Assembly (NCBI RefSeq): GCF_000744655.1
Contig: NZ_JQMJ01000004.1
Location: 6,634,001 to 6,698,000, forward strand
Length of the DNA stretch: 64,000 nt
From: Streptacidiphilus rugosus AM-16
GTDB lineage: Bacteria > Actinomycetota > Actinomycetes > Streptomycetales > Streptomycetaceae
Direction: 5' to 3'
Program-made: the position numbers and the translations under genes
The notes under the pieces: model-generated
The model's database searches: none
Seen by the model: the letters and a program-made list of their open reading frames with translations, nothing else
What the model was told of the DNA's origin: nothing
Shown: positions 1-64,000 of the stretch, piece after piece
How the letters are laid out: every line of letters starts with the position of its first letter
Position numbering within the stretch: position 1 is the first letter of the stretch

Positions 1-1
1 G

Positions 2-196
2 ATCCTGGTGACGCACAACCTCAACAACGCCCAACTGGCCGACCGGATCGTCTGCATGGAGAAAGGCCGGATCACCCAGAGCGGCACCTTCGCCGAACTG
101 GTCCAAGCTCCGGGGCTGTTCCGCTCCCTGTGGGACCTGCAGAACGACCGCACCGTCCCCGCCCCGCGTCGTCCCGGCGACGCCCCGGCCCCGTGA
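2..196 (+). CDS. ABC transporter ATP-binding protein, C-terminal fragment
   Basis: The reading frame is open from the window edge and ends at 196. The first residues read ILVTHNLNNAQLADRI, which is the H-loop (switch histidine) region of an ABC ATPase. It is followed by VCMEKGRITQSGTFAEL, the usual tail giving the 'is it on or off' loop after the D-loop/H-loop. Only about 64 residues are in the window, so substrate and subfamily cannot be read. The 'GRITQSGTFAELV' ending is typical of exporter-type ATPase domains (possibly a fused TM-NBD half transporter), but this is inference. The end is proline-rich and disordered. Confidence 0.8.
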   Translation: MLVTHNLNNAQLADRIVCMEKGRITQSGTFAELVQAPGLFRSLWDLQNDRTVPAPRRPGDAPAP

Positions 197-246
197 TCAG
201 GTCCGCGCGTCGTCCCGGATCGCGACCGGGGCGACGGGCCGGGGCG

Positions 247-1215
247 TCAGCGCTCCCGCCCGCGTGGCTTCAGTCGCAGCGCGGGCAGCTCCGGCGCGGG
301 AATCGGGGCCCCGTCGAAGCCGTGCACGACGCCGAAGCGCTCGCCGTGCATCCACTCCGCACGCGCCGCCGCGATGTCCTCGTGGCTCCTGGCCACGAAG
401 TTCCACCACATGACGAGCTTCTCCTCGAAGGGCTCGCCACCGAGCAGCATCACGCTCGCCGGACCGTCGTCCGCGCGGAGCGGCAGTTCGCGGCGGCCGC
501 AGCCCAGGTAGAGCATCGAGCCGGGCTCCACCCGGACGCCGTCGACGACCGCCGCGCCGGACATGGCCAGCACGGCGTACTCGAAGTCGGGGTGCAGCGG
601 GAGGCGGGCGTCCGCGCCGTCGGCGAGCGTGAGGTCGGCGCCCATCAGCGGGCTGAAGACGCGGCCGGGCGAGGTCGCACCGTCCAGGGAGCCGAGAATC
701 AGTGTCGCGTCGACGCCCTGCCCCTGCACCCGGGGCAGCTCGGCGTGGTGCTCGAAGGCCGGCTCGGTGAACCGGTGCTCGTCGGGGAGCGCGACCCACA
801 GCTGCGCGCCGTGCAGCCACTTCCCGTGCGCGGCGGGGGACTGCTCCGAGTGCGAGATCGCCCGGCCCGCCGTCATCAGTCCGAGCTCCCGCGGGCGCAC
901 GGTCTGGACCGTGCCGAGGCTGTCCCGGTGTTCGACCAGGCCGTCGTGCAGCCAGCTCACCGTCTGCAGTCCGATGTGCGGATGCGGCGCCACCTGCATG
1001 CCCGGCTCGCGTTCGATGTCGTCGGGCCCGTACTGGTCGACGAAGCACCAGGCGCCCACCATCCGGCGCCCCAGATTCGGCAGCAGCCGCCTGACGACCG
1101 TGCTTTCACCCAGGGGGACCTGTTTCCCCGTCAACAGCTCCCGTACCGGTTGAGCGGCGACATCCTCACGGCCGCCGCAGACGCTCGGCTCGGGCTTCAG
1201 GTCGAGGTTGCTCAT
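247..1215 (-). CDS. Pirin family protein (cupin metalloprotein)
   Basis: This is a 322-residue bicupin of the pirin/quercetin 2,3-dioxygenase-like family, probably cytoplasmic. The N-terminal cupin carries the pirin signature: HPHIGLQT at residues 78-85 and SHSE at 121-124. His78, His80, His122 and Glu124 therefore match the 2-His, His, Glu iron ligands of pirins. The second cupin (about 180-300) ends with the family's 'GGEPFEEKLVMWWNFV' region. Some pirins are quercetinases and others are redox-sensing regulators; the sequence does not decide between these. It starts at an ATG at 1215 and lies downstream of oxyR on the same strand with a 25-base gap. It could therefore be in the oxyR transcript, which would fit an oxidative-stress role (inference). 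Confidence 0.9.
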   Translation of the reverse strand: MSNLDLKPEPSVCGGREDVAAQPVRELLTGKQVPLGESTVVRRLLPNLGRRMVGAWCFVDQYGPDDIEREPGMQVAPHPHIGLQTVSWLHDGLVEHRDSLGTVQTVRPRELGLMTAGRAISHSEQSPAAHGKWLHGAQLWVALPDEHRFTEPAFEHHAELPRVQGQGVDATLILGSLDGATSPGRVFSPLMGADLTLADGADARLPLHPDFEYAVLAMSGAAVVDGVRVEPGSMLYLGCGRRELPLRADDGPASVMLLGGEPFEEKLVMWWNFVARSHEDIAAARAEWMHGERFGVVHGFDGAPIPAPELPALRLKPRGRER

Positions 1216-1240
1216 GGGGCTCAGCGTAGGCCCCGGCGGT

Positions 1241-2185
1241 TCACGGCCGGATGATCCGCACCGGCAGTTCCGCCACCGCCTCGCGCAGCGACTCCGCGAA
1301 GCGCTCGTACTCCGCCGTGCGCGCGGAGGAGGGACGGTGCGCGAGGCCGATCCTGCGGCCGGGCGGAGGAGCGGAGAAACCGGTCGCGGACAGGCCCGCC
1401 GCCCGCCCGGTCTCCACGGCCACCGCCGTCGCGGGCAGCAGCGTCACGCCCAGGCCGCCCGCCACCAGCTGCACCAGCGTCGACAGCCCCGCCGCCCTGG
1501 TCGCGCCCGGCTCGGCGCCGACCTCGCGACAGAGGTCGAGCGCCTGGTCCCGCAGGCAGTGGCCCTCCTCCAGCAGCAGCACGTCCAGGTCGAGCAGCAC
1601 GTCGCGGGGGACGTCGTGGCGACCGGCGAGCTCGTGGTCGGGCGGGGTGACCAGGACGAAGTCCTCGTCGTAGAGCGGGATGTCCACCAGTCCCGCCCCG
1701 GCCGGAAGGGCGAGCAGCAGCAGGTCGAGACGGCCGGTGGCCACCCCGTCCAGCAGCTGGTGCGTCCGCTCCTCGTGGACGTGCAGGTCCAGGTCCGGGT
1801 AGTGGTCGCGGGCCAGGCGCAGCACGGTGGGCAGCAGGTAGGGCGCGATGGTCGGGATCACCCCGAGGTGCAGCGGCCCGGTGAACGGCCGCCGCGAGGA
1901 CTCGACCTCCTCGGTCAGCGCGTTCAGCGCGCCGAGGACGGCGCGGGCGTGCACGGCCACCCGCTCGCCCAGGGGTGTGATGATCACTTTGCGGGTGGTC
2001 CGCTCGACGAGCTGGACCCCGAGCGACTCCTCCAGCGCCGCGACCGCGCCGGACAGCGCGGGCTGGCTCATCCGCAGGCCGGCCGCGGCCTCACGGAAAT
2101 GGCGGTGTTCGGCCACCGCGGCGAAGGCGCGAAGCTGGGCGACGCTGGGCGTGCGGGCGGTACGGGTGGTGCGGGCCTTGCTGAT
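1241..2185 (-). CDS. oxyR: LysR-family peroxide sensor OxyR, start codon ambiguous
   Basis: This is a LysR-type regulator with an N-terminal winged HTH and a C-terminal substrate-binding-like domain. The two redox cysteines are present in GHCLRDQALDLC (Cys210 and Cys219 when numbered from the upstream start), the spacing of the H2O2-sensing disulfide of OxyR. It is divergent from ahpC-ahpD, the classical target. The only canonical in-frame start is a GTG at 2116, which would cut off the beginning of the HTH (TPSVAQLRAFAA). The frame is open upstream to 2185 with no ATG/GTG/TTG, and a GGAGGA sits just before an ATC at 2185. I therefore extend the gene to 2185 (314 residues) as an ATC start; the alternative is the truncated 2116 start. 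Confidence 0.85.
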   Translation of the reverse strand: MSKARTTRTARTPSVAQLRAFAAVAEHRHFREAAAGLRMSQPALSGAVAALEESLGVQLVERTTRKVIITPLGERVAVHARAVLGALNALTEEVESSRRPFTGPLHLGVIPTIAPYLLPTVLRLARDHYPDLDLHVHEERTHQLLDGVATGRLDLLLLALPAGAGLVDIPLYDEDFVLVTPPDHELAGRHDVPRDVLLDLDVLLLEEGHCLRDQALDLCREVGAEPGATRAAGLSTLVQLVAGGLGVTLLPATAVAVETGRAAGLSATGFSAPPPGRRIGLAHRPSSARTAEYERFAESLREAVAELPVRIIRP

Positions 2186-2290
2186 AACTTCCTCCGATCA
2201 ACTGCTTCCACTGTAGCTATTTCACTGATCAATGTCCGACATGCGAGATTGAGCGGGTACCTCACTCATCCCTCAGAGGAGATCACCCCC
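2186..2290. promoter_or_regulatory. oxyR-ahpC divergent regulatory region
   Basis: This 105-base stretch separates the divergent oxyR and ahpC coding starts. It is AT-rich compared with its surroundings (especially 2195-2240) and has two copies of GATCAA 31 bases apart. By family knowledge, OxyR should bind here to control both directions. I cannot place the operator or the -10/-35 boxes with confidence. The ahpC ribosome site GAGGAG is at 2276-2281. Confidence 0.55.
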
Positions 2291-2845
2291 GTGCTCACGA
2301 TCGGCGACAAGTTCCCCGCGTACGACCTGAACGCCTGCGTCTCGCTGGAGGCCGGCAAGGAGTTCGAGTCGATCCACCACAAGTCCTACGAGGGCAAGTG
2401 GCGCGTGATCTTCTTCTGGCCGATGGACTTCACTTTCGTGTGCCCGACGGAGATCGCCGCCTTCGGCAAGCTGAACGAGGAGTTCGCCGACCGCGACGCC
2501 CAGGTCCTCGGCGTCTCCGGCGACTCCGAGTTCGTGCACCACGCCTGGCGCAAGGACCACAAGGACCTGCGCGACCTGCCCTTCCCGATGCTGGCCGACA
2601 TCAAGCACGAGCTGATGCGCGACTGCGGCGTCGAGGCCCCGGACGGCACGGCGCAGCGCGCGGTCTTCATCGTCGACCCGAACAACGAGATCCAGTTCGT
2701 GATGGTCACCGCCGGCTCCGTGGGCCGCAACCCCAAGGAGGTCCTGCGGGTCCTCGACGCGCTGCAGACCGACGAGCTGTGCCCGTGCAACTGGAACAAG
2801 GGCGAGCAGACGCTGGACGCCGGCGCGCTGCTCGCGGGCGAGTGA
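2291..2845 (+). CDS. ahpC: Alkyl hydroperoxide reductase AhpC (peroxiredoxin)
   Basis: This 184-residue typical 2-Cys peroxiredoxin reduces H2O2, organic peroxides and peroxynitrite in the cytoplasm. The peroxidatic cysteine is Cys51 in FTFVCPTE. The resolving-cysteine region near the C-terminus reads DELCPCNW. The GTG start at 2291 is chosen because GAGGAG lies 9 bases upstream and the protein then begins [13 protein letters not shown], as in actinobacterial AhpC. The gene is followed after 4 bases by ahpD, so the two are co-transcribed. OxyR, encoded divergently, is the expected regulator. In actinobacteria AhpD, rather than AhpF, recycles AhpC. Confidence 0.97.
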
Positions 2846-2849
2846 CCGG

Positions 2850-3380
2850 ATGGCACTCGACGAACTGAAGGCGGCCCTGCCGGACTACGCCAAGGACCTC
2901 AAGCTCAACCTGGGCTCGGTCGTCGGCAACGCGGACCTGCCCCAGCAGCAGCTCTGGGGCACCGTCCTGGCCTGCGCGATCGCCTCGCGCAGCGAGCGCG
3001 TGCTGGCCGAGCTGGAGCCGGAGGCCCGGGCGAACCTCAAGCCGGAGGCGTACGACGCGGCGAAGGCCGCGGCGGCGATCATGGCGATGAACAACGTCTA
3101 CTACCGGACGCTGCATCTGCTCTCCGACAAGGAGTACGGCACGATGCGGGCCGGACTGCGGATGAACGTCATCGGCAACCCGGGCGTGGAGAAGGTCGAC
3201 TTCGAGCTGTGGTCGCTGGCGGTCTCGGCGATCAACGGCTGCGGCCAGTGCCTGGACTCCCACGAGCAGGTCCTCCGCGGTGCGGGCGTGGACCGCGAGG
3301 TCGTCCAGGCCGCGGTCAAGATCGCCGCAGTGATCCAGGCCGTCGGCGTGACGCTGGAAGCGGAATCCCGCCTCGCCTGA
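2850..3380 (+). CDS. ahpD: Alkyl hydroperoxidase AhpD
   Basis: This 176-residue carboxymuconolactone-decarboxylase-fold protein acts as the disulfide reductase/adaptor for AhpC. The active site is intact: Cys131-X2-Cys134 in [10 protein letters not shown], His138 three residues after the second cysteine, and Glu119 of the proton relay. It starts with an ATG at 2850, four bases after the ahpC stop, so translation is probably coupled. It is the last gene of the operon, and the strong hairpin at 3389-3438 follows directly. Confidence 0.96.
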
Positions 3381-3388
3381 GGCGGGTC

Positions 3389-3438
3389 AAGGGGCGCGAG
3401 GCTCTGCTCGATCAATCGAGCAGAGCCTCGCGCCCCTT
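3389..3438. terminator. Long perfect hairpin between convergent ahpD and AI-2E permease
   Basis: The arms 3389-3412 and 3415-3438 are perfect 24-bp complements separated by only two bases (CA). The sequence begins AAGGGGCGCGAGG and ends CCTCGCGCCCCTT, which are the same arm sequences found in the dispersed intergenic repeats of this window. It lies 8 bases after the ahpD stop and about 77 bases before the stop of the convergent gene, so it can terminate transcription from both sides. Confidence 0.8.
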
Positions 3439-3514
3439 CGGAAGTGCAACCGGCCCACCGCCGCGAAGCGCGCCTACCGGCTCGCGCCCCTGAGCGGCTT
3501 GCAGCTGAGCGTGG

Positions 3515-4807
3515 TCACTCGGGTGCGGCGGCAGCCGCCAGCGCGGCGCGGACGTCCTCGTCGACGTGGTAGCGCTGGCGCAGGTAGCCCACCACCGTGT
3601 TGGTCACCGCGACCAGCGGCACCGCGACGATCGCACCGCCGATGCCGCCGACGATCGAGCCGCAGGCCACCGCCAGGATCACCGCGAGCGGGTGGATCCG
3701 GACCGCGCGGCCCAGGATCAGCGGCTGGAGCAGGTGGCCCTCGATCTGCTGGACGCCCAGCAGCACCGCGAGCACCAGCGCCGCCGTGATCACCCCGTGG
3801 GTGACCAGCCCGATCAGCACCGCGATCGTGCCGGTGACCAGAGCGCCCACCAGGGGGACGAACGCGCCGAGGAAGATGAGCACCGCGATCGGCATCGCCA
3901 GCGGCACACCCAGCAGATAGATGCCGATGCCGATCGACAGAGAGTCGATGAACGCCACGAGCACCGTGCCCCGCACGTACGCCGTGAGCGTCGCCCACGC
4001 CCGCGGGCCCGCGCCCGTCGCCGCGATCCGGGAGCGGACCGGCATCAGCCTGAGCACCCAGCCCCAGATCTTCTCGCCGTCGTAGAGCAGGAAGAACGTG
4101 CAGAACGCGGCGAGGAAGACACCGGTCACGATCTCCACCACCACGCTGACCGTGGAGAAGCCGAACGAGGTGATCTGGTCGCTGTTGGTGCCGACCACCT
4201 TGGTCAGCTGGTTCGCGAAGTCGTTGATCTGCTTGTCGGTGAGGTGCATCGGCCCGGTCTCCAGCCAGTGCCGGATCTGTGCGATGCCCTGCTGCACGTG
4301 GTCGGTGACCTGGTTCAGGTTGGTGCTGACCTGCCAGACCACGAACCAGGCGACCAGCGCGATGCCGACCAGACCGCCCAGGAAGGTGATGGCCGTGGCC
4401 AGGCCGCGCGGCACGCCGTGCCGGCGCAGCCAGGAGACGGTGGGCTGCAGCAGCGCGCTGATCAGCAGCGCCGCGACGAAGGCGAGCGCCACGATCCTGA
4501 GCGTGCCGACCACCTGGAGCAGCACCCAGAGCCCGGCGCCGACGACCAGCAGCCGCCAGATGCCCTCCGCCGCCACCCGGAGGGTCCACGGCACGGCCTC
4601 GGAGGCGTGCGCGGGCCGGGCCGGATAGATCGGCTCCCCGCCGGGTCCGACCGGCGGGGTGACCGGGTGGGGCACGGCCGGCACGTGGACCACCGGTTCG
4701 GGCCGGTCGTCCTTCGCGGCCTCACGCCGCTTGGCCATCCGCCCACGCCAGGCCGCCCAGCCGCCGCCGTCGCCGTCGCCTGCCATGCCGTCCGCCCCTT
4801 CGCTCAT
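3515..4807 (-). CDS. AI-2E family transporter (UPF0118/PerM-like permease)
   Basis: This integral membrane protein of about 430 residues has a hydrophilic N-terminal stretch of about 85 residues. It is followed by multiple hydrophobic helices grouped as in the AI-2E exporter/PerM family, including the central GVFLAAFCTFFLLYDG segment and the C-terminal GHLLQPLILGRAVRIHPL motif. That motif is the family signature (E-X-hh-Q-P-hh-G). Substrates differ within the family (autoinducer-2, Na+/H+ exchange) and cannot be read here. The frame is open to 4897, but the ATG at 4807 (MSEGADG) is preferred because the longer N-terminus is arginine-rich low-complexity sequence. It converges on ahpCD. Confidence 0.88.
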   Translation of the reverse strand: MSEGADGMAGDGDGGGWAAWRGRMAKRREAAKDDRPEPVVHVPAVPHPVTPPVGPGGEPIYPARPAHASEAVPWTLRVAAEGIWRLLVVGAGLWVLLQVVGTLRIVALAFVAALLISALLQPTVSWLRRHGVPRGLATAITFLGGLVGIALVAWFVVWQVSTNLNQVTDHVQQGIAQIRHWLETGPMHLTDKQINDFANQLTKVVGTNSDQITSFGFSTVSVVVEIVTGVFLAAFCTFFLLYDGEKIWGWVLRLMPVRSRIAATGAGPRAWATLTAYVRGTVLVAFIDSLSIGIGIYLLGVPLAMPIAVLIFLGAFVPLVGALVTGTIAVLIGLVTHGVITAALVLAVLLGVQQIEGHLLQPLILGRAVRIHPLAVILAVACGSIVGGIGGAIVAVPLVAVTNTVVGYLRQRYHVDEDVRAALAAAAAPE

Positions 4808-5128
4808 CCAGCCTCGGGCTCGAACGCTACCGGTTGGCCGTGAACCGCTGCGGGCAGCCCCACCGATTCGCACGCGTGCGCTGGCATGACTGTGCATGAC
4901 CGCGGATCACCGCGGGTGACCAGATCAGCATCTTTTGGGCAAAACGGAAGAAACAGGTTTACCCCGTGGTCGGGCCGGGGATCGTGCTCCACGAGGCCGT
5001 CCCGCACACGCGGCCTCTCCGTGGGAGAAGTAGGAAGCCCCCGATCGGACAGGGATCGGGGGCTTCCACGCGCTCGGTGCAGGCCGGTACGCAGGCGAGG
5101 TCTCCGCGGCGGTGCCGCGGACCGCCTC
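4808..5128. other. Intergenic stretch without a gene
   Basis: I see no credible coding sequence here. The part near 4925-4975 is relatively AT-rich (around ATCTTTTGGGCAAAACGG) and may hold the promoter of the AI-2E permease gene. The right half contains the strong terminator hairpin at 5033-5067. Confidence 0.5.
5033..5067 (-). terminator. Rho-independent-type hairpin downstream of the transglycosylase gene
   Basis: The arms GGAAGCCCCCGATC (5033-5046) and its exact complement (5054-5067) enclose a 7-base loop. It lies about 60 bases beyond the stop of the minus-strand lytic transglycosylase-like gene. No T-run is obvious, as is common in streptomycete terminators. Confidence 0.8.
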
Positions 5129-5788
5129 CTAGTACCAGCTGTGGGCCTGCCAGAAGGACCAGGCGCCGCAGGGGCTGCCGTAGCGGGAGTTCATGTAGTT
5201 CAGGCCCCACTTTATCTGCGTCGCGGGGTTGGTCCGCCAGTCGGCGCCGGCCGAGGCCATCTTGCTGCCCGGCAGGGCCTGGACCAGGCCGTAGGCGCCC
5301 GAGGCGGCATTGGTGGCCGTGTAGCTCCAGCCGCTCTCACGCTTCACGATCTGGCTGAAGCAGGCGAACTGGTTGGTGTTCCCGATGATCGAGGCGGCCA
5401 GGGCCTGCACCGATCCGGGAGAGTAGGAAACCAGCTGCTGGCGCTGCTGCTCCGCAGCACGCGACGCGGCGGCCGCCTGCTTGGCGCGCTGCTCGGCTGC
5501 GGCCTTCGCGTGGGCGGCGTCGGCCGCCTTGGCGCGGGCCGCTTCGGCGGCGGCCTTCTGCGCGGTCACGAGCGCGGCGGACTGCTGCGCGTCGCTCTGG
5601 CGCGACAGGTTGTCGGCGACGATCTGCGAAGAGGAGCCCGCAGGGATGTCGGCAAGCAGGGTCGATCCTGCGACATCGGACACCTGGGTCGGCTTCTCGT
5701 CGCCAGAGGCGACACCGACGACGGCGCCGACAGCAGTCACAGCGGTGGCGGAGGCCACGGCCATTCCCCGAACCGAAATCCGGTTCAC
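5129..5788 (-). CDS. Secreted protein with C-terminal lytic transglycosylase (SLT) fold
   Basis: This 219-residue exported protein has an N-terminal signal segment (MAVASATAVTAVGAVVGVASG). It is followed by an Ala-rich coiled-coil-like region (about 55-125) with many AAAEAARAKAADAAHAKAA-type repeats. The C-terminal domain of about 85 residues contains IVKRESGW, GAYGLVQALPGSKMA and QIKWGLNYMNSRYGSPCGAWSFW. The Glu in the RESGW motif is the catalytic acid expected of SLT/Rpf-like peptidoglycan-cleaving enzymes. The GTG at 5788 is chosen because GAAGGA precedes it and the signal peptide then starts properly; the frame is open further upstream. The likely role is cell-wall remodelling outside the membrane. 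Confidence 0.87.
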   Translation of the reverse strand: MNRISVRGMAVASATAVTAVGAVVGVASGDEKPTQVSDVAGSTLLADIPAGSSSQIVADNLSRQSDAQQSAALVTAQKAAAEAARAKAADAAHAKAAAEQRAKQAAAASRAAEQQRQQLVSYSPGSVQALAASIIGNTNQFACFSQIVKRESGWSYTATNAASGAYGLVQALPGSKMASAGADWRTNPATQIKWGLNYMNSRYGSPCGAWSFWQAHSWY

Positions 5789-6202
5789 ATGGTTTCCTTC
5801 CAGCGTCGCCCGCGTGGTGACCGAACGGACGAACCCCGCCCCTGACGCTGGCCTCCCCGGTGCACTGGTCACGGAAGCGCGGGCCCGCAACGCTCCGGTC
5901 TCCCGGGGCGTCTACTGATCGGGCGGCGTGCGGCCTCACGTTGTTCAGTTGTGGTGAGCGGAACGCAAGCTGGGTGGTACTCAGCTGACGCTGATGGGTG
6001 GTGCGCTTGCACGCCATGCCGCACGCAGGGCCTGACAGACCCCACACACTGCCGCACCGCGGCGCGCAAGCGCAATTCCCGGCTGAGTGGCGAAACTCAC
6101 ACGGCCCAGTGCACCGCTAAATCCCGCCAGTCACTCGCCTATCGTCTGACGAATCGTTACGATGCTGTGCCCTTCCGGCTCAGAGGGTCGATTCGGGGCG
6201 AC
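5789..6202 (-). promoter_or_regulatory. Long leader/promoter region of the transglycosylase gene
   Basis: These 414 non-coding bases separate the transglycosylase start from the end of the PhoH gene (both minus strand). Next to the ribosome site is an inverted repeat: CCAGCGTC (5800-5807) and GACGCTGG (5844-5851), an 8-bp stem with a 36-base loop. It could occlude the start and act as a leader switch. Streptomycete cell-wall hydrolase genes often carry c-di-AMP (ydaO-type) leaders, but I could not find the conserved GGGUGAA and GGGGGA-type core, so I do not call one. Confidence 0.4.
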
Positions 6203-7525
6203 TCAGGGGTGAATGTCCTCCAACATTTCGGTCACCAGTGCGGCGATCGGAGAACGCTCCGAGCGGCTGAGCGTCACGTGCGCGAAGAGCGGATGGCCCT
6301 TCAGCTTCTCGACGACCGCGACGACACCGTCGTACCGACCGACCCTCAGGTTGTCGCGCTGGGCGACATCATGGGTCAAAACGACCCGCGATCCCTGGCC
6401 AATTCGGGACAAGACGGTCAACAGCACGTTCCGCTCCAGCGACTGCGCCTCGTCCACGATCACGAAGGCGTCGTGGAGCGAGCGACCGCGGATGTGGGTG
6501 AGCGGGAGCACCTCCAACATCCCGCGGGAGAGCACCTCCTCGATCACGTCCGGAGTGGTCACCGCCGAGAGCGTGTCGAAGACGGCCTGGGCCCAGGGGC
6601 CCATCTTCTCCGACTCGGAACCGGGCAGGTAGCCCAACTCCTGACCGCCCACCGCGTACAGCGGCCGGAAGACCATCACCTTGCGGTGCTGCTGCCGCTC
6701 CAGGACGGCCTCCAGGCCGGCGCAGAGCGCCAACGCGGACTTGCCGGTGCCGGCCCGCCCGCCCAGCGAGACGATGCCGACCTCCTGGTCCATCAGCAGG
6801 TCCAGCGCGACGCGCTGTTCGGCGCTGCGACCGCGCAGCCCGAAGGCCTCACGGTCCCCGCGTACAAGGCGCACCCGACCGTCCGCCGTGACCCGCCCGA
6901 GCGCGCGACCGCGCTCCGAGGTCAGTACCAGACCGGTATGAACCGGGAGTTCCCGGGCGTCCGCGATGTCCACGACGTCACTCGTGAACAGTCCGTCAAC
7001 CTCCTCGGCACTGACGGCCAACTCGGACATTCCGGTCCAACCGGAGGTGATGGCCAGCTCCGCCCGGTACTCCTCGGCCAGCAGGCCGACCGACGAGGCC
7101 TTCACCCGAAGCGGCAGGTCCTTGGAGACGACGGTGACGTCGTACCCCTCGGCCTGCAGGTTCCTCGCCACCGCGAGGATCCTGGTGTCGGCGTCGCCCA
7201 GCCGGTAGCCGGCGGGGAGAACGGAGGGATCGGTGTGGTTCAGCTCGACCCTGATCGTGCCGCCGAGGTCGCCCACGGGGATGGGCGCGTCCAGCCGGCC
7301 GTAGCGGACCCGGTAGTCGTCGAGCAGACGCAGGGCCTGCCTGGCGAAGTAGCCGAGCTCCGGGTGGTGCCGCTTGGCTTCCAACTCGGTCACCACGACC
7401 ACGGGCAGCACGACCTCGTGCTCCTCGAACCTGGTCATGGCGCTCGGGTCAGCCAGCAGGACACTGGTGTCGAGGACGTACGTGCGCCGGTCGTGCATGC
7501 TCCGGCGGCTCTTGGAACTGACCAC
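6203..7525 (-). CDS. PIN-PhoH fusion protein (YlaK/PhoH2-type ATPase)
   Basis: This cytoplasmic protein of about 440 residues has two parts. The N-terminal PIN nuclease domain (about 15-150) has acidic residues in [17 protein letters not shown] and DADTRILA. The C-terminal PhoH P-loop ATPase domain (about 235-440) has Walker [13 protein letters not shown] and Walker [13 protein letters not shown]-PhoH proteins of mycobacteria are RNA helicase/RNases, so RNA unwinding plus cleavage is the likely activity. The GTG at 7525 has GGGAGG just upstream and gives [16 protein letters not shown]. The longer frame to 7597 adds Gly/Arg-rich sequence and is less likely. Confidence 0.92.
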
Positions 7526-7735
7526 AGGGCCTCCCGGGCGAGTGGCCCGCTGCCACCCGCGGTCGCCGTGCCCCCCTGCCCCGATGGCCGAGGTCACGGT
7601 CTGACTCGGGTATTCCCCTCGATCGGCAAAGCCATGCAGAAGTCGGAATCTTGCTGATTACTGTTCACGAACCGGCCAGCCGCACCCACCCCAGGGCACG
7701 GAGCGCACCTCGCGACGGTCCGGTGGCGGCACCTT

Positions 7736-7960
7736 CAGGGGCGCGAGGAACTGCGCGCCTTCGGCGCGAGGGCGCGACACCTCACAGCAGAGGCCTGGTT
7801 GCACTGCCCAGGGGCGCGAGGCCCTGCCGATTGGCGGCTCCGCCGCGTGGGCGCGACAAGCCACCCACGCAGGTAGAGCCCCGAACGCGCGGGGCCGTCC
7901 GCATGTCAGTGATTTCTCGCGCAGTTCCTCGCGCCCCTGGGCAGCCGCAACTGGGCCGGC
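7736..7960. repeat. Intergenic inverted-repeat element, copy 2
   Basis: This is a member of the dispersed family with arms GGGGCGCGAGGAACTGCGCG (from about 7740) and the complementary GCGCAGTTCCTCGCGCCCC (to about 7939). It contains the shared core GACAAGCCACCCACGCAGG and AGAGCCCCGAACGCGC (about 7855-7895). It also has a sub-unit, GGTTGCACTGCCCAGGGGCGCGAGG, similar to units in copies 5 and 6. It lies between the 5' end of the PhoH gene and the 3' end of the prenyltransferase gene; no gene is visible in the whole 7526-7976 gap. Confidence 0.75.
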
Positions 7961-7976
7961 GTCGGAAAGAGCGGCG

Positions 7977-8768
7977 TCAGCCGCCGTAGCGGCGGTTGCG
8001 GGCGGCGTAGTCGCGCAGGGCGCGGAGGAAGTCGACCTTGCGGAAGGCCGGCCAGTACGCCTCGCAGAAGTAGAACTCCGAGTGCGCCGACTGCCACAGC
8101 AGGAACCCGGAGAGGCGCTGCTCCCCGGACGTTCGGATGACCAGGTCCGGGTCCGGCTGGCCGGACGTGTACAGATGACGGGCGATCTGCTCCACGTCGA
8201 TCATCTCGGCGACCTGCTCCAGCGGCGTCCCCGCCGCCGCCTGCTCCTGGAGCAGCTTGCGCACCGCCTCGGCGATCTCGTGCCGGCCGCCGTAGCCGAC
8301 GGCGACGTTGACGATGAGTCCGTCACGGTCCGCCGTCTCCTGGTCCGCCGCCTTCAGGACCGCGGCGGTCGACTCGGGGAGGAGGTCCAGTGCGCCGACC
8401 GGGTGGACCCGCCAGCGGCCCTCGGCCGCCATGCCGCGGACGGCCTCCTCGATGATGCCGAGCAGCGGTACCAGCTCGTCGGCCGGGCGGGTCAGGTTGT
8501 CCGTGGACAGCAGCCAGAGCGTGACCACCTCGACGCCGGTCTCCTCGCACCAGCCGAGGAACTCGGGGATCTTGTCCGCACCGGTCTGGTGGCCGTCCGC
8601 CGTGGACATGCCCGCCGCGCGGGCCCAGCGGCGGTTGCCGTCCAGCATGACGCCGACGTGTCGTGGGACCCGGGCACGGTCGAGGTGGGCCTCGACGCGC
8701 TGACCGTAGAGACCGTAGACGGCGTTCCGGAGCAGCGGCGTGCGCCGGACCAGCTTTCCGAGATCCAT
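7977..8768 (-). CDS. Short cis-prenyltransferase (isoprenyl diphosphate synthase, UppS family)
   Basis: This soluble enzyme of 263 residues condenses isopentenyl diphosphate onto an allylic primer with cis stereochemistry. It carries VMLDGNRRWAR (catalytic Asp43) followed by GH and the C-terminal DLVIRTSGEQRLSGFLLWQSAHSEF region (Arg/Ser/Glu binding the diphosphates and Mg2+). Actinobacteria usually have two or more such enzymes: a long-chain one for undecaprenyl/decaprenyl diphosphate and a short-chain one making Z-prenyl products. The chain length here cannot be read with certainty. The ATG at 8768 (MDLGKLVRRTP) is chosen; the frame extends to 8807. Confidence 0.92.
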   Translation of the reverse strand: MDLGKLVRRTPLLRNAVYGLYGQRVEAHLDRARVPRHVGVMLDGNRRWARAAGMSTADGHQTGADKIPEFLGWCEETGVEVVTLWLLSTDNLTRPADELVPLLGIIEEAVRGMAAEGRWRVHPVGALDLLPESTAAVLKAADQETADRDGLIVNVAVGYGGRHEIAEAVRKLLQEQAAAGTPLEQVAEMIDVEQIARHLYTSGQPDPDLVIRTSGEQRLSGFLLWQSAHSEFYFCEAYWPAFRKVDFLRALRDYAARNRRYGG

Positions 8769-8864
8769 GACGTCGGCCCCTCCAAGTGCTCGCCCGTGCG
8801 GGGTCACCCTACTCCCCGCCGGTTAATGTTCAGTGAGGAGACAAATTCCGATGGAGAGGCCCCC

Positions 8865-9905
8865 ATGATCCCCGCTCCCTATCGTCCTGCCGAGACCCGG
8901 TACGACGGCTCGATGAAGTACCGGCGGACCGGCCGCAGCGGTCTCAAGCTGCCCGAGATCTCGCTCGGCCTGTGGCACAACTTCGGCGACGACCGCACCC
9001 TCGACTCCCAGCGCGCGATCCTGCGCCGGGCCTTCGATCTCGGGGTCACGCACTTCGACCTGGCCAACAACTACGGACCGCCCTACGGCTCTGCGGAGGC
9101 GAACTTCGGCCGCCACCTCGCCGCCGACTTCCGCCCCTTCCGTGACGAGCTGGTCATCTCGACCAAGGCCGGCTACGACATGTGGCCCGGACCGTACGGC
9201 GAGTGGGGCTCGCGCAAGTACCTGACCGCGAGCCTGGACCAGTCCCTGACCCGGATGGGCCTCGACTACGTCGACATCTTCTACTCGCACCGCTTCGACC
9301 CGGAGACCCCGCTGGAGGAGACGATGGGCGCGCTCGCGTCCGCCGTCCAGCAGGGCAAGGCGCTCTATGTGGGCATCTCCTCCTACAGCGCGGAGAAGAC
9401 CCGCGAGGCCGCCGCGATCCTGCGCGACCTCGGCGTCCCGCTGCTGATCCACCAGCCGTCCTACTCCATGCTGAACCGCTGGATCGAGGACGACGGCCTG
9501 CTCGACGTGCTGGAGGCCGAGGGCGCCGGCTGCATCGGCTTCGCACCGCTGGCGCAGGGCATCCTCACCGACCGCTACCTGCGGGGCATCCCCGCGGACT
9601 CGCGGGCCGCGCAGGGCAAGTCGCTGGACCCGAAGTCGATCGACGAGCAGACGTTGGCGAAGCTGCGCGCGCTGAACGAGATCGCCGCCGGCCGCGGTCA
9701 GTCGCTGGCCCAGCTCGCGCTGAGCTGGCTGCTCCGCGATCCGCGGATGACCTCGGCACTGATCGGGGCCTCCTCGGTGGCGCAGCTGGAGGCGAACGTC
9801 GGCGCGGTGCAGGGCGCACCGCTGACCGCCGAGGAGCTGGCCGAGATCGAGCGGTACGCGACGGACGCCGACCTCAACCTGTGGGCCAAGTCCAGCGAGG
9901 ACTGA
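8865..9905 (+). CDS. Aldo/keto reductase (YghZ/L-glyceraldehyde-3-phosphate reductase type)
   Basis: This is a 346-residue NADPH-dependent (beta/alpha)8 oxidoreductase. The catalytic tetrad is visible: Asp65 and Tyr70 in HFDLANNYGPPYGSAE, Lys101 in STKAGYDMWPGPYGEWGSRKYL, and His142 in YSHRFDPETPL. The MWPGPYGEWGSRKYL loop is characteristic of the YghZ/AKR14 branch, which reduces L-glyceraldehyde 3-phosphate or methylglyoxal. The ATG at 8865 is preceded by GGAGAGG. It is divergent from the prenyltransferase gene, with about 96 bases between them for promoters. Confidence 0.95.
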   Translation: MIPAPYRPAETRYDGSMKYRRTGRSGLKLPEISLGLWHNFGDDRTLDSQRAILRRAFDLGVTHFDLANNYGPPYGSAEANFGRHLAADFRPFRDELVISTKAGYDMWPGPYGEWGSRKYLTASLDQSLTRMGLDYVDIFYSHRFDPETPLEETMGALASAVQQGKALYVGISSYSAEKTREAAAILRDLGVPLLIHQPSYSMLNRWIEDDGLLDVLEAEGAGCIGFAPLAQGILTDRYLRGIPADSRAAQGKSLDPKSIDEQTLAKLRALNEIAAGRGQSLAQLALSWLLRDPRMTSALIGASSVAQLEANVGAVQGAPLTAEELAEIERYATDADLNLWAKSSED

Positions 9906-9922
9906 GCGACGGGTGCAACACC

Positions 9923-9934
9923 TGGTCCGGGCCA
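9923..9934. promoter_or_regulatory. dre-like site 1 (weak)
   Basis: TGGTCCGGGCCA is an imperfect copy of the 12-bp palindrome TGGTC-N2-GACCA used by DasR upstream of chitin genes. It lies at the far 5' side of the chitinase upstream region. Confidence 0.45.
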
Positions 9935-9958
9935 CGACTGAAGCGATGCTTCCAGTTG

Positions 9959-9970
9959 TGGTCTGGACCA
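9959..9970. promoter_or_regulatory. dre-like site 2 (perfect palindrome)
   Basis: TGGTCTGGACCA has perfect TGGTC/GACCA arms and matches the DasR-responsive element core. It is about 110 bases upstream of the promoter-proximal copy. Confidence 0.6.
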
Positions 9971-9980
9971 TATTTGTGCG

Positions 9981-10008
9981 GATCGGAGCGGTAGGTACCG
10001 CTCTGATC
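9981..10008. terminator. Hairpin after the aldo/keto reductase gene
   Basis: GATCGGAGCGGTA and TACCGCTCTGATC form a 13-bp stem (one mismatch) with a 2-base loop, 75 bases after the aldo/keto reductase stop. It may insulate the chitinase promoter from readthrough. Confidence 0.6.
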
Positions 10009-10066
10009 AGCCAACTTCTTTCCGCAGCGGGACCTTAACTCGGCATTAAGGACCGAACTGACCCCT

Positions 10067-10090
10067 TGACAGGCCTACTGGTCTAGTCCA
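10067..10090 (+). promoter_or_regulatory. Chitinase promoter with overlapping dre-like site
   Basis: TTGACA at 10067-10072 is a good -35 box. TGGTCTAGTCCA (10079-10090) lies immediately downstream, inside the spacer and toward the -10. This arrangement of -35 followed by TGGTCYAGNCCA is known for streptomycete chitinase promoters, where chitin-derived N-acetylglucosamine relieves DasR repression. A clear -10 hexamer is not visible. Confidence 0.65.
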
Positions 10091-10153
10091 ACTTGTGTGG
10101 CGGGCTTCACTTCTCGTCTTTCCCCGCTTCCCCCACAGTTGGGCAGACTTCCT

Positions 10154-11731
10154 ATGCCATCCCCCCGTCTTGTGAACGCTGCGCTGGCCTCCGTGGCCGC
10201 GATCGGCCTGGGCATCACCGGCCTGGTCGCCCTCGGTGGCGGTGCCGACGCCGCCACCAACAACCTCGTGGTCAACCCCGGGTTCGAAACCGGTTCACTG
10301 GCCAACTGGTCCTGTGACGCCGGAACAGGAGCCGTCGGCACGACGACGGTTCACACCGGTTCCTATGCGCTCGCGGCCACCCCCACCAGCTCCGACGACG
10401 CGCAGTGCACGCAGACCATCAGCGTGCAGCCGAACTCCTCCTACACGCTGAGCGCCTGGGTCAACGGCCCGTACGTCTACCTCGGCACGCAGGGCGACGG
10501 CACCACCGACGTCAGCACCTGGTCCAACACCAGCGCCTGGAACCAGCTGAGCACGACCTTCACGACCGGCGCGTCCACCAGGAGCGTCACCGTCTACCTG
10601 CACGGCTGGTACGGCCAGTCCGCCTACTACGCGGACGACGTGGTACTGAGCGGCGCCGCCGGCTCCAGCCCGAGCCGGACGCAGAGCAGCTCGCCGAGCT
10701 CCAGCCCGTCCAGCTCCCCCTCGTCGAGCCCGTCCTCCTCGCCGTCGAGCTCGCCGTCCTCGTCCCCGTCCTCCTCGCCGTCGTCCAGCCCGAGCTCCTC
10801 GCCGAGCTCCAGCCCGACCGGCGGCACCGGCGGCAACCCGAAGCACTGGGTCACCGGCTACTGGCAGGACTTCGACAACGGCGCGACGGACCAGAAGATC
10901 AGCGACGTCAACAGCCAGTACAACCTGATCGCCGTGGCCTTCGCCAACGCGGACTCGACCGGTGACGGCGGCATCACCTTCTCGCTCGACCCGACCCTGC
11001 AGGGCAAGCTCGGCGGTTACACCGACGCCCAGTTCAAGGCGGACATCGCCGCCAAGCAGGCGCAGGGCAAGAAGGTGATCCTCTCGGTCGGCGGCCAGAA
11101 CGGCACGATCTCGATCACCAACGCCTCGCAGGCCACCGCCTTCGCCAACAGCGCGTACTCGATCATGCAGCAGTACGGCTTCAACGGCGTCGACATCGAC
11201 CTGGAGAACGGGCTCAACCCGACCTACATGGCCTCCGCGCTGCACCAGCTGGCGGCCAAGGCGGGCTCGGGCTTCATCCTCACGATGGCCCCGCAGACGA
11301 TCGACGTGCTCAGCGCCTCGTCCGACTACCTGGCCACCGCGCTGCAGGTGAAGGACATCCTCACCATCATGAACACCCAGTTCTACAACTCGGGTTCGAT
11401 GAACGGGTGTGACGGCGGCGTCTACGCCGAGGGCAACGTCGACTTCATCACCACCATCGCCTGCACCGCGATCAAGGCGGGCCTCAGCCCGAACCAGGTC
11501 GGCATCGGCGTCCCGGCCTCCAGCCGGGCGGCGGGCAGCGGCTACGTCTCCCCCACGATCGTGGAGGACGCGCTGAACTGCCTGGCCAAGGCCACCGGTT
11601 GCGGCACCTTCAAGCCCAGCACCACCTGGCCCACCATCGGTGGCGTGATGACCTGGTCGACCGCCTGGGACGCGAGCAACGGCAACGAGTTCGCGAACAA
11701 CGAGGGCGCCTTCACCAACGCCATGCCGTAA
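10154..11731 (+). CDS. Secreted modular chitinase, family 18, with N-terminal CBM and Ser/Pro linker
   Basis: This 525-residue extracellular enzyme hydrolyses chitin. Residues 1-34 form a signal peptide (AALASVAAIGLGITGLVALGGGADA). Residues about 36-168 form a beta-sandwich carbohydrate-binding module (NLVVNPGFETGSLANW). Residues about 170-222 are an unusually long linker made of (SSSP)n. Residues about 230-525 form the GH18 barrel, with catalytic Asp347, Asp349 and Glu351 in GFNGVDIDLENG and the substrate-site SVGG motif. The ATG at 10154 gives a proper signal peptide; a GTG further upstream at 10097 would add 19 residues. Upstream dre-like sites suggest DasR/chitin control. Codons in the linker are highly repetitive at the DNA level. 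Confidence 0.95.
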   Translation: MPSPRLVNAALASVAAIGLGITGLVALGGGADAATNNLVVNPGFETGSLANWSCDAGTGAVGTTTVHTGSYALAATPTSSDDAQCTQTISVQPNSSYTLSAWVNGPYVYLGTQGDGTTDVSTWSNTSAWNQLSTTFTTGASTRSVTVYLHGWYGQSAYYADDVVLSGAAGSSPSRTQSSSPSSSPSSSPSSSPSSSPSSSPSSSPSSSPSSSPSSSPSSSPTGGTGGNPKHWVTGYWQDFDNGATDQKISDVNSQYNLIAVAFANADSTGDGGITFSLDPTLQGKLGGYTDAQFKADIAAKQAQGKKVILSVGGQNGTISITNASQATAFANSAYSIMQQYGFNGVDIDLENGLNPTYMASALHQLAAKAGSGFILTMAPQTIDVLSASSDYLATALQVKDILTIMNTQFYNSGSMNGCDGGVYAEGNVDFITTIACTAIKAGLSPNQVGIGVPASSRAAGSGYVSPTIVEDALNCLAKATGCGTFKPSTTWPTIGGVMTWSTAWDASNGNEFANNEGAFTNAMP

Positions 11732-11753
11732 CCGGCCCGGCGCCAAGAACGCC

Positions 11754-11789
11754 TCGCCCGCCGCTTCCCCCGAGGGAGGCGGCGGGCGA
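11754..11789. terminator. Terminator between the chitinase and RidA genes
   Basis: TCGCCCGCCGC (11754-11764) pairs with GCGGCGGGCGA (11779-11789), an 11-bp perfect stem with a 14-base loop. It lies between two convergent genes, 22 bases after the chitinase stop and 8 bases before the RidA stop, so it may serve both. Confidence 0.7.
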
Positions 11790-11796
11790 CGGCATG

Positions 11797-12195
11797 TCAG
11801 CCGCCGGTGACGGCCAGCGCGTCGATCTCGACGAGCAGGCCCGCCGGCAGGCCGACGTAGACGGTGGTCCGGGCCGGGTGGCCGCCCTCCGGCAGGGCCT
11901 TCGCGAACCAGGCGTCGTAGGCGGCGTTCAGCTCGGGGAAGTGCGCGGTGTCGGTGAGGTAGACCCGCATCATCAGCACGTCGTCCCAGCCCGCGCCACC
12001 CGCCGTCAGCACTGCCTCGACGTTGCGCAGGGTCTGCCCGATCTGCTCGGTGAGGCCGGGCCCCACCGGGGTGCCGGTGGCCGGGTCGAAGCCGACCTGC
12101 CCCGCGACCTGCAGCAGCCCGCCCTTCGCGACGCCCTGCGAGAAGCTCGCGATCGGAGTGGGGGCCTGATCGGTGCGGATCACAGTCTTGCTCAC
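11797..12195 (-). CDS. RidA/YjgF/UK114 family enamine/imine deaminase
   Basis: This 132-residue trimeric cytoplasmic protein hydrolyses reactive enamines/imines released by PLP-dependent dehydratases. It contains the family features ASFSQGVAKGGLLQVAGQVG and the conserved arginine and C-terminal HPARTTVYVGLPAGLLVEIDALA. The GTG at 12195 has AAGGAG upstream (spacing about 7), so this start is used although the frame continues to 12666. It is divergent from a D-amino-acid PLP enzyme gene, which would produce exactly the 2-aminoacrylate-type intermediates RidA removes (functional link inferred from context). Confidence 0.92.
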   Translation of the reverse strand: MSKTVIRTDQAPTPIASFSQGVAKGGLLQVAGQVGFDPATGTPVGPGLTEQIGQTLRNVEAVLTAGGAGWDDVLMMRVYLTDTAHFPELNAAYDAWFAKALPEGGHPARTTVYVGLPAGLLVEIDALAVTGG

Positions 12196-12304
12196 GTTGC
12201 TCGCTCCTTGGGGTTCTCCGACGTCCTGCTGTCGGGCAGGATATGCAATCAACGTTGCAGGTGGTGCAACTGAGGCAGGACAGAGGCAAACAGAGGAGTC
12301 CCCC

Positions 12305-13561
12305 ATGGACCGGGTCGCGCTCGACGCGCTGGACAGGACCGATGTCGACTGGCGCTTCAAGGGCATGCCGCCGGCGACGGACGCCACGGTCGGGTCGATG
12401 CGCGCCGCGAAGCTGAGCCTCTTCGAGGACGGGTTCTCCACTCCCCTGCTCACCCTCGACTCGGCGGCGCTCGCCCACAACCTCGCACTCATGGCCGCCT
12501 GGGCGCGCCGCCACGGGCTGGCCCACGCCCCGCACGGCAAGACCCCGCTCGCGCCCCAGCTCTTCGACCGCCAGCTGGAGCTCGGCGCCTGGGGCATCAC
12601 CGCCGCGACCCCGGCCCACGTGCGGATGTACCGGCACTTCGGCGTCCGGCGGATCTTCCTGGGCAACGAGCTCGTCGACGCGCCGGCGCTGCGCTGGCTC
12701 AGCGCCGAGCTGGCGGCGGACCCCGACTTCCGTTTCGTCTGCTACGTCGACTCGGTGCGCGGCGTGGAGCTGATGGACGCGGCGCTGACCCACAGGGTCG
12801 ACGTGGTGGTGGAGCTCGGCGCGGTCGGCTCACGCACCGGCGTGCGGTCGTGGCCGGAAGCGGATGAGGTGGCACAGGCCGTGCGGGCGTCCGCGCATCT
12901 GCGGCTGGTCGGCGTCGCAGGCTACGAAGGCACGCTGGCGGACGTGGACGCGGCCCGAGTCGTCGTCCGCGACTGGCTCGCCGAGCTGGTGAACACGGCA
13001 CACCTCTTCGACGCCCTGGGCTACTTCGACCAGGCCGACGAGATCATCGTCAGCGCGGGCGGCAGCGAGCACTTCGACCTGGTCGCGGCGGCGCTCACCG
13101 AGGAGGCGCTCGGCCTGTCCCGGCCGACGCTGCGACTGCTGCGCGCGGGCGCGTACGTGACGCACGACCACCTGCACTACGCCAGGATCACGCCGCTCAC
13201 GGACGAGAGCGAGCACTTCGTGCCGGCGTTGAAGCTGTGGACCCAGGTCGTCTCCCGCCCCGAGCCGGGCCTGGCCCTGGTCAACGCCGGCAAGCGCGAC
13301 GTCCCCTACGACCTCGGGCTGCCGATCCCGCTGCGGGTCCGCACGCCGGACGGGGAGCTCCGGGACGCGGACGGGCTCTCCGTCACCAAGCTCTCCGACC
13401 AGCACGCCTTCGTCGCGGTCGGGCCCGACGCGCGGGTCGAGGTCGGCGACTGGGTCTGCCTCGGACTCTCCCACCCGTGCACGGCCTTCGAGAAGTGGCA
13501 GCTCATCCCCGAGGTCGCCGCCGACGGCACGGTCGTCGACTACATCCGCACCTTCTTCTGA
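12305..13561 (+). CDS. PLP-dependent D-serine dehydratase/D-threonine aldolase-like enzyme (amino acid deaminase)
   Basis: This 418-residue fold-type III PLP enzyme of the alanine-racemase-like D-serine dehydratase/D-threonine aldolase family has an N-terminal barrel. The PLP lysine is in APHGKTPLAP (about Lys80). The C-terminal beta domain ends with metal-ligand-type residues in LGLSHPCTAFEKW (His and Cys, the Zn site of eukaryotic-type D-serine dehydratases). It likely deaminates or cleaves D-amino acids. The ATG at 12305 has GAGGAG upstream. Its last bases overlap the ATG of the downstream D-aminoacylase gene, so both are translationally coupled. It is divergent from RidA, which would process the released enamine. 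Confidence 0.88.
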   Translation: MDRVALDALDRTDVDWRFKGMPPATDATVGSMRAAKLSLFEDGFSTPLLTLDSAALAHNLALMAAWARRHGLAHAPHGKTPLAPQLFDRQLELGAWGITAATPAHVRMYRHFGVRRIFLGNELVDAPALRWLSAELAADPDFRFVCYVDSVRGVELMDAALTHRVDVVVELGAVGSRTGVRSWPEADEVAQAVRASAHLRLVGVAGYEGTLADVDAARVVVRDWLAELVNTAHLFDALGYFDQADEIIVSAGGSEHFDLVAAALTEEALGLSRPTLRLLRAGAYVTHDHLHYARITPLTDESEHFVPALKLWTQVVSRPEPGLALVNAGKRDVPYDLGLPIPLRVRTPDGELRDADGLSVTKLSDQHAFVAVGPDARVEVGDWVCLGLSHPCTAFEKWQLIPEVAADGTVVDYIRTFF

Positions 13562-15159
13562 TGCCCACGGTCCTGCGCGGTGCCCTCGTCGTCGACGGCA
13601 GCGGCGGCGAGCCCTACCGCGCGGACGCGGTCCTCGACGGCGGAAGGATCACCGCACTGCACCGCGAGGGCCGGCCCGGTCCCCGGCCGGGCGGCGGACG
13701 CGTCGTCGACGCCGACGGCCTCGCGCTGGCGCCCGGCTTCGTCGACATGCACGCCCACTCCGACCTGGCCCTGCTGACCGACCCGGCGCACGAGGCGAAG
13801 GTCGCCCAGGGCGTCACCCTGGAGGTGCTCGGGCAGGACGGACTGTCCTACGCCCCGGTCGACGACACCACCCTCGCCGGGCTGCGCCGCCAGATCGCCG
13901 GCTGGAACGGCGACCCCGCCGACGCGGACCTCGACTGGAACTGGCGCAGCGTGGGCGAGTACCTCGACCGGCTGGACCGCGGCATCGCCGTCAACGCCGC
14001 GTACCTGGTCCCGCAGGGAACCCTGCGGGCCCTGGTCATGGGCTGGGACGACCGTGCCGCGGCACCCGCCGAACTGGAACGGATGCGGCTGCTGCTGGCC
14101 CAGGGGCTGTCCGAGGGCGCGGTCGGCATGTCGTCCGGGCTGACCTACACACCGGGCATGTATGCCGACACCGCCGAACTCACCGCGCTGTGCCGGGTGC
14201 TGGCCGCGCACGACGCCTACTACTGCCCGCACCACCGCTCGTACGGCGCGGGCGCGCTGGAGGCCTACGCGGAGATGATCGCCGTCGCGCGGGAGGCGGG
14301 CTGCGCGCTGCACCTGGCGCACGCGACGATGAACTTCGAGGTCAACCGGGGTCGCGCGGGCGAGCTGCTGGCGCTGCTCGACGCCGCGACGGCCGAGGGC
14401 CTGGACCTGACCCTCGACACCTACCCGTATCTGCCGGGCTCCACGACGCTGGCCGCGCTGCTGCCGGGCTGGGCGGCGGCCGGCGGCCCGGCGGAGACGC
14501 TGCGACGGCTCGCCGACCCTGCCGCGCTGGCGCGCATCCGCGCGGACCTGGAGGTGCACGGTTCCGACGGCTGCCACGGCGTGGTCGCGGACTGGGACAC
14601 GGTGCAGGTCAGCGGCGTGCGCGAGCCGGGCCTGCGGTGGGCGGTCGGGCTGACGGTCCGCCAGGTCGCGGCCAGGGACGGCGTCGACCCCTTCACCGCG
14701 TTCACCGGACTGCTGACCGGGGACGGGCTCGGCACCACGATCCTCCAGCACGTCGGCCACGAGGAGAACGTCCGCGCGATCATGCGCCACGACGCCCACT
14801 GCGGCGGCAGCGACGGCCTGCTCGTCGGCGACCGCCCGCACCCGCGCGCGTACGGGACCTTCCCCCGCTATCTCGGACGCTACGTCCGCGAGCAGGGCGT
14901 CCTCGGCCTCGCCGAGTGCGTCCGCCACCTCTCGGCGACCCCGGCCCGCCGGCTCCGCCTCCGCGACCGCGGCCAGGTCCGCGAGGGCTGGCACGCCGAC
15001 CTGGTCCTCTTCGACCCGGCCTCGGTCACCGACGAGGCGACCTTCGCCGAACCGAGGCGCGCGCCTCGCGGTATCCCGTACGTCTTCGTCAACGGCGTCC
15101 CCGTCATCGACGACGGCCGCCGCACGGAGGCCCTTCCGGGCCACTCCATCCGACGCTGA
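13561..15159 (+). CDS. N-acyl-D-amino-acid deacylase (D-aminoacylase)
   Basis: This 532-residue amidohydrolase-superfamily enzyme removes acyl groups from N-acyl-D-amino acids. Metal ligands are HAHSD (His64, His66), the His in YCPHHRSYG (about 220), LAHAT (about 260) and Asp in HCGGSDG (about 420). The position that holds the Cys ligand in the Alcaligenes-type enzyme (GNCG) is GQDG here (Asp93), so the metal-bridging residue differs. The start ATG overlaps the stop of the upstream D-amino-acid enzyme (TGATG). Together with RidA the three genes look like a D-amino-acid salvage unit: deacylation, then deamination. Confidence 0.93.
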   Translation: MPTVLRGALVVDGSGGEPYRADAVLDGGRITALHREGRPGPRPGGGRVVDADGLALAPGFVDMHAHSDLALLTDPAHEAKVAQGVTLEVLGQDGLSYAPVDDTTLAGLRRQIAGWNGDPADADLDWNWRSVGEYLDRLDRGIAVNAAYLVPQGTLRALVMGWDDRAAAPAELERMRLLLAQGLSEGAVGMSSGLTYTPGMYADTAELTALCRVLAAHDAYYCPHHRSYGAGALEAYAEMIAVAREAGCALHLAHATMNFEVNRGRAGELLALLDAATAEGLDLTLDTYPYLPGSTTLAALLPGWAAAGGPAETLRRLADPAALARIRADLEVHGSDGCHGVVADWDTVQVSGVREPGLRWAVGLTVRQVAARDGVDPFTAFTGLLTGDGLGTTILQHVGHEENVRAIMRHDAHCGGSDGLLVGDRPHPRAYGTFPRYLGRYVREQGVLGLAECVRHLSATPARRLRLRDRGQVREGWHADLVLFDPASVTDEATFAEPRRAPRGIPYVFVNGVPVIDDGRRTEALPGHSIRR

Positions 15160-15171
15160 GTCGCAGGGCGA

Positions 15172-15284
15172 CAGGGGCGCGAGGAACTGCGCGACAAGCC
15201 ACCCACCCAGGTAGAGCACCGAACGCGCAGGGCCGTCCGCACAGAGTGGTTGCTCGCGCAGTTCCTCGCCCCCCGGAGGGGACC
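15172..15284. repeat. Intergenic inverted-repeat element, copy 3
   Basis: This is a single clean copy of the dispersed element. The left arm GGGGCGCGAGGAACTGCGCG (from 15175) and the right arm CGCGCAGTTCCTCGCCCCCC (to about 15275) enclose the conserved core (GACAAGCCACCCACCCAGG, AGAGCACCGAACGCGCAGGG). It lies between convergent genes (D-aminoacylase and the GH5-like gene) and could act as a bidirectional terminator. Confidence 0.78.
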
Positions 15285-15285
15285 T

Positions 15286-16683
15286 CTAGGAGTACGTGTG
15301 CGCCGGGCCCTGGGGGGTGAGGTGGAGGGTGTGGACGTTGCCGCGGAGGGGGCGGTCGACCGTCAGGGAGAGGACGTGGCGGACCGGGTCCCACTCACTG
15401 ACGTAGTCCGTGTCGAACTCGATCTGCGGTCCGCGCGGGAAGTCCGACGGCGGCAGGTAGATCTCGGTCGGGCCGCTCACGTCCGTCTCGTCGCGGAACT
15501 GGAGGGTGAAGACCAGCGTGCCCTTGTCGTAGTCGAACTCCAGCGGCACCCCCGCGATCTCGCGCGGGTACGCGGTCTCCAGAACCCCCGCGATGTCGGC
15601 CGGTTTGCCCTTCTGCGCCCACGGCGACCACGCGCCGGGCGTCGCACTGTAGAACGCCGCGCCGATCATCAGCTGGTCGATCAGCTGCTGGACGTGGTCC
15701 AGGTACAGGTGCGCGCCCGGAGTCGTGGTGTCCAGGCCCCAGGCGCCCAGCAGCACCGGCGCGTCGAGCCGTTTCGCCGTGCGGGCGACCTGGATCCCCC
15801 AGGAGGCGAGCGCCCGGTCCGTGGGAAAGACGCTGCCGCCCGTGTAGTGGCCGTCGGGGTCCAGCGGCGCGGGGAACAGCTGCGGGGCGTACCCGATCCT
15901 GGCCTCGCCACGGCGCGGATCGTTCAGGTACGGCAGTGAACTCGGCAGGCCCCAGTCCGCCGTGACCGCCGCAGGCTCGACGAAGAGCCAGTGCACCGGG
16001 TCGACGGTGCGCAGCGCGTCGATCAGTCGTTGGTAGCAGCGCGCCAGAGGGCCGGTCTCGAAGGCCGCGCCCTCGACCGAGCCGCCCCAAGGGCGGTCGA
16101 GAAGGTCGTAGCCGAGGATCGGGTCGGGCCGTAGACCGTGCTGGGTCACGTAGGCGCCGAAGTAGCGGGCGACGTGCTGCCAGGCGGCCGCATAGCGGTC
16201 CTGCAGTCCTGGCTCGTCGCCGCGGGTGCGCCAGAACTCGTCCGCGGCGCGGGTGCGGGCCTCGGTGGCCGCCGGCGTTCCGGCCTGCGGCGGCGCCGGG
16301 GCCGGGCCGTAGCCGTCCTGCTGCATCGCCAGCACCACGTGGAAGCGCTGGCCGGCGTACCAGGCGATCTTCTGGGCGATCCCGGCCAGGTACGCGTCGT
16401 CGTAGTGTCCCGGCCGCGGCTCGACGCGGCTCCAGCTCAGCGTGAGCCGGGTGAGGTCGTCGCCGAGGAGCCCGTACTCCGACGCGGCGGCTCGCGCCGA
16501 GGAGACCGCGTCGTCGCCGCCGGAGTCCAGTCCGTAGAGGATGAGCGTCCGCCCCTGCGCGTCGGTGAGGAAGCGCTGCCCGGCCACCCCGTGGGCGGCC
16601 GGCGTGCCGACCCGCACCAGCAGCCCCGCCGCGCACAGGACCACCATCAGAAACACCAGCCACCGACGCTGACGACGCCGCAC
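15286..16683 (-). CDS. Degenerate endoglycoceramidase/GH5-like protein, membrane-anchored or secreted
   Basis: This 465-residue protein has one N-terminal hydrophobic segment (residues 8-25, after RRRQRR) as signal or anchor and a GH5/endoglycoceramidase-like barrel. The landmarks are recognisable but their catalytic residues are replaced. The acid/base motif NEP is DRP (Asp196-Arg197). The nucleophile motif (hGEFG) is LGAWG (Ala314). DMHQD is AMQQD (about 119-123). The YxPHxY-type motif is GYAPQLF. The C-terminal beta domain (about 370-465) is kept. It is therefore probably a pseudo-glycosidase, perhaps carbohydrate-binding. It converges on the D-aminoacylase gene and is divergent from a membrane protein gene. 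Confidence 0.75.
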   Translation of the reverse strand: MRRRQRRWLVFLMVVLCAAGLLVRVGTPAAHGVAGQRFLTDAQGRTLILYGLDSGGDDAVSSARAAASEYGLLGDDLTRLTLSWSRVEPRPGHYDDAYLAGIAQKIAWYAGQRFHVVLAMQQDGYGPAPAPPQAGTPAATEARTRAADEFWRTRGDEPGLQDRYAAAWQHVARYFGAYVTQHGLRPDPILGYDLLDRPWGGSVEGAAFETGPLARCYQRLIDALRTVDPVHWLFVEPAAVTADWGLPSSLPYLNDPRRGEARIGYAPQLFPAPLDPDGHYTGGSVFPTDRALASWGIQVARTAKRLDAPVLLGAWGLDTTTPGAHLYLDHVQQLIDQLMIGAAFYSATPGAWSPWAQKGKPADIAGVLETAYPREIAGVPLEFDYDKGTLVFTLQFRDETDVSGPTEIYLPPSDFPRGPQIEFDTDYVSEWDPVRHVLSLTVDRPLRGNVHTLHLTPQGPAHTYS

Positions 16684-16813
16684 CAGGCCTCCCCCCTGAG
16701 ACCTGCCGATCGTAGATCGTCCGCGCGGGCCGTCACAGCGGGAGGATGTCCTGATTCTGTATCAACATGCCTGCGCAGGAACGGCCGCTCACCAGGGCCA
16801 CTACAGTCCGCCC

Positions 16814-17419
16814 ATGGCCGTCCCCGACTCCTCGCGCCCGCTCCGCGACCGCGTCCGCCTCGCCCTGCCGCTCCTGGACCGCCCGCGCGCCGTCCTGTCG
16901 GCCGGTGCGGGCACGGCGGTGCTGCTGGTGCTGGCGCTGGGCACGGACACCCTGTGGCTCCGGCTGACGGAGGTCTTCGGGTCGGCACTGCGCCCGGCGG
17001 CCCTGGGTGTGCCGCTCTTCCTCCCCGGGCTGCGGCCGAACCCGCGCGGGGAGACGAGCTGGGCCTTCACCTGTTGCGAGGACTTCGCCGCGCTGCTGCT
17101 GGTCGGCGTCGTCGCCCTGGTCCTGCGCAAGCACACCCGGCGACACCCCTACGCGTCCGTGGCCCACCTCTTCCTGACCGGCTGGCGGGCCGTGGTGCTC
17201 GGCGGCGCGGCGGCCGGGGTGTTCCGCGGCCTGACCGAGGCGCGCATGGTGGCGGCGGGACCGCTGGGCTGGACCGGCTACCCGGTCCTGGGGGCGCTGG
17301 CGGGGCTCGGCTGGGGCCTGCTGCTGGGCTGGACCGTGGGGCTCGTGGTGGCCCTGACGGGCGCCGTCAATGTCCGGCATGGCGAAAATCACGAGGCGCG
17401 TTGGATGGCAAGGCGTTAG
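16814..17419 (+). CDS. Hypothetical membrane protein
   Basis: I do not recognise this 201-residue protein. It has about four hydrophobic helices (around residues 30-46, 90-105, 123-142 and 150-187). A Pro/Arg-rich extramembrane stretch sits between the first and second (LFLPGLRPNPRGETSW), and there is a CC pair (TCCEDF). The last helices are rich in Gly/Leu. The stop is 12 bases before the ATG of the aminotransferase gene, so the two are probably co-transcribed. Codon usage matches its neighbours, supporting a real gene. Confidence 0.6.
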   Translation: MAVPDSSRPLRDRVRLALPLLDRPRAVLSAGAGTAVLLVLALGTDTLWLRLTEVFGSALRPAALGVPLFLPGLRPNPRGETSWAFTCCEDFAALLLVGVVALVLRKHTRRHPYASVAHLFLTGWRAVVLGGAAAGVFRGLTEARMVAAGPLGWTGYPVLGALAGLGWGLLLGWTVGLVVALTGAVNVRHGENHEARWMARR

Positions 17420-17430
17420 GGTGCATGGGT

Positions 17431-18645
17431 ATGCAGGTGATCCAGTCTTCGAAGCTCGCCAATGTCTGTTATGACATCCGCGGCCCGATCCTCGACGAGG
17501 CCATGCGGCTCGAGGACGAGGGGCATCGCATCCTCAAGCTGAACACCGGCAACCCGGCGCCCTTCGGCTTCGAGGCACCCCCGGAGATCCTCCAGGACAT
17601 CCTCCGCAACCTCGCCGGCGCGCACGGCTACGGCGACTCCAAGGGCCTGCTGTCCGCCCGCCGCGCCGTGGTCATGCACTACGAGGAGCGCGGCCTGCAC
17701 GGCCTGACCGTGGAGGACGTCTACATCGGCAACGGCGTCTCCGAGCTGATCCAGATGGCCATGCAGGCCCTGCTGGACGACGGCGACGAGATCCTGGTGC
17801 CCTCCCCCGACTACCCGCTGTGGACGGCGTCGATCAGCCTCTCGGGCGGGACGGCCGTGCACTACCGCTGCGACGAGCAGTCGGACTGGTACCCGGACCT
17901 CGCCGACATCGAGTCGAAGATCACCGACCGCACCCGCGGCATCGTGATCATCAACCCGAACAACCCGACCGGTGCGGTCTACCCGGTCGAGCTGCTCGAA
18001 GGCCTGGTCGAGATCGCCCGGCGGCACGACCTGATCGTGTACTCCGACGAGATCTACGACAAGATCCTCTACGACGAGGCCGAGCACACCTCCACGGCCA
18101 CGCTCGCGCCGGACCTGCTCTGCCTGACCTTCAACGGCATGTCCAAGGCCTACCGTGTGGCCGGCTTCCGCTCCGGCTGGATGACCATCTCCGGCCCGCG
18201 CGAGAACGCCCGCAGCTACATCGAGGGCCTGACCACGCTGGCCACCATGCGCCTGTGCGCCAACATGCCCTCGCAGCACGCCATCGCCGCGGCCCTGGGC
18301 GGGCGGCAGAGCATCAAGGACCTGATCCTCCCCGGCGGCCGCCTGCGCGAGCAGCGCGACGTCGCCTGGAAGATGCTGAACGACATCCCCGGGGTCTCCT
18401 GCGTCAAGCCGAAGGGCGCGCTCTACGCCTTCCCCCGGCTGGACCCTAAGGTCTACAAGATCAAGGACGACGCCCAGATGGTGCTGGACCTGCTCAAGCA
18501 GCAGCACATCTACGTGGTCCAGGGCACCGGTTTCAACTGGCCCGACCCGGACCACTTCCGCCTGGTGACCCTGCCGCGGGTGGAGGACCTGAGCGAGGCG
18601 ATCCAGAAGATCGGCGTCTTCCTGGACGGCTACAGCCAGCCGTAG
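17431..18645 (+). CDS. Pyridoxal phosphate aminotransferase (alanine/aspartate type)
   Basis: This 404-residue fold-type I aminotransferase probably makes alanine or aspartate from pyruvate or oxaloacetate (AlaA-like). The motifs are LNTGNPAPFGFEAP (substrate loop), IINPNNPTGAVY, YSDEIYDKILYD (PLP Asp/Tyr), FNGMSKAYRVAGFRSGW (PLP lysine in SKAYR) and FRLVTLPR (Arg binding the carboxylate). MQVIQSSKLANVCYDIRGP is the usual N-terminus of actinobacterial homologues, so I use the ATG at 17431; an in-frame ATG at 17425 is an alternative. Confidence 0.93.
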   Translation: MQVIQSSKLANVCYDIRGPILDEAMRLEDEGHRILKLNTGNPAPFGFEAPPEILQDILRNLAGAHGYGDSKGLLSARRAVVMHYEERGLHGLTVEDVYIGNGVSELIQMAMQALLDDGDEILVPSPDYPLWTASISLSGGTAVHYRCDEQSDWYPDLADIESKITDRTRGIVIINPNNPTGAVYPVELLEGLVEIARRHDLIVYSDEIYDKILYDEAEHTSTATLAPDLLCLTFNGMSKAYRVAGFRSGWMTISGPRENARSYIEGLTTLATMRLCANMPSQHAIAAALGGRQSIKDLILPGGRLREQRDVAWKMLNDIPGVSCVKPKGALYAFPRLDPKVYKIKDDAQMVLDLLKQQHIYVVQGTGFNWPDPDHFRLVTLPRVEDLSEAIQKIGVFLDGYSQP

Positions 18646-18705
18646 GCTGACCGCTACGCGAGACACCAGCGTGTTTTAGACAAAGTCCAAGATAGGCTGA
18701 GCGCC

Positions 18706-19116
18706 ATGTACGAGCAGCCGAAGATCCGCACCGCACCGCGGCGCGCCTACGCCGCACGCCCGCGCACCGAGACGGCGCTGCCCCCGCGCGCCCCCGCCGA
18801 CCGCCAGACCCAGGTCGTCGGCCACCTGACCGCCCTGCTCGACGTCACCCGCGAGCTGCACGCCCGCACCGCGGACCCGGACCTGGTGGACGCCGCGGCC
18901 GCGCTGACCACGCGCATATCGGAGCTCGGCACAGCGTCGCCGGCGCGCTCCGCCCACCCCTACCCGGACGACCTGGCGCTGCTGCACACCCTGGCCTTCG
19001 ACCTGGCCGGCCGGGTGCTCGTGGTGGCCGCCGCCCAGCAGGACACCAGGACGGCGATACTCGCGTGCCGCCGCATGGACTTCCATACGGCGGCACGCGA
19101 GGCGGTTCAGGCCTGA
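18706..19116 (+). CDS. Hypothetical protein, Ala/Arg-rich, helical
   Basis: This 136-residue protein of unknown function has a basic, Pro/Arg-rich N-terminus of about 35 residues. The rest is predominantly helical, with repeated alanine and leucine (TALLDVTRELHART; LALLHTLAFDLAGRVLVVAAAQQ). No enzyme motif is seen. It lies between the aminotransferase gene and the convergent pckG. Confidence 0.6.
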   Translation: MYEQPKIRTAPRRAYAARPRTETALPPRAPADRQTQVVGHLTALLDVTRELHARTADPDLVDAAAALTTRISELGTASPARSAHPYPDDLALLHTLAFDLAGRVLVVAAAQQDTRTAILACRRMDFHTAAREAVQA

Positions 19117-19138
19117 GGCCCGATCAGGCTGTCAGCCC

Positions 19139-20959
19139 TCAGCCCAGGCGGCTGGTGAGCTTCTCGTACTCGTCCCACAGCGCCTTCGGCGTGTGGTCGC
19201 CGAAGAGCTCCAGGTGCTCGGGGATGAGCGCGGCCTCCTGCTTCCAGATCGCCGGGTCGACGCTCAGCAGCAGGTCCAGGTCGGACTGCTCGATGGTCAG
19301 CCCGTCCAGGTCCAACGCGTCCTCGGTCGGCAGCGTGCCGATCGGCGTCTCGACGCCCTCGGCCTCGCCGGCCAGACGCTCGACGATCCACTTCAGCACG
19401 CGGCTGTTCTCGCCGAAGCCCGGCCAGACGAACTTGCCGTCGGCGTTCTTCCTGAACCAGTTGACGTAGTAGATCTTCGGCAGCTTGGACGCGTCGGCGG
19501 CCTTCTCGCCGATCTCCAGCCAGTGGGCGAAGTAGTCACCCATGTTGTAGCCGCAGAACGGAAGCATCGCGAAGGGGTCGCGGCGCAGCTTGCCGACGGT
19601 GCCCTCGGCGGCGGCGGTCTGCTCCGAGGCGACGTTCGCGCCCAGGAAGACACCGTGCTGCCAGTCGAAGGACTCGGTCACCAGCGGAACCGCGCTGGCG
19701 CGGCGACCGCCGAAGAGGATGGCCGAGATCGGCACACCCGCCGGGTCCTCCCACTCAGGGGCGATGGTCGGGCACTGGGCGGCCGGGACGGTGAACCGGG
19801 CGTTGGGGTGCGCCGCCGGGGTCTCCGACTCGGGGGTCCAGTCGTTGCCCTTCCAGTCGATCAGGTGCGCGGGCTTCTCCTCGGTCATGCCCTCCCACCA
19901 GACGTCGCCGTCGTCGGTGAGCGCCACGTTGGTGAAGACCGTGTTGGCGTACATCGAGTCGATGGCGTTGGCGTTGGTGTCGCGGCCGGTGCCGGGCGCG
20001 ACGCCGAAGAAGCCGGCCTCGGGGTTGATCGCGTAGAGGCGGCCGTCCTCGCCGAACCGCATCCAGGCGATGTCGTCGCCGATGGTCTCGACCTTCCAGC
20101 CAGGGATGGTCGGCTCGAGCATGGCCAGGTTGGTCTTGCCGCAGGCGCTGGGGAACGCCGCGGTCACGTACTTGGCCTCACCGCTCGGCGGGGTCAGCTT
20201 GAGCACGAGCATGTGCTCGGCCAGCCAGCCCTCGTCGCGCGCCATGGTCGAGGCGATGCGCAGCGCGTAGCACTTCTTGCCCAGCAGCGCGTTGCCGCCG
20301 TAGCCGGAGCCGTAGGACCAGATCTCCTTGGTCTCGGGGAAGTGCGAGATGTACTTGGTCTCGTTGCACGGCCACGCGACGTCGGCCTCGCCCTCCGCAA
20401 GGGGCGCTCCGAGGGTGTGCACGGCCTTGACGAAGTCGCCGTCCTCGCCGAGGTGGTCCAGCACGGCCTGTCCCATGCGGGTCATGGTGCGCATGGAGAC
20501 GGCGACGTAGGCGGAGTCGGTGATCTCGACGCCGCAGGCGGCGAGCGGAGAGCCCACAGGACCCATGGAGAACGGCACCACGTACATGGTGCGGCCCTTC
20601 ATGGAGCCCTGGAAGATGTCGCCGAAGATGGCACGCATCTCGGCCGGGGCCTTCCAGTGGTTGGTCGGGCCGGCGTCCTCTTCCTTCTCCGAGCAGATGA
20701 AGGTCCGGTCCTCGACACGCGCGACGTCACGCGGGTCGGACGCCGCGTAGTAGGAGTTCGGGCGCTTCTCCGGGTTGAGCTTCCGGAAGGTGCCCTTCTC
20801 GACCAGAAGGTCGCAGAGACGCTGGTACTCGGCTTCAGAGCCGTCGCACCATTCGATCCGATCCGGCTGGGTGAGCTCTGCGATCTCCTGAACCCACGCC
20901 AGCAGCTTCTTGTGCCGGGTCGGGGCAGCGTTGACCAGGGCAGAGTTCTCGTACGGCAC
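19139..20959 (-). CDS. pckG: Phosphoenolpyruvate carboxykinase (GTP)
   Basis: This 606-residue cytoplasmic enzyme interconverts oxaloacetate plus GTP with phosphoenolpyruvate, CO2 and GDP (gluconeogenesis). The GTP-type signature is clear: the P-loop [12 protein letters not shown], the metal/substrate region [23 protein letters not shown] and [14 protein letters not shown]. The length matches GTP-dependent PEPCKs. The GTG at 20959 ([13 protein letters not shown]) is supported by an upstream GGAGCG. It has its own upstream region of about 190 bases shared with the divergent TrhA-like gene. Confidence 0.97.
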
Positions 20960-21147
20960 GATCGCTCCGTTTCACATCCGATCGTCCTTGACCGGATGTT
21001 GAGGGGTTGAGGGTTCTCGCAGCGTAACCCGGAAGCACCCGAAGCGACATACCGCCCCCGCTGTGAGAACGGCAACACCGCAGGTCAGCGTCATAGTGAC
21101 GAGAATTCAGACCGACCTACCAGTAGGTAACCTACGGTGCCGTAGCT

Positions 21148-21822
21148 ATGCTTCGCACCATGAGCGCTCAGGTGGCACAGACGGACCAGGAAAGTCCCCT
21201 CAAGCCGGCCCTGCGAGGGTGGCTGCACGCAGGCATGTTCCCGACGACGGTCGCCGCGGGGATCGTGCTGATCTGCCTCGCCACCACGACCGCGGCGCGC
21301 GTCGCCTGCGCGGTCTACGCGGCCAGCGCCTGGATGCTGTTCGGCATCAGCGCGCTCTACCACCGCTTCAACTGGGGCCCCCGCGGCGAGGCGGTGCTGC
21401 GCCGGCTCGACCACAGCAACATCTTCCTGATCATCGCGGGCACCTACACCCCCATCACGATCCTGCTGCTGCACGGCGGCCGTCAGGAGCTGCTGCTCTG
21501 GCTCGTCTGGGCGGGGGCGCTGGCCGGCATCGCCTTCCGGGTCTTCTGGGTGGGCGCGCCGCGCTGGCTCTACACCCCCTGCTACCTGGCACTGGGCTGG
21601 GCCGCGGTCTTCTTCCTGCCCGACTTCCTGCGCACCGGCGGTATCGCCGTCACCGTGCTGATCATCGTCGGCGGCCTCCTCTACAGCGTCGGCGGCGTCA
21701 TCTACGGCCTCAAGCGCCCGAACCCCTCGCCGCGCTGGTTCGGCTTCCACGAGGTCTTCCACGCCTGCACGCTCGCCGCGTTCACCGTCCAGTTCGTGGG
21801 GGTCTCCCTCGTCGCCATGTGA
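21148..21822 (+). CDS. TrhA/hemolysin III family membrane protein (PAQR fold)
   Basis: This 224-residue protein has seven hydrophobic helices. It carries the family signatures SALYHRFNW, DHSNIFLIIAGTYTP (helices 3-4, Asp/His metal site) and GFHEVFHA near the C-terminus (His residues of the zinc site). The bacterial family is linked to membrane homeostasis (TrhA); haemolysis is not established here. An alternative start is the ATG at 21160 (MSAQVAQ). It is divergent from pckG. Confidence 0.9.
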   Translation: MLRTMSAQVAQTDQESPLKPALRGWLHAGMFPTTVAAGIVLICLATTTAARVACAVYAASAWMLFGISALYHRFNWGPRGEAVLRRLDHSNIFLIIAGTYTPITILLLHGGRQELLLWLVWAGALAGIAFRVFWVGAPRWLYTPCYLALGWAAVFFLPDFLRTGGIAVTVLIIVGGLLYSVGGVIYGLKRPNPSPRWFGFHEVFHACTLAAFTVQFVGVSLVAM

Positions 21823-21848
21823 GGGATATTGACAGCCACTGCCATTTT

Positions 21849-21878
21849 GAGAGTTACTGTCATAAGACAGTGACTCTC
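21849..21878. promoter_or_regulatory. Palindromic operator upstream of the MFS-TetR operon
   Basis: GAGAGTTACTGTC (21849-21861) and GACAGTGACTCTC (21866-21878) are inverted repeats with one mismatch in 13 and a 4-base centre ATAA. It lies 12 bases before the MFS start, downstream of a TTGACA (-35-like, 21829-21834), so the regulator would block the promoter. The TetR-family gene at the end of the same operon is the obvious ligand (inference). Confidence 0.65.
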
Positions 21879-21890
21879 CAGGGGGCTGCC

Positions 21891-23444
21891 ATGACCACGG
21901 ACGTAACCGCCCGCACCACCACACCCGACGACTCCCCGCCGCTCGACAGGCGCCGCTGGTGGGCGCTGGCCGCCGTGTGCCTGAGCGTGCTGGTGCTCGG
22001 CTTCGACGGCACGATCCTCAACGTCGCCCTGCCCGACCTGGCCGTGCAGCTGCACGCCACCACCGGCCAGCTCCAGTGGATCGTCGACGCCTACCTCGTC
22101 GTCTTCGCCGCCGCGATGCTCCCGGCCGGACTGCTCGGAGACCGGTTCGGGCGGCGCCGGCTGCTGATCGGCGGCCTGGTGCTCTTCGGTCTCGCCTCGC
22201 TCGTCGGCACCCTGGCGAACTCGGCGGACACGCTGATCGCGGTGCGCGCCGTGATGGGCCTGGGCGGCGCGTTCATCATGCCGCTGGGCATCGCCATCCT
22301 GCCGAGCCTGTTCGCACCGGCCGAGCGCCCGCGCGCGGTCGCCGTGATGACCGCGGGCATGGCCGTCGGCATGCCGCTCGGCCCGATGCTGGGCGGGCTG
22401 CTGCTGAACCACTTCTGGTGGGGCTCGATCTTCCTGATCAACATCCCGCTGATCGTCGTCGGCATCGTCGCCTGCCTCTGGCTGGTCCCCGAGTCCCGCG
22501 ACCCGTCGGTCCCGCGGATCGACCTGCTCAGCGCCACGATCGGCGTCCTCGGCCTGGCGGCGCTGACCTTCGGCATCATCCAGGGCCCGAGCGACGGCTG
22601 GGGATCGACCGTGGTCGTCTCCTCGCTGGTGGCGGCCGTGCTGCTGCTCGGCGGCCTGGTCCTGCGGGAGCGCACCCAGCCCAACCCGATGATCGACTTC
22701 GGCCTGCTGGCCGACCGCGTCTACCGCTGGAGCACCATCGCCTCCGTCCTGGTCTCCTTCTCGCTGATGGGCGCGCTCTTCGTGCTGCCGCAGTACCTGC
22801 AGTCCGTGCTCGGCCACGACGCCCTCGGCACCGGCATCCGGCTGATGCCGCTGATGGGCGGGCTGCTGGTGGCCGCGCGCGCGGCGGAGCGGCTGGTCGC
22901 CCGGCTGTCGGTGCGCTGGGTGGTGGCGGCGGGCATGCTCGTCGTCGCCGCGTCGATGCTGCTGGGCGCCTCGACCGCCACCGGCGACGGCTACGGCCGC
23001 ACCGCGCTGTGGCTGGCGCTGCTCGGCGTCGGGATGGGCTTCACCATGGTCCCGGCCATGGGCGCGGCGATGAGCGCACTGCCGGACGACCGCGCCGGCG
23101 TCGGCTCGGGACTGCTGCAGACACTGCGTCAGTCCGCGAGCGCCATCGGGGTCGCGCTGCTGGGCAGCCTGCTGGCGAGCGCGTACACGGCACGGCTGGA
23201 CACCGGGCGGCTGAACGGCTCCCTCGCGCACACCGCGCGCGGCTCGGTCTCGGCGGCGCAGGCCGTCGCCGACAAGCTGCACGACACGGCGCTGGCCGTC
23301 TCCGCGCACGGCGCGTTCGTGCACGCCATGGACCTGGTGCTGCTGATCTGCGGGATGGGCGCGGCGCTGTCGGCGCTGCTGATCGCCTGGCGGATGCCCG
23401 GCACGGTCGCGCGGCCCGGCGGTGAGGGAGAATCCGAGGCATGA
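21891..23444 (+). CDS. MFS multidrug transporter, DHA2 (14-TM) type
   Basis: This is a 517-residue proton-coupled exporter. It has multiple hydrophobic helices with DHA2 signatures: the first helix WWALAAVCLSVLVLGFDGTILNVALPDL (motif D1-like), LLGDRFGRRRLL (motif A), and MTAGMAVGMPLGPMLGGLL (motif C). The ATG at 21891 follows AGGGGG. The stop overlaps the ATG of the downstream TetR gene by four bases (ATGA), so they form one operon. Substrate is unknown; drug or antibiotic efflux is the usual role of such pairs. Confidence 0.92.
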   Translation: MTTDVTARTTTPDDSPPLDRRRWWALAAVCLSVLVLGFDGTILNVALPDLAVQLHATTGQLQWIVDAYLVVFAAAMLPAGLLGDRFGRRRLLIGGLVLFGLASLVGTLANSADTLIAVRAVMGLGGAFIMPLGIAILPSLFAPAERPRAVAVMTAGMAVGMPLGPMLGGLLLNHFWWGSIFLINIPLIVVGIVACLWLVPESRDPSVPRIDLLSATIGVLGLAALTFGIIQGPSDGWGSTVVVSSLVAAVLLLGGLVLRERTQPNPMIDFGLLADRVYRWSTIASVLVSFSLMGALFVLPQYLQSVLGHDALGTGIRLMPLMGGLLVAARAAERLVARLSVRWVVAAGMLVVAASMLLGASTATGDGYGRTALWLALLGVGMGFTMVPAMGAAMSALPDDRAGVGSGLLQTLRQSASAIGVALLGSLLASAYTARLDTGRLNGSLAHTARGSVSAAQAVADKLHDTALAVSAHGAFVHAMDLVLLICGMGAALSALLIAWRMPGTVARPGGEGESEA

Positions 23445-24070
23445 GCGCCTCCGGATCAGCCCTGGAAGACATCCTCGCGGCCCCTCTGGGTCTGCGGGAA
23501 CGCAAGAAGCTGAAGACCCGCCGTGCGATCCGCACGGCGGCCTTCGGCCTGTTCGTGGAACAGGGCTACGAGGCCACCACGGTCGACCAGATCGCGGCGG
23601 CGGCGGACGTGTCGCCGAGCACCTTCTTCCGCTACTTCCCCACCAAGGAAGACCTCGTCATCAGCGACGACTACGACCCGCTGATGGAGGCCTCCTTCCG
23701 CGCCAGGCCCGCCGACGAGCCGCTGGTCGACGCGATCCGCGCCGCGATGATCGGACCGCTGCGGCAGGTGCTGGCGTCCGAGCACGACGACATGCTGCTG
23801 CGGATGCGCCTGCTCAGGGACGTCCCGGCGATCCGGGCGCGTTCCGTCGTGGAGCAGCAGCGGACCGCCGACATGCTGTGCCGCCTGCTGGCCGAGCGCA
23901 CCGGCGCGGACCCGGGCGGCCTGGCGATGCGCGCCGTGGTGGCCAGCCTCCTCGCGGCCTTCAGCGAGGCGGTCATGTACTGGGCCGAGCACGACGGCGA
24001 GGAGGACATGGCGGACCTGCTGGAGGCCGCCCTCACCGCCCTGGCCGACGCCCTGCGCCCGGTCGGCTGA
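23441..24070 (+). CDS. TetR-family transcriptional regulator
   Basis: This 209-residue repressor has an N-terminal HTH (about 20-70: LKTRRAIRTAAFGLFVEQGYEATTVDQIAAAADVSPSTFFRYFPTKEDL, read as helix-turn-helix with the FFRYF recognition helix). The ligand-binding helical domain follows. Its start overlaps the MFS stop, and it probably represses the operon through the palindrome at 21849-21878. Confidence 0.9.
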   Translation: MSASGSALEDILAAPLGLRERKKLKTRRAIRTAAFGLFVEQGYEATTVDQIAAAADVSPSTFFRYFPTKEDLVISDDYDPLMEASFRARPADEPLVDAIRAAMIGPLRQVLASEHDDMLLRMRLLRDVPAIRARSVVEQQRTADMLCRLLAERTGADPGGLAMRAVVASLLAAFSEAVMYWAEHDGEEDMADLLEAALTALADALRPVG

Positions 24071-24245
24071 CCACCGCGCACCGTGCCTCGCCCCCGTCCA
24101 CGGTGGACGGACGATCGCCGACCGTGACCGTCCGCGGGCGGCCGGAGATCCTGGTACCGAACTGCCGCCCCACCGCCTCCTTGCCGCACGCGTCGCTCCG
24201 CGCCTCCCCGGGCGCGTGATCCTCAGCGCTGCGCCGGGTGGGCAC

Positions 24246-26234
<1,989 letters not shown>

Positions 26235-26364
26235 AGACCCAGCGTCTCACAGGCCGGAGCCCCGCCCGATGAGGCGGACGGCGCTCTGGTAGTTTGCGCT
26301 GCCGACACTCCGAGCCGGCCCCACGACGGGATGCCACGCCGGAGGGCAGAACCGGGGGAACACC

Positions 26365-29130
26365 GTGTCCAGATCCCGTGCGGCCGGACTCGCCGCGCTG
26401 ACGCTCCTGGCTGCCGGCGTGGTGCTGCCGCAGGGCACGGCCGCAGCCGACACCAGCACGCGGTACGTCGACATCAGCAGCGCCGCCTGCTCGGACACCG
26501 CGGCGGGCACGGGCACGCAGGCCGCTCCGTACTGCACCATCCAGGCCGCGACGGACGCCGCCCGGCCCGGCGACACGGTGCAGATCGTCCGGGGTGCCTA
26601 CCCCGCCACGACGATCACCGCGTCGGGTACCCCCGCGGCCCCGATCACCGTCACCGCCGACGGCGAGGTCACCCTGCCGCAGTTGGCCCTCCAGGGCGTG
26701 CACGACGTGTCCCTGCAGAGATTCCAGCTGGGCCCGACCGCCGGCGGCCTGGAGGTGAAGGACTCCAGCGCGATCACCCTGGACTTCCTGTACATCAGCG
26801 ACAACCTGAGCTTCCCGGGACTCGAGGTATCGGGCCAGAGCAGCGACGTCACCTTGAGCCACAGCTTTGTCTCGGTGGGCGGCGACGCCTCGGTCAAGGT
26901 GGATCCCGGGGTACGACACACCGTCATCACGACCGACATCATCGGCTCGCAGACCAACGTGGGCACCGGTGTCCTCGTCGACGGAGCCGTCGACACCGAT
27001 GTCACCAGCAACGACATCGAACTGGTTCGGCACGCGCTCACCGCCGAGGGCGGATCGGTCGGCCTCAGCATCGAGAACAACGCGGTCGCCGCGAGCGACA
27101 TCGAGGTCGGTGCCGACTCCGCCGGCCAGGCGACAACCGACTACAACCTCTTCTACCCCGTGCCCGGCGCCCCCCTCTACGACTGGGCGGGAACGCCCTA
27201 CAGCACCCTGACCGGCTTCCGGGCCGCGAGCGGCCAGGGTGGACACGACCTGGTCGCCGAGCAGGAGTTGACCGTACCGAGACCGGCTGAGGGCTCCCCC
27301 GGGGTCGACTCGGCCGACGCCGACGCACCGGGCGAGCTGGCCACGGACTACGAGGGCTCGCCACGCGTGGACGACCCGCTGGTCGGCAACACGGGCGCCG
27401 GCATCGGCTACTACGACCGCGGGGCGATAGAACGACGGGATCCGCTCTCCCTCGGCTTTCTCGACGCCCAGCCCGGATACACCGAGGTCGGCCATCCGGT
27501 GACCGCCACCATGGGTGACTCGAACCCCTGGGGCACGACCGTCGCGCGCACCTTCGACTTCGGTGACGGGTCGCCGGTCGTCCACACGAACGCTGCCTCC
27601 GCACAGCACACCTACGCCACCCTCGTCGGCGGTAGGAGCACCACGTACACCATCACCGAGACCGAGGACGGCCGCACGTTCAAACAGCCGGTCACCATCA
27701 ACCCGCCCGGCCCGATGACCGACGCGATGCACGCCACCCAGCAGGACACGAACGCCTCCCTGAGCGTCACCATGGACGACACAGGATCCGGTTCGCCGTT
27801 CGAATTCACCTCCTGCACGCTCGACTTCGGCGACGGCACACCGGCGGCCCGGGAACCCGGCGGCTGCTGGGGCGCCCATCACACCTACGCCAAGCCCGGC
27901 ACCTACACCATCGGCAACACGCTGACCGATGCCGGAGGGCGTACCGCCACCGCAAGCACGAGCATCACCGTCGGTCCCGTCTTCGTGCCCGTCGGTCCCG
28001 TGCGCCTGCTCGACACCAGGTCGGGCACGGGCGCGCCCAAGGCACGGGTGGGCTCCGGCGGCGTGATCCGACTGCGGGTCAACGGAGCCGCGGGCATCGC
28101 CAGCGCCTCGTCCGTCCTGCTCAACCTCACCGTCACCGGCCCTGCCGGAAACGGATTCGTCACCGCCTACCCCGACGGAAGGTCGCGCCCCACGGCGTCG
28201 AGCCTCAACTACCGTCCGGGCCAGACGGTCGCCAACCTGGTGGATGTTCCGGTCGGGGCGGACGGCATCGTGGATCTCTACAGCTCCGCGGGCCCACTCG
28301 ACCTGGTCGCGGACGCGGAGGGGTACAACACCGTCACGCCGTCGGGGAACGGCACGCTCCTGACGAACGACGTCACCATGTGGGGGCAGTTCCACCCGGT
28401 GCTGGACACCCGGGGCAACGGGCTGCCCAAGCTCGGCAAGGTCGGGCCGGGCAAGTCGGTCACCTTCCCCGCGCTGCAGACCCAGAACACCGGCAGCCCC
28501 GAGTACGGGGCGACGGCCGTGCTGCTGAGCGTCACGGAGACCGACGCGACGGCGAACAGCTTCGTCACCGCCTACCGGCCCGGCCAGAGCCTGCCCAACG
28601 CGTCGAACCTGAACTTCTCAGCAGGGGAGACGCGCTCCACCACGGTCGTGGCACCGGTGGACGCGCAGGGCCGGGTCTCGCTCTACAACCGAGCCGGATC
28701 CGTGGACCTGATCGCCTCCGTCGAGGGCTTCTACCAGCGCTTCGGCCACGTGAACATTCCCGTCTACAACAAGCCCATGTTCCCGGTCACCCCGGCTCGG
28801 GTCCTCGACACGCGCTCCGGTCTCGGCGCCCCCAAGTCGGCGGCGGGGCCGGGAAACCTCCGCTTCAAGGTCGCCGGTGTCGCCGGAATCCCGGCCGGCG
28901 CCACCGGGGTGCTGGTGAACGTGACCGCCGTCGACTCCAGCGCCAACGGCTTCCTCGCCATCGGCGGCGACCTGACCTACATGCCGTCCGCCTCCGCGCT
29001 CAACTACATGCGCGGGCAGATCACACCGGTCCTCGTCTACCTGCCCATCGCCCACGGCTACGCCCAGCTCTACCACCCGTACGGCTACCTCAACGTCGTC
29101 GCCGACGTCGAGGCGTACTCGACCAACTGA
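26365..29130 (+). CDS. Large secreted beta-helix/PKD protein with three C-terminal LDTR repeats
   Basis: This 921-residue exported protein starts with a signal peptide of about 28 residues. A right-handed beta-helix N-domain follows (about 30-350), opening with APYCTIQAATDAARPGDTVQIVRGAY, a pectate-lyase-like/DUF1565 hallmark. There are two PKD-like domains (about 370-447 with DFGDGSPVVHT; about 452-537 with DFGDGTPAA). Three modules of about 115 residues come next (about 545-655, 677-790, 810-920). Each starts with P-hh-hLDTR (LDTRSGTGAPK, LDTRGNGLPK, LDTRSGLGAPK) and ends with a LYxxxGxxDLhAxhEGY-like motif. The beta-helix has no obvious catalytic set; an adhesive or polysaccharide-active surface role is inferred. 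GTG start at 26365 after GGGGGA. Confidence 0.85.
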   Translation: MSRSRAAGLAALTLLAAGVVLPQGTAAADTSTRYVDISSAACSDTAAGTGTQAAPYCTIQAATDAARPGDTVQIVRGAYPATTITASGTPAAPITVTADGEVTLPQLALQGVHDVSLQRFQLGPTAGGLEVKDSSAITLDFLYISDNLSFPGLEVSGQSSDVTLSHSFVSVGGDASVKVDPGVRHTVITTDIIGSQTNVGTGVLVDGAVDTDVTSNDIELVRHALTAEGGSVGLSIENNAVAASDIEVGADSAGQATTDYNLFYPVPGAPLYDWAGTPYSTLTGFRAASGQGGHDLVAEQELTVPRPAEGSPGVDSADADAPGELATDYEGSPRVDDPLVGNTGAGIGYYDRGAIERRDPLSLGFLDAQPGYTEVGHPVTATMGDSNPWGTTVARTFDFGDGSPVVHTNAASAQHTYATLVGGRSTTYTITETEDGRTFKQPVTINPPGPMTDAMHATQQDTNASLSVTMDDTGSGSPFEFTSCTLDFGDGTPAAREPGGCWGAHHTYAKPGTYTIGNTLTDAGGRTATASTSITVGPVFVPVGPVRLLDTRSGTGAPKARVGSGGVIRLRVNGAAGIASASSVLLNLTVTGPAGNGFVTAYPDGRSRPTASSLNYRPGQTVANLVDVPVGADGIVDLYSSAGPLDLVADAEGYNTVTPSGNGTLLTNDVTMWGQFHPVLDTRGNGLPKLGKVGPGKSVTFPALQTQNTGSPEYGATAVLLSVTETDATANSFVTAYRPGQSLPNASNLNFSAGETRSTTVVAPVDAQGRVSLYNRAGSVDLIASVEGFYQRFGHVNIPVYNKPMFPVTPARVLDTRSGLGAPKSAAGPGNLRFKVAGVAGIPAGATGVLVNVTAVDSSANGFLAIGGDLTYMPSASALNYMRGQITPVLVYLPIAHGYAQLYHPYGYLNVVADVEAYSTN

Positions 29131-29133
29131 CCC

Positions 29134-30666
29134 TCACCGCGACACGGAGGACCGCGGGGTGCCCGCGAGGGTGCGGTCGAGGCGGGTGCGGAGGGTGGTC
29201 GCGGCGTCGAGGATGTAGTTCTGGCGGACCTGCCAGGGGCGGCGGTCGCCCTGGCGGGGGAAGGCGGCGATGGAGCGCTGGACGTAGCCGGAGGCGAGGT
29301 CCAGCAGGGGCTGTTCGACCAGCGGCCGGTCGGGGCGGGGGACGACGGCGGCGTAGTCGTGGCGGTCCATGTGGCCGAGGACCTTGCACACCAGCCGGGA
29401 GGTGAGGTCGGCGCGGAGGGTCCAGGAGGCGTTGGTGTAGCCGATGCAGACCGCGAAGTTGGGCAGGCCGGTCAGCATGGTGCCGTTCCAGACGAACTGC
29501 TTGGCCAGGTCCACCGGCGTCCCGTCCACGGACGGACTGATCCCGCCGAAGGCGAGCAGTTGCAGGCCGGTGGCGGTGACCACCACGTCCGCCTCCAGCA
29601 CCTCCCCGGACTTGAGCCGGATGCCCTCCGGGACGAACGTGTCGACGTGGTCGGTGACGATGGACGCCCTGCCCGCCCGCATCGCCTTGAACAGGTCGGC
29701 GTCGGGCACCGCGCACAGGCGCTGGTCCCACGGGTTGTAATCCGGCGTCAGGTGTTCACGCACCAGCGCTTCGTCCCGCAGGATCCGGGTGTTCAACCCG
29801 GTCAACAGCCGCCGGGCCGCCTCGGGGCGGCGTCGGCAGAACTGGTAGAAGCCGACCGCGAAGAGGATGTTCTTCGTCCGTGCCGCCTTGTACGCCGCCC
29901 GTGCCGGCAGCACGGCGCGCAGCGCGTCGGCGATCCGGTCGCGGGCCGGGAGCGAGCTGATCCAGGTGGGCGTGCGCTGCAGCATGGTGACGTGCGCGGC
30001 CTGCTCCGCCATCGAGGGGACCAGGGTGACGGCGGTGGCGCCGCTGCCGATGATGACGACCCGCTTGTCGCGGTAGTCGAGGTCCTCGGGCCAGAACTGG
30101 GGGTGCACGATCCGGCCGCCGAAGGACTCCACGCCGGGAAACTCCGGGGCGTGTCCCTGGTCGTAGTTGTAGTAGCCGGCGCAGGTGTAGAGGAAGTCGC
30201 AGGTCATCGTGGACAGGACCGCCTCGGCCGAGCCGGGCTCGGTGCGCTCCAGCGTCAGGGTCCAGCGTGCCTCGGCCGTCGACCAGTCGGCCGCGACCAC
30301 CTTGGTCCCGTAGCGGATCTTCCGGTCGATACCGTGCCGGGCCGCCGTACGGCGGATGTAGTCGAGGATCGACGGGCCGTCGGCGATGGCCTTGGCGCCG
30401 TCCCAGGGCTGGAACGGGAACCCCAGGGTGAACATGTCCGAGTCCGAGCGGATCCCCGGGTAGCGGAACAGGTCCCAGGTCCCGCCCATCGCCTGCCGCG
30501 CCTCGAGAATCGTGTACGAGCGCCCGGGACACTCGGTCTGCAGGCGGTAGCCCGCGCCGATGCCGGAGAGGCCGGCGCCGACCACCACGACGTCGACATG
30601 CCCGGCTGCGGTACCGGCGGCCGGGGCGGCCACGGCGGCGGACTCTTCGCTGAGGGAGCTCGTCAT
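29134..30666 (-). CDS. Flavin-containing monooxygenase, Baeyer-Villiger type
   Basis: This 510-residue FAD/NADPH enzyme has a first Rossmann fold with VVVVGAGLSGIGAG (about 33-46). The Baeyer-Villiger fingerprint F-X-G-X3-H-X3-W-P is present as FGGRIVHPQFWP (about 177-188). A second Rossmann fold has VVIIGSGATAVTL (about 200-212). It probably inserts oxygen into ketones or oxidises a heteroatom; the substrate is unknown. The ATG at 30666 is followed by MTSSLSEESAAVAAP. It is divergent from an AraC regulator with a 69-base gap, which likely controls it. It converges with the secreted LDTR protein gene (3-base gap). Confidence 0.9.
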   Translation of the reverse strand: MTSSLSEESAAVAAPAAGTAAGHVDVVVVGAGLSGIGAGYRLQTECPGRSYTILEARQAMGGTWDLFRYPGIRSDSDMFTLGFPFQPWDGAKAIADGPSILDYIRRTAARHGIDRKIRYGTKVVAADWSTAEARWTLTLERTEPGSAEAVLSTMTCDFLYTCAGYYNYDQGHAPEFPGVESFGGRIVHPQFWPEDLDYRDKRVVIIGSGATAVTLVPSMAEQAAHVTMLQRTPTWISSLPARDRIADALRAVLPARAAYKAARTKNILFAVGFYQFCRRRPEAARRLLTGLNTRILRDEALVREHLTPDYNPWDQRLCAVPDADLFKAMRAGRASIVTDHVDTFVPEGIRLKSGEVLEADVVVTATGLQLLAFGGISPSVDGTPVDLAKQFVWNGTMLTGLPNFAVCIGYTNASWTLRADLTSRLVCKVLGHMDRHDYAAVVPRPDRPLVEQPLLDLASGYVQRSIAAFPRQGDRRPWQVRQNYILDAATTLRTRLDRTLAGTPRSSVSR

Positions 30667-30699
30667 TGCTCCAGTGTGAACACTCGCCCGCGCAGGGCC

Positions 30700-30735
30700 T
30701 TGACTCTGCACGACAAGTATTTGACCCTGAGCGAC
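30700..30735 (+). promoter_or_regulatory. Direct-repeat operator candidate for the AraC regulator
   Basis: TTGACTCTGCACGAC (30700-30714) and TTGACCCTGAGCGAC (30721-30735) match at 12 of 15 positions with starts exactly 21 bases apart, two helical turns. This is the usual layout of AraC-family half-sites. The second copy abuts the regulator's ATG. It lies in the divergent region of the monooxygenase and AraC genes. Confidence 0.5.
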
Positions 30736-31746
30736 ATGTCGCTCGTCCGATCCGCCGGGCTCAGGGGCCTGCGGGCCGTCGTCGCCGAGCTCGGCGGCGA
30801 CGCGGAGGTCTACGCCGTCCGGGCCGGCCTGCCCGTCGCCGCGCTGGACTCGGACGACCTGCTCGTGCCCGACCACGCCGCCGGGCGGGCGCTGGAGCTG
30901 GCGTCCGCCGACCTGCGCTGTCCCGACCTCGGACTGCGCATCGCCGCCCGCCAGGACCTCGGCATGTTGGGCGCGCTCGCCCTGGCGATCCAGAACTCCC
31001 CCACCCTGGCCGACGCCCTCGAATGCACCTCGCGCTACCTCTTCATGCACGCCCAGGCGCTCAGCCTCAGCCTCGTCGCGGACCCCTACGACGCGCCCGG
31101 CGTCGCCGCGCTCCGCTACGACCTGCGCCCGGATCTGGCCGGCTTCCACATCCAGGGCACCGACCTCGGGCTGGGCTTCCTGCACCGGGCGATCCTCTAC
31201 CTCGTCGGCCCCTACGGCCTGCGCAGCGTCGAGCTGCCCTACCGGCCGGACGCGCCGCTCGCCGTGTACGAGGAGTTCTACGGCGCTCCGGTCCGGGTCC
31301 GCCGCCCGGCGGCCCTGCTCCGGGTGCCGCGCAGTCTGGCCGCCCGCTCGCTGGCGGACAGCAACGAGCAGCTGCGCCGTCTGGCGCTCACCTTCCTGGA
31401 GGAGCAGTCCCCCGGCGGCCCCGGCTCCGAGCTGCTGCCCAGGCTCCGCTCGGCGGTCCAGCGGTCGCTGGGCACCAACCCGCCGGAGCTCGGCACCATC
31501 GCCGGACTGCTGAACCTGCATCCCCGCACCCTGCAGCGCCGGCTGGAGGCGCAGGGCACCAGCTTCGCCGCCGTCCTCGACGACGAGCGGCGCCAGGCCG
31601 CACACCGGTACCTCACCGCGACCGAGCTCCCGATGACCCAGATCGCCGGGCTGCTCGGCCTCTCCGAGCAGTCCGCCCTGACCCGCTGCTGCCGGCGCTG
31701 GTGGGCCGCCACCCCGACCGAGATCCGCCGGGGCGAAGCGGTCTGA
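30736..31746 (+). CDS. AraC-family transcriptional regulator (AraC-binding-domain/HTH_18 type)
   Basis: This 336-residue protein has an N-terminal ligand-binding domain of the Arabinose_bd/PF12625 type (about 15-200: PTLADALECTSRYLFMHAQALSLSL). The C-terminal double HTH spans about 240-330 and includes LNLHPRTLQRRLEAQG and TQIAGLLGLSEQSALTRCCRRWWAATPTEIR. Members of this group often control neighbouring oxidoreductases, so the divergent monooxygenase is its likely target. The ATG at 30736 is used; a GTG at 30676 is in frame but lies in the divergent promoter. Confidence 0.88.
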   Translation: MSLVRSAGLRGLRAVVAELGGDAEVYAVRAGLPVAALDSDDLLVPDHAAGRALELASADLRCPDLGLRIAARQDLGMLGALALAIQNSPTLADALECTSRYLFMHAQALSLSLVADPYDAPGVAALRYDLRPDLAGFHIQGTDLGLGFLHRAILYLVGPYGLRSVELPYRPDAPLAVYEEFYGAPVRVRRPAALLRVPRSLAARSLADSNEQLRRLALTFLEEQSPGGPGSELLPRLRSAVQRSLGTNPPELGTIAGLLNLHPRTLQRRLEAQGTSFAAVLDDERRQAAHRYLTATELPMTQIAGLLGLSEQSALTRCCRRWWAATPTEIRRGEAV

Positions 31747-31776
31747 ACGAGGTCGCCGAAGTTTTCTTCAGGGAGA

Positions 31777-31803
31777 TGTCGAATCGGCGCGTTCCCGTTC
31801 GAC
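31777..31803 (+). promoter_or_regulatory. Candidate ECF42-type promoter of the DGPF gene
   Basis: TGTCGA (31777-31782) and CGAC (31800-31803) are separated by 17 bases, 55 bases upstream of the DGPF-gene ATG. As I recall, the promoter reported for ECF42 sigma factors in Streptomyces venezuelae has TGTCGA at -35 and CGA at -10. The sigma factor gene downstream in the same cluster is of this type. Confidence 0.6.
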
Positions 31804-31857
31804 GCGTCAGCAGAAGGACGACAGGAACACCGAAGAACGACGCGAAAGGACGCGATC

Positions 31858-32217
31858 ATGCGCTTCATGATGCTGCTCAAGCTGGACCCGACCCGCGTGC
31901 CGCAGACCGGCCCGGACGAGAAGCTGATGCGAGAGGTGGGCGAGCTCATCGAGGAGATGACGAAGGCGGGCGTCCTGCTGGACACCGCGGGGCTGCGTCC
32001 CCTGGACGAAGCGGTGCGGATCCGGCAGGTGGGCGGTCGGCAGACGGTCCTGGACGGTCCCTTCGCCGAGGCCAAGGAGATGATCGGCGGCTACTGCCTG
32101 CTCCAGACCAAGGACCGCGACGAGGCCGTCCAGTGGGCGTCCCGCTTCCTCGCGCTGCACGGGGACGAGTGGGAGATCGAGGCCGAGGTCCGCCGGACCG
32201 AGGGCGCCGAGCTCTGA
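31858..32217 (+). CDS. DGPF-domain (YCII-related) protein
   Basis: This 119-residue protein of the YCII-related/DGPF family is a ferredoxin-like small alpha/beta fold. It contains the family motif DGPFAEAKEMIGGY (about 69-82). The function is not known. The family is encoded next to, and controlled by, ECF42 sigma factors. Here the sigma gene follows after 89 bases and a candidate ECF42 promoter sits upstream. The ATG at 31858 follows a GAAAGGA-type ribosome site. Confidence 0.9.
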   Translation: MRFMMLLKLDPTRVPQTGPDEKLMREVGELIEEMTKAGVLLDTAGLRPLDEAVRIRQVGGRQTVLDGPFAEAKEMIGGYCLLQTKDRDEAVQWASRFLALHGDEWEIEAEVRRTEGAEL

Positions 32218-32306
32218 CCGTCGGCTTCGAACCGCCCCACCGGGCCGCCGACACGCGGGGGCGTCCGCCGGACACGGACGCCCCCCGGCTGCTCTGATGG
32301 GTTCCC

Positions 32307-33656
32307 GTGGCGGATGAAGAGAAGCAGCCGAAGGCGCCGGGCGGGGCGACGCACGACCCCGACGAACAGGCCCGGCGGGCCGTCGAGGCGGTCTGGCGCA
32401 TCGAGGCGCCCCGCCTGGTGGCCGGGCTGGCGGGGCTCGTGCACGACCTCGGCCTCGCCGAGGAGCTCGCCCAGGACGCCCTCGTCGCGGCACTCACCCA
32501 GTGGCCCGCCGAGGGCGTCCCGCGCAATCCGGGGGCCTGGCTGATGACCACGGCGAAACGGCGCGCGATCGACCAGATCCGCCGCAACGAACGCCTGGCG
32601 CGCAACCTTCAGCAACTCGGCCGCGAGCAGGAGATCGAGCAGCGGCTGCGGTCGGCGCCGACGGAGCCGGCCGCGCCCGGGGAGATCCAGGACGACCTGC
32701 TGCGGCTTGTCTTCACCGCCTGCCATCCGGTGCTCAGCCGCGAGGCCAGGGTGGCACTGACCCTGCGGCTGCTGGGCGGCCTGGGCACGGAGGAGATCGC
32801 CCGCGCCTTCCTGGTCGCCGAACCGACGGTGGCGCAGCGGATCGTGCGCGCCAAGCGCACACTCGCGGAGAAGCAGGTGCCCTTCGAGGTGCCGCAGGGC
32901 GCGGCGCTGGGGGAACGGCTCGCCTCGGTGCTGGAGGTGGTCTACCTGGTCTTCAACGAGGGGTACGCGGCGACCGCCGGCGAGGACTGGATGCGCCCGA
33001 GGCTCTGCGAGGACGCCCTGCGGCTGGCCCGGGTGCTCCAGGGGCTGCTGCCGAACGAACCCGAGGTCCACGGGCTGGCTGCGCTGCTGGAACTGCACGC
33101 CTCCCGCGCCGGCGCCAGGACCGACGCCGCCGGGGACCCCGTGCTGCTGCTGGAGCAGGACCGCTCGCGCTGGGACCGGCTGCTGGTGCTGCGCGGGTTC
33201 GCCGCGCTCGCGCGCTCCGAGGAGCAGGCGCGCGCCCGCGGCCTGGCCTCCGGCCCGTACGCGCTGCAGGCGGCGATCGCGGCCTGCCACGCCCGCGCCG
33301 CCGGCGCGGACGCGACCGACTGGGCCGCGATCGCCCGCCTCTACGGGGCGCTCGCCGCGCAGACGGGCTCCCCGGTCGTCGAGTTGAACCGGGCCGTGGC
33401 CGTCGGCATGGCCGAGGGCCCGGAGGCCGGTCTCGCCCTGGTCGACGCGCTGGCCGCCACGGCTCCGGCGCTGGGCGACTACCACCTGCTCCCGAGCGTC
33501 CGCGGCGACCTGCTGGCCCGGCTGGGCCGCGAGGACGAGGCCCGTGCCGAGTTCGCCCGCGCCGTCTCGCTCACCCGCAACCGCGCTGAGCAGGCACTGC
33601 TGCGGCAGCGGGCCGGAATGCAGGAGCCGTCCCAGGGGCCCACGATGGAGGGGTGA
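32307..33656 (+). CDS. ECF42-group RNA polymerase sigma factor with C-terminal TPR-like extension
   Basis: This 449-residue protein has sigma-2 (about 20-90: RRAVEAVWRIEAPRLVAGLAG; WLMTTAKRRAIDQIRR) and sigma-4 (about 130-195: TEEIARAFLVAEPTVAQRIVRAKRTL). A long helical C-terminal extension (about 200-440) rich in TPR-like helices follows (GYAATAGEDWMRPRLCEDALRLARVLQ; VELNRAVAVGMAEGPEAGLALVDAL). That extension plus the adjacent DGPF gene defines group ECF42. No anti-sigma gene is present, as expected for this group, where the extension is thought to regulate. GTG start at 32307. Confidence 0.92.
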   Translation: MADEEKQPKAPGGATHDPDEQARRAVEAVWRIEAPRLVAGLAGLVHDLGLAEELAQDALVAALTQWPAEGVPRNPGAWLMTTAKRRAIDQIRRNERLARNLQQLGREQEIEQRLRSAPTEPAAPGEIQDDLLRLVFTACHPVLSREARVALTLRLLGGLGTEEIARAFLVAEPTVAQRIVRAKRTLAEKQVPFEVPQGAALGERLASVLEVVYLVFNEGYAATAGEDWMRPRLCEDALRLARVLQGLLPNEPEVHGLAALLELHASRAGARTDAAGDPVLLLEQDRSRWDRLLVLRGFAALARSEEQARARGLASGPYALQAAIAACHARAAGADATDWAAIARLYGALAAQTGSPVVELNRAVAVGMAEGPEAGLALVDALAATAPALGDYHLLPSVRGDLLARLGREDEARAEFARAVSLTRNRAEQALLRQRAGMQEPSQGPTMEG

Positions 33657-33700
33657 CGACCCTGGTCGTCAGGGTCCGGCCGACGAGGAGGTCGAGCCGT

Positions 33701-34000
33701 ATGCGCGTACTGATGATCGTCAAGATGGACACCGAGAAGGCGAACCAGGCCATCCTGGACAAGCGCCTGGGCGAGATCATGCAGAGCAACCTCAGCCGTC
33801 TGCAACCGGAAGCCGCCTACTTCACCGCGGTGGAGGGCGTCCGCACCGGTTTTTTCTTCTTCGACATGAAGGAACCCGCACAGATGCCGTCGATCGCCGA
33901 GCCGTTCTTCCAGGAACTCGGCGCCAACGTCACCTTCACCCCGGCCATGACCGCCGACGACGTCATGCGCGGTCTCGCGCCCGACTACGCGCCGTCGTGA
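33701..34000 (+). CDS. Small conserved hypothetical protein in the ECF42 cluster
   Basis: This 99-residue protein starts MRVLMIVKMDTEKANQ and has an alternating hydrophobic pattern fitting a dimeric ferredoxin-like alpha/beta barrel. Segments include RLQPEAAYFTAVEGVRTGFFFFDM and IAEPFFQELGANVTFTPAMT. I recognise the actinobacterial family pattern but not a function. GAGGAGG upstream of the ATG at 33701 supports the start. It is 44 bases after the sigma gene, so probably in the same transcript. Confidence 0.75.
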   Translation: MRVLMIVKMDTEKANQAILDKRLGEIMQSNLSRLQPEAAYFTAVEGVRTGFFFFDMKEPAQMPSIAEPFFQELGANVTFTPAMTADDVMRGLAPDYAPS

Positions 34001-34046
34001 ACGCCCGGCACCGGCTGGGCTGCTGAACTTCGGTCAACAGCCGCCG

Positions 34047-35063
34047 TCACCAGGCGAACGCCTCCGGCGCCGGGCCCGGGCCGGGGAAGATCTCGTCGAG
34101 GGCGGCCAGCAACTCGTCCGAGAGGTCCAGTTCCACCGCGCGAAGCGCGGAGTCGAGCTGCTCACGCGTGCGCGGGCCGACGATCGGGCCGGTCACGCCG
34201 GGGCGGGTGAGCAGCCAGGCCAGCGCGACCTCGCCCGGCTCGAGTTCGTGCTTGTCCAGCAGATCCTCGTAGGCCTGCACCCTCGCCCGGACCGCAGGGT
34301 CGGCCAGGCCCGCCGCCGAGCGACCGGCCTTGGTACGCGAACCGGTGCCCTCGGCCTCCTTGCGCAGGGCTCCGCCGAGCAGGCCCTGGTGCAGCGGCGA
34401 CCACGGGATGACCCCGAGGCCGTACTCCTGGGCGGCCGGGATCACCTCCATTTCGGCACGCCGCTCGGCCAGGTTGTACAGGCACTGCTCGCTCACCAGG
34501 CCGAGGCCGAGCCGGCCGCCGCGGGCAGCGGTCTCGTTGGCCTGGGCGATCTTGTAGCCGGGGAAGTTGGACGAGCCGGCGTAGAGGATCTTGCCCTGCT
34601 GGATCAGCACGTCGACGGCCTGCCAGATCTCCTCGAACGGGGTGAGCCGGTCGACGTGGTGGAACTGGTAGACGTCGATCCTGTCGGTGCCGAGCCGCCG
34701 CAGGCTCGCGTCGACGGCCCGGCGGATGTTCACGGCGGAGAGCCGGTCGTGGTTGGGCCATGAGCTCACGTTCCACGGGCTTCCGTCGTTCGTCATGTCG
34801 CCGTAGACCTTGGTGGCGAGCACGACCTTGTCCCGGCGGTCGCCGCCCTTGGCGAACCAGGAGCCGATGACCTCCTCGGTGAGCCCCTTCCGCTCGGCGA
34901 CGCCGTAGATGTTCGCCGTGTCGAAGAAGTTGACGCCCGCGTCGAGCGCCGCGTCCATCAGGGTGTGGCTGGTGGCCTCGTCGGTCTGGCCGCCGAAGTT
35001 CATCGTGCCGAGGACCAGACGGCTGACCTTGAGGCCGGTGCGTCCGAGCTGTGTGTACTCCAT
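34047..35063 (-). CDS. Aldo/keto reductase
   Basis: This is a 338-residue NAD(P)H-dependent (beta/alpha)8 oxidoreductase of the voltage-gated-channel-beta/tas-like branch. The tetrad is Asp and Tyr in FFDTANIYG (about 47-55), Lys in LATKVYGDM (about 84) and His in VYQFHHVD (about 125). The C-terminal cofactor region reads PIVGPRTREQLDSAL. The ATG at 35063 begins MEYTQLGRTGLKVSRLVLGTM, the family's canonical N-terminus. It is divergent from the glutamate decarboxylase gene with about 111 bases between. Confidence 0.95.
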   Translation of the reverse strand: MEYTQLGRTGLKVSRLVLGTMNFGGQTDEATSHTLMDAALDAGVNFFDTANIYGVAERKGLTEEVIGSWFAKGGDRRDKVVLATKVYGDMTNDGSPWNVSSWPNHDRLSAVNIRRAVDASLRRLGTDRIDVYQFHHVDRLTPFEEIWQAVDVLIQQGKILYAGSSNFPGYKIAQANETAARGGRLGLGLVSEQCLYNLAERRAEMEVIPAAQEYGLGVIPWSPLHQGLLGGALRKEAEGTGSRTKAGRSAAGLADPAVRARVQAYEDLLDKHELEPGEVALAWLLTRPGVTGPIVGPRTREQLDSALRAVELDLSDELLAALDEIFPGPGPAPEAFAW

Positions 35064-35174
35064 GCGCCCATCCAACGCCCTTGGAGTGCACTCGAAGCAA
35101 GCACCTGGCGACTGCGGTGCACCGGCGGCGCGTACGTTCTGCGCCCCTCGGGACCCGGACGTAGTGTGGCTCAC

Positions 35175-36581
35175 ATGCCGCTGCATCTGGGACAGAACGA
35201 CGAAGAGCCGCTGCACCTCGCACCCCACTCGGGCGACCCCGACCTCCTGGGTGCGATGGAACTGGCGGTACCGAAGAACAAACTGCCCGAGTTGCCGGTG
35301 CCGCCGACGATCGCGCACCGCATCGTCAGGGACGAACTGATGCTGGACGGCAACGCCCGGCTCAATCTCGCGACCTTCGTGACCACCTGGATGGATCCGC
35401 AGGTCACCGAGCTCATCGGCGAGTGCCTCGACAAGAACATGATCGACAAGGACGAGTACCCGCAGACGGCCGAGGTCGAGCGCCGCTGCGTCGCCATCCT
35501 GGCCGACCTGTGGAAGGCGCCGGACCCCAGCACCGCCGTCGGCTGCTCCACCACCGGCTCCAGCGAGGCCTGCATGCTGGCCGGCCTCGCCCTGAAGCGG
35601 CGTTGGATGGCAAGCAACCGGGAGCGCTACGCCGCGGGCGCGCGGCCGAACGTGGTGATGGGCGCCAACGTCCAGATCTGCTGGGAGAAGTTCGCCAACT
35701 TCTGGGAGGTCGAGATGCGACTCGCCCCCATGGAGGGCGAACGCTTCCATCTCGATGCCGAGTCGGCGCTGGCCTTGGTGGACGAGAACACCATCGGCGT
35801 CGTGGCCGTGCTGGGCTCCACCTTCGACGGCAGCTACGAGCCGGTCGCGGAGATCTGCGCCGCGCTGGACGACCTGCAGCAGCGGACCGGCCTGGACGTC
35901 CCGGTCCACGTCGACGGGGCCTCCGGCGGGATGATCGCGCCGTTCCTCGACCCTGACCTGGTCTGGGACTTCCGGCTGCCGCGGGTGGCCTCGATCAACA
36001 CCTCGGGACACAAGTACGGGCTGGTCTACCCGGGCGTCGGCTGGGCGCTGTGGCGGGACGCGGTGGCACTGCCGGAGGAGCTGGTGTTCCGGGTCAACTA
36101 CCTGGGCGGCGACATGCCGACCTTCGCGCTGAACTTCTCCCGGCCCGGCGCCCAGGTGATCGCGCAGTACTACAACTTCGTCCGCCTGGGCCGCGTCGGC
36201 TACACCGCCGTCCAGCAGGCGACCCGCGACGTGGCGCGGCGGCTGGCCGACGGCATCGAGGCGCTGGGCGTCTTCCGCCTGTTGACCCGCGGTGACGAGC
36301 TGCCGGTCTTCGCGTTCACCACCGCGGACGACGTGACCTCCTTCGACGTCTTCGACGTCTCCCGCCGCCTGCGGGAACGCGGCTGGCTGGTTCCGGCCTA
36401 CACCTTCCCGGCGAAACGGGAGGACCTGGCCGTACTGCGGGTGGTCTGCCGGAACGGCTTCTCCCTGGACCTCGCCGAGCTCTTCCTCGCCGACCTCACC
36501 CGCCTCCTCCCCGAACTCAAGGCCCAGTCCGCCCCGGCGAGCAACCACGGCGTGGTCCCCCGCACCGGCTTCCACCACTAG
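35175..36581 (+). CDS. gadB: Glutamate decarboxylase
   Basis: This 468-residue PLP enzyme converts glutamate to GABA and CO2, consuming a proton. The PLP lysine is Lys280 in SINTSGHKYGLVYPG. HVDGASGGMIAPFLDP holds the Asp that binds the pyridine nitrogen. CSTTGSSEACMLAGLALKRRW is the family signature. Acid tolerance or GABA metabolism is the usual role. No antiporter (gadC) is next to it in the window. The ATG at 35175 is used; an in-frame GTG is at 35166. It is followed by a dispersed repeat element. Confidence 0.94.
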   Translation: MPLHLGQNDEEPLHLAPHSGDPDLLGAMELAVPKNKLPELPVPPTIAHRIVRDELMLDGNARLNLATFVTTWMDPQVTELIGECLDKNMIDKDEYPQTAEVERRCVAILADLWKAPDPSTAVGCSTTGSSEACMLAGLALKRRWMASNRERYAAGARPNVVMGANVQICWEKFANFWEVEMRLAPMEGERFHLDAESALALVDENTIGVVAVLGSTFDGSYEPVAEICAALDDLQQRTGLDVPVHVDGASGGMIAPFLDPDLVWDFRLPRVASINTSGHKYGLVYPGVGWALWRDAVALPEELVFRVNYLGGDMPTFALNFSRPGAQVIAQYYNFVRLGRVGYTAVQQATRDVARRLADGIEALGVFRLLTRGDELPVFAFTTADDVTSFDVFDVSRRLRERGWLVPAYTFPAKREDLAVLRVVCRNGFSLDLAELFLADLTRLLPELKAQSAPASNHGVVPRTGFHH

Positions 36582-36599
36582 CAGCACGTTGCAGCACGC

Positions 36600-36727
36600 A
36601 AGGGGCGCGAGGAACTGCGCGAGCAACCACCCGGTGCGAATGGCCCTGTCCAGTGAGGACCATCCGCACCGGGTGGCTTGTCGCGCACGCAGTTGATCGA
36701 GCAGAGCCCCGCGTCCCTGAGTGGTGC
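36600..36727. repeat. Intergenic inverted-repeat element, copy 4 (diverged)
   Basis: The left arm AGGGGCGCGAGGAACTGCGCG (from 36601) is typical of the family. The interior differs: it contains its own inverted pair ACCACCCGGTGCG (about 36627) and CGCACCGGGTGG (about 36665). It closes with a degenerate right arm (CGCACGCAGTTGATCGAGCAGAGCCCCGCG). It lies between the convergent gadB and narK genes. Confidence 0.65.
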
Positions 36728-36736
36728 ACGTGACCG

Positions 36737-38194
36737 TCAGCAGGGATTCGCGGCGCGCCTGCGGGCGTAGCAGTACCAGGTGATGCCGAGACAGGTCGCG
36801 TAGAACGCGACGAAGCTCCACAGGGCCGACGTCACCGAGAAGTTCGCGAACATCGCCGGGATGAAGAAGAAGCCGTACGCCGCGACCGCCGACGAGAAGC
36901 CGGTCACCGCGCCCGTCTCCATCTCCGCCTGCCGCAGCGCCGCCGCCTCCGCGGCCGCGCCCTTGCCCCGCGCGGAGCGCAGGTGCTGGTTGCGGAAGAT
37001 CACCGGGATCTGCTGGAACGTCGAGCCGTTCCCCAGGCCGGAGAAGGAGAACGCGCACAGGAAGGCGATCAGGAAGCCCCAGAAGTTGCCCTCGCCGCCA
37101 CCGGCGGGCAGGAACGCGATCACCGCGACGATCGAGGCCGCCATGCCCGCGAAGGAGATCAGCGTGACCTTCGCGCCGCCGATGCGGTCGGCCAGCGAGC
37201 CGCCGAGCCACCGGGTCAGCGCGCCGCACAACGGGCCGAGCCAGGCGTAGGTGGTCGCGGAGTAGGCCGGGTCGATCGGCGTGAAGGTGGTCTTGATCAG
37301 CAGCGGCAACGCCGCCGCGAAACCGATGAAGGAGCCGAAGGTGCCGACGTAGAGCCAGGTCATCAGCCAGGTCTGGCGACGCCGGAAGATGATCCGCTGC
37401 CTGCGGAACGGCGCGGCGGACGCCTTGAGGTCGTTCATGAAGAACCAGGCCAGCCCGGCCATGATCAGCAGCAGCGGCACCCACAGGAACGCGCCGTTCT
37501 GCAGCCAGACCTGGCCGCCGCCCGGCTGCCGGGTCTGCGAGCCGCCGGCCGGCGCCAGCAGCACGCCGGCGGTGACGACGAGCGGCGCGACCAGCTGGAC
37601 CACCGAGACGCCCAGGTTGCCGAGGCCCCCGTTGATGCCGAGCGCGTTGCCCTTGAGCCGCTTCGGGTAGAAGAAGCCGATGTTGACCATCGAGGAGGCG
37701 AAGTTGGCCCCGCCCATGCCGCAGAGCACGGCGATCACCAGCATCACCCAGTAGGGGGTGCTGGTGTCCTGCACGGCGAAGCCGAGCCACAGCAGCGGGA
37801 TCACCAGCACGGCGGTACTCAGCGCCGTCCACCTGCGGCCGCCCACGGCGGGCATCGCGAAGGTGTAGACGAGCCGCAGCGTTCCGCCGGTGATCCCGGG
37901 CACGGCGGTCAGCCAGAACAGCTGCGAGGCGCTGAACGGGAAGCCGACGGCGCCGAGGTTCACCACCGTGACCGACCAGACCTGCCAGACCACGAAGCCC
38001 AGCAGCAGGGCGGGCACGGAGATCCACAGGTTGCGGGCCGCCACCCTTCTGCCTCTGGTGAGCCAGAAGGCCTCGTCCTCCGGCTTCCAGTCGGTGATGG
38101 TCGCCCCTGGACGGTACTGCGCCTGACCCCTGGCGCCGGGGGCGTCCGGCTCCGAGGTGTGCGTGCGCTGTTCGAGCTGGTGCATGAGTTCCAT
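36737..38194 (-). CDS. narK: NarK-type nitrate/nitrite MFS transporter
   Basis: This 485-residue MFS protein has about 12 hydrophobic helices. The nitrate-porter signatures are present: GGANFASSMVNIGFFYPKRLKGNALGINGGLGNLGVS (nitrate signature in helix 5) and GLGNGSTFQQIPVIF (second signature in helix 11). A hydrophilic N-terminus of about 60 residues precedes helix 1. It probably imports nitrate or exports nitrite. The ATG at 38194 (MELMHQLEQ) is the best available start; no nitrate reductase genes are in the window. Confidence 0.92.
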   Translation of the reverse strand: MELMHQLEQRTHTSEPDAPGARGQAQYRPGATITDWKPEDEAFWLTRGRRVAARNLWISVPALLLGFVVWQVWSVTVVNLGAVGFPFSASQLFWLTAVPGITGGTLRLVYTFAMPAVGGRRWTALSTAVLVIPLLWLGFAVQDTSTPYWVMLVIAVLCGMGGANFASSMVNIGFFYPKRLKGNALGINGGLGNLGVSVVQLVAPLVVTAGVLLAPAGGSQTRQPGGGQVWLQNGAFLWVPLLLIMAGLAWFFMNDLKASAAPFRRQRIIFRRRQTWLMTWLYVGTFGSFIGFAAALPLLIKTTFTPIDPAYSATTYAWLGPLCGALTRWLGGSLADRIGGAKVTLISFAGMAASIVAVIAFLPAGGGEGNFWGFLIAFLCAFSFSGLGNGSTFQQIPVIFRNQHLRSARGKGAAAEAAALRQAEMETGAVTGFSSAVAAYGFFFIPAMFANFSVTSALWSFVAFYATCLGITWYCYARRRAANPC

Positions 38195-38276
38195 GCTGGC
38201 TCTTACGCCCGCCTCGCAACCGGAGGTCAAAGTCCTGTCCGGCCGAGACGAAGGTCCCGTCCGTGCCCGGGCCGGC

Positions 38277-39365
38277 TCAGTCCTCGGCCGTCGCCAGGGT
38301 CCACTTCTCCTCGACCCGGCCGAAGCGCCACACCAGGAGCGCGACCGCCCAGGTGACGACGAAGAGCCCGACGATGACGAAGCCCACGTTGTTCAGGTCG
38401 AGACCGGCGATCCAGCCGATCGGACCACCGGTGATCCTGAGCTTCTCCGCCAGCAGCCCGGTCAGCTCGATGCCGCCGATGATCACCGCGACCGCCACCG
38501 AGAGGGCGGTGATGGTGATGTTGTAGTAGACCTTGCGGACCGGCTGCGAGAAGGCCCACTCGTAGGCGAAGTTCATGAACGAGCCGTCGATGGTGTCCAG
38601 CAGCGACATGCCCGCCGCGAAGAGGATCGGCAGCGTCAGGATCGCGTACCAGGGCAGTGAGAAGGCCGACGCGCCCCCGGCCAGCACCAGCAGCGAGACC
38701 TCGGTGGCGGTGTCGAAACCGAGCCCGAAGAGCAGGCCGACCGGGTACATGTGCCACGGCTTGTCGACGGCCTTGGTGACCCGGCCGAGGATCCGGTTCA
38801 TCAGGCCGCGCTTGTTGAGGTGCTCCTCCAGCTCCGCCTCGTCGTAGGCGCCGCTGCGCATCTTGCGGAACACCTTCACGATCCCGACCAGCACCACCGC
38901 GTTGATCGCGGCGATCAGCATCAGGAAGGTGCCGGAGACGGTGGTGCCGATCGTTCCGGCGACGGTCTGCAGCGCCGAGGAGCCGTTCTCCACCTGCCCT
39001 GCCAGGGCGCGGACGCCGAGGGAGAGCAGCAGGCAGAGCCCGAAGACCACCGAGGAGTGGCCGAGCGAGAACCAGAAACCGACGGAGAGCGGGCGCTTGC
39101 CCTGGCCCATCAGCTTGCGGGTGGTGTTGTCGATCGCGGCGATGTGGTCCGCGTCGAAGGCGTGCCGCATGCCCAGGGTGTAGGCGGTCAGCCCCATGCC
39201 GACGCCGAACACCTGGCCGTTCACCGAGTAGTGGTGCGGGGAGACGATGAAGAGCAGCACGCCCCAGCCGACGACGTGCAGGGCCGCGACGAACGCCGCC
39301 ATGCCACCGAGCCTGGCCCACTCGCGCCGGGTCAGCGCGGCCCTGATGCGTGCGATCGTCCCCAT
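38277..39365 (-). CDS. HoxN/NixA-family nickel/cobalt transporter
   Basis: This is a 362-residue membrane permease for Ni2+ (or Co2+). The NiCoT signatures are visible: RHAFDADHIAAIDNTTRK (helix II, His/Asp metal-binding), FSLGHSSVVF (about 110-119), LLFGLGFDTATEVSLL and GMSLLDTIDGSFMNFAYEWAF. The ATG at 39365 has CAGGAGGGG upstream. A Nur-box-like palindrome lies 58 bases before the start, suggesting nickel-dependent repression by Nur. Confidence 0.94.
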   Translation of the reverse strand: MGTIARIRAALTRREWARLGGMAAFVAALHVVGWGVLLFIVSPHHYSVNGQVFGVGMGLTAYTLGMRHAFDADHIAAIDNTTRKLMGQGKRPLSVGFWFSLGHSSVVFGLCLLLSLGVRALAGQVENGSSALQTVAGTIGTTVSGTFLMLIAAINAVVLVGIVKVFRKMRSGAYDEAELEEHLNKRGLMNRILGRVTKAVDKPWHMYPVGLLFGLGFDTATEVSLLVLAGGASAFSLPWYAILTLPILFAAGMSLLDTIDGSFMNFAYEWAFSQPVRKVYYNITITALSVAVAVIIGGIELTGLLAEKLRITGGPIGWIAGLDLNNVGFVIVGLFVVTWAVALLVWRFGRVEEKWTLATAED

Positions 39366-39422
39366 GCCACGCCCCTCCTGGATCTCTGCTGCAGATCCAA
39401 GGTAGGGGCTGGCGATATTTAG

Positions 39423-39439
39423 TTGCAAGTTATTCGCAA
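39423..39439. promoter_or_regulatory. Nur box-like nickel operator
   Basis: TTGCAAGTTATTCGCAA is TTGCAA-N5-TCGCAA, one mismatch from the TTGCAA-N5-TTGCAA consensus known for the nickel-responsive Fur-family repressor Nur of Streptomyces. It sits 58 bases upstream of the nickel transporter start, in a locally AT-rich stretch consistent with the promoter. Confidence 0.7.
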
Positions 39440-39486
39440 TAGCGAGTCGCAGGCGCTAAGCGCCGCGACCAGAGCGACGGCTACCG

Positions 39487-39729
39487 CTACGGCTGGGGCT
39501 TCGGCTCGCCGGTCGACTCCGCAGCGGTCGCCTGCTCGGGAAGCTGACCCGGCTCCGGGGCCTCCACGAAGTCGACCTTGCCGAGCGAGCGGTTCATCGA
39601 CTTCAGGATCCACCAGGTGCCGGCGCCGAGCGCCGCGAAGACCAGGAAGCCGAGGATGCCCGGGGTCACCTTGTTGGTGTCGAGGGCGGCCAGCAGTTCG
39701 ACGCCGGCGGGGTGCATGGCAGTGTTCAC
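39487..39729 (-). CDS. Small single-span membrane protein downstream of mca
   Basis: This 80-residue protein has one hydrophobic helix (about residues 25-42, ILGFLVFAALGAGTWWIL) and a charged, Pro-rich tail. Function is unknown. It starts 12 bases after the mca stop and probably shares its transcript. Small proteins of this kind often follow mca in streptomycetes, but I recall this only as gene context. Confidence 0.7.
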   Translation of the reverse strand: MNTAMHPAGVELLAALDTNKVTPGILGFLVFAALGAGTWWILKSMNRSLGKVDFVEAPEPGQLPEQATAAESTGEPKPQP

Positions 39730-39741
39730 CCCTCCATGGTC

Positions 39742-40665
39742 TCAGGAAGCGTTGGCGATCTTCGCGGCCCCCACTCGGTTGGGCAGTCCGTCGAAGAGGT
39801 CGGCCTCCGGGATCGTGGAGTCCACCAGGGAACGGGCCAGCTCGTAGTCCTCCGTCGGCCACACCTCGCGCTGGATCTCCAGCGGCACCCGGAACCACGG
39901 GCCGTCCGGGTCGATCTGCGTCGCGTGCGCGATCAGAGCCTTGTCGCGGATCTCGAAGAAGTCGCCGCAGGGCACGCGGGTGGTGATCTCACGGGGCTTC
40001 CGCTCGGAGGTCTCCCAACGGGCGATCCACTCCTTGTACGGGGACTCCAGGCCGCGCTCGTTCATCGCCGCGTCCAGGGCCCGGATCCGCTCCAGCGAGA
40101 TGCCCTGGTTGTAGTAGAGCTTCAGCGGCTGCCAGGGCTCGCCGGCCTCCGGGTACGCGTCCGGGTCGCCCGCGGCGTCGAAGGCGGCCATGGAGATCTT
40201 GTGGGTCATGATGTGGTCAGGGTGCGGGTAGCCGCCGTTCTCGTCGTACGTGGTCATCACGTGCGGACGGAACTCGCGGATCAGCCGCACCAGCGGCTCC
40301 GCCGCCTCCTCGACCGTCTTGAGGGCGAAGCACCCCTCGGGCAGCGGCGGCAGCGGGTCGCCCTCCGGCAGCCCGGAGTCGACGAAGCCCAGCCAGGCCT
40401 GCTTGACTCCCAGGATCTCGCGCGCCGCGTCCATCTCCTTGGCGCGGACCTCGTGGATGTTCTCCTCGATCCACGCGTCACCCTGGAGCTTCGGGTTCAG
40501 CACCGATCCCCGCTCGCCCCCCGTACACGTGGCCACCAGCACGTCGACACCGCGCGACACGTACATCGCCATGGTGGCCGCGCCCTTGCTGGACTCGTCG
40601 TCCGGATGCGCGTGCACCGCCATCAGTCGCAACTGCTCAGTCACTGCCCCTGTGCCCTTCGTCAT
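39742..40665 (-). CDS. mca: Mycothiol S-conjugate amidase
   Basis: This 307-residue zinc amidase cleaves mycothiol S-conjugates, releasing mercapturic acids for export (detoxification). The zinc motif AHPDDESSKGAA (His-Pro-Asp-Asp) lies near residue 19 and the second metal motif YPHPDHIMTHK near 145-155, as in the MshB/Mca family. The length (about 300) and the C-terminal PWFRVPLEIQREVWPTEDYEL are typical of Mca rather than MshB. The ATG at 40665 has AGGAG upstream; a GTG at 40644 is possible. Confidence 0.93.
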   Translation of the reverse strand: MTKGTGAVTEQLRLMAVHAHPDDESSKGAATMAMYVSRGVDVLVATCTGGERGSVLNPKLQGDAWIEENIHEVRAKEMDAAREILGVKQAWLGFVDSGLPEGDPLPPLPEGCFALKTVEEAAEPLVRLIREFRPHVMTTYDENGGYPHPDHIMTHKISMAAFDAAGDPDAYPEAGEPWQPLKLYYNQGISLERIRALDAAMNERGLESPYKEWIARWETSERKPREITTRVPCGDFFEIRDKALIAHATQIDPDGPWFRVPLEIQREVWPTEDYELARSLVDSTIPEADLFDGLPNRVGAAKIANAS

Positions 40666-40752
40666 CGGAACCGACTCCTATAGTGACGGACGGGGGACAG
40701 CGGTTTATTTCGCGACCACCCCGCGAACCCCCCCGAAGGAGGCCATAGTCCG

Positions 40753-41205
40753 ATGGCGGATACATCCCAGGGCGTAAGCCCCGGCGGAACGCCCACCGGG
40801 CCGTCCGGCGCGCGGCCGGTCCGCCCGCCCGCCGGACGGTACGGCAGGACCGACGCGGAACGGTCGCGCACGGGTCGACGCGGCAAGCGGATCTACTACA
40901 CGGCCGTCGGCCTGGTCGTCGCGGTGGTCGTCGCCATCGCCTGGAAGTACGCCGCCGGCTCCTCCGTCAACGGCGAGGTGCAGACCTTCCAGGTGGTCTC
41001 CGACCACGCCGTCAAGATCACGCTCACCGTCAGCAAGCCGAGTGACAAGGCCGCCAGCTGCACGGTCCGCTCGCGCGACGCGGACGGCAACGAGGTCGGC
41101 CGGGTGACCGTGTCGATCCCCAGGGGGAGCGGCGACGCGACCCCCACGGTGTTGTTGAGGACGACGTCCCGCGGAACCACCGGCGAGCTCGTCGGCTGTT
41201 CCTGA
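40753..41205 (+). CDS. DUF4307 membrane-anchored protein
   Basis: This 150-residue protein has a disordered, Pro/Arg-rich N-terminus (1-45), one hydrophobic helix (about 48-65, IYYTAVGLVVAVVVAIAW) and an extracytoplasmic beta-rich domain with two cysteines. The pattern matches DUF4307, found between mca and greA in actinobacteria. Function is unknown. The ATG at 40753 has GAAGGAGG upstream. Confidence 0.88.
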   Translation: MADTSQGVSPGGTPTGPSGARPVRPPAGRYGRTDAERSRTGRRGKRIYYTAVGLVVAVVVAIAWKYAAGSSVNGEVQTFQVVSDHAVKITLTVSKPSDKAASCTVRSRDADGNEVGRVTVSIPRGSGDATPTVLLRTTSRGTTGELVGCS

Positions 41206-41303
41206 CCACTGACTCTGCGCGCCGGAATTGTTAAGGTGGGGGTTTCGCCCGTTCTTGACCGACGGGCGAAGATTTGTATCCCCAGTACCTACGAGGAGCA
41301 CCA

Positions 41304-41801
41304 GTGACCCAGACCAGCGACAACGTCACCTGGCTCACCCAGGAGGCGTACAACCAGCTCCGTGCCGAGCTGGAGCACCTGTCGGGTCCCGCACGCACCG
41401 AGATCGCGCAGAAGATCGAGCAGGCCCGCGAGGAAGGCGATCTCAAGGAGAACGCCGGCTACCACGCGGCGCGCGAGGAGCAGGGCAAGATGGAGCTGCG
41501 CATCCGCCAGCTCACCCAGCTCCTGGAGCGCGCCCAGGTCGGCGAGGCCCCGGCGGACAACGGCATCGTCGGCCCCGGCATGGTCGTGACCATCGCCTAC
41601 GACGGCGACCTGGACGACACCATGACCTTCCTGCTCGGCTCCCGCGAGGCGGCCTCCAGCGACATGGAGACCTACTCCCCGCAGTCTCCGTTGGGCCGCT
41701 CGATCGTCGGCCAGAAGGTCGGCTCCGACGTGACCTACGAGCTGCCGAACGGCCGCAAGGCGGGCGTCAAGATCATCGAGGCCAAGCCCTACACGGGCTG
41801 A
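41304..41801 (+). CDS. greA: Transcription elongation factor GreA
   Basis: This 165-residue factor stimulates transcript cleavage by stalled RNA polymerase. It has an N-terminal coiled coil with acidic tip residues (EQAREEGDLKENAGYHAAREEQGKME; the Asp/Glu in EGDLKENA) and a C-terminal FKBP-like domain (SPLGRSIVGQKVGSDVTYELPNGR). GTG start at 41304 with GAGGAG upstream. Confidence 0.96.
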   Translation: MTQTSDNVTWLTQEAYNQLRAELEHLSGPARTEIAQKIEQAREEGDLKENAGYHAAREEQGKMELRIRQLTQLLERAQVGEAPADNGIVGPGMVVTIAYDGDLDDTMTFLLGSREAASSDMETYSPQSPLGRSIVGQKVGSDVTYELPNGRKAGVKIIEAKPYTG

Positions 41802-41877
41802 CACCGGCTGATCCGCCGCCCACCTCGCTCCCCCGGGGCGCCCGCGACACGCAGCACCCGTACCGCTCCTTCGCCGG

Positions 41878-42732
41878 TCAGCCGGCGGAGGAGCGGTACT
41901 TGCGTACGGACAGGTACGAGAAGACGGCCGTGATCAGCAGCGACCAGCCGATCGACACCCCGACGGCGTGCTGCATCGGCCACGCCGTCGACGGACCTCC
42001 GGTCGGGTTGCCGAACAGCTTGCGGCAGGCCTCGACCGTCGCGCTGAACGGGTTCCAGTAGGCGATCGGCTGGAGCCAGCCCGGCATGCTGGAGACCGGC
42101 ACGAAGGCGTTCGAGATGAACGTCAGCGGGAACAGCCAGATCAGACCCGCCGAGGTGGCCGCCTCCGGGCTGCGCACCGACAGACCGATCAGCGCGCCGA
42201 TCCAGGAGAAGGCGTAGCCCAGCAGGAGCAGCAGCGCGAAGGCGCCCAGCGCCGACAGGATGCCGTTGTTGAAACGCCAGCCGACCAGCAGCGCCACGAT
42301 GGCCAGGACGAGCACCGTGAAGCCCGTCTGCACCAGGTCGGCGATCGTGCGCCCGACCAGCACCGAGGACCGCGTCATCGGCAGCGAGCGGAACCGGTCG
42401 ACCAGCCCCTTGGTCATGTCCTCCGCGATGCCCGCCGAGGCGCCGGCCACGGCGAAGGTGACGGTCTGCGCGAAGATGCCGGCCATCAGGTACTGCTTGT
42501 ACGAGTTCGGGTCGGCGCCGGGAACGGCGATCGCGCCGCCCATGACGTAGCTGAACAGCAGCACGAACATGACAGGCTGCATCAGGCCGAAGACGACGAT
42601 CTCGGGGATCCTGGTCATCCGGCGCAGGTTGCGCTTGGCGACCACCCAGGCGTCGTGCGCCATCTGCAGCAGCCCGCCGCGGGCGGGCTGGAGCGGGGCG
42701 CCCGTCGAGAGCGGGGCGGTGGTCGTCGTCAT
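41878..42732 (-). CDS. ABC-2 type transporter permease (DrrB-like)
   Basis: This 284-residue membrane protein has about six hydrophobic helices. The ABC2-type signatures include RIPEIVVFGLMQPVMFVLLFSYVMGGAI, GIAEDMTKGLVDRFRSLPM and FPLTFISNAFVPVSSMPGWLQPIAYWNPFSATVEA. It pairs with the ATPase gene upstream, overlapping its stop by four bases. The likely role is efflux of a lipophilic drug or lipid. Confidence 0.93.
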   Translation of the reverse strand: MTTTTAPLSTGAPLQPARGGLLQMAHDAWVVAKRNLRRMTRIPEIVVFGLMQPVMFVLLFSYVMGGAIAVPGADPNSYKQYLMAGIFAQTVTFAVAGASAGIAEDMTKGLVDRFRSLPMTRSSVLVGRTIADLVQTGFTVLVLAIVALLVGWRFNNGILSALGAFALLLLLGYAFSWIGALIGLSVRSPEAATSAGLIWLFPLTFISNAFVPVSSMPGWLQPIAYWNPFSATVEACRKLFGNPTGGPSTAWPMQHAVGVSIGWSLLITAVFSYLSVRKYRSSAG

Positions 42733-43754
42733 ACCCGGGCCTTCTTCCTGCTCGCTGCGTTCTCCTCGGTCTGCGCGCCGTCGACGGCGTCCTCGTCCGT
42801 GCCCTCGTCCTCGCCGGCGGTGACATGACCGGTCAGCGAGAGGAAGACGTCGTCGAGGGTCGGGCGGCGCAGCCCGATGTCGTTGATCACGATGTCGCGG
42901 GCGTCCAGCTCCCTGATCACGTCGGCCAGCACCCGCGCGCCGCCGCTGACCGGCACGGTGATCCGCCGGGCGTGCGGCTCGACCGTCGGCTCGCCCTTCG
43001 CGAACGGCGTCAGCGCGTCCACGGCGGCGGCCAGCACGTTCGAGTCCTGCACCACGACCTCGACGCGCTCGCCGCCGATCTGTGCCTTGAGCTGGTCGGC
43101 CGTACCCCTGGCGATCACCTTGCCGTGGTCGACGACACAGATGTCGTGGGCGAGGCGGTCGGCCTCCTCCAGGTACTGCGTGGTCAGCAGCAGCGTCGTG
43201 CCCTCGCCGACCAGGGTCTCGATGACCTCCCACAGGGCCATCCTGTTGCGCGGGTCGAGCCCGGTGGTCGGCTCGTCGAGGAACATCACCGGCGGCCGGA
43301 CGACCAGCGCCGCGGCGAGGTCGAGCCGCCGGCGCATGCCTCCGGAGTACGTCTTGGCGATGCGCCCGGCCGCGTCGCTGAGGTTGAACCACTCCAGCAG
43401 CTCGCGGGCGCGGGCCTTCGCGTCCCGCGCGGACATCTGGTACAGCTCCCCGACCATCTGCAGGTTCTCCTGCCCGGTCAGGTACTCGTCCACCGCGGCG
43501 TACTGGCCGGAGAGTCCGATCAGGCTGCGCACCTTGTTGGGGTGCCTCAGCACGTCGACGCCCGCGACCGTGGCCCGGCCGGAATCCGGCTTCAGCAGCG
43601 TGGTCAGCACGCGGACGGTGGTGGTCTTGCCGGCCCCGTTCGGCCCGAGCAGGCCCAGCACGGTGCCCTCCGGCACGTCGAGATCCACACCGTCGAGTGC
43701 ACGGACGTCGCCGAAGGTCTTCACCAGCCCTTCGGCAGAGATTGCCCCGCTCAT
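42729..43754 (-). CDS. ABC transporter ATP-binding protein (DrrA-like, daunorubicin-resistance type)
   Basis: This 341-residue ATPase has Walker A GPNGAGKTTTVR (about 38-49), signature YSGGMRRRLDLAAAL, Walker B VMFLDEPTTGLD and a switch-region His replaced by Gln in LLTTQYLEEADRL. The long C-terminal domain (about 215-310) carries the DrrA-type LDDVFLSLTGH motif. The H-loop Gln is a known trait of this subfamily. It forms an operon with the permease. Confidence 0.94.
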   Translation of the reverse strand: MSGAISAEGLVKTFGDVRALDGVDLDVPEGTVLGLLGPNGAGKTTTVRVLTTLLKPDSGRATVAGVDVLRHPNKVRSLIGLSGQYAAVDEYLTGQENLQMVGELYQMSARDAKARARELLEWFNLSDAAGRIAKTYSGGMRRRLDLAAALVVRPPVMFLDEPTTGLDPRNRMALWEVIETLVGEGTTLLLTTQYLEEADRLAHDICVVDHGKVIARGTADQLKAQIGGERVEVVVQDSNVLAAAVDALTPFAKGEPTVEPHARRITVPVSGGARVLADVIRELDARDIVINDIGLRRPTLDDVFLSLTGHVTAGEDEGTDEDAVDGAQTEENAASRKKARV

Positions 43755-43904
43755 CGACTGTCTCCCTCACCCAGAACGATCACACGTCCCCCTAGCCTTA
43801 CCCGAACGGCCGAAGTCGGCACGTCGAATCGGCCGGAACCACCGCCCAGCTCCGACGCTGCACGGCACGGGCCAACCTAGCGGCTGCCACTGACAACGGG
43901 GTGA

Positions 43905-44220
43905 ACTCCGCCACAGCAGAGCCCTGCGCCTCCGGCGCGGGCGCGACAGCGTGGAGCAGAGGGCCAGTTGCAACCACCTCAGGGGCGCGGGACTCTGCCG
44001 ACGTGCACCTCCGGCGCGGGCGCGACAGCGTGGAGCAGAGAGCCGGTTGCAACCACCTCAGGGGCGCGGGACTCTGCCGACATGCGCCTCCGGCGCGCGG
44101 GCGCGACAAGCCACCCACGCGGGTAGAGCCCCGAACGTGCAGGGCCGTCCGCTCGTCAGTGGTTGCCCGCGCAGTTCCTCGCGCCCCTGAGGTGAGTGCA
44201 ACCGGCCCTTGGTCGAGAGG
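43905..44220. repeat. Intergenic repeat cluster, copy 5, with 79-bp tandem units
   Basis: This cluster contains tandem direct units starting CCTCCGGCGCGGGCGCG at 43929, 44008 and 44087 (period 79), with the third unit switching into the family core GACAAGCCACCCACGCGGG. The right arm CGCGCAGTTCCTCGCGCCCC ends near 44188. The unit includes GGGCCAGTTGCAACCACCTC and AGGGGCGCGGGACTCTGCC. It fills the 510-base gap 43755-44264 between the ABC ATPase start and ilvA end. No gene is visible in the gap. Confidence 0.8.
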
Positions 44221-44264
44221 TGCCGCGCCCGCGCGCCAGGGGCGGGTGCAACGGAAGCGGCAGG

Positions 44265-45482
44265 TCAGCCCTGGCTGAGGACGACGTAGCCGGCTTCGCG
44301 GAGTTCCGCGACGACCGCGGCGCAGTGTTCGGTGCCCTTGGTCTCCAGGTGGAGGTCGACCTCCGCCTCGCCGATGCCCAGCTTCGGGTCCGTGCGGACG
44401 TGGGCCACGTCCACCACGTTCGCGTCGGTGCGCGAGAGCGCACCCAGCAGGGTGGCCAGCGCGCCCGGGCGGTCGTTGATGCGGAGCCGCAGCGACAGGT
44501 AGCGGCCCGCGGCCGCCATGCCGTGCCGCAGCACCCGCTGCATCAGCAGTGGGTCGATGTTGCCCCCGGAGAGGACCGCCACGACCGGGCCCTCGATCTC
44601 CGCGCCGTGCTCCAGCAGCGCCGCGATCGGGCTCGCGCCGGCCGGCTCGACGACGAGCTTGGCCCGCTCCAGGCAGAGCAGCAGCGCCCGCGCCAGCGCG
44701 TCCTCGCTGACCGTGAGGACCCCGTCCCCCAACTGGTTGATGATCTCGAACGGCACCTCTCCCGGCCGGCCGACCTGGATGCCGTCCGCCATCGTCGCGA
44801 ACCGCTCCAGGGTGACCGGGCGGCCCGCCCGCAGCGAGGGCGGGTACGCCGCCGCGCCCTCCGCCTGGACCCCGATGACCCTGACGTCCGGGCGCACGTG
44901 CTTGACCGCCGCGGCGATCCCCGCCATCAGGCCGCCGCCTCCGACGCCGACCAGGATGGTCCGCACCTCCGGGCACTGCTCCAGGATCTCCAGGCCCACC
45001 GTGCCCTGTCCGGCCACCACGTCGGGGTGGTCGAAGGGGTGGATGAAGACCGCGCCCGTCGTCTCCGCGTACTTCAGCGCCGCCGCCAGCGTGGCGTCGA
45101 AGTTCTCACCGACCAGGCGGACCTCCGCGCCGTAGTCGCGGGTGGCCGCGACCTTGGGGAGCGGCGCCGCCACGGGCATGAAGACGGTCGACCGGACGCC
45201 CAGCGTGCTCGCGGCGAGGGCGACGCCCTGCGCGTGGTTGCCGGCGCTGGCCGCCACCACGCCCGCGGCGTGCTCGACCGGCGAGAGCCCCGCGATGCGC
45301 ACGTACGCGCCGCGCAGCTTGAACGAGCCGGTCCGTTGCAGGTTCTCGCACTTGAGCTGGACCGGCGCGCCGATCAGGGTGGAGAGGTGGCGGCTGCTCT
45401 CCATGGGGGTGACACGGGCGATGCCGGAGAGCATCTTGTGGGCCCCCCGCACGTCGTCGAGGGTGATCGGCCAGGCGTTCAT
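44265..45482 (-). CDS. ilvA: Threonine dehydratase with C-terminal ACT domain
   Basis: This 405-residue PLP enzyme deaminates threonine to 2-oxobutanoate (and serine to pyruvate). The PLP lysine is Lys55 in GSFKLRGAY. The SAGNHAQGVAL (PLP phosphate) and VGVGGGGLMAG loops are present. A single ACT-like domain follows (about 330-405, LRINDRPGALATLLGAL). The short form with one ACT may be catabolic or biosynthetic; the isoleucine pathway role is inferred from context. ATG at 45482. Confidence 0.94.
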   Translation of the reverse strand: MNAWPITLDDVRGAHKMLSGIARVTPMESSRHLSTLIGAPVQLKCENLQRTGSFKLRGAYVRIAGLSPVEHAAGVVAASAGNHAQGVALAASTLGVRSTVFMPVAAPLPKVAATRDYGAEVRLVGENFDATLAAALKYAETTGAVFIHPFDHPDVVAGQGTVGLEILEQCPEVRTILVGVGGGGLMAGIAAAVKHVRPDVRVIGVQAEGAAAYPPSLRAGRPVTLERFATMADGIQVGRPGEVPFEIINQLGDGVLTVSEDALARALLLCLERAKLVVEPAGASPIAALLEHGAEIEGPVVAVLSGGNIDPLLMQRVLRHGMAAAGRYLSLRLRINDRPGALATLLGALSRTDANVVDVAHVRTDPKLGIGEAEVDLHLETKGTEHCAAVVAELREAGYVVLSQG

Positions 45483-45553
45483 AGGGTTCAGCCTAGGCCC
45501 TGGCGCGGATACGCTCGGAGAGCTCAGCCGAACGACAGATCGCGACGAAGCCG

Positions 45554-46036
45554 ATGTCTGAGAACCTCTCCCCTGCCGAGGCCCACTCCGCCGCGCCCAC
45601 GGACCTGCACGACCAGCTCCAGTACCAGGTGGCCATCTTCGCGCGCCGCGTCGAACAGGCCCGGATAGGAGCCCTGGGCGAGCAGCGGAACTCGATGGAC
45701 CGGGCCGCGTTCCTGCTGCTCAACAGGCTCGACCGGACCGGCGCGGTGGGCGTCAAGGCGCTGGCGCAGGCCATGGGCATCGACTCGTCCACGGTGACCC
45801 GGCAGGTCGCGCCGCTGGTCGACTGCGGGCTGGTGGAGCGGGTGCCCAACCCGGACGACGGCCGGGCGGTGCTGCTGGAGCTCTCCGAGGAGGGCCGGCA
45901 GCGGCTCCAGGAGGTCCGCGCCTCGCGCCAGGAGCTGATGCGGGTGCTGACCGACGGCTGGCCCGAGGAGGACCAGGAGGCCTTCTGCAGGCTCCTGACC
46001 CGCTTCAACCTGGCCATCGAGGCCCACCGCCCCTGA
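45554..46036 (+). CDS. MarR-family transcriptional regulator
   Basis: This 160-residue regulator has a winged HTH. Recognition-helix sequences include VKALAQAMGIDSSTVTRQVAPLVDCGLVERVPNPDDGRAVLLELSEEGRQRL, a MarR hallmark (the wing is DDGRA). It is divergent from ilvA and converges with metB. The ligand is unknown. Confidence 0.9.
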   Translation: MSENLSPAEAHSAAPTDLHDQLQYQVAIFARRVEQARIGALGEQRNSMDRAAFLLLNRLDRTGAVGVKALAQAMGIDSSTVTRQVAPLVDCGLVERVPNPDDGRAVLLELSEEGRQRLQEVRASRQELMRVLTDGWPEEDQEAFCRLLTRFNLAIEAHRP

Positions 46037-46090
46037 GCGCCCCCGAAGGGGCGCCAGGCGCGTACGGCTCGGTGCTCGGTGCTCGGCCTC

Positions 46091-47251
46091 TCAGCCCAGC
46101 GCCCGCTGCAGGTCGCCCAGCAGGTCGTCGACCGACTCGATGCCGACGGAGAGGCGGACCAGGTCGGACGGGACCTCCAGCGCCGAACCCGCCGCCGAGG
46201 CGTGCGTCATCCGGCCCGGGTGCTCGATCAGCGACTCGACGCCGCCGAGCGACTCGCCGAGCGTGAACAGCTCGGCCCGGTTGCAGACCTGGACCGCCGC
46301 CTCCTCGCCGTCGCGGTGCCGGAAGGAGACCATGCCGCCGAAGGCGCGCATCTGCTTGGCCGCGACCTCGTGGCCGGGGTGCTCGGGCAGGCCCGGGTAG
46401 AGCACCTGGGCGATCTTCGGGTGGCCGGTCAGGAACTCGGCGATCTTCGCGGCGTTGGCGCTGTGCCGGTCCATCCGGATGCCCAGCGTCTTGATGCCGC
46501 GCATCACCAGCCAGGCGTCGAAGGGCCCGGCGACCGCGCCCATCGCGTTCTGGTGGTAGGCCAGCTCCTCGCCGAGAGCGGCGTCGTCGGTGACCAGCGC
46601 GCCGCCGACGACGTCGGAGTGACCGCCCATGTACTTCGTGGTCGAGTAGACGACCACGTCCGCGCCGAGCGCCAGCGGCTGCTGGAGGTACGGGCTGGCG
46701 AAGGTGTTGTCGACGACCAGCAGCGCACCCGTGTCGTGCGAGATGTGGGCCAGGGCGGAGATGTCGGCGATGCCGAGCAGCGGGTTGCTCGGGGTCTCGA
46801 CCCAGATCACCTTGGTGTTGGGGCGGACCGCGGCGCGCACGCTCTCCGGGTCGTGGGTGTTGGCGACCGAGAAGTCCACGCCCCAGCGGGTCAGCACCTT
46901 CGCGAAGAGCCTGAAAGTGCCGCCGTAGGCGTCGTTGGGGATGACGATGTGGTCGCCGGGCTTGGTGACGGTGCGCAGCAGGCAGTCCTCGGCGGCCAGG
47001 CCGGACGCGAAGGCGAGGCCCCTGCGGCCTCCGTCCAGCGCGGCGAGGTTCTGCTCCAGCGCGGTGCGGGTGGGGTTGGCGGAGCGGCTGTACTCGTAGC
47101 CGCCGCGGAGTCCGCCGACGCCGTCCTGCTTGTAGGTGGAGACCTGGTAGATGGGGGTGACCACTGCCCCGGTCTGCGGGTCCGCCTCCTGACCGGCGTG
47201 GATGGCCAGGGTCTCGAAGGCGTAGTGCTGATGCTCGCTGTGCTCGCTCAT
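46091..47251 (-). CDS. metB: Cystathionine gamma-synthase/gamma-lyase
   Basis: This 386-residue PLP enzyme of the Cys/Met metabolism family has its PLP lysine at Lys206 in YSTTKYMGGHSD. The EYSRSANPTRTALEQNLAAL and PSNPLLGIADI motifs are typical. The family includes cystathionine gamma-synthase, gamma-lyase and O-acylhomoserine sulfhydrylase; motif spacing alone does not split them. With the cystathionine beta-synthase at 53479-54870 the window could encode reverse transsulfuration. ATG at 47251. Confidence 0.92.
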   Translation of the reverse strand: MSEHSEHQHYAFETLAIHAGQEADPQTGAVVTPIYQVSTYKQDGVGGLRGGYEYSRSANPTRTALEQNLAALDGGRRGLAFASGLAAEDCLLRTVTKPGDHIVIPNDAYGGTFRLFAKVLTRWGVDFSVANTHDPESVRAAVRPNTKVIWVETPSNPLLGIADISALAHISHDTGALLVVDNTFASPYLQQPLALGADVVVYSTTKYMGGHSDVVGGALVTDDAALGEELAYHQNAMGAVAGPFDAWLVMRGIKTLGIRMDRHSANAAKIAEFLTGHPKIAQVLYPGLPEHPGHEVAAKQMRAFGGMVSFRHRDGEEAAVQVCNRAELFTLGESLGGVESLIEHPGRMTHASAAGSALEVPSDLVRLSVGIESVDDLLGDLQRALG

Positions 47252-47405
47252 GAGGTCTGAGCGTAGTCCGGTCATCCCTGGTGACGGGGGAACGCGGCGG
47301 CCGGTACGATCCCGCTCGCCGTTCGCCGCGCGCAGCCCAGTGTCCGATCCTCGCCCGCCCTTCCTGGCCGACCTGCGCCGGCTCCATGCTCCGGGGGAAG
47401 ACCGC

Positions 47406-48911
47406 ATGCGCACCTCGTTCCGCGCCGTCCAGGCGCTCGCCCTGCTGATGGGCTTCTACCTGCTCGCACTGGGGGCGCTGGCGCTGATCGCGCTGGTGGA
47501 CTTCCTGGTCCTGGAGAACGCCTCGGACGGCTTCAACACGGGCGCGCTCAAGCTGGTCGCCTTCAGCGTGGTCGTGGCGATCCCGATCGCGCGCGGCGTG
47601 TTCTTCGTCCGCCGCCCCAAGGACGAGGCCCCGCCCGGGATCAGCGTCTCCGAGCAGCAGCAGCCCGAGCTCTGGGCCAGGGTGCGCACCCTGGCGGAGC
47701 AGGTCGGCACCCGCGCCCCGGCCGAGATCCGGCTGATCCCGCAGGTCAACGCGGCGGTCAGCGAGAACCCGCGACTGCTCGGGCTGATACCGGGCCACCG
47801 GCGGATGCTGATCGGCGTGCCGCTGCTGATCGGTCTGACCGAGCCGCAGCTGGACGCGGTCCTCGCGCACGAGCTGGGCCACTACAGCAACAAGGACACC
47901 CGGCTCGCCGGGATCACCGTGCGCGGCCGGCAGAGCCTCATCACCGTGGTCCAGCACGCCCGGGCGGCGGGTCGCGGCGTGACCGCGTCGGTGTTCGGCG
48001 CCTACGCCAAGCTCTACCTGCGCGTCTCCGAGTCGGTGAGCCGGCGTCAGGAGCTCTCCGCCGACCTGGCCTCCGCGCGGATCGCCGGGCGCGACCACGC
48101 GGCGGCGGCGATGCGTCAGCTTCCCGCGCTGGACCTGGCGTACGACTTCTATCTGGAGCGTTACGCGTCGGTGGGCTGGAAGGTCGGTTACCTGCCGCTC
48201 GCGTCGGAGTTCTACGGCGGCTTCCGCTCCCTGCTCGGCTCCGCGAAGCGGCAGGCCGAGCTGGACGAGATCCGGACCGAACCGCCGGTCAGGGAGACCT
48301 CGCCGTACGACTCGCACCCGCCCGTCCGGGAGCGCGTCGCCGCGTTGGAGGCGCTGCCCGCCGACGGCCGGGTGATCACGGGTCAGGAACGTCCCGCGCT
48401 CTCCCTGCTGCACGACGTGGACCACCTGCTCGCGGCCGTCGCGGCGGTGACGATGCCGGCGGACTCGGCCGGCAAGCGACCGCTGCCCTGGGACGACCTG
48501 GCCCGCGAGAGCGGTCGCGCGCACCTGCGGCTGGCGCTGGCCCCGCACTGCCCGCCGGGAGGCTCCGTCGACGGACTGCTCCCCTACCTGCTGGACGAGA
48601 TCGACCGCGAGGGCACCGGACCCGCGACGGCCCGGCTCCCGCGCTCCGCCGAGGCCGACAGGGCGAAGGGCCGCCCGGCCGAGGAGTCCGCCCGAGACGC
48701 GCTCCGCGGCCTGCTGAAGCGGCTGGCCCTCCTCGGCCTGCTCGACCAGGGTCGCGCCTCCTACGTCCTGACCTGGGACGAGCCCCTCCACGTCCACTAC
48801 GCCCCAGGCGTCGAGGAGTCCCTCTCCACCGCCCTCGACGCCGCCGTCACCGACGCCCCCACCACCGCCCCCCTCCGCGCCCTCCTGGCTCCCACCCACT
48901 CCCAGGGCTGA
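47406..48911 (+). CDS. M48-family zinc metallopeptidase with N-terminal membrane segments
   Basis: This 501-residue protein has two N-terminal hydrophobic helices (about 8-32 and 48-68). A peptidase M48/HtpX-like domain follows with AVLAHELGHYSNKD (His155, Glu156, His159) and RRQELSADLASAR (third ligand Glu about 217). A helical C-terminal region (about 300-500) has no recognised fold. It probably degrades or processes membrane proteins. The ATG at 47406 follows GGGGGAAG. Confidence 0.88.
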   Translation: MRTSFRAVQALALLMGFYLLALGALALIALVDFLVLENASDGFNTGALKLVAFSVVVAIPIARGVFFVRRPKDEAPPGISVSEQQQPELWARVRTLAEQVGTRAPAEIRLIPQVNAAVSENPRLLGLIPGHRRMLIGVPLLIGLTEPQLDAVLAHELGHYSNKDTRLAGITVRGRQSLITVVQHARAAGRGVTASVFGAYAKLYLRVSESVSRRQELSADLASARIAGRDHAAAAMRQLPALDLAYDFYLERYASVGWKVGYLPLASEFYGGFRSLLGSAKRQAELDEIRTEPPVRETSPYDSHPPVRERVAALEALPADGRVITGQERPALSLLHDVDHLLAAVAAVTMPADSAGKRPLPWDDLARESGRAHLRLALAPHCPPGGSVDGLLPYLLDEIDREGTGPATARLPRSAEADRAKGRPAEESARDALRGLLKRLALLGLLDQGRASYVLTWDEPLHVHYAPGVEESLSTALDAAVTDAPTTAPLRALLAPTHSQG

Positions 48912-49277
48912 CCTGCCGCGCGGGGCACCTGCCGCCGCGGTGGTGGTGTTGCCGAAGTGACCGGCCGCGTTGACCCCCTCGTTCGCGAGCCGGTCGCCGG
49001 ACGCGGCCGGCGGTCGGCGGGTGCCGGCGCGGTCCTTCGGGGCCCACATGGGCCCGCACCGAAGCCCGGGCATGGGGCACGGCCCTCCGGCCCTCCGGCC
49101 GCCGGCCTCCGCGATCCGGCTCGGCCCGCGAGGCGGCCCCGCACCGAGCCGACCCTCGGCCAGGTCCCGGCTCCGCGCCCGAAGGCAAACGTGTGGGCGA
49201 AGGCTGAACACGCCTGGCCGGAGCCGGGAACGGACGTCGCGCGGTGATAGCGTGCGGCGATCTCAGGAGGGTTCCTC
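48912..49277. other. Intergenic stretch without a recognisable gene
   Basis: This is 366 bases of high-GC sequence with repeated GGCCCTCCGGCC-type motifs near 49080-49100. Several short frames exist but none has the codon bias or a ribosome site of a gene. A promoter for the SMI1-family gene is expected near the right end. CAGGAGG at about 49264 is its ribosome site. Confidence 0.5.
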
Positions 49278-49889
49278 ATGAAGCTCAGCCCGCACGTCGC
49301 CGCACTGCTCGACGTCGCACCCGCCGATCACGGCGCGGACGAGGGCGTCGACTGGGCGGCCGTCGAAGCGGCATTCGGCCGGGCCCTGCCGTCGGACTAC
49401 GTCGCGTTCATGGCCTGCTACGGCGCGGGGGACTTCGGCGACGTGCTCGGCATCGTGCCGCCGCTGCCGGTTCCGACGCCCGAGTGGGAGGTCGGCAGCG
49501 TCGCCGAGTCGCGCGGTGACGCCGACTACCTCTGGCAGGTCGACCCGCCGCGGCGGGCGCTCGACCTCGACCCGGCGCAGTTGCTGGAGTGGGGCCACAC
49601 CTGCGGACCCGACGCGCTCTACTGGTTCACCGCCGACCCGAACCCGGACCGGTGGCCCGTGGTCGTCCGGGGCCGTCACACCGAGGACAACTGGGCCCGG
49701 TACGACTACGGCATGGTCGAGTTCCTGCACCGGTTGCTCACCGGGCGGTTCGACCCCTGGCCGCTCAGCGTGACCTGGGAGGGCCCGCTGACCTACGTCC
49801 ACTGGCGTGAGCAGCAGCGGCGCTGGCTGACCGGCCTGGACCCGATCTCCGGGGAACGGGACGAAAGGGCTGCTCAGCCCACCCATTGA
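49278..49889 (+). CDS. SMI1/KNR4-family protein
   Basis: This 203-residue protein opens with VDWAAVEAAFGRALPSDYVAFMACYGAGDFGDVL, a SUKH/SMI1-KNR4 N-terminal signature. It continues with TCGPDALYWFTADPNPDRWPVVV. SUKH proteins are often immunity proteins to polymorphic toxins, but some are not. No toxin or secretion gene is adjacent here, so function is open. ATG at 49278 after CAGGAGG. Confidence 0.8.
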   Translation: MKLSPHVAALLDVAPADHGADEGVDWAAVEAAFGRALPSDYVAFMACYGAGDFGDVLGIVPPLPVPTPEWEVGSVAESRGDADYLWQVDPPRRALDLDPAQLLEWGHTCGPDALYWFTADPNPDRWPVVVRGRHTEDNWARYDYGMVEFLHRLLTGRFDPWPLSVTWEGPLTYVHWREQQRRWLTGLDPISGERDERAAQPTH

Positions 49890-49944
49890 CGCCCGCGCGG
49901 GACAAGCCCCGGACGGCGCAGTGCCGATCGGATACTCTCGCGCG

Positions 49945-50964
49945 GTGAGCCAGACACCCGTCCCTCCCTCCATAGGCCACGGCTTCGCCCCCGCCCCGGT
50001 CCCGCCCGCCCCCGCGCGGCCGAGGACGAGCGCGGCCGCGGTGATCGCGCTGGTCGCCGCCGCGCTCGCGCTGGTGCCCGTCGCCGTCGTGATGGGGATC
50101 GTCGCGCTCTTCCGGATCCGGAACCAGGAGCTGCGCGGGAAGCGGGCCGCCGTCGTGGCCCTGTCGCTCAGCGCCGGCTGGATCGCGCTCGCCATGATCG
50201 GGATCATCGGCACGGCGGCGTACGTGGGATCGACGCAGGGCCCGGTGAGCGCCTTCGCAGTCGGCAGTTGCTACGACTACGTCAGCGGCCACGACGCACG
50301 CGCGGGCATTCACACCGTCGACTGCGGCGGAGCCCACGACGGACAGATCGTCGGGCGCGTCACGTTCGCCGGGAGCTTTCCCGGCCAGGAGCAGGCCACC
50401 GAGGAGTCCGTGGTCGGCTGCACCACGGACGCGGCCCGCCGGATCGTGGACGTCGGCCAGCTCGACGAGGTGGCCAGGGTCAGCACCTACGTGCCGACCC
50501 AGACCGCGTGGGACAACGGGGTGAAGTCCGCCACCTGCGTGCTGGTCGACAGCGACGGGACGCCCCGCTTCGACGACGCGCTGGACCGCACGGACATGAC
50601 TCCGGCTCGTTCGACCGTGCTCGCGCTCACCAACGAGTCCGCCCTGCTGCGGCTGAAGCTCCGCTACCTGACCGGAACGGTCTGGCGGGACGCCGTCGTC
50701 CTGGAGCGGCGGCTCGCGGTCGTGGACCGGGCCGAGGCCGCTGCCCTGACCCGGCTGGCGAACACTCCGCCCGAGGGCGGCCGCGCCGACCTTCCGACGC
50801 TGCTGCGCCGGCTCGCGACGGAGGATCTCCGCGAGGTCCCCGTCGCCGAGAACGCCGCCGCGCGGACGACCGACCCGGACAGCTGGCGGAAGCTCGCCGT
50901 GGCCGGAAAGATCACCTCGTCCCACGCCCTGACCGCCTACCAGGACCTGCGGCTGGCGCTCTGA
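49945..50964 (+). CDS. Septum-formation-like/DUF4190 membrane protein
   Basis: This 339-residue protein has a Pro-rich N-terminus, two hydrophobic helices (about 32-55 and 72-95) enclosing FRIRNQELRGKRAA as in DUF4190 proteins, and an extracytoplasmic domain of Septum_form type (SCYDYVSG, HTVDCGGAHDGQIVG, repeated cysteines). GATACT at 49931-49936 lies only 8 bases before the GTG at 49945 and there is no ribosome site, so the transcript may be leaderless. The exact role is unknown. Confidence 0.75.
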   Translation: MSQTPVPPSIGHGFAPAPVPPAPARPRTSAAAVIALVAAALALVPVAVVMGIVALFRIRNQELRGKRAAVVALSLSAGWIALAMIGIIGTAAYVGSTQGPVSAFAVGSCYDYVSGHDARAGIHTVDCGGAHDGQIVGRVTFAGSFPGQEQATEESVVGCTTDAARRIVDVGQLDEVARVSTYVPTQTAWDNGVKSATCVLVDSDGTPRFDDALDRTDMTPARSTVLALTNESALLRLKLRYLTGTVWRDAVVLERRLAVVDRAEAAALTRLANTPPEGGRADLPTLLRRLATEDLREVPVAENAAARTTDPDSWRKLAVAGKITSSHALTAYQDLRLAL

Positions 50965-51009
50965 CCGGGTGCGTGGGCAAGCGGTCGACGCCGTCGCGCC
51001 GGCCGCCGC

Positions 51010-52236
51010 TCAGACCGCGCTGCCGGCCTTCCAACTCGTCCAGTCGAGGTTCCAGCCGTTCAGGCCGTTGGCGGGGCTCACGGTCCGGTCGCCGGAGTTG
51101 ATGACCTCGACCACGTCGCCGACCATCGAGCTGTTGTAGAACTTCGCCGCCGGCGTGCTCGGGTCGCCCGCGCCCTTGGCGTCCTGGAGGCCGACGCAGC
51201 CGTGGCTGGTGTTCTCGTTGCCGAAGATGCCCGAGGACCAGTAGTTCCCGTGGATGAAGGTCCCGGAGGTGGTCAGCCGCTGCGCGTGCGGGACGTCGGC
51301 GATGTCGTACTCGCCGCCGAGGTTGACCGTCCGTGAGTCCATCCGGGTCTGCAGCAGCTTCTCCGAGATCACCATCTTGCCCGCCCAGGTGGTGTGCTCG
51401 GGGCTGCCGCCGGAGATCGGGAAGGTCTGCGCGACCTCGCCGTCCCTGGTCACGGTGAGCTGATGGCTGGCCAGGTCGGCGACGCTCGTCTGGCTGCGGC
51501 CGATGGTGAAGCTGACCGTCCTGGCCTGGGTGCCGAAGCGGCCCTTCGCGCCCTCGACGTCCTTCAGGGCCAGCGTCAGGGTGACCCTGGTGCCCGGCTT
51601 CCAGTACTCCTGCGGGCGGAAGTCGAGCCGGTTGTCGCCGAACCAGTGACCGACGATCTCCACCGGCGGTTCTGCGGTGACCGTGACCGCCTTCTGCACC
51701 GCGGCCTTGTCGGTGATCGCGTTGTCGAAGGTGATGGTCACCGGCATTCCGACGCCCACCGTGGTGCCGTGGTCAGGGTTGAACGTCCCGACGAAGGCCT
51801 TGACCGGCCTGCCGGTGCTGAAGCCGCTGGCGGTGGTGCCGGTGGTGCCCTCGGTGTCCTTGGAGACCGCCGCGAGCTTGTACGAGCTGCTGGAGGCCAG
51901 CCTCCCACTGCTGGTCCAACTGGTCCTGTCGGCGGAGAGCTGACCGGGTATCTGCTTGCCGTCGGGGCCGGTGAGCGAGACGGACTCCAGTGTTCCCAGG
52001 GCCACCCTCACGGTGACCGGCGCCGTCATGTCGGCGCCGGTCGCGCCGTTCTTGGGGGTGACCGTGACGGTGGCCTTCGTGACCTTGGCGGGAGCGGAGG
52101 CGCCGTCCCGGCCCCCGTTCGCCCCGTCGCCGGAGCCCTTCGAGTCGGGGCCCGAACAGGCCGCCACGAGCAGCACCGGAGTGCCCACCATCCCGGCCAC
52201 CACGGATCGCCGGGTCCACTGTGCCGCTGTCGTCAT
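51010..52236 (-). CDS. L,D-transpeptidase lipoprotein with Ig-like domains
   Basis: This 408-residue exported enzyme forms 3-3 cross-links in peptidoglycan. It starts with a twin-Arg-containing signal (TRRSVVAGMVG) and lipobox VAAC (Cys27), so it is lipid-anchored. Ig-like domains (about 45-265, with TVTPKNGATGADM and TGRPVKAFVGTFNPDHGTTVGVGMPVTITFD) precede the YkuD domain. Catalytic His and Cys are in FIHGNYWSSGIFGNENTSHGC. ATG at 52236. Confidence 0.94.
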   Translation of the reverse strand: MTTAAQWTRRSVVAGMVGTPVLLVAACSGPDSKGSGDGANGGRDGASAPAKVTKATVTVTPKNGATGADMTAPVTVRVALGTLESVSLTGPDGKQIPGQLSADRTSWTSSGRLASSSSYKLAAVSKDTEGTTGTTASGFSTGRPVKAFVGTFNPDHGTTVGVGMPVTITFDNAITDKAAVQKAVTVTAEPPVEIVGHWFGDNRLDFRPQEYWKPGTRVTLTLALKDVEGAKGRFGTQARTVSFTIGRSQTSVADLASHQLTVTRDGEVAQTFPISGGSPEHTTWAGKMVISEKLLQTRMDSRTVNLGGEYDIADVPHAQRLTTSGTFIHGNYWSSGIFGNENTSHGCVGLQDAKGAGDPSTPAAKFYNSSMVGDVVEVINSGDRTVSPANGLNGWNLDWTSWKAGSAV

Positions 52237-52363
52237 CGGGTCTGCTCCTGCCGTCGCCCACTGCCTGTCCATGTCCGGCTTATCAGACTAAACAGGACAG
52301 GCAGCAGAAGCCCAATTCGGACTTTTCAGACAGCTCTCATCTGACGCGACGTCGGGGCGGGGG

Positions 52364-52711
52364 TCACTCCTCCTCGCCGGCCTCGCTGAGCTCCCAGTCC
52401 TCGTTCTCCTCGTCGTAGTCCACGGGCTGCGTCTCCCAGCCGGCCTCGGCCAGCTCGACGCCCGGGATTCCCTCCAGCATCGCGACCGGGTCGACGAAGT
52501 GGGCGATTGCGCCACTCGGGTCGATGTTGATGGCCTCGACGGCCTCGGCCCGCTCGTCGTCCTCGAGGTACTCGTCGTTCTCGACCTGCTCCAGCGCCGC
52601 GGCCTGCAGCGCCTTCTCGTCGACGACCTCGACGATCAGCTCGATCTGGAGCCGGATGAAACGGGGGGCGTCCTCGACCGAAGGGGTGGCGTCGCCGCTC
52701 TGAGTAGTCAT
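52364..52711 (-). CDS. Hypothetical acidic protein
   Basis: This 115-residue protein is very acidic (C-terminal VDYDEENEDWELSEAGEEE). Its N-terminus is amphipathic (FIRLQIELIVEVVDEKALQAAALEQVE) and could form a coiled coil. No catalytic motif is seen and I do not recognise the family. It is close to the L,D-transpeptidase gene on the same strand (about 128 bases upstream of its ATG). Confidence 0.65.
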   Translation of the reverse strand: MTTQSGDATPSVEDAPRFIRLQIELIVEVVDEKALQAAALEQVENDEYLEDDERAEAVEAINIDPSGAIAHFVDPVAMLEGIPGVELAEAGWETQPVDYDEENEDWELSEAGEEE

Positions 52712-52830
52712 GGCCCGAGCCTATCCAAAGGCCGATCGGCTGATTAGCATCGTCCGGACCAGCACGTCACGGGGGTCGTGCGAGTGAGTCCGCCGCGTAC
52801 GACGACGTACCCGAAGCACGAGGAGCGCCC

Positions 52831-53091
52831 GTGGGCCGCCGCCATCTCACCACCACCGCCGTCGCGGCAGGTATCGGCACCGCGTTCACGCTCGCACTGG
52901 TCCCCTACGCGTCGGCCTCCGTCTCGGACCGGACGCCCGCCGCACCGACCGCGTCCGTCGTGTCGAACGCCGTGGTCACCACCGCCGCGGCCGACCCGAC
53001 CCGACCCGACGCCACCCCCTACCTGGTCGGCGGAGCGGGCTTCCTGCTGGCGGGGGCGGGTCTCGTCGTCGTGCTGCGCCGTACCGGCTGA
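52831..53091 (+). CDS. Small secreted/membrane-anchored protein
   Basis: This 86-residue protein has an N-terminal signal (TTTAVAAGIGTAFTLALVPYASA), a short Ala/Thr/Pro-rich extracytoplasmic part, and a C-terminal hydrophobic helix ending in RRTG (YLVGGAGFLLAGAGLVVVLRRTG). The layout resembles a sortase substrate, but no LPXTG/LAXTG motif is visible; PDATPY stands in its place. GTG start. Function is unknown. Confidence 0.65.
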   Translation: MGRRHLTTTAVAAGIGTAFTLALVPYASASVSDRTPAAPTASVVSNAVVTTAAADPTRPDATPYLVGGAGFLLAGAGLVVVLRRTG

Positions 53092-53117
53092 CCTCGCCGA
53101 ACACCCCCGAACACACC

Positions 53118-53147
53118 AGCAGGGCCGGCCCGAGGGCCGGCCCTGCT
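53118..53147 (+). terminator. Terminator hairpin after the small secreted protein
   Basis: AGCAGGGCCGGCC (53118-53130) and GGCCGGCCCTGCT (53135-53147) form a perfect 13-bp stem with a 4-base loop. It lies 27 bases after the stop codon. A GTCTCC follows, without a long T-run. Confidence 0.8.
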
Positions 53148-53478
53148 GTCTCCGTCAGGTTCCCCCACCCGGGAACGCGGAGCTGGTGCCGCGGGGGCCG
53201 CACCCCGTCGGACGAACCGACAGGGGCGGGACGACGGCATCCCCACGGACGGACGCGGCCGGCCGGGTCAGGGCCGTCCGACGCGTCCTGGTGACGGCGG
53301 AGTCAGGGAGCCGCTCCGTTCCCCGCTGTCACCACGCTCGGCTTTCTTGCCGTGACAAGAACAATGCCCGAGCCTTGTTAACCACGTGCTGCCGGTACGT
53401 GACGCCTACGTACCATTTGGACACACTTATGTGACAGCCCGACTGCGCGGCCGTCCGGGTGCCCGACCGCGCGTGCGG
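53148..53478. other. Intergenic stretch; short inverted repeat GGTACGT
   Basis: I see no gene in these 331 bases. An AT-rich part at about 53330-53440 contains GGTACGT (53394-53400) and ACGTACC (53408-53414) with a 7-base spacer, a possible operator. The stretch is downstream of the small protein and, on the other side, downstream of the minus-strand cystathionine beta-synthase gene, so promoter function is not obvious. Confidence 0.4.
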
Positions 53479-54870
53479 CTACTTGCGGGACATGAAGGTG
53501 AGCAGGTCCTGACGGGTGACGATGCCCTGAGGCTTGCCCTGGACCAGCACGACCGCGGCGTCCGCCCGACCCAGCACCGTCATCAGGCTGCTGACGGACT
53601 CTCCGGAGCCGACGACCGGCAGCGGCGGCGACATGTGTACGCCGATCGGGTCCTCCAGACCGAAGCGCTTGGCGAAGAGGCCGTCCAGCAGGTCGCGCTC
53701 GACGATGGAGCCGATCACCTCGCCGGCCATCACGTCCGGGTGTCCGGCGCCCGGGGAGACCACCGGCATCTGCGAGACGCCGTACTCGCGCAGGATCTGC
53801 ACCGCCTCGCCGACCGTCTCGTCCGGGTGCACGTGGACGAACTGCGGGATGCCCTCGTGCTCCAGGGCGTCCTTGCGCTCCAGGACGTCGCCGACGACCG
53901 CCTCGTCGCCGCCCTCCTCCAGGAAGCCGTAGTCGCGCATCCACTCGTCGTTGAAGATCTTGCTCAGGTAGCCGCGGCCGGAGTCGGGCAGCAGCACCAC
54001 CACGACGTCGTCGGGGCCGAGACGCTTGGCCACCTCCAGCGCCGCGACGACCGCCATCCCGCAGGAGCCGCCGACCAGCAGGCCCTCCTCCTTCGCGAGG
54101 CGGCGGGTCATCTGGAAGGAGTCCTTGTCGGAGACCGGCACGATCTCGTCGGCGACGTCGCGGTCGTAGGCGGTCGGCCAGAAGTCCTCGCCCACACCCT
54201 CGACCAGGTACGGGCGGCCGGTACCGCCGGAGTAGACCGAGCCCTCGGGGTCGGCGCCGACGACCTGGACCCGGCCCTCGGAGACGTCCTTCAGATAGCG
54301 GCCGGTGCCGGAGATGGTTCCGCCCGTGCCGACGCCGGCGACGAAGTGGGTGATCTTCCCCTCGGTCTGCTGCCACAGCTCGGGGCCGGTCGACTCGTAG
54401 TGCGAGGCCGGGTTGTTCGGGTTCGAGTACTGGTCCGGCTTCCAGGCACCCGGGGTCTCCCTGACCAGGCGGTCGGAGACGTTGTAGTACGAGTCGGGGT
54501 GCTCGGGCGCGACCGCGGTCGGGCAGACCACGACCTCGGCGCCGTAGGCGCGCAGCACGTTGATCTTGTCCGTGGAGACCTTGTCCGGGCAGACGAAGAT
54601 GCAGTGGTAGCCCTTCTGCTGCGCCACGATCGCCAGGCCGACGCCGGTGTTGCCGGAGGTGGGCTCGACGATCGTCCCCCCGGGCTTGAGCGCCCCCGAG
54701 GCCTCGGCGGCCTCGATCATCTTCATGGCGATCCGGTCCTTCACCGAGCCGCCGGGGTTGAAGTACTCCACCTTGGCCAGGACCGTGGCGGCGATGCCTT
54801 CGGTCACCCTGTTGAGCTTGACCAGGGGGGTGTCGCCGACCAGGTCGATGATCGAGTCGTGGTACCGCAC
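53479..54870 (-). CDS. Cystathionine beta-synthase
   Basis: This 463-residue PLP enzyme condenses serine and homocysteine to cystathionine. The PLP lysine is Lys44 in PGGSVKDR, with the TSGNTGVGLA and GTGGTISGTGRYL loops of the CBS/cysteine synthase fold. Two CBS regulatory domains (about 335-460) end in GIVTRQDLLTFMSRK. The CBS pair distinguishes it from plain cysteine synthase. The GTG at 54870 (VRYHDSIIDLVGDTPLV) is chosen; the frame runs to 54957 but that part is unlike the family. A GGAGG lies just upstream. Confidence 0.94.
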   Translation of the reverse strand: MRYHDSIIDLVGDTPLVKLNRVTEGIAATVLAKVEYFNPGGSVKDRIAMKMIEAAEASGALKPGGTIVEPTSGNTGVGLAIVAQQKGYHCIFVCPDKVSTDKINVLRAYGAEVVVCPTAVAPEHPDSYYNVSDRLVRETPGAWKPDQYSNPNNPASHYESTGPELWQQTEGKITHFVAGVGTGGTISGTGRYLKDVSEGRVQVVGADPEGSVYSGGTGRPYLVEGVGEDFWPTAYDRDVADEIVPVSDKDSFQMTRRLAKEEGLLVGGSCGMAVVAALEVAKRLGPDDVVVVLLPDSGRGYLSKIFNDEWMRDYGFLEEGGDEAVVGDVLERKDALEHEGIPQFVHVHPDETVGEAVQILREYGVSQMPVVSPGAGHPDVMAGEVIGSIVERDLLDGLFAKRFGLEDPIGVHMSPPLPVVGSGESVSSLMTVLGRADAAVVLVQGKPQGIVTRQDLLTFMSRK

Positions 54871-55171
54871 GGGGTTCCTCCGCGGTTGGACAGAAATATG
54901 CGGAGCGCACGGTTTGTCGTCCCCGCGGTGCCAGCGTAGTGCGGGAGACTCGATCACATGGTCCGGTCGGCACGCGCCGGGATGCGACAGTGATCTTCAA
55001 CGGCATCCGGAGCGGGTCGCCCGACTGTCCGGAGACATCGCGCGTACGACCGAAACCAAAGCGAGGCGACAGGCGTTACCGGGTATTGACGCAGTGATGC
55101 AGTTGTTCCGAGTCGCACCGGGACCGCCACAGGGTCCCGGGCGACGGGGCCCTACCCAGTTGGGGGTGGTC

Positions 55172-56257
55172 ATGTCACGAGCACGTGTTGCCCGGCGCAT
55201 CGCCGCGGCTGCCGCGTACGGGGGCGGCGGGATCGGCCTGCTCGGAGTGGGGCTGGTCGGCGTCCTGCTGGCCGAGGCGAAGATCGCCGAGCACCAGCTG
55301 GACACCTTGAAGGGCGAGCCGCCCCGCGCCGACGGCCGTTACGGCACGGCCTTCGCCGCCGCGGACGCGGAGCCGTTGCGCTTCGCGATCCTGGGGGACT
55401 CCACGGCGGCCGGTTTCGGCGTGGACCGGGGCCGGGAGACGCCAGGGGCCCTGCTGGCCGGCGGGATCGCCTCGGTCGCGGAACGGCCGGTGGACCTGAT
55501 CTGCGTCGCCGCCAACGGCGCGACCTCGAAGGATCTGCCCCGCCAGGTCGACGGCCTGCTGGCACAGACCGGGTCGCCCGGCCCGGAGCTGGCCCTGATC
55601 ATGATCGGCGCCAACGACGTCACCCAGATGACCAAGCCCGCCGTCTCGGTGCGGCTGCTCGGCGACGCGCTCAAGCGGCTCAGGGCGGCCGGGGTCGAGG
55701 TCGTCGTGGGCACCTGTCCCGACCTCGGCACCATCGAACCGGTCCGCCCGCCGCTGCGCTGGCTGGCCCGGAGGGCGAGCCGCCAGCTGGCGGCCGCCCA
55801 GTCGATCGCCGTGGTGGAGGCCGGCGCCCGGAGCGTCTCCCTGGGAGATCTGCTGGGCCCCGAGTTCCGCGGGCGCCACGAGATGTTCGCCTCCGACCGC
55901 TACCACCCCTCGGCGCAGGGCTACGCGACGGCGGCGATGGCGATGCTGCCGACGCTCTGCGCGGCGCTCGGGGTGTGGCCGGAGATCCCGGTCGGCCACC
56001 GCACCGAGGGTCTGCACTCGCTGGCCAAGGCGGCGGCCGTGGCCGCGAGCCACGGCGGCACCGAGGTCGCACCGGCCGGCCACTGGGCACAGCTGCTGCG
56101 CCGGGCGCGACGCCCCCTGAGCTCGGTGGGGGCGCACGCCGCGGCGGCCGCACCGGACTCCGTGGAGGCGTCGATGGAGGCGTCGGTGCAGGCCGCGGTG
56201 TCTACGTCAGACAGCTCACACGGGCGCGGCGCTGACGGCGCCGCTACCTGGGAGTAG
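55172..56257 (+). CDS. SGNH/GDSL-type hydrolase with N-terminal membrane segment
   Basis: This 361-residue esterase/lipase of the SGNH family has an N-terminal hydrophobic segment (about 10-32, AAAAAYGGGGIGLLGVGLVGVLL) as anchor or signal. It carries block I GDSTAAGFG (nucleophile Ser), block III MIGANDV and block V DRYHPS (Asp-X2-His). The C-terminal 60 residues are Ala/Ser-rich and probably disordered. The ATG at 55172 is preceded by GGGGGTGG. The substrate is unknown. Confidence 0.9.
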   Translation: MSRARVARRIAAAAAYGGGGIGLLGVGLVGVLLAEAKIAEHQLDTLKGEPPRADGRYGTAFAAADAEPLRFAILGDSTAAGFGVDRGRETPGALLAGGIASVAERPVDLICVAANGATSKDLPRQVDGLLAQTGSPGPELALIMIGANDVTQMTKPAVSVRLLGDALKRLRAAGVEVVVGTCPDLGTIEPVRPPLRWLARRASRQLAAAQSIAVVEAGARSVSLGDLLGPEFRGRHEMFASDRYHPSAQGYATAAMAMLPTLCAALGVWPEIPVGHRTEGLHSLAKAAAVAASHGGTEVAPAGHWAQLLRRARRPLSSVGAHAAAAAPDSVEASMEASVQAAVSTSDSSHGRGADGAATWE

Positions 56258-56348
56258 CTTTTTGGCAGGCCTGTTCGTGCGTCCGCCCCCGGGCGACGCG
56301 CGACGGCCTGCCGTGGCCCTCATCCTTCCAGCGCCCCCAGGAGCAACG

Positions 56349-57566
56349 ATGCCCGAAGCCGTAATCGTCAGCGCCGCCCGTTCGCCGATCGGCCGGGCCG
56401 GCAAGGGCTCGCTGAAGGATCTGCGGCCGGACGACCTGACCGCGCAGATCGTGGCCGCCGCCCTGGCCAAGGTGCCGCAGCTGGACCCGCGCGACATCGA
56501 CGACCTGATGCTGGGCTGCGGCCTGCCCGGCGGCGAGGCCGGCTACAACCTGGGCCGCGTGGTGGCCGTCCAGCTCGGCATGGACCACCTCCCCGGCTGC
56601 ACCATCACCCGCTACTGCTCCTCCTCGCTGCAGACCACGCGGATGGCGCTGCACGCGATCAAGGCCGGCGAGGGCGACGTCTTCATCTCGGCCGGTGTCG
56701 AGACGGTCTCCCGCTTCGTCAAGGGCAGCTCGGACGGCCTGCCGGACACCAGGAACCCGCTCTTCGCCGACGCCGAGGCGCGCACGGCGGCGCTCGCGGC
56801 GGGCGGCGGCACCTGGCACGACCCCCGCGAGGACGACCTGGTCCCCGACGTCTACATCGCCATGGGCCAGACCGCGGAGAACCTCGCCCAGCTCAAGGGG
56901 ATCACCCGCCGTGAGCAGGACGAGTTCGGCGTCCGCAGCCAGAACCTGGCCGAGAAGGCCATCGCGGACGGCTTCTGGGAGCGCGAGATCACCCCGGTGA
57001 CGCTGCCGGACGGCACGGTCGTCTCCAAGGACGACGGCCCCCGCGCGGGCGTCACGCTGGACGGCGTCTCCGGCCTGAACCCGGTCTTCCGCCCCGACGG
57101 CACGGTCACCGCGGGCAACTGCTGCGCGCTGAACGACGGCGCGGCGGCGCTGGTCATCATGTCCGACACCAAGGCCCGCGACCTCGGCCTGACGCCGCTG
57201 GCCCGGATCGTCTCCACCGGCGTCTCCGGCCTCTCCCCCGAGATCATGGGCTACGGCCCGGTCGAGGCGTCGAAGCAGGCCCTCAAGCGGGCCGGCCTCT
57301 CGGTCTCCGACATCGACCTGGTCGAGATCAACGAGGCCTTCGCGGCTCAGGTCATCCCCTCCTACCGGGACCTGGGCATCGACCTCGACCGCCTGAACGT
57401 CAACGGCGGCGCGATCGCCGTCGGCCACCCCTTCGGCATGACCGGCGCCCGCATCACCACGACGCTGATCAACTCGCTGCAGTGGCACGACAAGCAGTTC
57501 GGCCTGGAGACCATGTGCGTGGGCGGCGGCCAGGGCATGGCGATGGTCATCGAGCGACTGAGCTGA
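56349..57566 (+). CDS. Acetyl-CoA acetyltransferase (thiolase)
   Basis: This 405-residue thiolase catalyses Claisen condensation/thiolysis of acyl-CoA. The nucleophilic Cys90 is in RYCSSSLQ, the catalytic His is in [11 protein letters not shown] and the second Cys is in [20 protein letters not shown] is the family's Asn/Glu block. Acetoacetyl-CoA synthesis and fatty-acid beta-oxidation are both possible; the window holds no partner genes. The ATG at 56349 follows AGGAGCAACG. Confidence 0.93.
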
Positions 57567-57614
57567 CTCAGGGATTTCTCATAATGACCCGTTTGGTCCA
57601 ATAGCAGGCGGGTA

Positions 57615-57655
57615 AGGGTTGGGTCACGTTCCGACGCGGCCCAACCCTCTTTCTT
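57615..57655 (+). terminator. Rho-independent terminator after the thiolase gene
   Basis: AGGGTTGGG (57615-57623) pairs with CCCAACCCT (57640-57648), and CTTTCTTTA follows directly. The stem plus T-rich tail is the clearest intrinsic terminator in the window. It is about 50 bases after the thiolase stop. Confidence 0.85.
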
Positions 57656-57845
57656 TATGCCGGGTTCACTTTTCGTCGACGCAGAGCGACCGGGTGACTG
57701 CATTCCGTAGACATTCGCACCCTCGGACAATTCCCGCAATGTCGGACGTCACAAATGAAAAGGACATTACGCACTGCCGGGATTCGCTTCCTTGCGGCAC
57801 TGTTGGGTTGACCGCCTGAACGACTCCTCGCAAGGGGTGCCTCCC

Positions 57846-58541
57846 GTGATCGTCCTCCTTCTCGTCCTGCTCGCGCTGGTCGCCGCTGTCGCGGCCACCG
57901 CGCTGCTTTCTGTGCGCGCCATGTCGCGCCGCCTGGAGTCGACCGTGCGCCGCGCGGTCGGAATCGCCCTGGCGGAGGACCGCGAGCGCGAAATAGCCGA
58001 GGCCCGGAGCTTCTGGGCAGAGCAGGAGGCCCGCGCCGCGGAGGATTCCGTGGAGGCGCTGGTCGCCGAGAACACCATGTTTCTGCCGGCCCCGCGCGGA
58101 TTCGTCGACGAGGCCGGGGAAATGGATCCCGAGTTCGCCGACGCACTGCGCTCCGCGCTCGAGGACATGATCACCGAGGGCGACCGTGCGACCCGCCCCT
58201 CCCACCCCGCCCAGCCGGGCTTCGTCCCGCAGCCGACGCCCACGCCGGAGTGGACGGACCTGCGCCTGCTGGAGCTGGTCGAGGTCGGCACCGCGCTGAA
58301 GGACGTCCGTCCGGGCCCGATGGGGACGCTGGACGTCTACGTCTTCGAGGACGAGACCACCCTCTGCATCGCGCCGGGCGACCAGGAGACCGGCCGCCGG
58401 ATCCGCGACGCGGTCGAGAGCGGCCTCGACGTCCGCCTCCTCGGCACCTCGCGTCTCCCCGGCGCCCACGCCCTGACCTTCGCCCTCTCCGACGAGGAAA
58501 CCGTCTACGTCCTCGCCGACCGCGTCGTCGCCAGCCTGTAG
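57846..58541 (+). CDS. Hypothetical protein with N-terminal membrane helix
   Basis: This 231-residue protein has an N-terminal hydrophobic helix (about 2-24, IVLLLVLLALVAAVAATALLSV). A charged helical region follows (about 30-75, RRLESTVRRAVGIALAEDREREIAEARSFW), and a C-terminal beta-rich domain (about 140-231, LLELVEVGTALKDVRPGPMG). Not recognised. GTG start at 57846 after AAGGGG. Confidence 0.6.
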   Translation: MIVLLLVLLALVAAVAATALLSVRAMSRRLESTVRRAVGIALAEDREREIAEARSFWAEQEARAAEDSVEALVAENTMFLPAPRGFVDEAGEMDPEFADALRSALEDMITEGDRATRPSHPAQPGFVPQPTPTPEWTDLRLLELVEVGTALKDVRPGPMGTLDVYVFEDETTLCIAPGDQETGRRIRDAVESGLDVRLLGTSRLPGAHALTFALSDEETVYVLADRVVASL

Positions 58542-58569
58542 CCCCTCCGGATCCCCGCGGCCCTGCCGC

Positions 58570-58875
58570 GCACGCCCGGTACCTCAGATCAGAGGGCCAG
58601 TTGCACCCCCCAGGGGCGCGAGGAACTGCGCGGCTCTTGCCGCGCGGCCCGGCACCTCAGATCAGAGGACCAGTTGCACCCCCCAGGGGCGCGAGGAACT
58701 GCGCTACAAGCCGCCCGCCTGCGGATGATCCTCAACGCGCAGGGCCGTCCGCACAGGGTGGTTCCTCGCGCAGTTCCCCGCGCCCCTGAGCACTTGCCTG
58801 GCTACTCGCGTGCAGAAGCCCCGCGCCCCTGAGCACTTGCCTGGTTGCTCACGCGCAGAAGCCCCGCGCCCCCTG
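58570..58875. repeat. Intergenic repeat cluster, copy 6, with internal direct repeats
   Basis: The left part has two units starting ACCTCAGATCAGAGG at 58581 and 58654 (73-base period), each containing CCAGTTGCACCCC and the left arm GGGGCGCGAGGAACTGCGC. The right part has CCTGAGCACTTGCCTGG repeated at a 43-base period (around 58788 and 58831), with the complementary arm CGCGCAGTTCCCCGCGCCCC. It lies between convergent genes; no coding sequence is visible in 58542-58911. Confidence 0.78.
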
Positions 58876-58911
58876 GGTCTTTTGTGGGTCTTGTGGAACG
58901 GCTCCGTCAGG

Positions 58912-59208
58912 CTAGAGCGCAGCGACCGCCGCTATCGAGGCGAGGGCTTCGGTCAGGGTCCGGTCCGCAGTGGGGTCGTCCGTCGTGGCCAGGGTCAGGG
59001 CGAGGTCGTGGGCCGTGACGGCGATCTGGTCGCCGACCACGAAGCCGCCGACGTCCGGCACCTCGGTCGGCGCGCCCGACGCGCGGGCCAGCTCGCGCGC
59101 CAGCGCGAGGCCGGGTGGGGCCTTGCGCGCCAGCGCACTCTGCGGCATCGCGCGAAAACGGTCCGCCAAACGCTCAGCGGCAGCGACAAGTGGTGTCGGA
59201 TCAGGCAT
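58912..59208 (-). CDS. Small hypothetical protein
   Basis: This 98-residue, helical, Ala-rich protein opens MPDPTPLVAAAERLADRFRAMPQSALARKAPPG. Its middle segment reads VPDVGGFVVGDQIAVTAHDLA. No family is recognised. The ATG at 59208 is used although the frame continues upstream. It lies left of the DUF4287 and bldA genes. Confidence 0.55.
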   Translation of the reverse strand: MPDPTPLVAAAERLADRFRAMPQSALARKAPPGLALARELARASGAPTEVPDVGGFVVGDQIAVTAHDLALTLATTDDPTADRTLTEALASIAAVAAL

Positions 59209-59340
59209 GGAGCGAGCGTATCCGCGCATCGTGGATGGAGCCACGCTCCTTTGGGTACGGGTGCCCCCGACGCGGACTGTTGCCAAGACCCCCACCCTGC
59301 GGCACAGTCGTGAAACGGACCGCTCTATCGGAGGCGCCCA

Positions 59341-59568
59341 GTGACCCTCATGTACTCCGCAGAGACCCATCAGAACCTGATCTCCCGCATCCCCGGCGTG
59401 ACCGGCCGAACCATCGAGGACTGGCTCCACGCGGTCGCCGAGGGCCCCGGCCTCCTCCGCTGCGAAGACAAGATCGACTGGCTTCGGCGTGAGTACGAGA
59501 TCTCGTACGGGTACGCCAAGGCGATCGTCCACGAGTACGACCTCCGCCGCGCCGCCGCGCGCATGTAG
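59341..59568 (+). CDS. DUF4287 small protein
   Basis: This 75-residue helical protein has GVTGRTIEDWLHAVAEGP and EYEISYGYAKAIVHEYD, matching the DUF4287 pattern found in many actinobacteria. Function is unknown. GGAGG lies just upstream of the GTG at 59341. It is followed by a hairpin and the convergent bldA tRNA. Confidence 0.85.
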   Translation: MTLMYSAETHQNLISRIPGVTGRTIEDWLHAVAEGPGLLRCEDKIDWLRREYEISYGYAKAIVHEYDLRRAAARM

Positions 59569-59593
59569 CCGAGAGTCGACAGGCCACAGCCGG

Positions 59594-59622
59594 GCCCTGG
59601 CCTGCGCATGTCAGGCCAGGGC
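59594..59622. terminator. Hairpin between DUF4287 gene and bldA
   Basis: GCCCTGGCCTG (59594-59604) and CAGGCCAGGGC (59612-59622) form a perfect 11-bp stem with a 7-base loop. It sits between the DUF4287 stop and the 3' end of the minus-strand tRNA, so it may terminate both. Confidence 0.75.
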
Positions 59623-59631
59623 GTGGACTCG

Positions 59632-59713
59632 TGCCCGGAGCCGGATTCGAACCGGCACGGCCTCGCGGCCAGCGAGGTTTAAGCTCGCCGTGTCTGCGTT
59701 CCACCATCCGGGC
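59632..59713 (-). tRNA. bldA: tRNA-Leu (anticodon UAA), bldA
   Basis: Read on the minus strand, the RNA starts GCCCGGATGG and ends TCCGGGCA, so the acceptor stem is GCCCGGA/TCCGGGC. It includes the T-loop CCGGTTCGAATCCGG. The anticodon stem-loop is GCGAG-CTTAAAC-CTCGC, giving anticodon UAA. The long variable arm (GGCCGCGAGGCC) marks it as a class II (leucine) tRNA. UAA reads the rare UUA codon; in streptomycetes the sole such tRNA is BldA, the translational switch for development and antibiotic regulators. The sequence closely matches the S. coelicolor bldA I recall. Confidence 0.95.
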
Positions 59714-60003
59714 GTAACCCCTGTGGGGAAAGCCTATCCGCAGCCGAGCGCAGGTTGTGCACGGATGGGAGGAAGTTGACCTAATTTACTGGACTCTGAC
59801 AATTCGTCAGCCGTGCTCGACCCTGAGACGGACCCCGGGGCGTCCCCGAGGAGTCGGAGGCGGTGTCATACCGCAGGAGGAGCCGGACTCCGTTCCTCGG
59901 AGCGACTTCCGGGGGCGAAGGGCCGGAGAAGATGAAGACGCGGTGGGCTTTCCGCCCCGCCGCACGCTTCTTCTTCGCCCCCGAGCCCTCCGGAGTACCC
60001 ACC
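59714..60003. promoter_or_regulatory. bldA upstream / ABC operon leader region
   Basis: No gene is seen in these 290 bases. The AT-rich part near 59770-59810 (GACCTAATTTACTGG, GACAATTCG) probably holds divergent promoters for bldA and for the ABC operon. I cannot fix the -10/-35 boxes. Confidence 0.45.
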
Positions 60004-60762
60004 GTGACGACCACTGCCCTGCGCACCGCCGCAGCCCGGGCCTCGGACCTGTCCAAGGTCTACGGCTCCGGCGACACCCGCGTCACCGCACTGGACCACG
60101 TCTCGGTGGACTTCTACCGCGGCGAGTTCACCGCCATCATGGGCCCCTCGGGCTCCGGCAAGTCCACGCTGATGCACTGCATGGCCGGACTCGACTCGGT
60201 CTCCTCCGGCTCCGCCAGGATCGGTGACACGGAGCTCGGCGGGCTGAAGGACAAGCAGCTCACCAAGCTGCGCCGGGACCAGATCGGTTTTGTCTTCCAG
60301 GCGTTCAACCTGCTGCCCACCCTGACGGCGCTCGAGAACATCACGCTGCCCATGGACATCGCCGGGCGCAAGCCCGACAAGGTCTGGCTCGACCAGGTCA
60401 TCGCCACGGTCGGCCTGGCCGACCGGCTGGGCCACCGCCCGAGCCAGCTCTCCGGCGGCCAGCAGCAGCGCGTCGCCTGCGCCCGCGCGCTCGCCTCCCG
60501 ACCGGAGATCGTCTTCGCCGACGAGCCCACCGGCAACCTCGACTCCCGCTCCGGCGCGGAGATCCTCGGCTTCCTGCGCAACTCCGTTCGCGAGCTCGGC
60601 CAGACGATCGTGATGGTCACTCACGACCCTGTCGCCGCCTCCTACGCGGACCGGGTCGTCTTCCTCGCCGACGGCAGGATCGTCGACGAGCTGCAGGCCC
60701 CCACCGCCGACAGCGTTCTGGACCGCATGCGTCGTTTCGACGCCAAGGGCCGGACCAGCTGA
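60004..60762 (+). CDS. ABC transporter ATP-binding protein (LolD/MacB-type)
   Basis: This 252-residue ATPase has Walker A GPSGSGKST (about 47-55), Q-loop FVFQAFNLLPTL, signature LSGGQQQRVACARAL, Walker B VFADEPTGNLD and H-loop VTHDP. It is the MacB/LolD branch that pairs with FtsX-like permeases. The GTG at 60004 is used. The permease gene starts 22 bases after its stop, forming an operon. Confidence 0.95.
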   Translation: MTTTALRTAAARASDLSKVYGSGDTRVTALDHVSVDFYRGEFTAIMGPSGSGKSTLMHCMAGLDSVSSGSARIGDTELGGLKDKQLTKLRRDQIGFVFQAFNLLPTLTALENITLPMDIAGRKPDKVWLDQVIATVGLADRLGHRPSQLSGGQQQRVACARALASRPEIVFADEPTGNLDSRSGAEILGFLRNSVRELGQTIVMVTHDPVAASYADRVVFLADGRIVDELQAPTADSVLDRMRRFDAKGRTS

Positions 60763-60784
60763 GCCGGAAGACGGGGACCTTCTG

Positions 60785-63340
60785 ATGTTCAAGACCGCAC
60801 TGCGCAACGTGCTGTCCCACAAGGGACGCCTGCTGATGACGATGCTCGCCGTCGTGCTGGGGACCGCCTTCGTGGCCGGCACCCTGGTCTTCTCCGACTC
60901 CGTCAGCACCGCGCTGCAGAACAGCATGTCGCACACCTACGACAACGTGTCCGTCCGGGTCGACGACCAGGCCTCGGGCTCCGAGCGCTCGGCGAAGAAC
61001 AACAACAGCGCCGCCGACCCGCTGACCACCAGGACGCTCCAGCGGATAACCGCGCTCCCGGGTACCGCCTCCGCCGTCGGCACCGCGCACGGCTTCGCCG
61101 GCATCGCCGACCCGCAGGGCCGGCTGATCGGGGAACGCGGCAACACCAGCGGCGCCAACTGGAGCCCCGCCGCGAACGGCGGCGGCGACTCGCGCTACCC
61201 GATGACGCAGGGCAGCGGCCCGGCCAACGGCACGCAGGTCGCGATCGACGAGAAGACCGCGGCGAAGAACGGCTTCAAGGTCGGCGACACCGTCCGCGTC
61301 GCCGTCAACGGCCCGGTCATGCAGCTGACCGTCTCCGGTCTCTTCACCACCGACGACCCGCAGGTCAGTTCGGGCGGCTCGCTGGTGCTGTTCGACACCG
61401 CCACCGCGCAGCAGCTCTACGCCAAGGCCGGGCAGTTCAGCGCCATCGACGTCACCGCCAAGCCCGGTGTCGGCCAGACCGCGCTGGAGGACCAGGTCCT
61501 CCAGGTCATCCCGCACAGCGCGAACATCACCGTCCACACGGGCGCCGACCTCGCCGCCACGGCGAAGCAGGACATCAAGGACGGCATGGCCAGCATGAGG
61601 ACGGCGATGCTCTTCTTCGCGGGCATCGCCCTCTTCGTCGGCATCTTCCTGATCTCGAACACCTTCACCATGCTGATCGCCCAGCGCACCCGCGAGCTGG
61701 CGCTGATGCGGGCGCTGGGGGCGAGCCGCAAGCAGGTCCGCCGCTCGGTGGTCCTGGAGGCGCTGCTGGTCGGCTTCAGCGCGTCGGTCGTCGGGCTGGC
61801 GGCCGGCATCGGGATCGGCGCCGCCCTGAAGGCCTGGGCCGGATCGAGCGGCAACATCCCCGCCGGCGGTCTGACGGTCACCGCCTCGACGGCGCTGATC
61901 ACCCTGCTGGTCGGCACCGTGGTCACGGCCCTGGCGGCGCTGTTCCCCGCGCTGCGCGCCTCCCGGGTCCCCCCGGTCGCGGCGATGAGCAGCAGCGACC
62001 AGCCCGCCTCGCAGAAGAGCCTGGTGGTCCGCAACAGCATCGGCGGCGTGCTCGGCGGGCTCGGCGTCGCGGCGGTGCTGCTGGGCGTGGACAAGGGCGG
62101 CAGCGACGGCCGGATGCCGGTCGCGCTGGGCGCGATGCTGGTGCTGCTGGGCGTCTTCGTGCTGACGCCGCTGCTGTCCCGGCCGATCATCGCGATCACC
62201 GGTCCGCTCTTCGGTCGGCTCTTCGGCGTCAGCGGCAGGCTGGCCAAGCAGAACGCGGTCCGCAACCCGCGCCGCACCGCCGCCACGGCCTCGGCGCTGA
62301 CGATCGGCGTGACGCTGATCGCCGCACTGACCGTCATCGGCACCTCGGTCAGCTCCGCGGTCACCAGCCAGGTCACCGCGAACATGAAGGCCGACTACGC
62401 GGTCAGCGCCGAGCTCGGCCTGCCGGCCACCAAGGCGCTGGTCGACCAGATCAAGAGCGCCAAGGGCGTCACCGCCACCAGCGTGATCGACGAGCAGTAC
62501 CTCCAGGCCGACGGCAGGGACCTGAGCGTCTCCGGCTTCGACGCGGGCAGCTTCGACCAGCTCGTGGCCCCGGTGATGAAGCAGGGCTCCACCGGCTCGC
62601 TGCAGCAGGGTCAGCTCCTGATCGACGCCGACCAGGCGAGCTCCCGCAAGCTCTCGGTGGGCAGCAGCGTCAAGGTCGACTACCCGAACGGCAGCACCGG
62701 CACGCTGACGGTCGGCGGCATCTACGAGAAGAGCGACCTGCTCGGCCCGGCCCTGCTGGGCGAGCAGATCCTGGCGCCGCACACCACCGCGTCCTACGTC
62801 ACGACCGTGCTGGTCAAGTCCGAGGGCGGCGCGAACGCCGCCAACGAGCAGGCGCTGCGGGACGCCACCGGCCTCAACCCGCTGATCAAGGTGCAGTCGC
62901 AGCAGCAGATGATCGACCAGTTCAACTCGACCATCTCGCTGATGCTGACCATCCTCTACGCCCTGCTGGGCATGGCGGTGCTGATCGCGGTCCTCGGCGT
63001 CATCAACACGCTGGCCATGTCCGTCTTCGAGCGGAAGCGCGAACTGGGCATGCTGCGAGCCGTCGGACTGGACAAGCGCGGCGTGAAGCGCATGGTCCGG
63101 CTGGAGGCCGTGGTGATCGCCCTGTTCGGCGCCGGCATGGGCATCGCCATCGGCACCTTCCTGGCCTGGGCCGCCAACCGCCTGCTGCAGGCGGACATGG
63201 CGAACCTGAGCACGGTCCTGCCGTGGGGTCAGCTGGCGCTGTTCCTCGCGACGGGCGGCGCGGTGGGCCTGCTGGCCGCGATGTGGCCGGCCCGCAGCGC
63301 GGCCAGGCTCGACATCCTCGGCGCGATCAAGACGGACTAG
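60785..63340 (+). CDS. FtsX-like ABC transporter permease (8-10 TM)
   Basis: This is an 851-residue permease. It has an N-terminal helix (about 15-37), a large extracytoplasmic domain (about 38-270), then three helices (about 270-395) with LISNTFTMLIAQRTRELALMRALGASRKQVRRS. A middle helix pair (about 425-470), a second extracytoplasmic domain (about 525-710) and three C-terminal helices (about 720-830) with IAVLGVINTLAMSVFERKRELGMLRAVGLDKRGV follow. The duplicated FtsX half-domains are clear. It probably exports, or mechanically couples, lipids or small peptides with the ATPase gene upstream. Confidence 0.94.
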   Translation: MFKTALRNVLSHKGRLLMTMLAVVLGTAFVAGTLVFSDSVSTALQNSMSHTYDNVSVRVDDQASGSERSAKNNNSAADPLTTRTLQRITALPGTASAVGTAHGFAGIADPQGRLIGERGNTSGANWSPAANGGGDSRYPMTQGSGPANGTQVAIDEKTAAKNGFKVGDTVRVAVNGPVMQLTVSGLFTTDDPQVSSGGSLVLFDTATAQQLYAKAGQFSAIDVTAKPGVGQTALEDQVLQVIPHSANITVHTGADLAATAKQDIKDGMASMRTAMLFFAGIALFVGIFLISNTFTMLIAQRTRELALMRALGASRKQVRRSVVLEALLVGFSASVVGLAAGIGIGAALKAWAGSSGNIPAGGLTVTASTALITLLVGTVVTALAALFPALRASRVPPVAAMSSSDQPASQKSLVVRNSIGGVLGGLGVAAVLLGVDKGGSDGRMPVALGAMLVLLGVFVLTPLLSRPIIAITGPLFGRLFGVSGRLAKQNAVRNPRRTAATASALTIGVTLIAALTVIGTSVSSAVTSQVTANMKADYAVSAELGLPATKALVDQIKSAKGVTATSVIDEQYLQADGRDLSVSGFDAGSFDQLVAPVMKQGSTGSLQQGQLLIDADQASSRKLSVGSSVKVDYPNGSTGTLTVGGIYEKSDLLGPALLGEQILAPHTTASYVTTVLVKSEGGANAANEQALRDATGLNPLIKVQSQQQMIDQFNSTISLMLTILYALLGMAVLIAVLGVINTLAMSVFERKRELGMLRAVGLDKRGVKRMVRLEAVVIALFGAGMGIAIGTFLAWAANRLLQADMANLSTVLPWGQLALFLATGGAVGLLAAMWPARSAARLDILGAIKTD

Positions 63341-63344
63341 GTCC

Positions 63345-63379
63345 GTCGTCCGGGGGCCGCGCACCGGCCCCCGGACGAC
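63345..63379 (+). terminator. Terminator hairpin after the ABC operon
   Basis: GTCGTCCGGGGGCC (63345-63358) pairs perfectly with GGCCCCCGGACGAC (63366-63379), a 14-bp stem with a 7-base loop directly after the permease stop. Confidence 0.8.
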
Positions 63380-63403
63380 TCTGTCGGCAAGCCGGGAAAC
63401 GCC

Positions 63404-63440
63404 AGTGCCCCCTGTCCGTCGGTGACGGACAGGGGGCACT
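63404..63440. terminator. Second terminator hairpin between convergent genes
   Basis: AGTGCCCCCTGTCCGTC (63404-63420) pairs perfectly with GACGGACAGGGGGCACT (63424-63440), a 17-bp stem with a 3-base loop. It faces the end of the minus-strand NADH dehydrogenase gene, so it probably terminates both. Confidence 0.8.
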
Positions 63441-63544
63441 CTCTGCGGCAGCGGTGCCGGTCATGAGCACCACGGTCTGTGGTCCGGCGACGCTGCCGGG
63501 CTAGTGGGCGGCGGTCGACTCGGGGCCGACCGCCTTTCAGCCGG

Positions 63545-64000
63545 TCAGGCCGAGACCTTCTCCTTGGCGGCCGGGGCCGCGGCCTGAGTGGGGATCGCCT
63601 TGGCGGGACCAGCCGCCTCGACGAACACCTCGCGCGGCTTCTCCATCTCCACCAGGGAGACCGTCTCGCGCTTCAGGAACATCGCGAGGGTCCAGTCGGC
63701 GAAGACGCGAACCTTGCGGTTCATGGTCGGCACGCGGCTGCCGTGGTACAGGCGGTGGAACCACCAGGCCGGACGGCCCTTCAGCTTGTACTTGCCGAAG
63801 AGGATCGCCACACCCTTGTGCAGGCCGAGACCGGCGACCGCACCGAGGTTCTTGTGCTTGTACTCCTTCTGCGGGAAGCCCCGCATGCCCGCGATGACGT
63901 TGTCACCGAGGACGATGGCCTGACGCACCGCGTGCTGGGCGTTCGGCGGGCACCAGGCGCCCTCGCCGACGGCGAGGTCCGGCACCTGGGCGTTGTCGCC
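63545..64000 (-). CDS. Type II NADH dehydrogenase (FAD-dependent oxidoreductase), C-terminal part
   Basis: The reading frame is open to the window edge. Visible residues include GDNAQVPD and CPPNAQHAVRQAIVLG, the FAD-binding end of an NDH-2/pyridine nucleotide-disulfide-type flavoprotein. The C-terminal helical region, KHKNLGAVAGLGLHKGVAILFGKYKLKGRPAWWFHRLYHGSRVPTMNRKVRVFADW in parts, is typical of actinobacterial Ndh membrane-association segments. About 151 residues are in the window; the N-terminal FAD and NADH folds lie beyond it. The very C-terminus is Ala/Lys-rich. Confidence 0.9.
   Translation of the reverse strand, partial: GDNAQVPDLAVGEGAWCPPNAQHAVRQAIVLGDNVIAGMRGFPQKEYKHKNLGAVAGLGLHKGVAILFGKYKLKGRPAWWFHRLYHGSRVPTMNRKVRVFADWTLAMFLKRETVSLVEMEKPREVFVEAAGPAKAIPTQAAAPAAKEKVSA

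Follow-up and report, generated by a model that had tools for sequence, protein, structure and literature searches.

Glycoside hydrolases that lack catalysis have been described before, but often in groups that offer no close active sister for comparison. Within family GH5, they include GH5_30, a Xanthomonas subgroup derived from GH5_1, GH5_8-like lipoproteins, and the C. thermocellum biosensor Rsi24C-GH5, a cellulose-binding module that has been reused to sense polysaccharides outside the cell and is linked to an anti-sigma factor (PMC3526467, section 31); none of these groups comes from GH5_28, the subfamily to which the Rhodococcus sp. endoglycoceramidase (EGC) II structure 2OSX has been assigned (PMC3526467). 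EGC II (PDB 2osx, 2osw, and 2oyk) possesses a full catalytic set and hydrolyses glycosphingolipids. Its engineered variant D314Y/E351S is a working glycosphingolipid-synthesising mutant, and the enzyme engineered to carry Ser in place of the nucleophile uses glycosyl fluorides for glycolipid synthesis (PMC10796935). In a survey of the CAZymes of Streptacidiphilus, GH5 genes were counted and endoglycoceramidase was not mentioned (PMC7601586).

Here we describe an EGC II-like protein from Streptacidiphilus rugosus AM-16, encoded in the window (the whole 64,000-nucleotide stretch of DNA that was analyzed; Table 1). Like the non-catalytic GH5 groups listed above, it has retained the GH5 module after the loss of catalytic residues, but, unlike in those groups, the case concerns a stand-alone enzyme at a conserved locus, with 2 inactive clades beside an intact sister. 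The minus-strand reading frame runs from 16683 to 15286 with no internal stops, and the plus strand has 2 stops across the same interval. The protein matches EGC II over its full length (phmmer against the PDB, E about 1e-73; 34% to 37% identity) and contains the GH5 C-terminal domain (PF18564, E 2e-11). In its AlphaFold model (35 homologues; mean pLDDT 85.8, pTM 0.85), the best solved-structure matches are EGC II chains, with Z 47.3 and an rmsd of 2.0 over 404 residues for 2oyk; for the intact orthologue from S. jeojiense, the predicted model reached a pLDDT of 88.7. We call the window protein GH5_28-like by homology to EGC II, which extends over whole-protein sequence and fold and includes the C-terminal domain, whereas NCBIfam NF051847, the endoglycoceramidase I equivalog, gave 51.5 bits against a cut-off of 700 bits. 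The intact frame of 465 codons, the retained fold, and the C-terminal beta domain described in an initial annotation of this DNA are thus borne out.

Table 1. Features of the pseudo-endoglycoceramidase locus in window coordinates
Feature	Position	Strand	Basis
Predicted pseudo-endoglycoceramidase, 465 aa, EGC II / GH5_28-like	15286..16683	-	GTG start at 16683; homology, domain, model
C-terminal beta domain, residues 371-453 (PF18564)	15325..15573	-	Domain match, omega, model
Residue 345: conserved Trp of YWS replaced by Tyr (five clade I relatives have Cys)	15649..15651	-	Alignment
Residue 314: nucleophile Glu replaced by Ala	15742..15744	-	Alignment
Residues 268-270: HLY of PHLY replaced by QLF	15874..15882	-	Alignment
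Residues 196-197: Asn-Glu (acid/base) of NEP replaced by Asp-Arg	16093..16098	-	Alignment
Residues ~124-148: shortened loop after AMQQD	16240..16314	-	Alignment; pLDDT <50 at 126-136
Residue 121: conserved His of DMHQD replaced by Gln	16321..16323	-	Alignment
Hydrophobic N-terminal stretch (residues 9-27), a membrane anchor or signal peptide	16603..16659	-	Hydropathy; helix 2-23 in model
130 bp between the divergent gene pair, presumed to serve both as promoter region	16684..16813	.	Sequence only
Membrane protein of about 200 aa with 3-5 TM, uncharacterised; its gene lies divergently beside EGC-II-type genes across Actinomycetes	16814..17419	+	Profile and genome searches

A gapless alignment of the catalytic motifs shows that NEP of EGC II reads DRP in the window protein, LGEFG reads LGAWG, DMHQD reads AMQQD, and PHLY reads PQLF. 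Of the 8 positions that form the GH5 core, 7 are replaced (His to Gln121, Asn to Asp196, acid/base Glu to Arg197, His to Gln268, Tyr to Phe270, nucleophile Glu to Ala314, and Trp to Tyr345) and only Arg79 survives, whereas all 8 are invariant among 33 intact relatives. Unlike EGC II, the window protein also lacks part of the loop that follows AMQQD, which comprises 24 residues (23 to 24 in clade I, defined below) as opposed to 42 in the intact sister species and is thus about 18 residues shorter. The 4 replaced motifs listed in the initial annotation were therefore correctly identified, but the extent of the loss was underestimated. Arg197 and Ala314 stand in place of the catalytic Glu pair of an active endoglycoceramidase (EC 3.2.1.123), whose supporting core residues are likewise gone except for Arg79; as read from the sequence, the loss of the glutamate pair is certain. 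The same annotation had considered that other glutamates might occupy the catalytic positions. Among the newly conserved acidic residues of clades I and II, surveyed on sequences rather than coordinates, Asp196 (in place of Asn) is the only one at a catalytic position, and no new Glu is found there. Chance or an alignment slip is ruled out, as the motif positions are ungapped and invariant in the intact relatives, and so is sequencing error, as the catalytic loss recurs in 9 other Streptacidiphilus genomes.

The gene was found in all 14 Streptacidiphilus genomes. Its surroundings are conserved in 12 further Streptacidiphilus and 4 Streptomyces genomes, in the order D-Ser-dehydratase-like gene, D-aminoacylase, EGC, membrane protein, aminotransferase, and PEPCK. 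The orthologues fall into 3 clades. Clade I (n = 7) includes the window genome, S. fuscans, S. jiangxiensis, S. anmyonensis, S. pinicola, S. melanogenes, and S. neutrinimicus and is characterized by DRP, Ala or Gly at the nucleophile position, PQL, AMxQD, and the short loop. Clade II (n = 3; genomes G001, G011, and G012) displays [SG]QP, SW[ST], PQLY, and DM[EQ]Q with a full-length loop. In clade III (n = 3; S. carbonis, S. jeojiense, and G010), the catalytic residues are intact and the protein is seemingly a working enzyme. The acid/base position is fixed within the inactive clades, with DR in 7/7 members of clade I and Q accompanied by S in 3/3 members of clade II, so that of the 2 motifs singled out in the initial annotation, DRP is conserved throughout clade I, whereas AWG is not, since the nucleophile position holds either Ala or Gly; neither extends to clade II, with QP and S instead, or to clade III. 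The intact orthologues of clade III and Streptomyces (L041, L042, L010, and L032-L034) share the locus and gene order with the window protein, to which they are 43% to 56% identical, but, unlike it, carry all catalytic motifs. Outside the genus, 30/30 relatives are intact (from Streptomyces, Nonomuraea, Thermoactinospora, Nocardiopsis, Prescottella/Rhodococcus, Agromyces, Microbacterium, Janibacter, and Aeromicrobium). The losses are concentrated at the core, because 5 of the 8 core columns are lost in every member of clade I versus 14 of the 85 other invariant columns (Fisher p 0.008), and in clade II the corresponding numbers are 5/8 and 9/85 (Fisher p 0.0016). Streptacidiphilus sp. 4-A2 (L074 / G013), which is clade-II-like and has the only broken EGC copy, was left out of the counts; the break is probably an assembly error, because the genes adjoining EGC are frameshifted as well.

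Catalysis was probably lost twice within Streptacidiphilus, separately in clades I and II. The tree of 4 neighbouring genes (1933 columns) has the topology (I,(II,III)), supported at 100/99, and rejects both a clade of I and II (p-AU 0.00065) and one of I and III (p 0.010). This rejection favours 2 losses, helped by the difference in the replacement residues, which are Arg with Ala or Gly in clade I and Gln with Ser in clade II. The EGC tree built from all columns groups clades I and II (96/88), but once the motif and loop columns are removed, clade II pairs with clade III (94/54) and none of the 3 groupings is rejected; that clades I and II come together only when the motif columns are kept is what convergence predicts. 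The conclusion depends on the neighbour-gene tree, because a single loss is not rejected by the EGC gene alone (p 0.41). The His-to-Gln change in PHxY, which is common to both clades, could be parallel or an early shared first step. A single ancestral loss with restoration of clade III by transfer is not favoured, as clade III nests inside the genus with and without the motif columns.

The inactive proteins are under purifying selection. Codon models yielded omega values of 0.082 for clade I, 0.102 for clade II, 0.115 for the intact clade III, and 0.062 for Streptomyces, and fixing omega at 1 worsened the fit by 509 (clade I) and 170 (clade II) log-likelihood units. Nei-Gojobori counting gave dN/dS of 0.24 to 0.32 (I), 0.34 to 0.41 (II), and 0.29 to 0.34 (III). 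Both methods place the inactive clades under about as much constraint as the intact one, and the inactive copies are therefore not decaying. The EGC reading frame is open in every usable genome; with the catalytic motifs lost, the fold and frame kept, and dN/dS well below 1, the protein fits the description of a pseudoenzyme under purifying selection.

The gene pair, too, has persisted. A gene for a membrane protein lies immediately upstream of, and divergent from, the EGC gene at 37/39 EGC-II-type loci from several actinobacterial families, as detected by profile search, including those of the EGC II relatives in Prescottella/Rhodococcus hoagii. The 2 loci without a detectable neighbour of this kind are L065 (Prescottella defluvii) and L046 (Streptomyces silaceus); the second EGC copy of P. 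defluvii (L066) has one. Across 298 Streptomycetaceae genomes, the membrane protein was found in 15, all of them EGC carriers (14 Streptacidiphilus and the Streptomyces-like G201). In a sample of 395 genomes from the class, the membrane protein and an EGC-II-type gene (E below 1e-170) occurred in the same 6 genomes, adjoining in every case. A seventh genome, G118, gave a far weaker EGC match (E 7e-83), to a more distant type of protein, and none to the membrane protein. The family is recognizable by the motif P[SA]A[LI]GxPxxxPxLRxxPxG and has no name in Pfam or NCBIfam; matches to signal peptidase II and exosortase were weak (E 0.03-1) and were not used. Both genes are retained in the catalytically inactive lineages, and the 2 behave as one module that outlives the catalytic residues. 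Near-perfect co-occurrence, adjacency, and joint retention suggest that the products interact physically, although co-occurrence is no proof of interaction and the adjacency could instead reflect shared regulation. The membrane protein is thus a candidate partner of endoglycoceramidases in general, and we found no mention of such a partner in the open-licence papers searched.

Collectively, these results make it likely that the window encodes a membrane-anchored pseudo-endoglycoceramidase which has been retained for a non-catalytic role, probably together with the adjoining membrane protein, and that catalysis was lost twice in the genus. The protein would be extracytoplasmic, with its N-terminal hydrophobic helix as anchor or export signal. 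By homology and structure prediction it has an EGC-II-type fold, and with 7 of 8 core residues replaced it lacks the residues for retaining (two-glutamate) hydrolysis. The well-supported step in this scheme is that catalysis would have been shed in clade I (Arg as acid/base, Ala or Gly as nucleophile, shortened loop) and again in clade II (Gln, Ser, loop kept), with clade III intact at the same locus. Selection would then retain the protein since its useful job is something other than hydrolysis, most likely that of a structural or ligand-binding subunit in a cell-surface pair with the divergent membrane protein; we propose a shared non-catalytic function mainly because the gene pair survives the loss of the catalytic residues. 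The ligand might perhaps still be a glycolipid in clade II, which has kept the loop, Tyr, and Trp, whereas clade I, having lost the loop and, in most members, the pocket Trp, is a doubtful candidate for glycan binding in the former cleft. More tentatively, the EGC-II-type protein and the membrane protein could form a two-component cell-surface system that is primarily non-catalytic (ligand capture or signalling), in which hydrolysis was dispensable and was shed independently by 2 lineages. The initial annotation had argued for selection rather than decay and for a non-enzymatic role; the former agrees with the dN/dS of the inactive clades, which are constrained like clade III, and the latter with purifying selection that is undiminished although the catalytic glutamates are lost from the sequence. 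The new findings are that catalysis was probably lost twice in a single genus, that intact orthologues occupy the same locus in sister species, that purifying selection has not weakened, and that the membrane-protein neighbour is nearly constant. Because the inactive and intact versions share a chromosomal position within one genus, allele swaps offer a way to test what selects for a dead enzyme, and the unnamed membrane protein, which pairs with EGC-II-type genes almost without exception, may bear on active endoglycoceramidases too.

An intact EGC-like paralogue (L002; NEP, GEWG, DFHQD) is encoded elsewhere in the window genome (G000:C4:1680997-1682568) and may have relieved this locus of the need for catalysis. 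The inactive copy might then regulate the paralogue as a prozyme-like pseudoenzyme, or might have lost catalysis simply as the paralogue took over. The distribution of the paralogue follows the inactive clades, as it is present in 7/7 members of clade I, 3/4 of clade II (with G013 counted as II), and 0/3 of the intact clade III, but this pattern rests on 3 clades rather than on many independent events, and clade II genome G001 has no paralogue, yet its own EGC copy is predicted to be inactive. Moreover, identity to the paralogue is no higher than about 33%, the two genes are unlinked, and their products are not known to form a complex. We regard regulation or redundancy as an unlikely explanation.

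Less probable still is a neofunctionalised enzyme, in which the altered pocket (Asp196/Arg197 in clade I, Gln/Ser in clade II) would run a different reaction, such as that of a transferase or synthase. New chemistry would be compatible with the sequences, in that the substituted acid/base positions are themselves conserved and the Ser of clade II lies exactly where the engineered EGC II glycosynthase E351S carries its Ser. However, that enzyme keeps the acid/base Glu, which is missing from both clades, as are the supporting His and Asn; in clade I the nucleophile position varies between Ala and Gly, and no newly conserved Glu has appeared at the lost positions. A natural glycosynthase is thus rejected, with Arg (clade I) or Gln (clade II) in place of the acid/base Glu, and because this Glu is missing, clade II should not act as the engineered glycosynthase does.

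Decay, with the gene a pseudogene on its way out and retained by chance, is highly improbable: although the EGC branches of clade I are longer than those of neighbouring genes, the frames are open, omega (0.08-0.13 by maximum likelihood overall, 0.24-0.41 by counting) resembles that of the intact clade, and the sole broken copy is the one from the frameshifted 4-A2 assembly. The omega set excludes the clade II fit for the D-Ser dehydratase, which was stuck at its start value, and the GY fit of the window genome, S. fuscans, and S. jiangxiensis, in which the tree length was inflated. For the close three-species subset of clade I, omega was 0.076-0.117 depending on the model, and within clade I the C-terminal domain had an omega of 0.055 versus 0.082 for the barrel.
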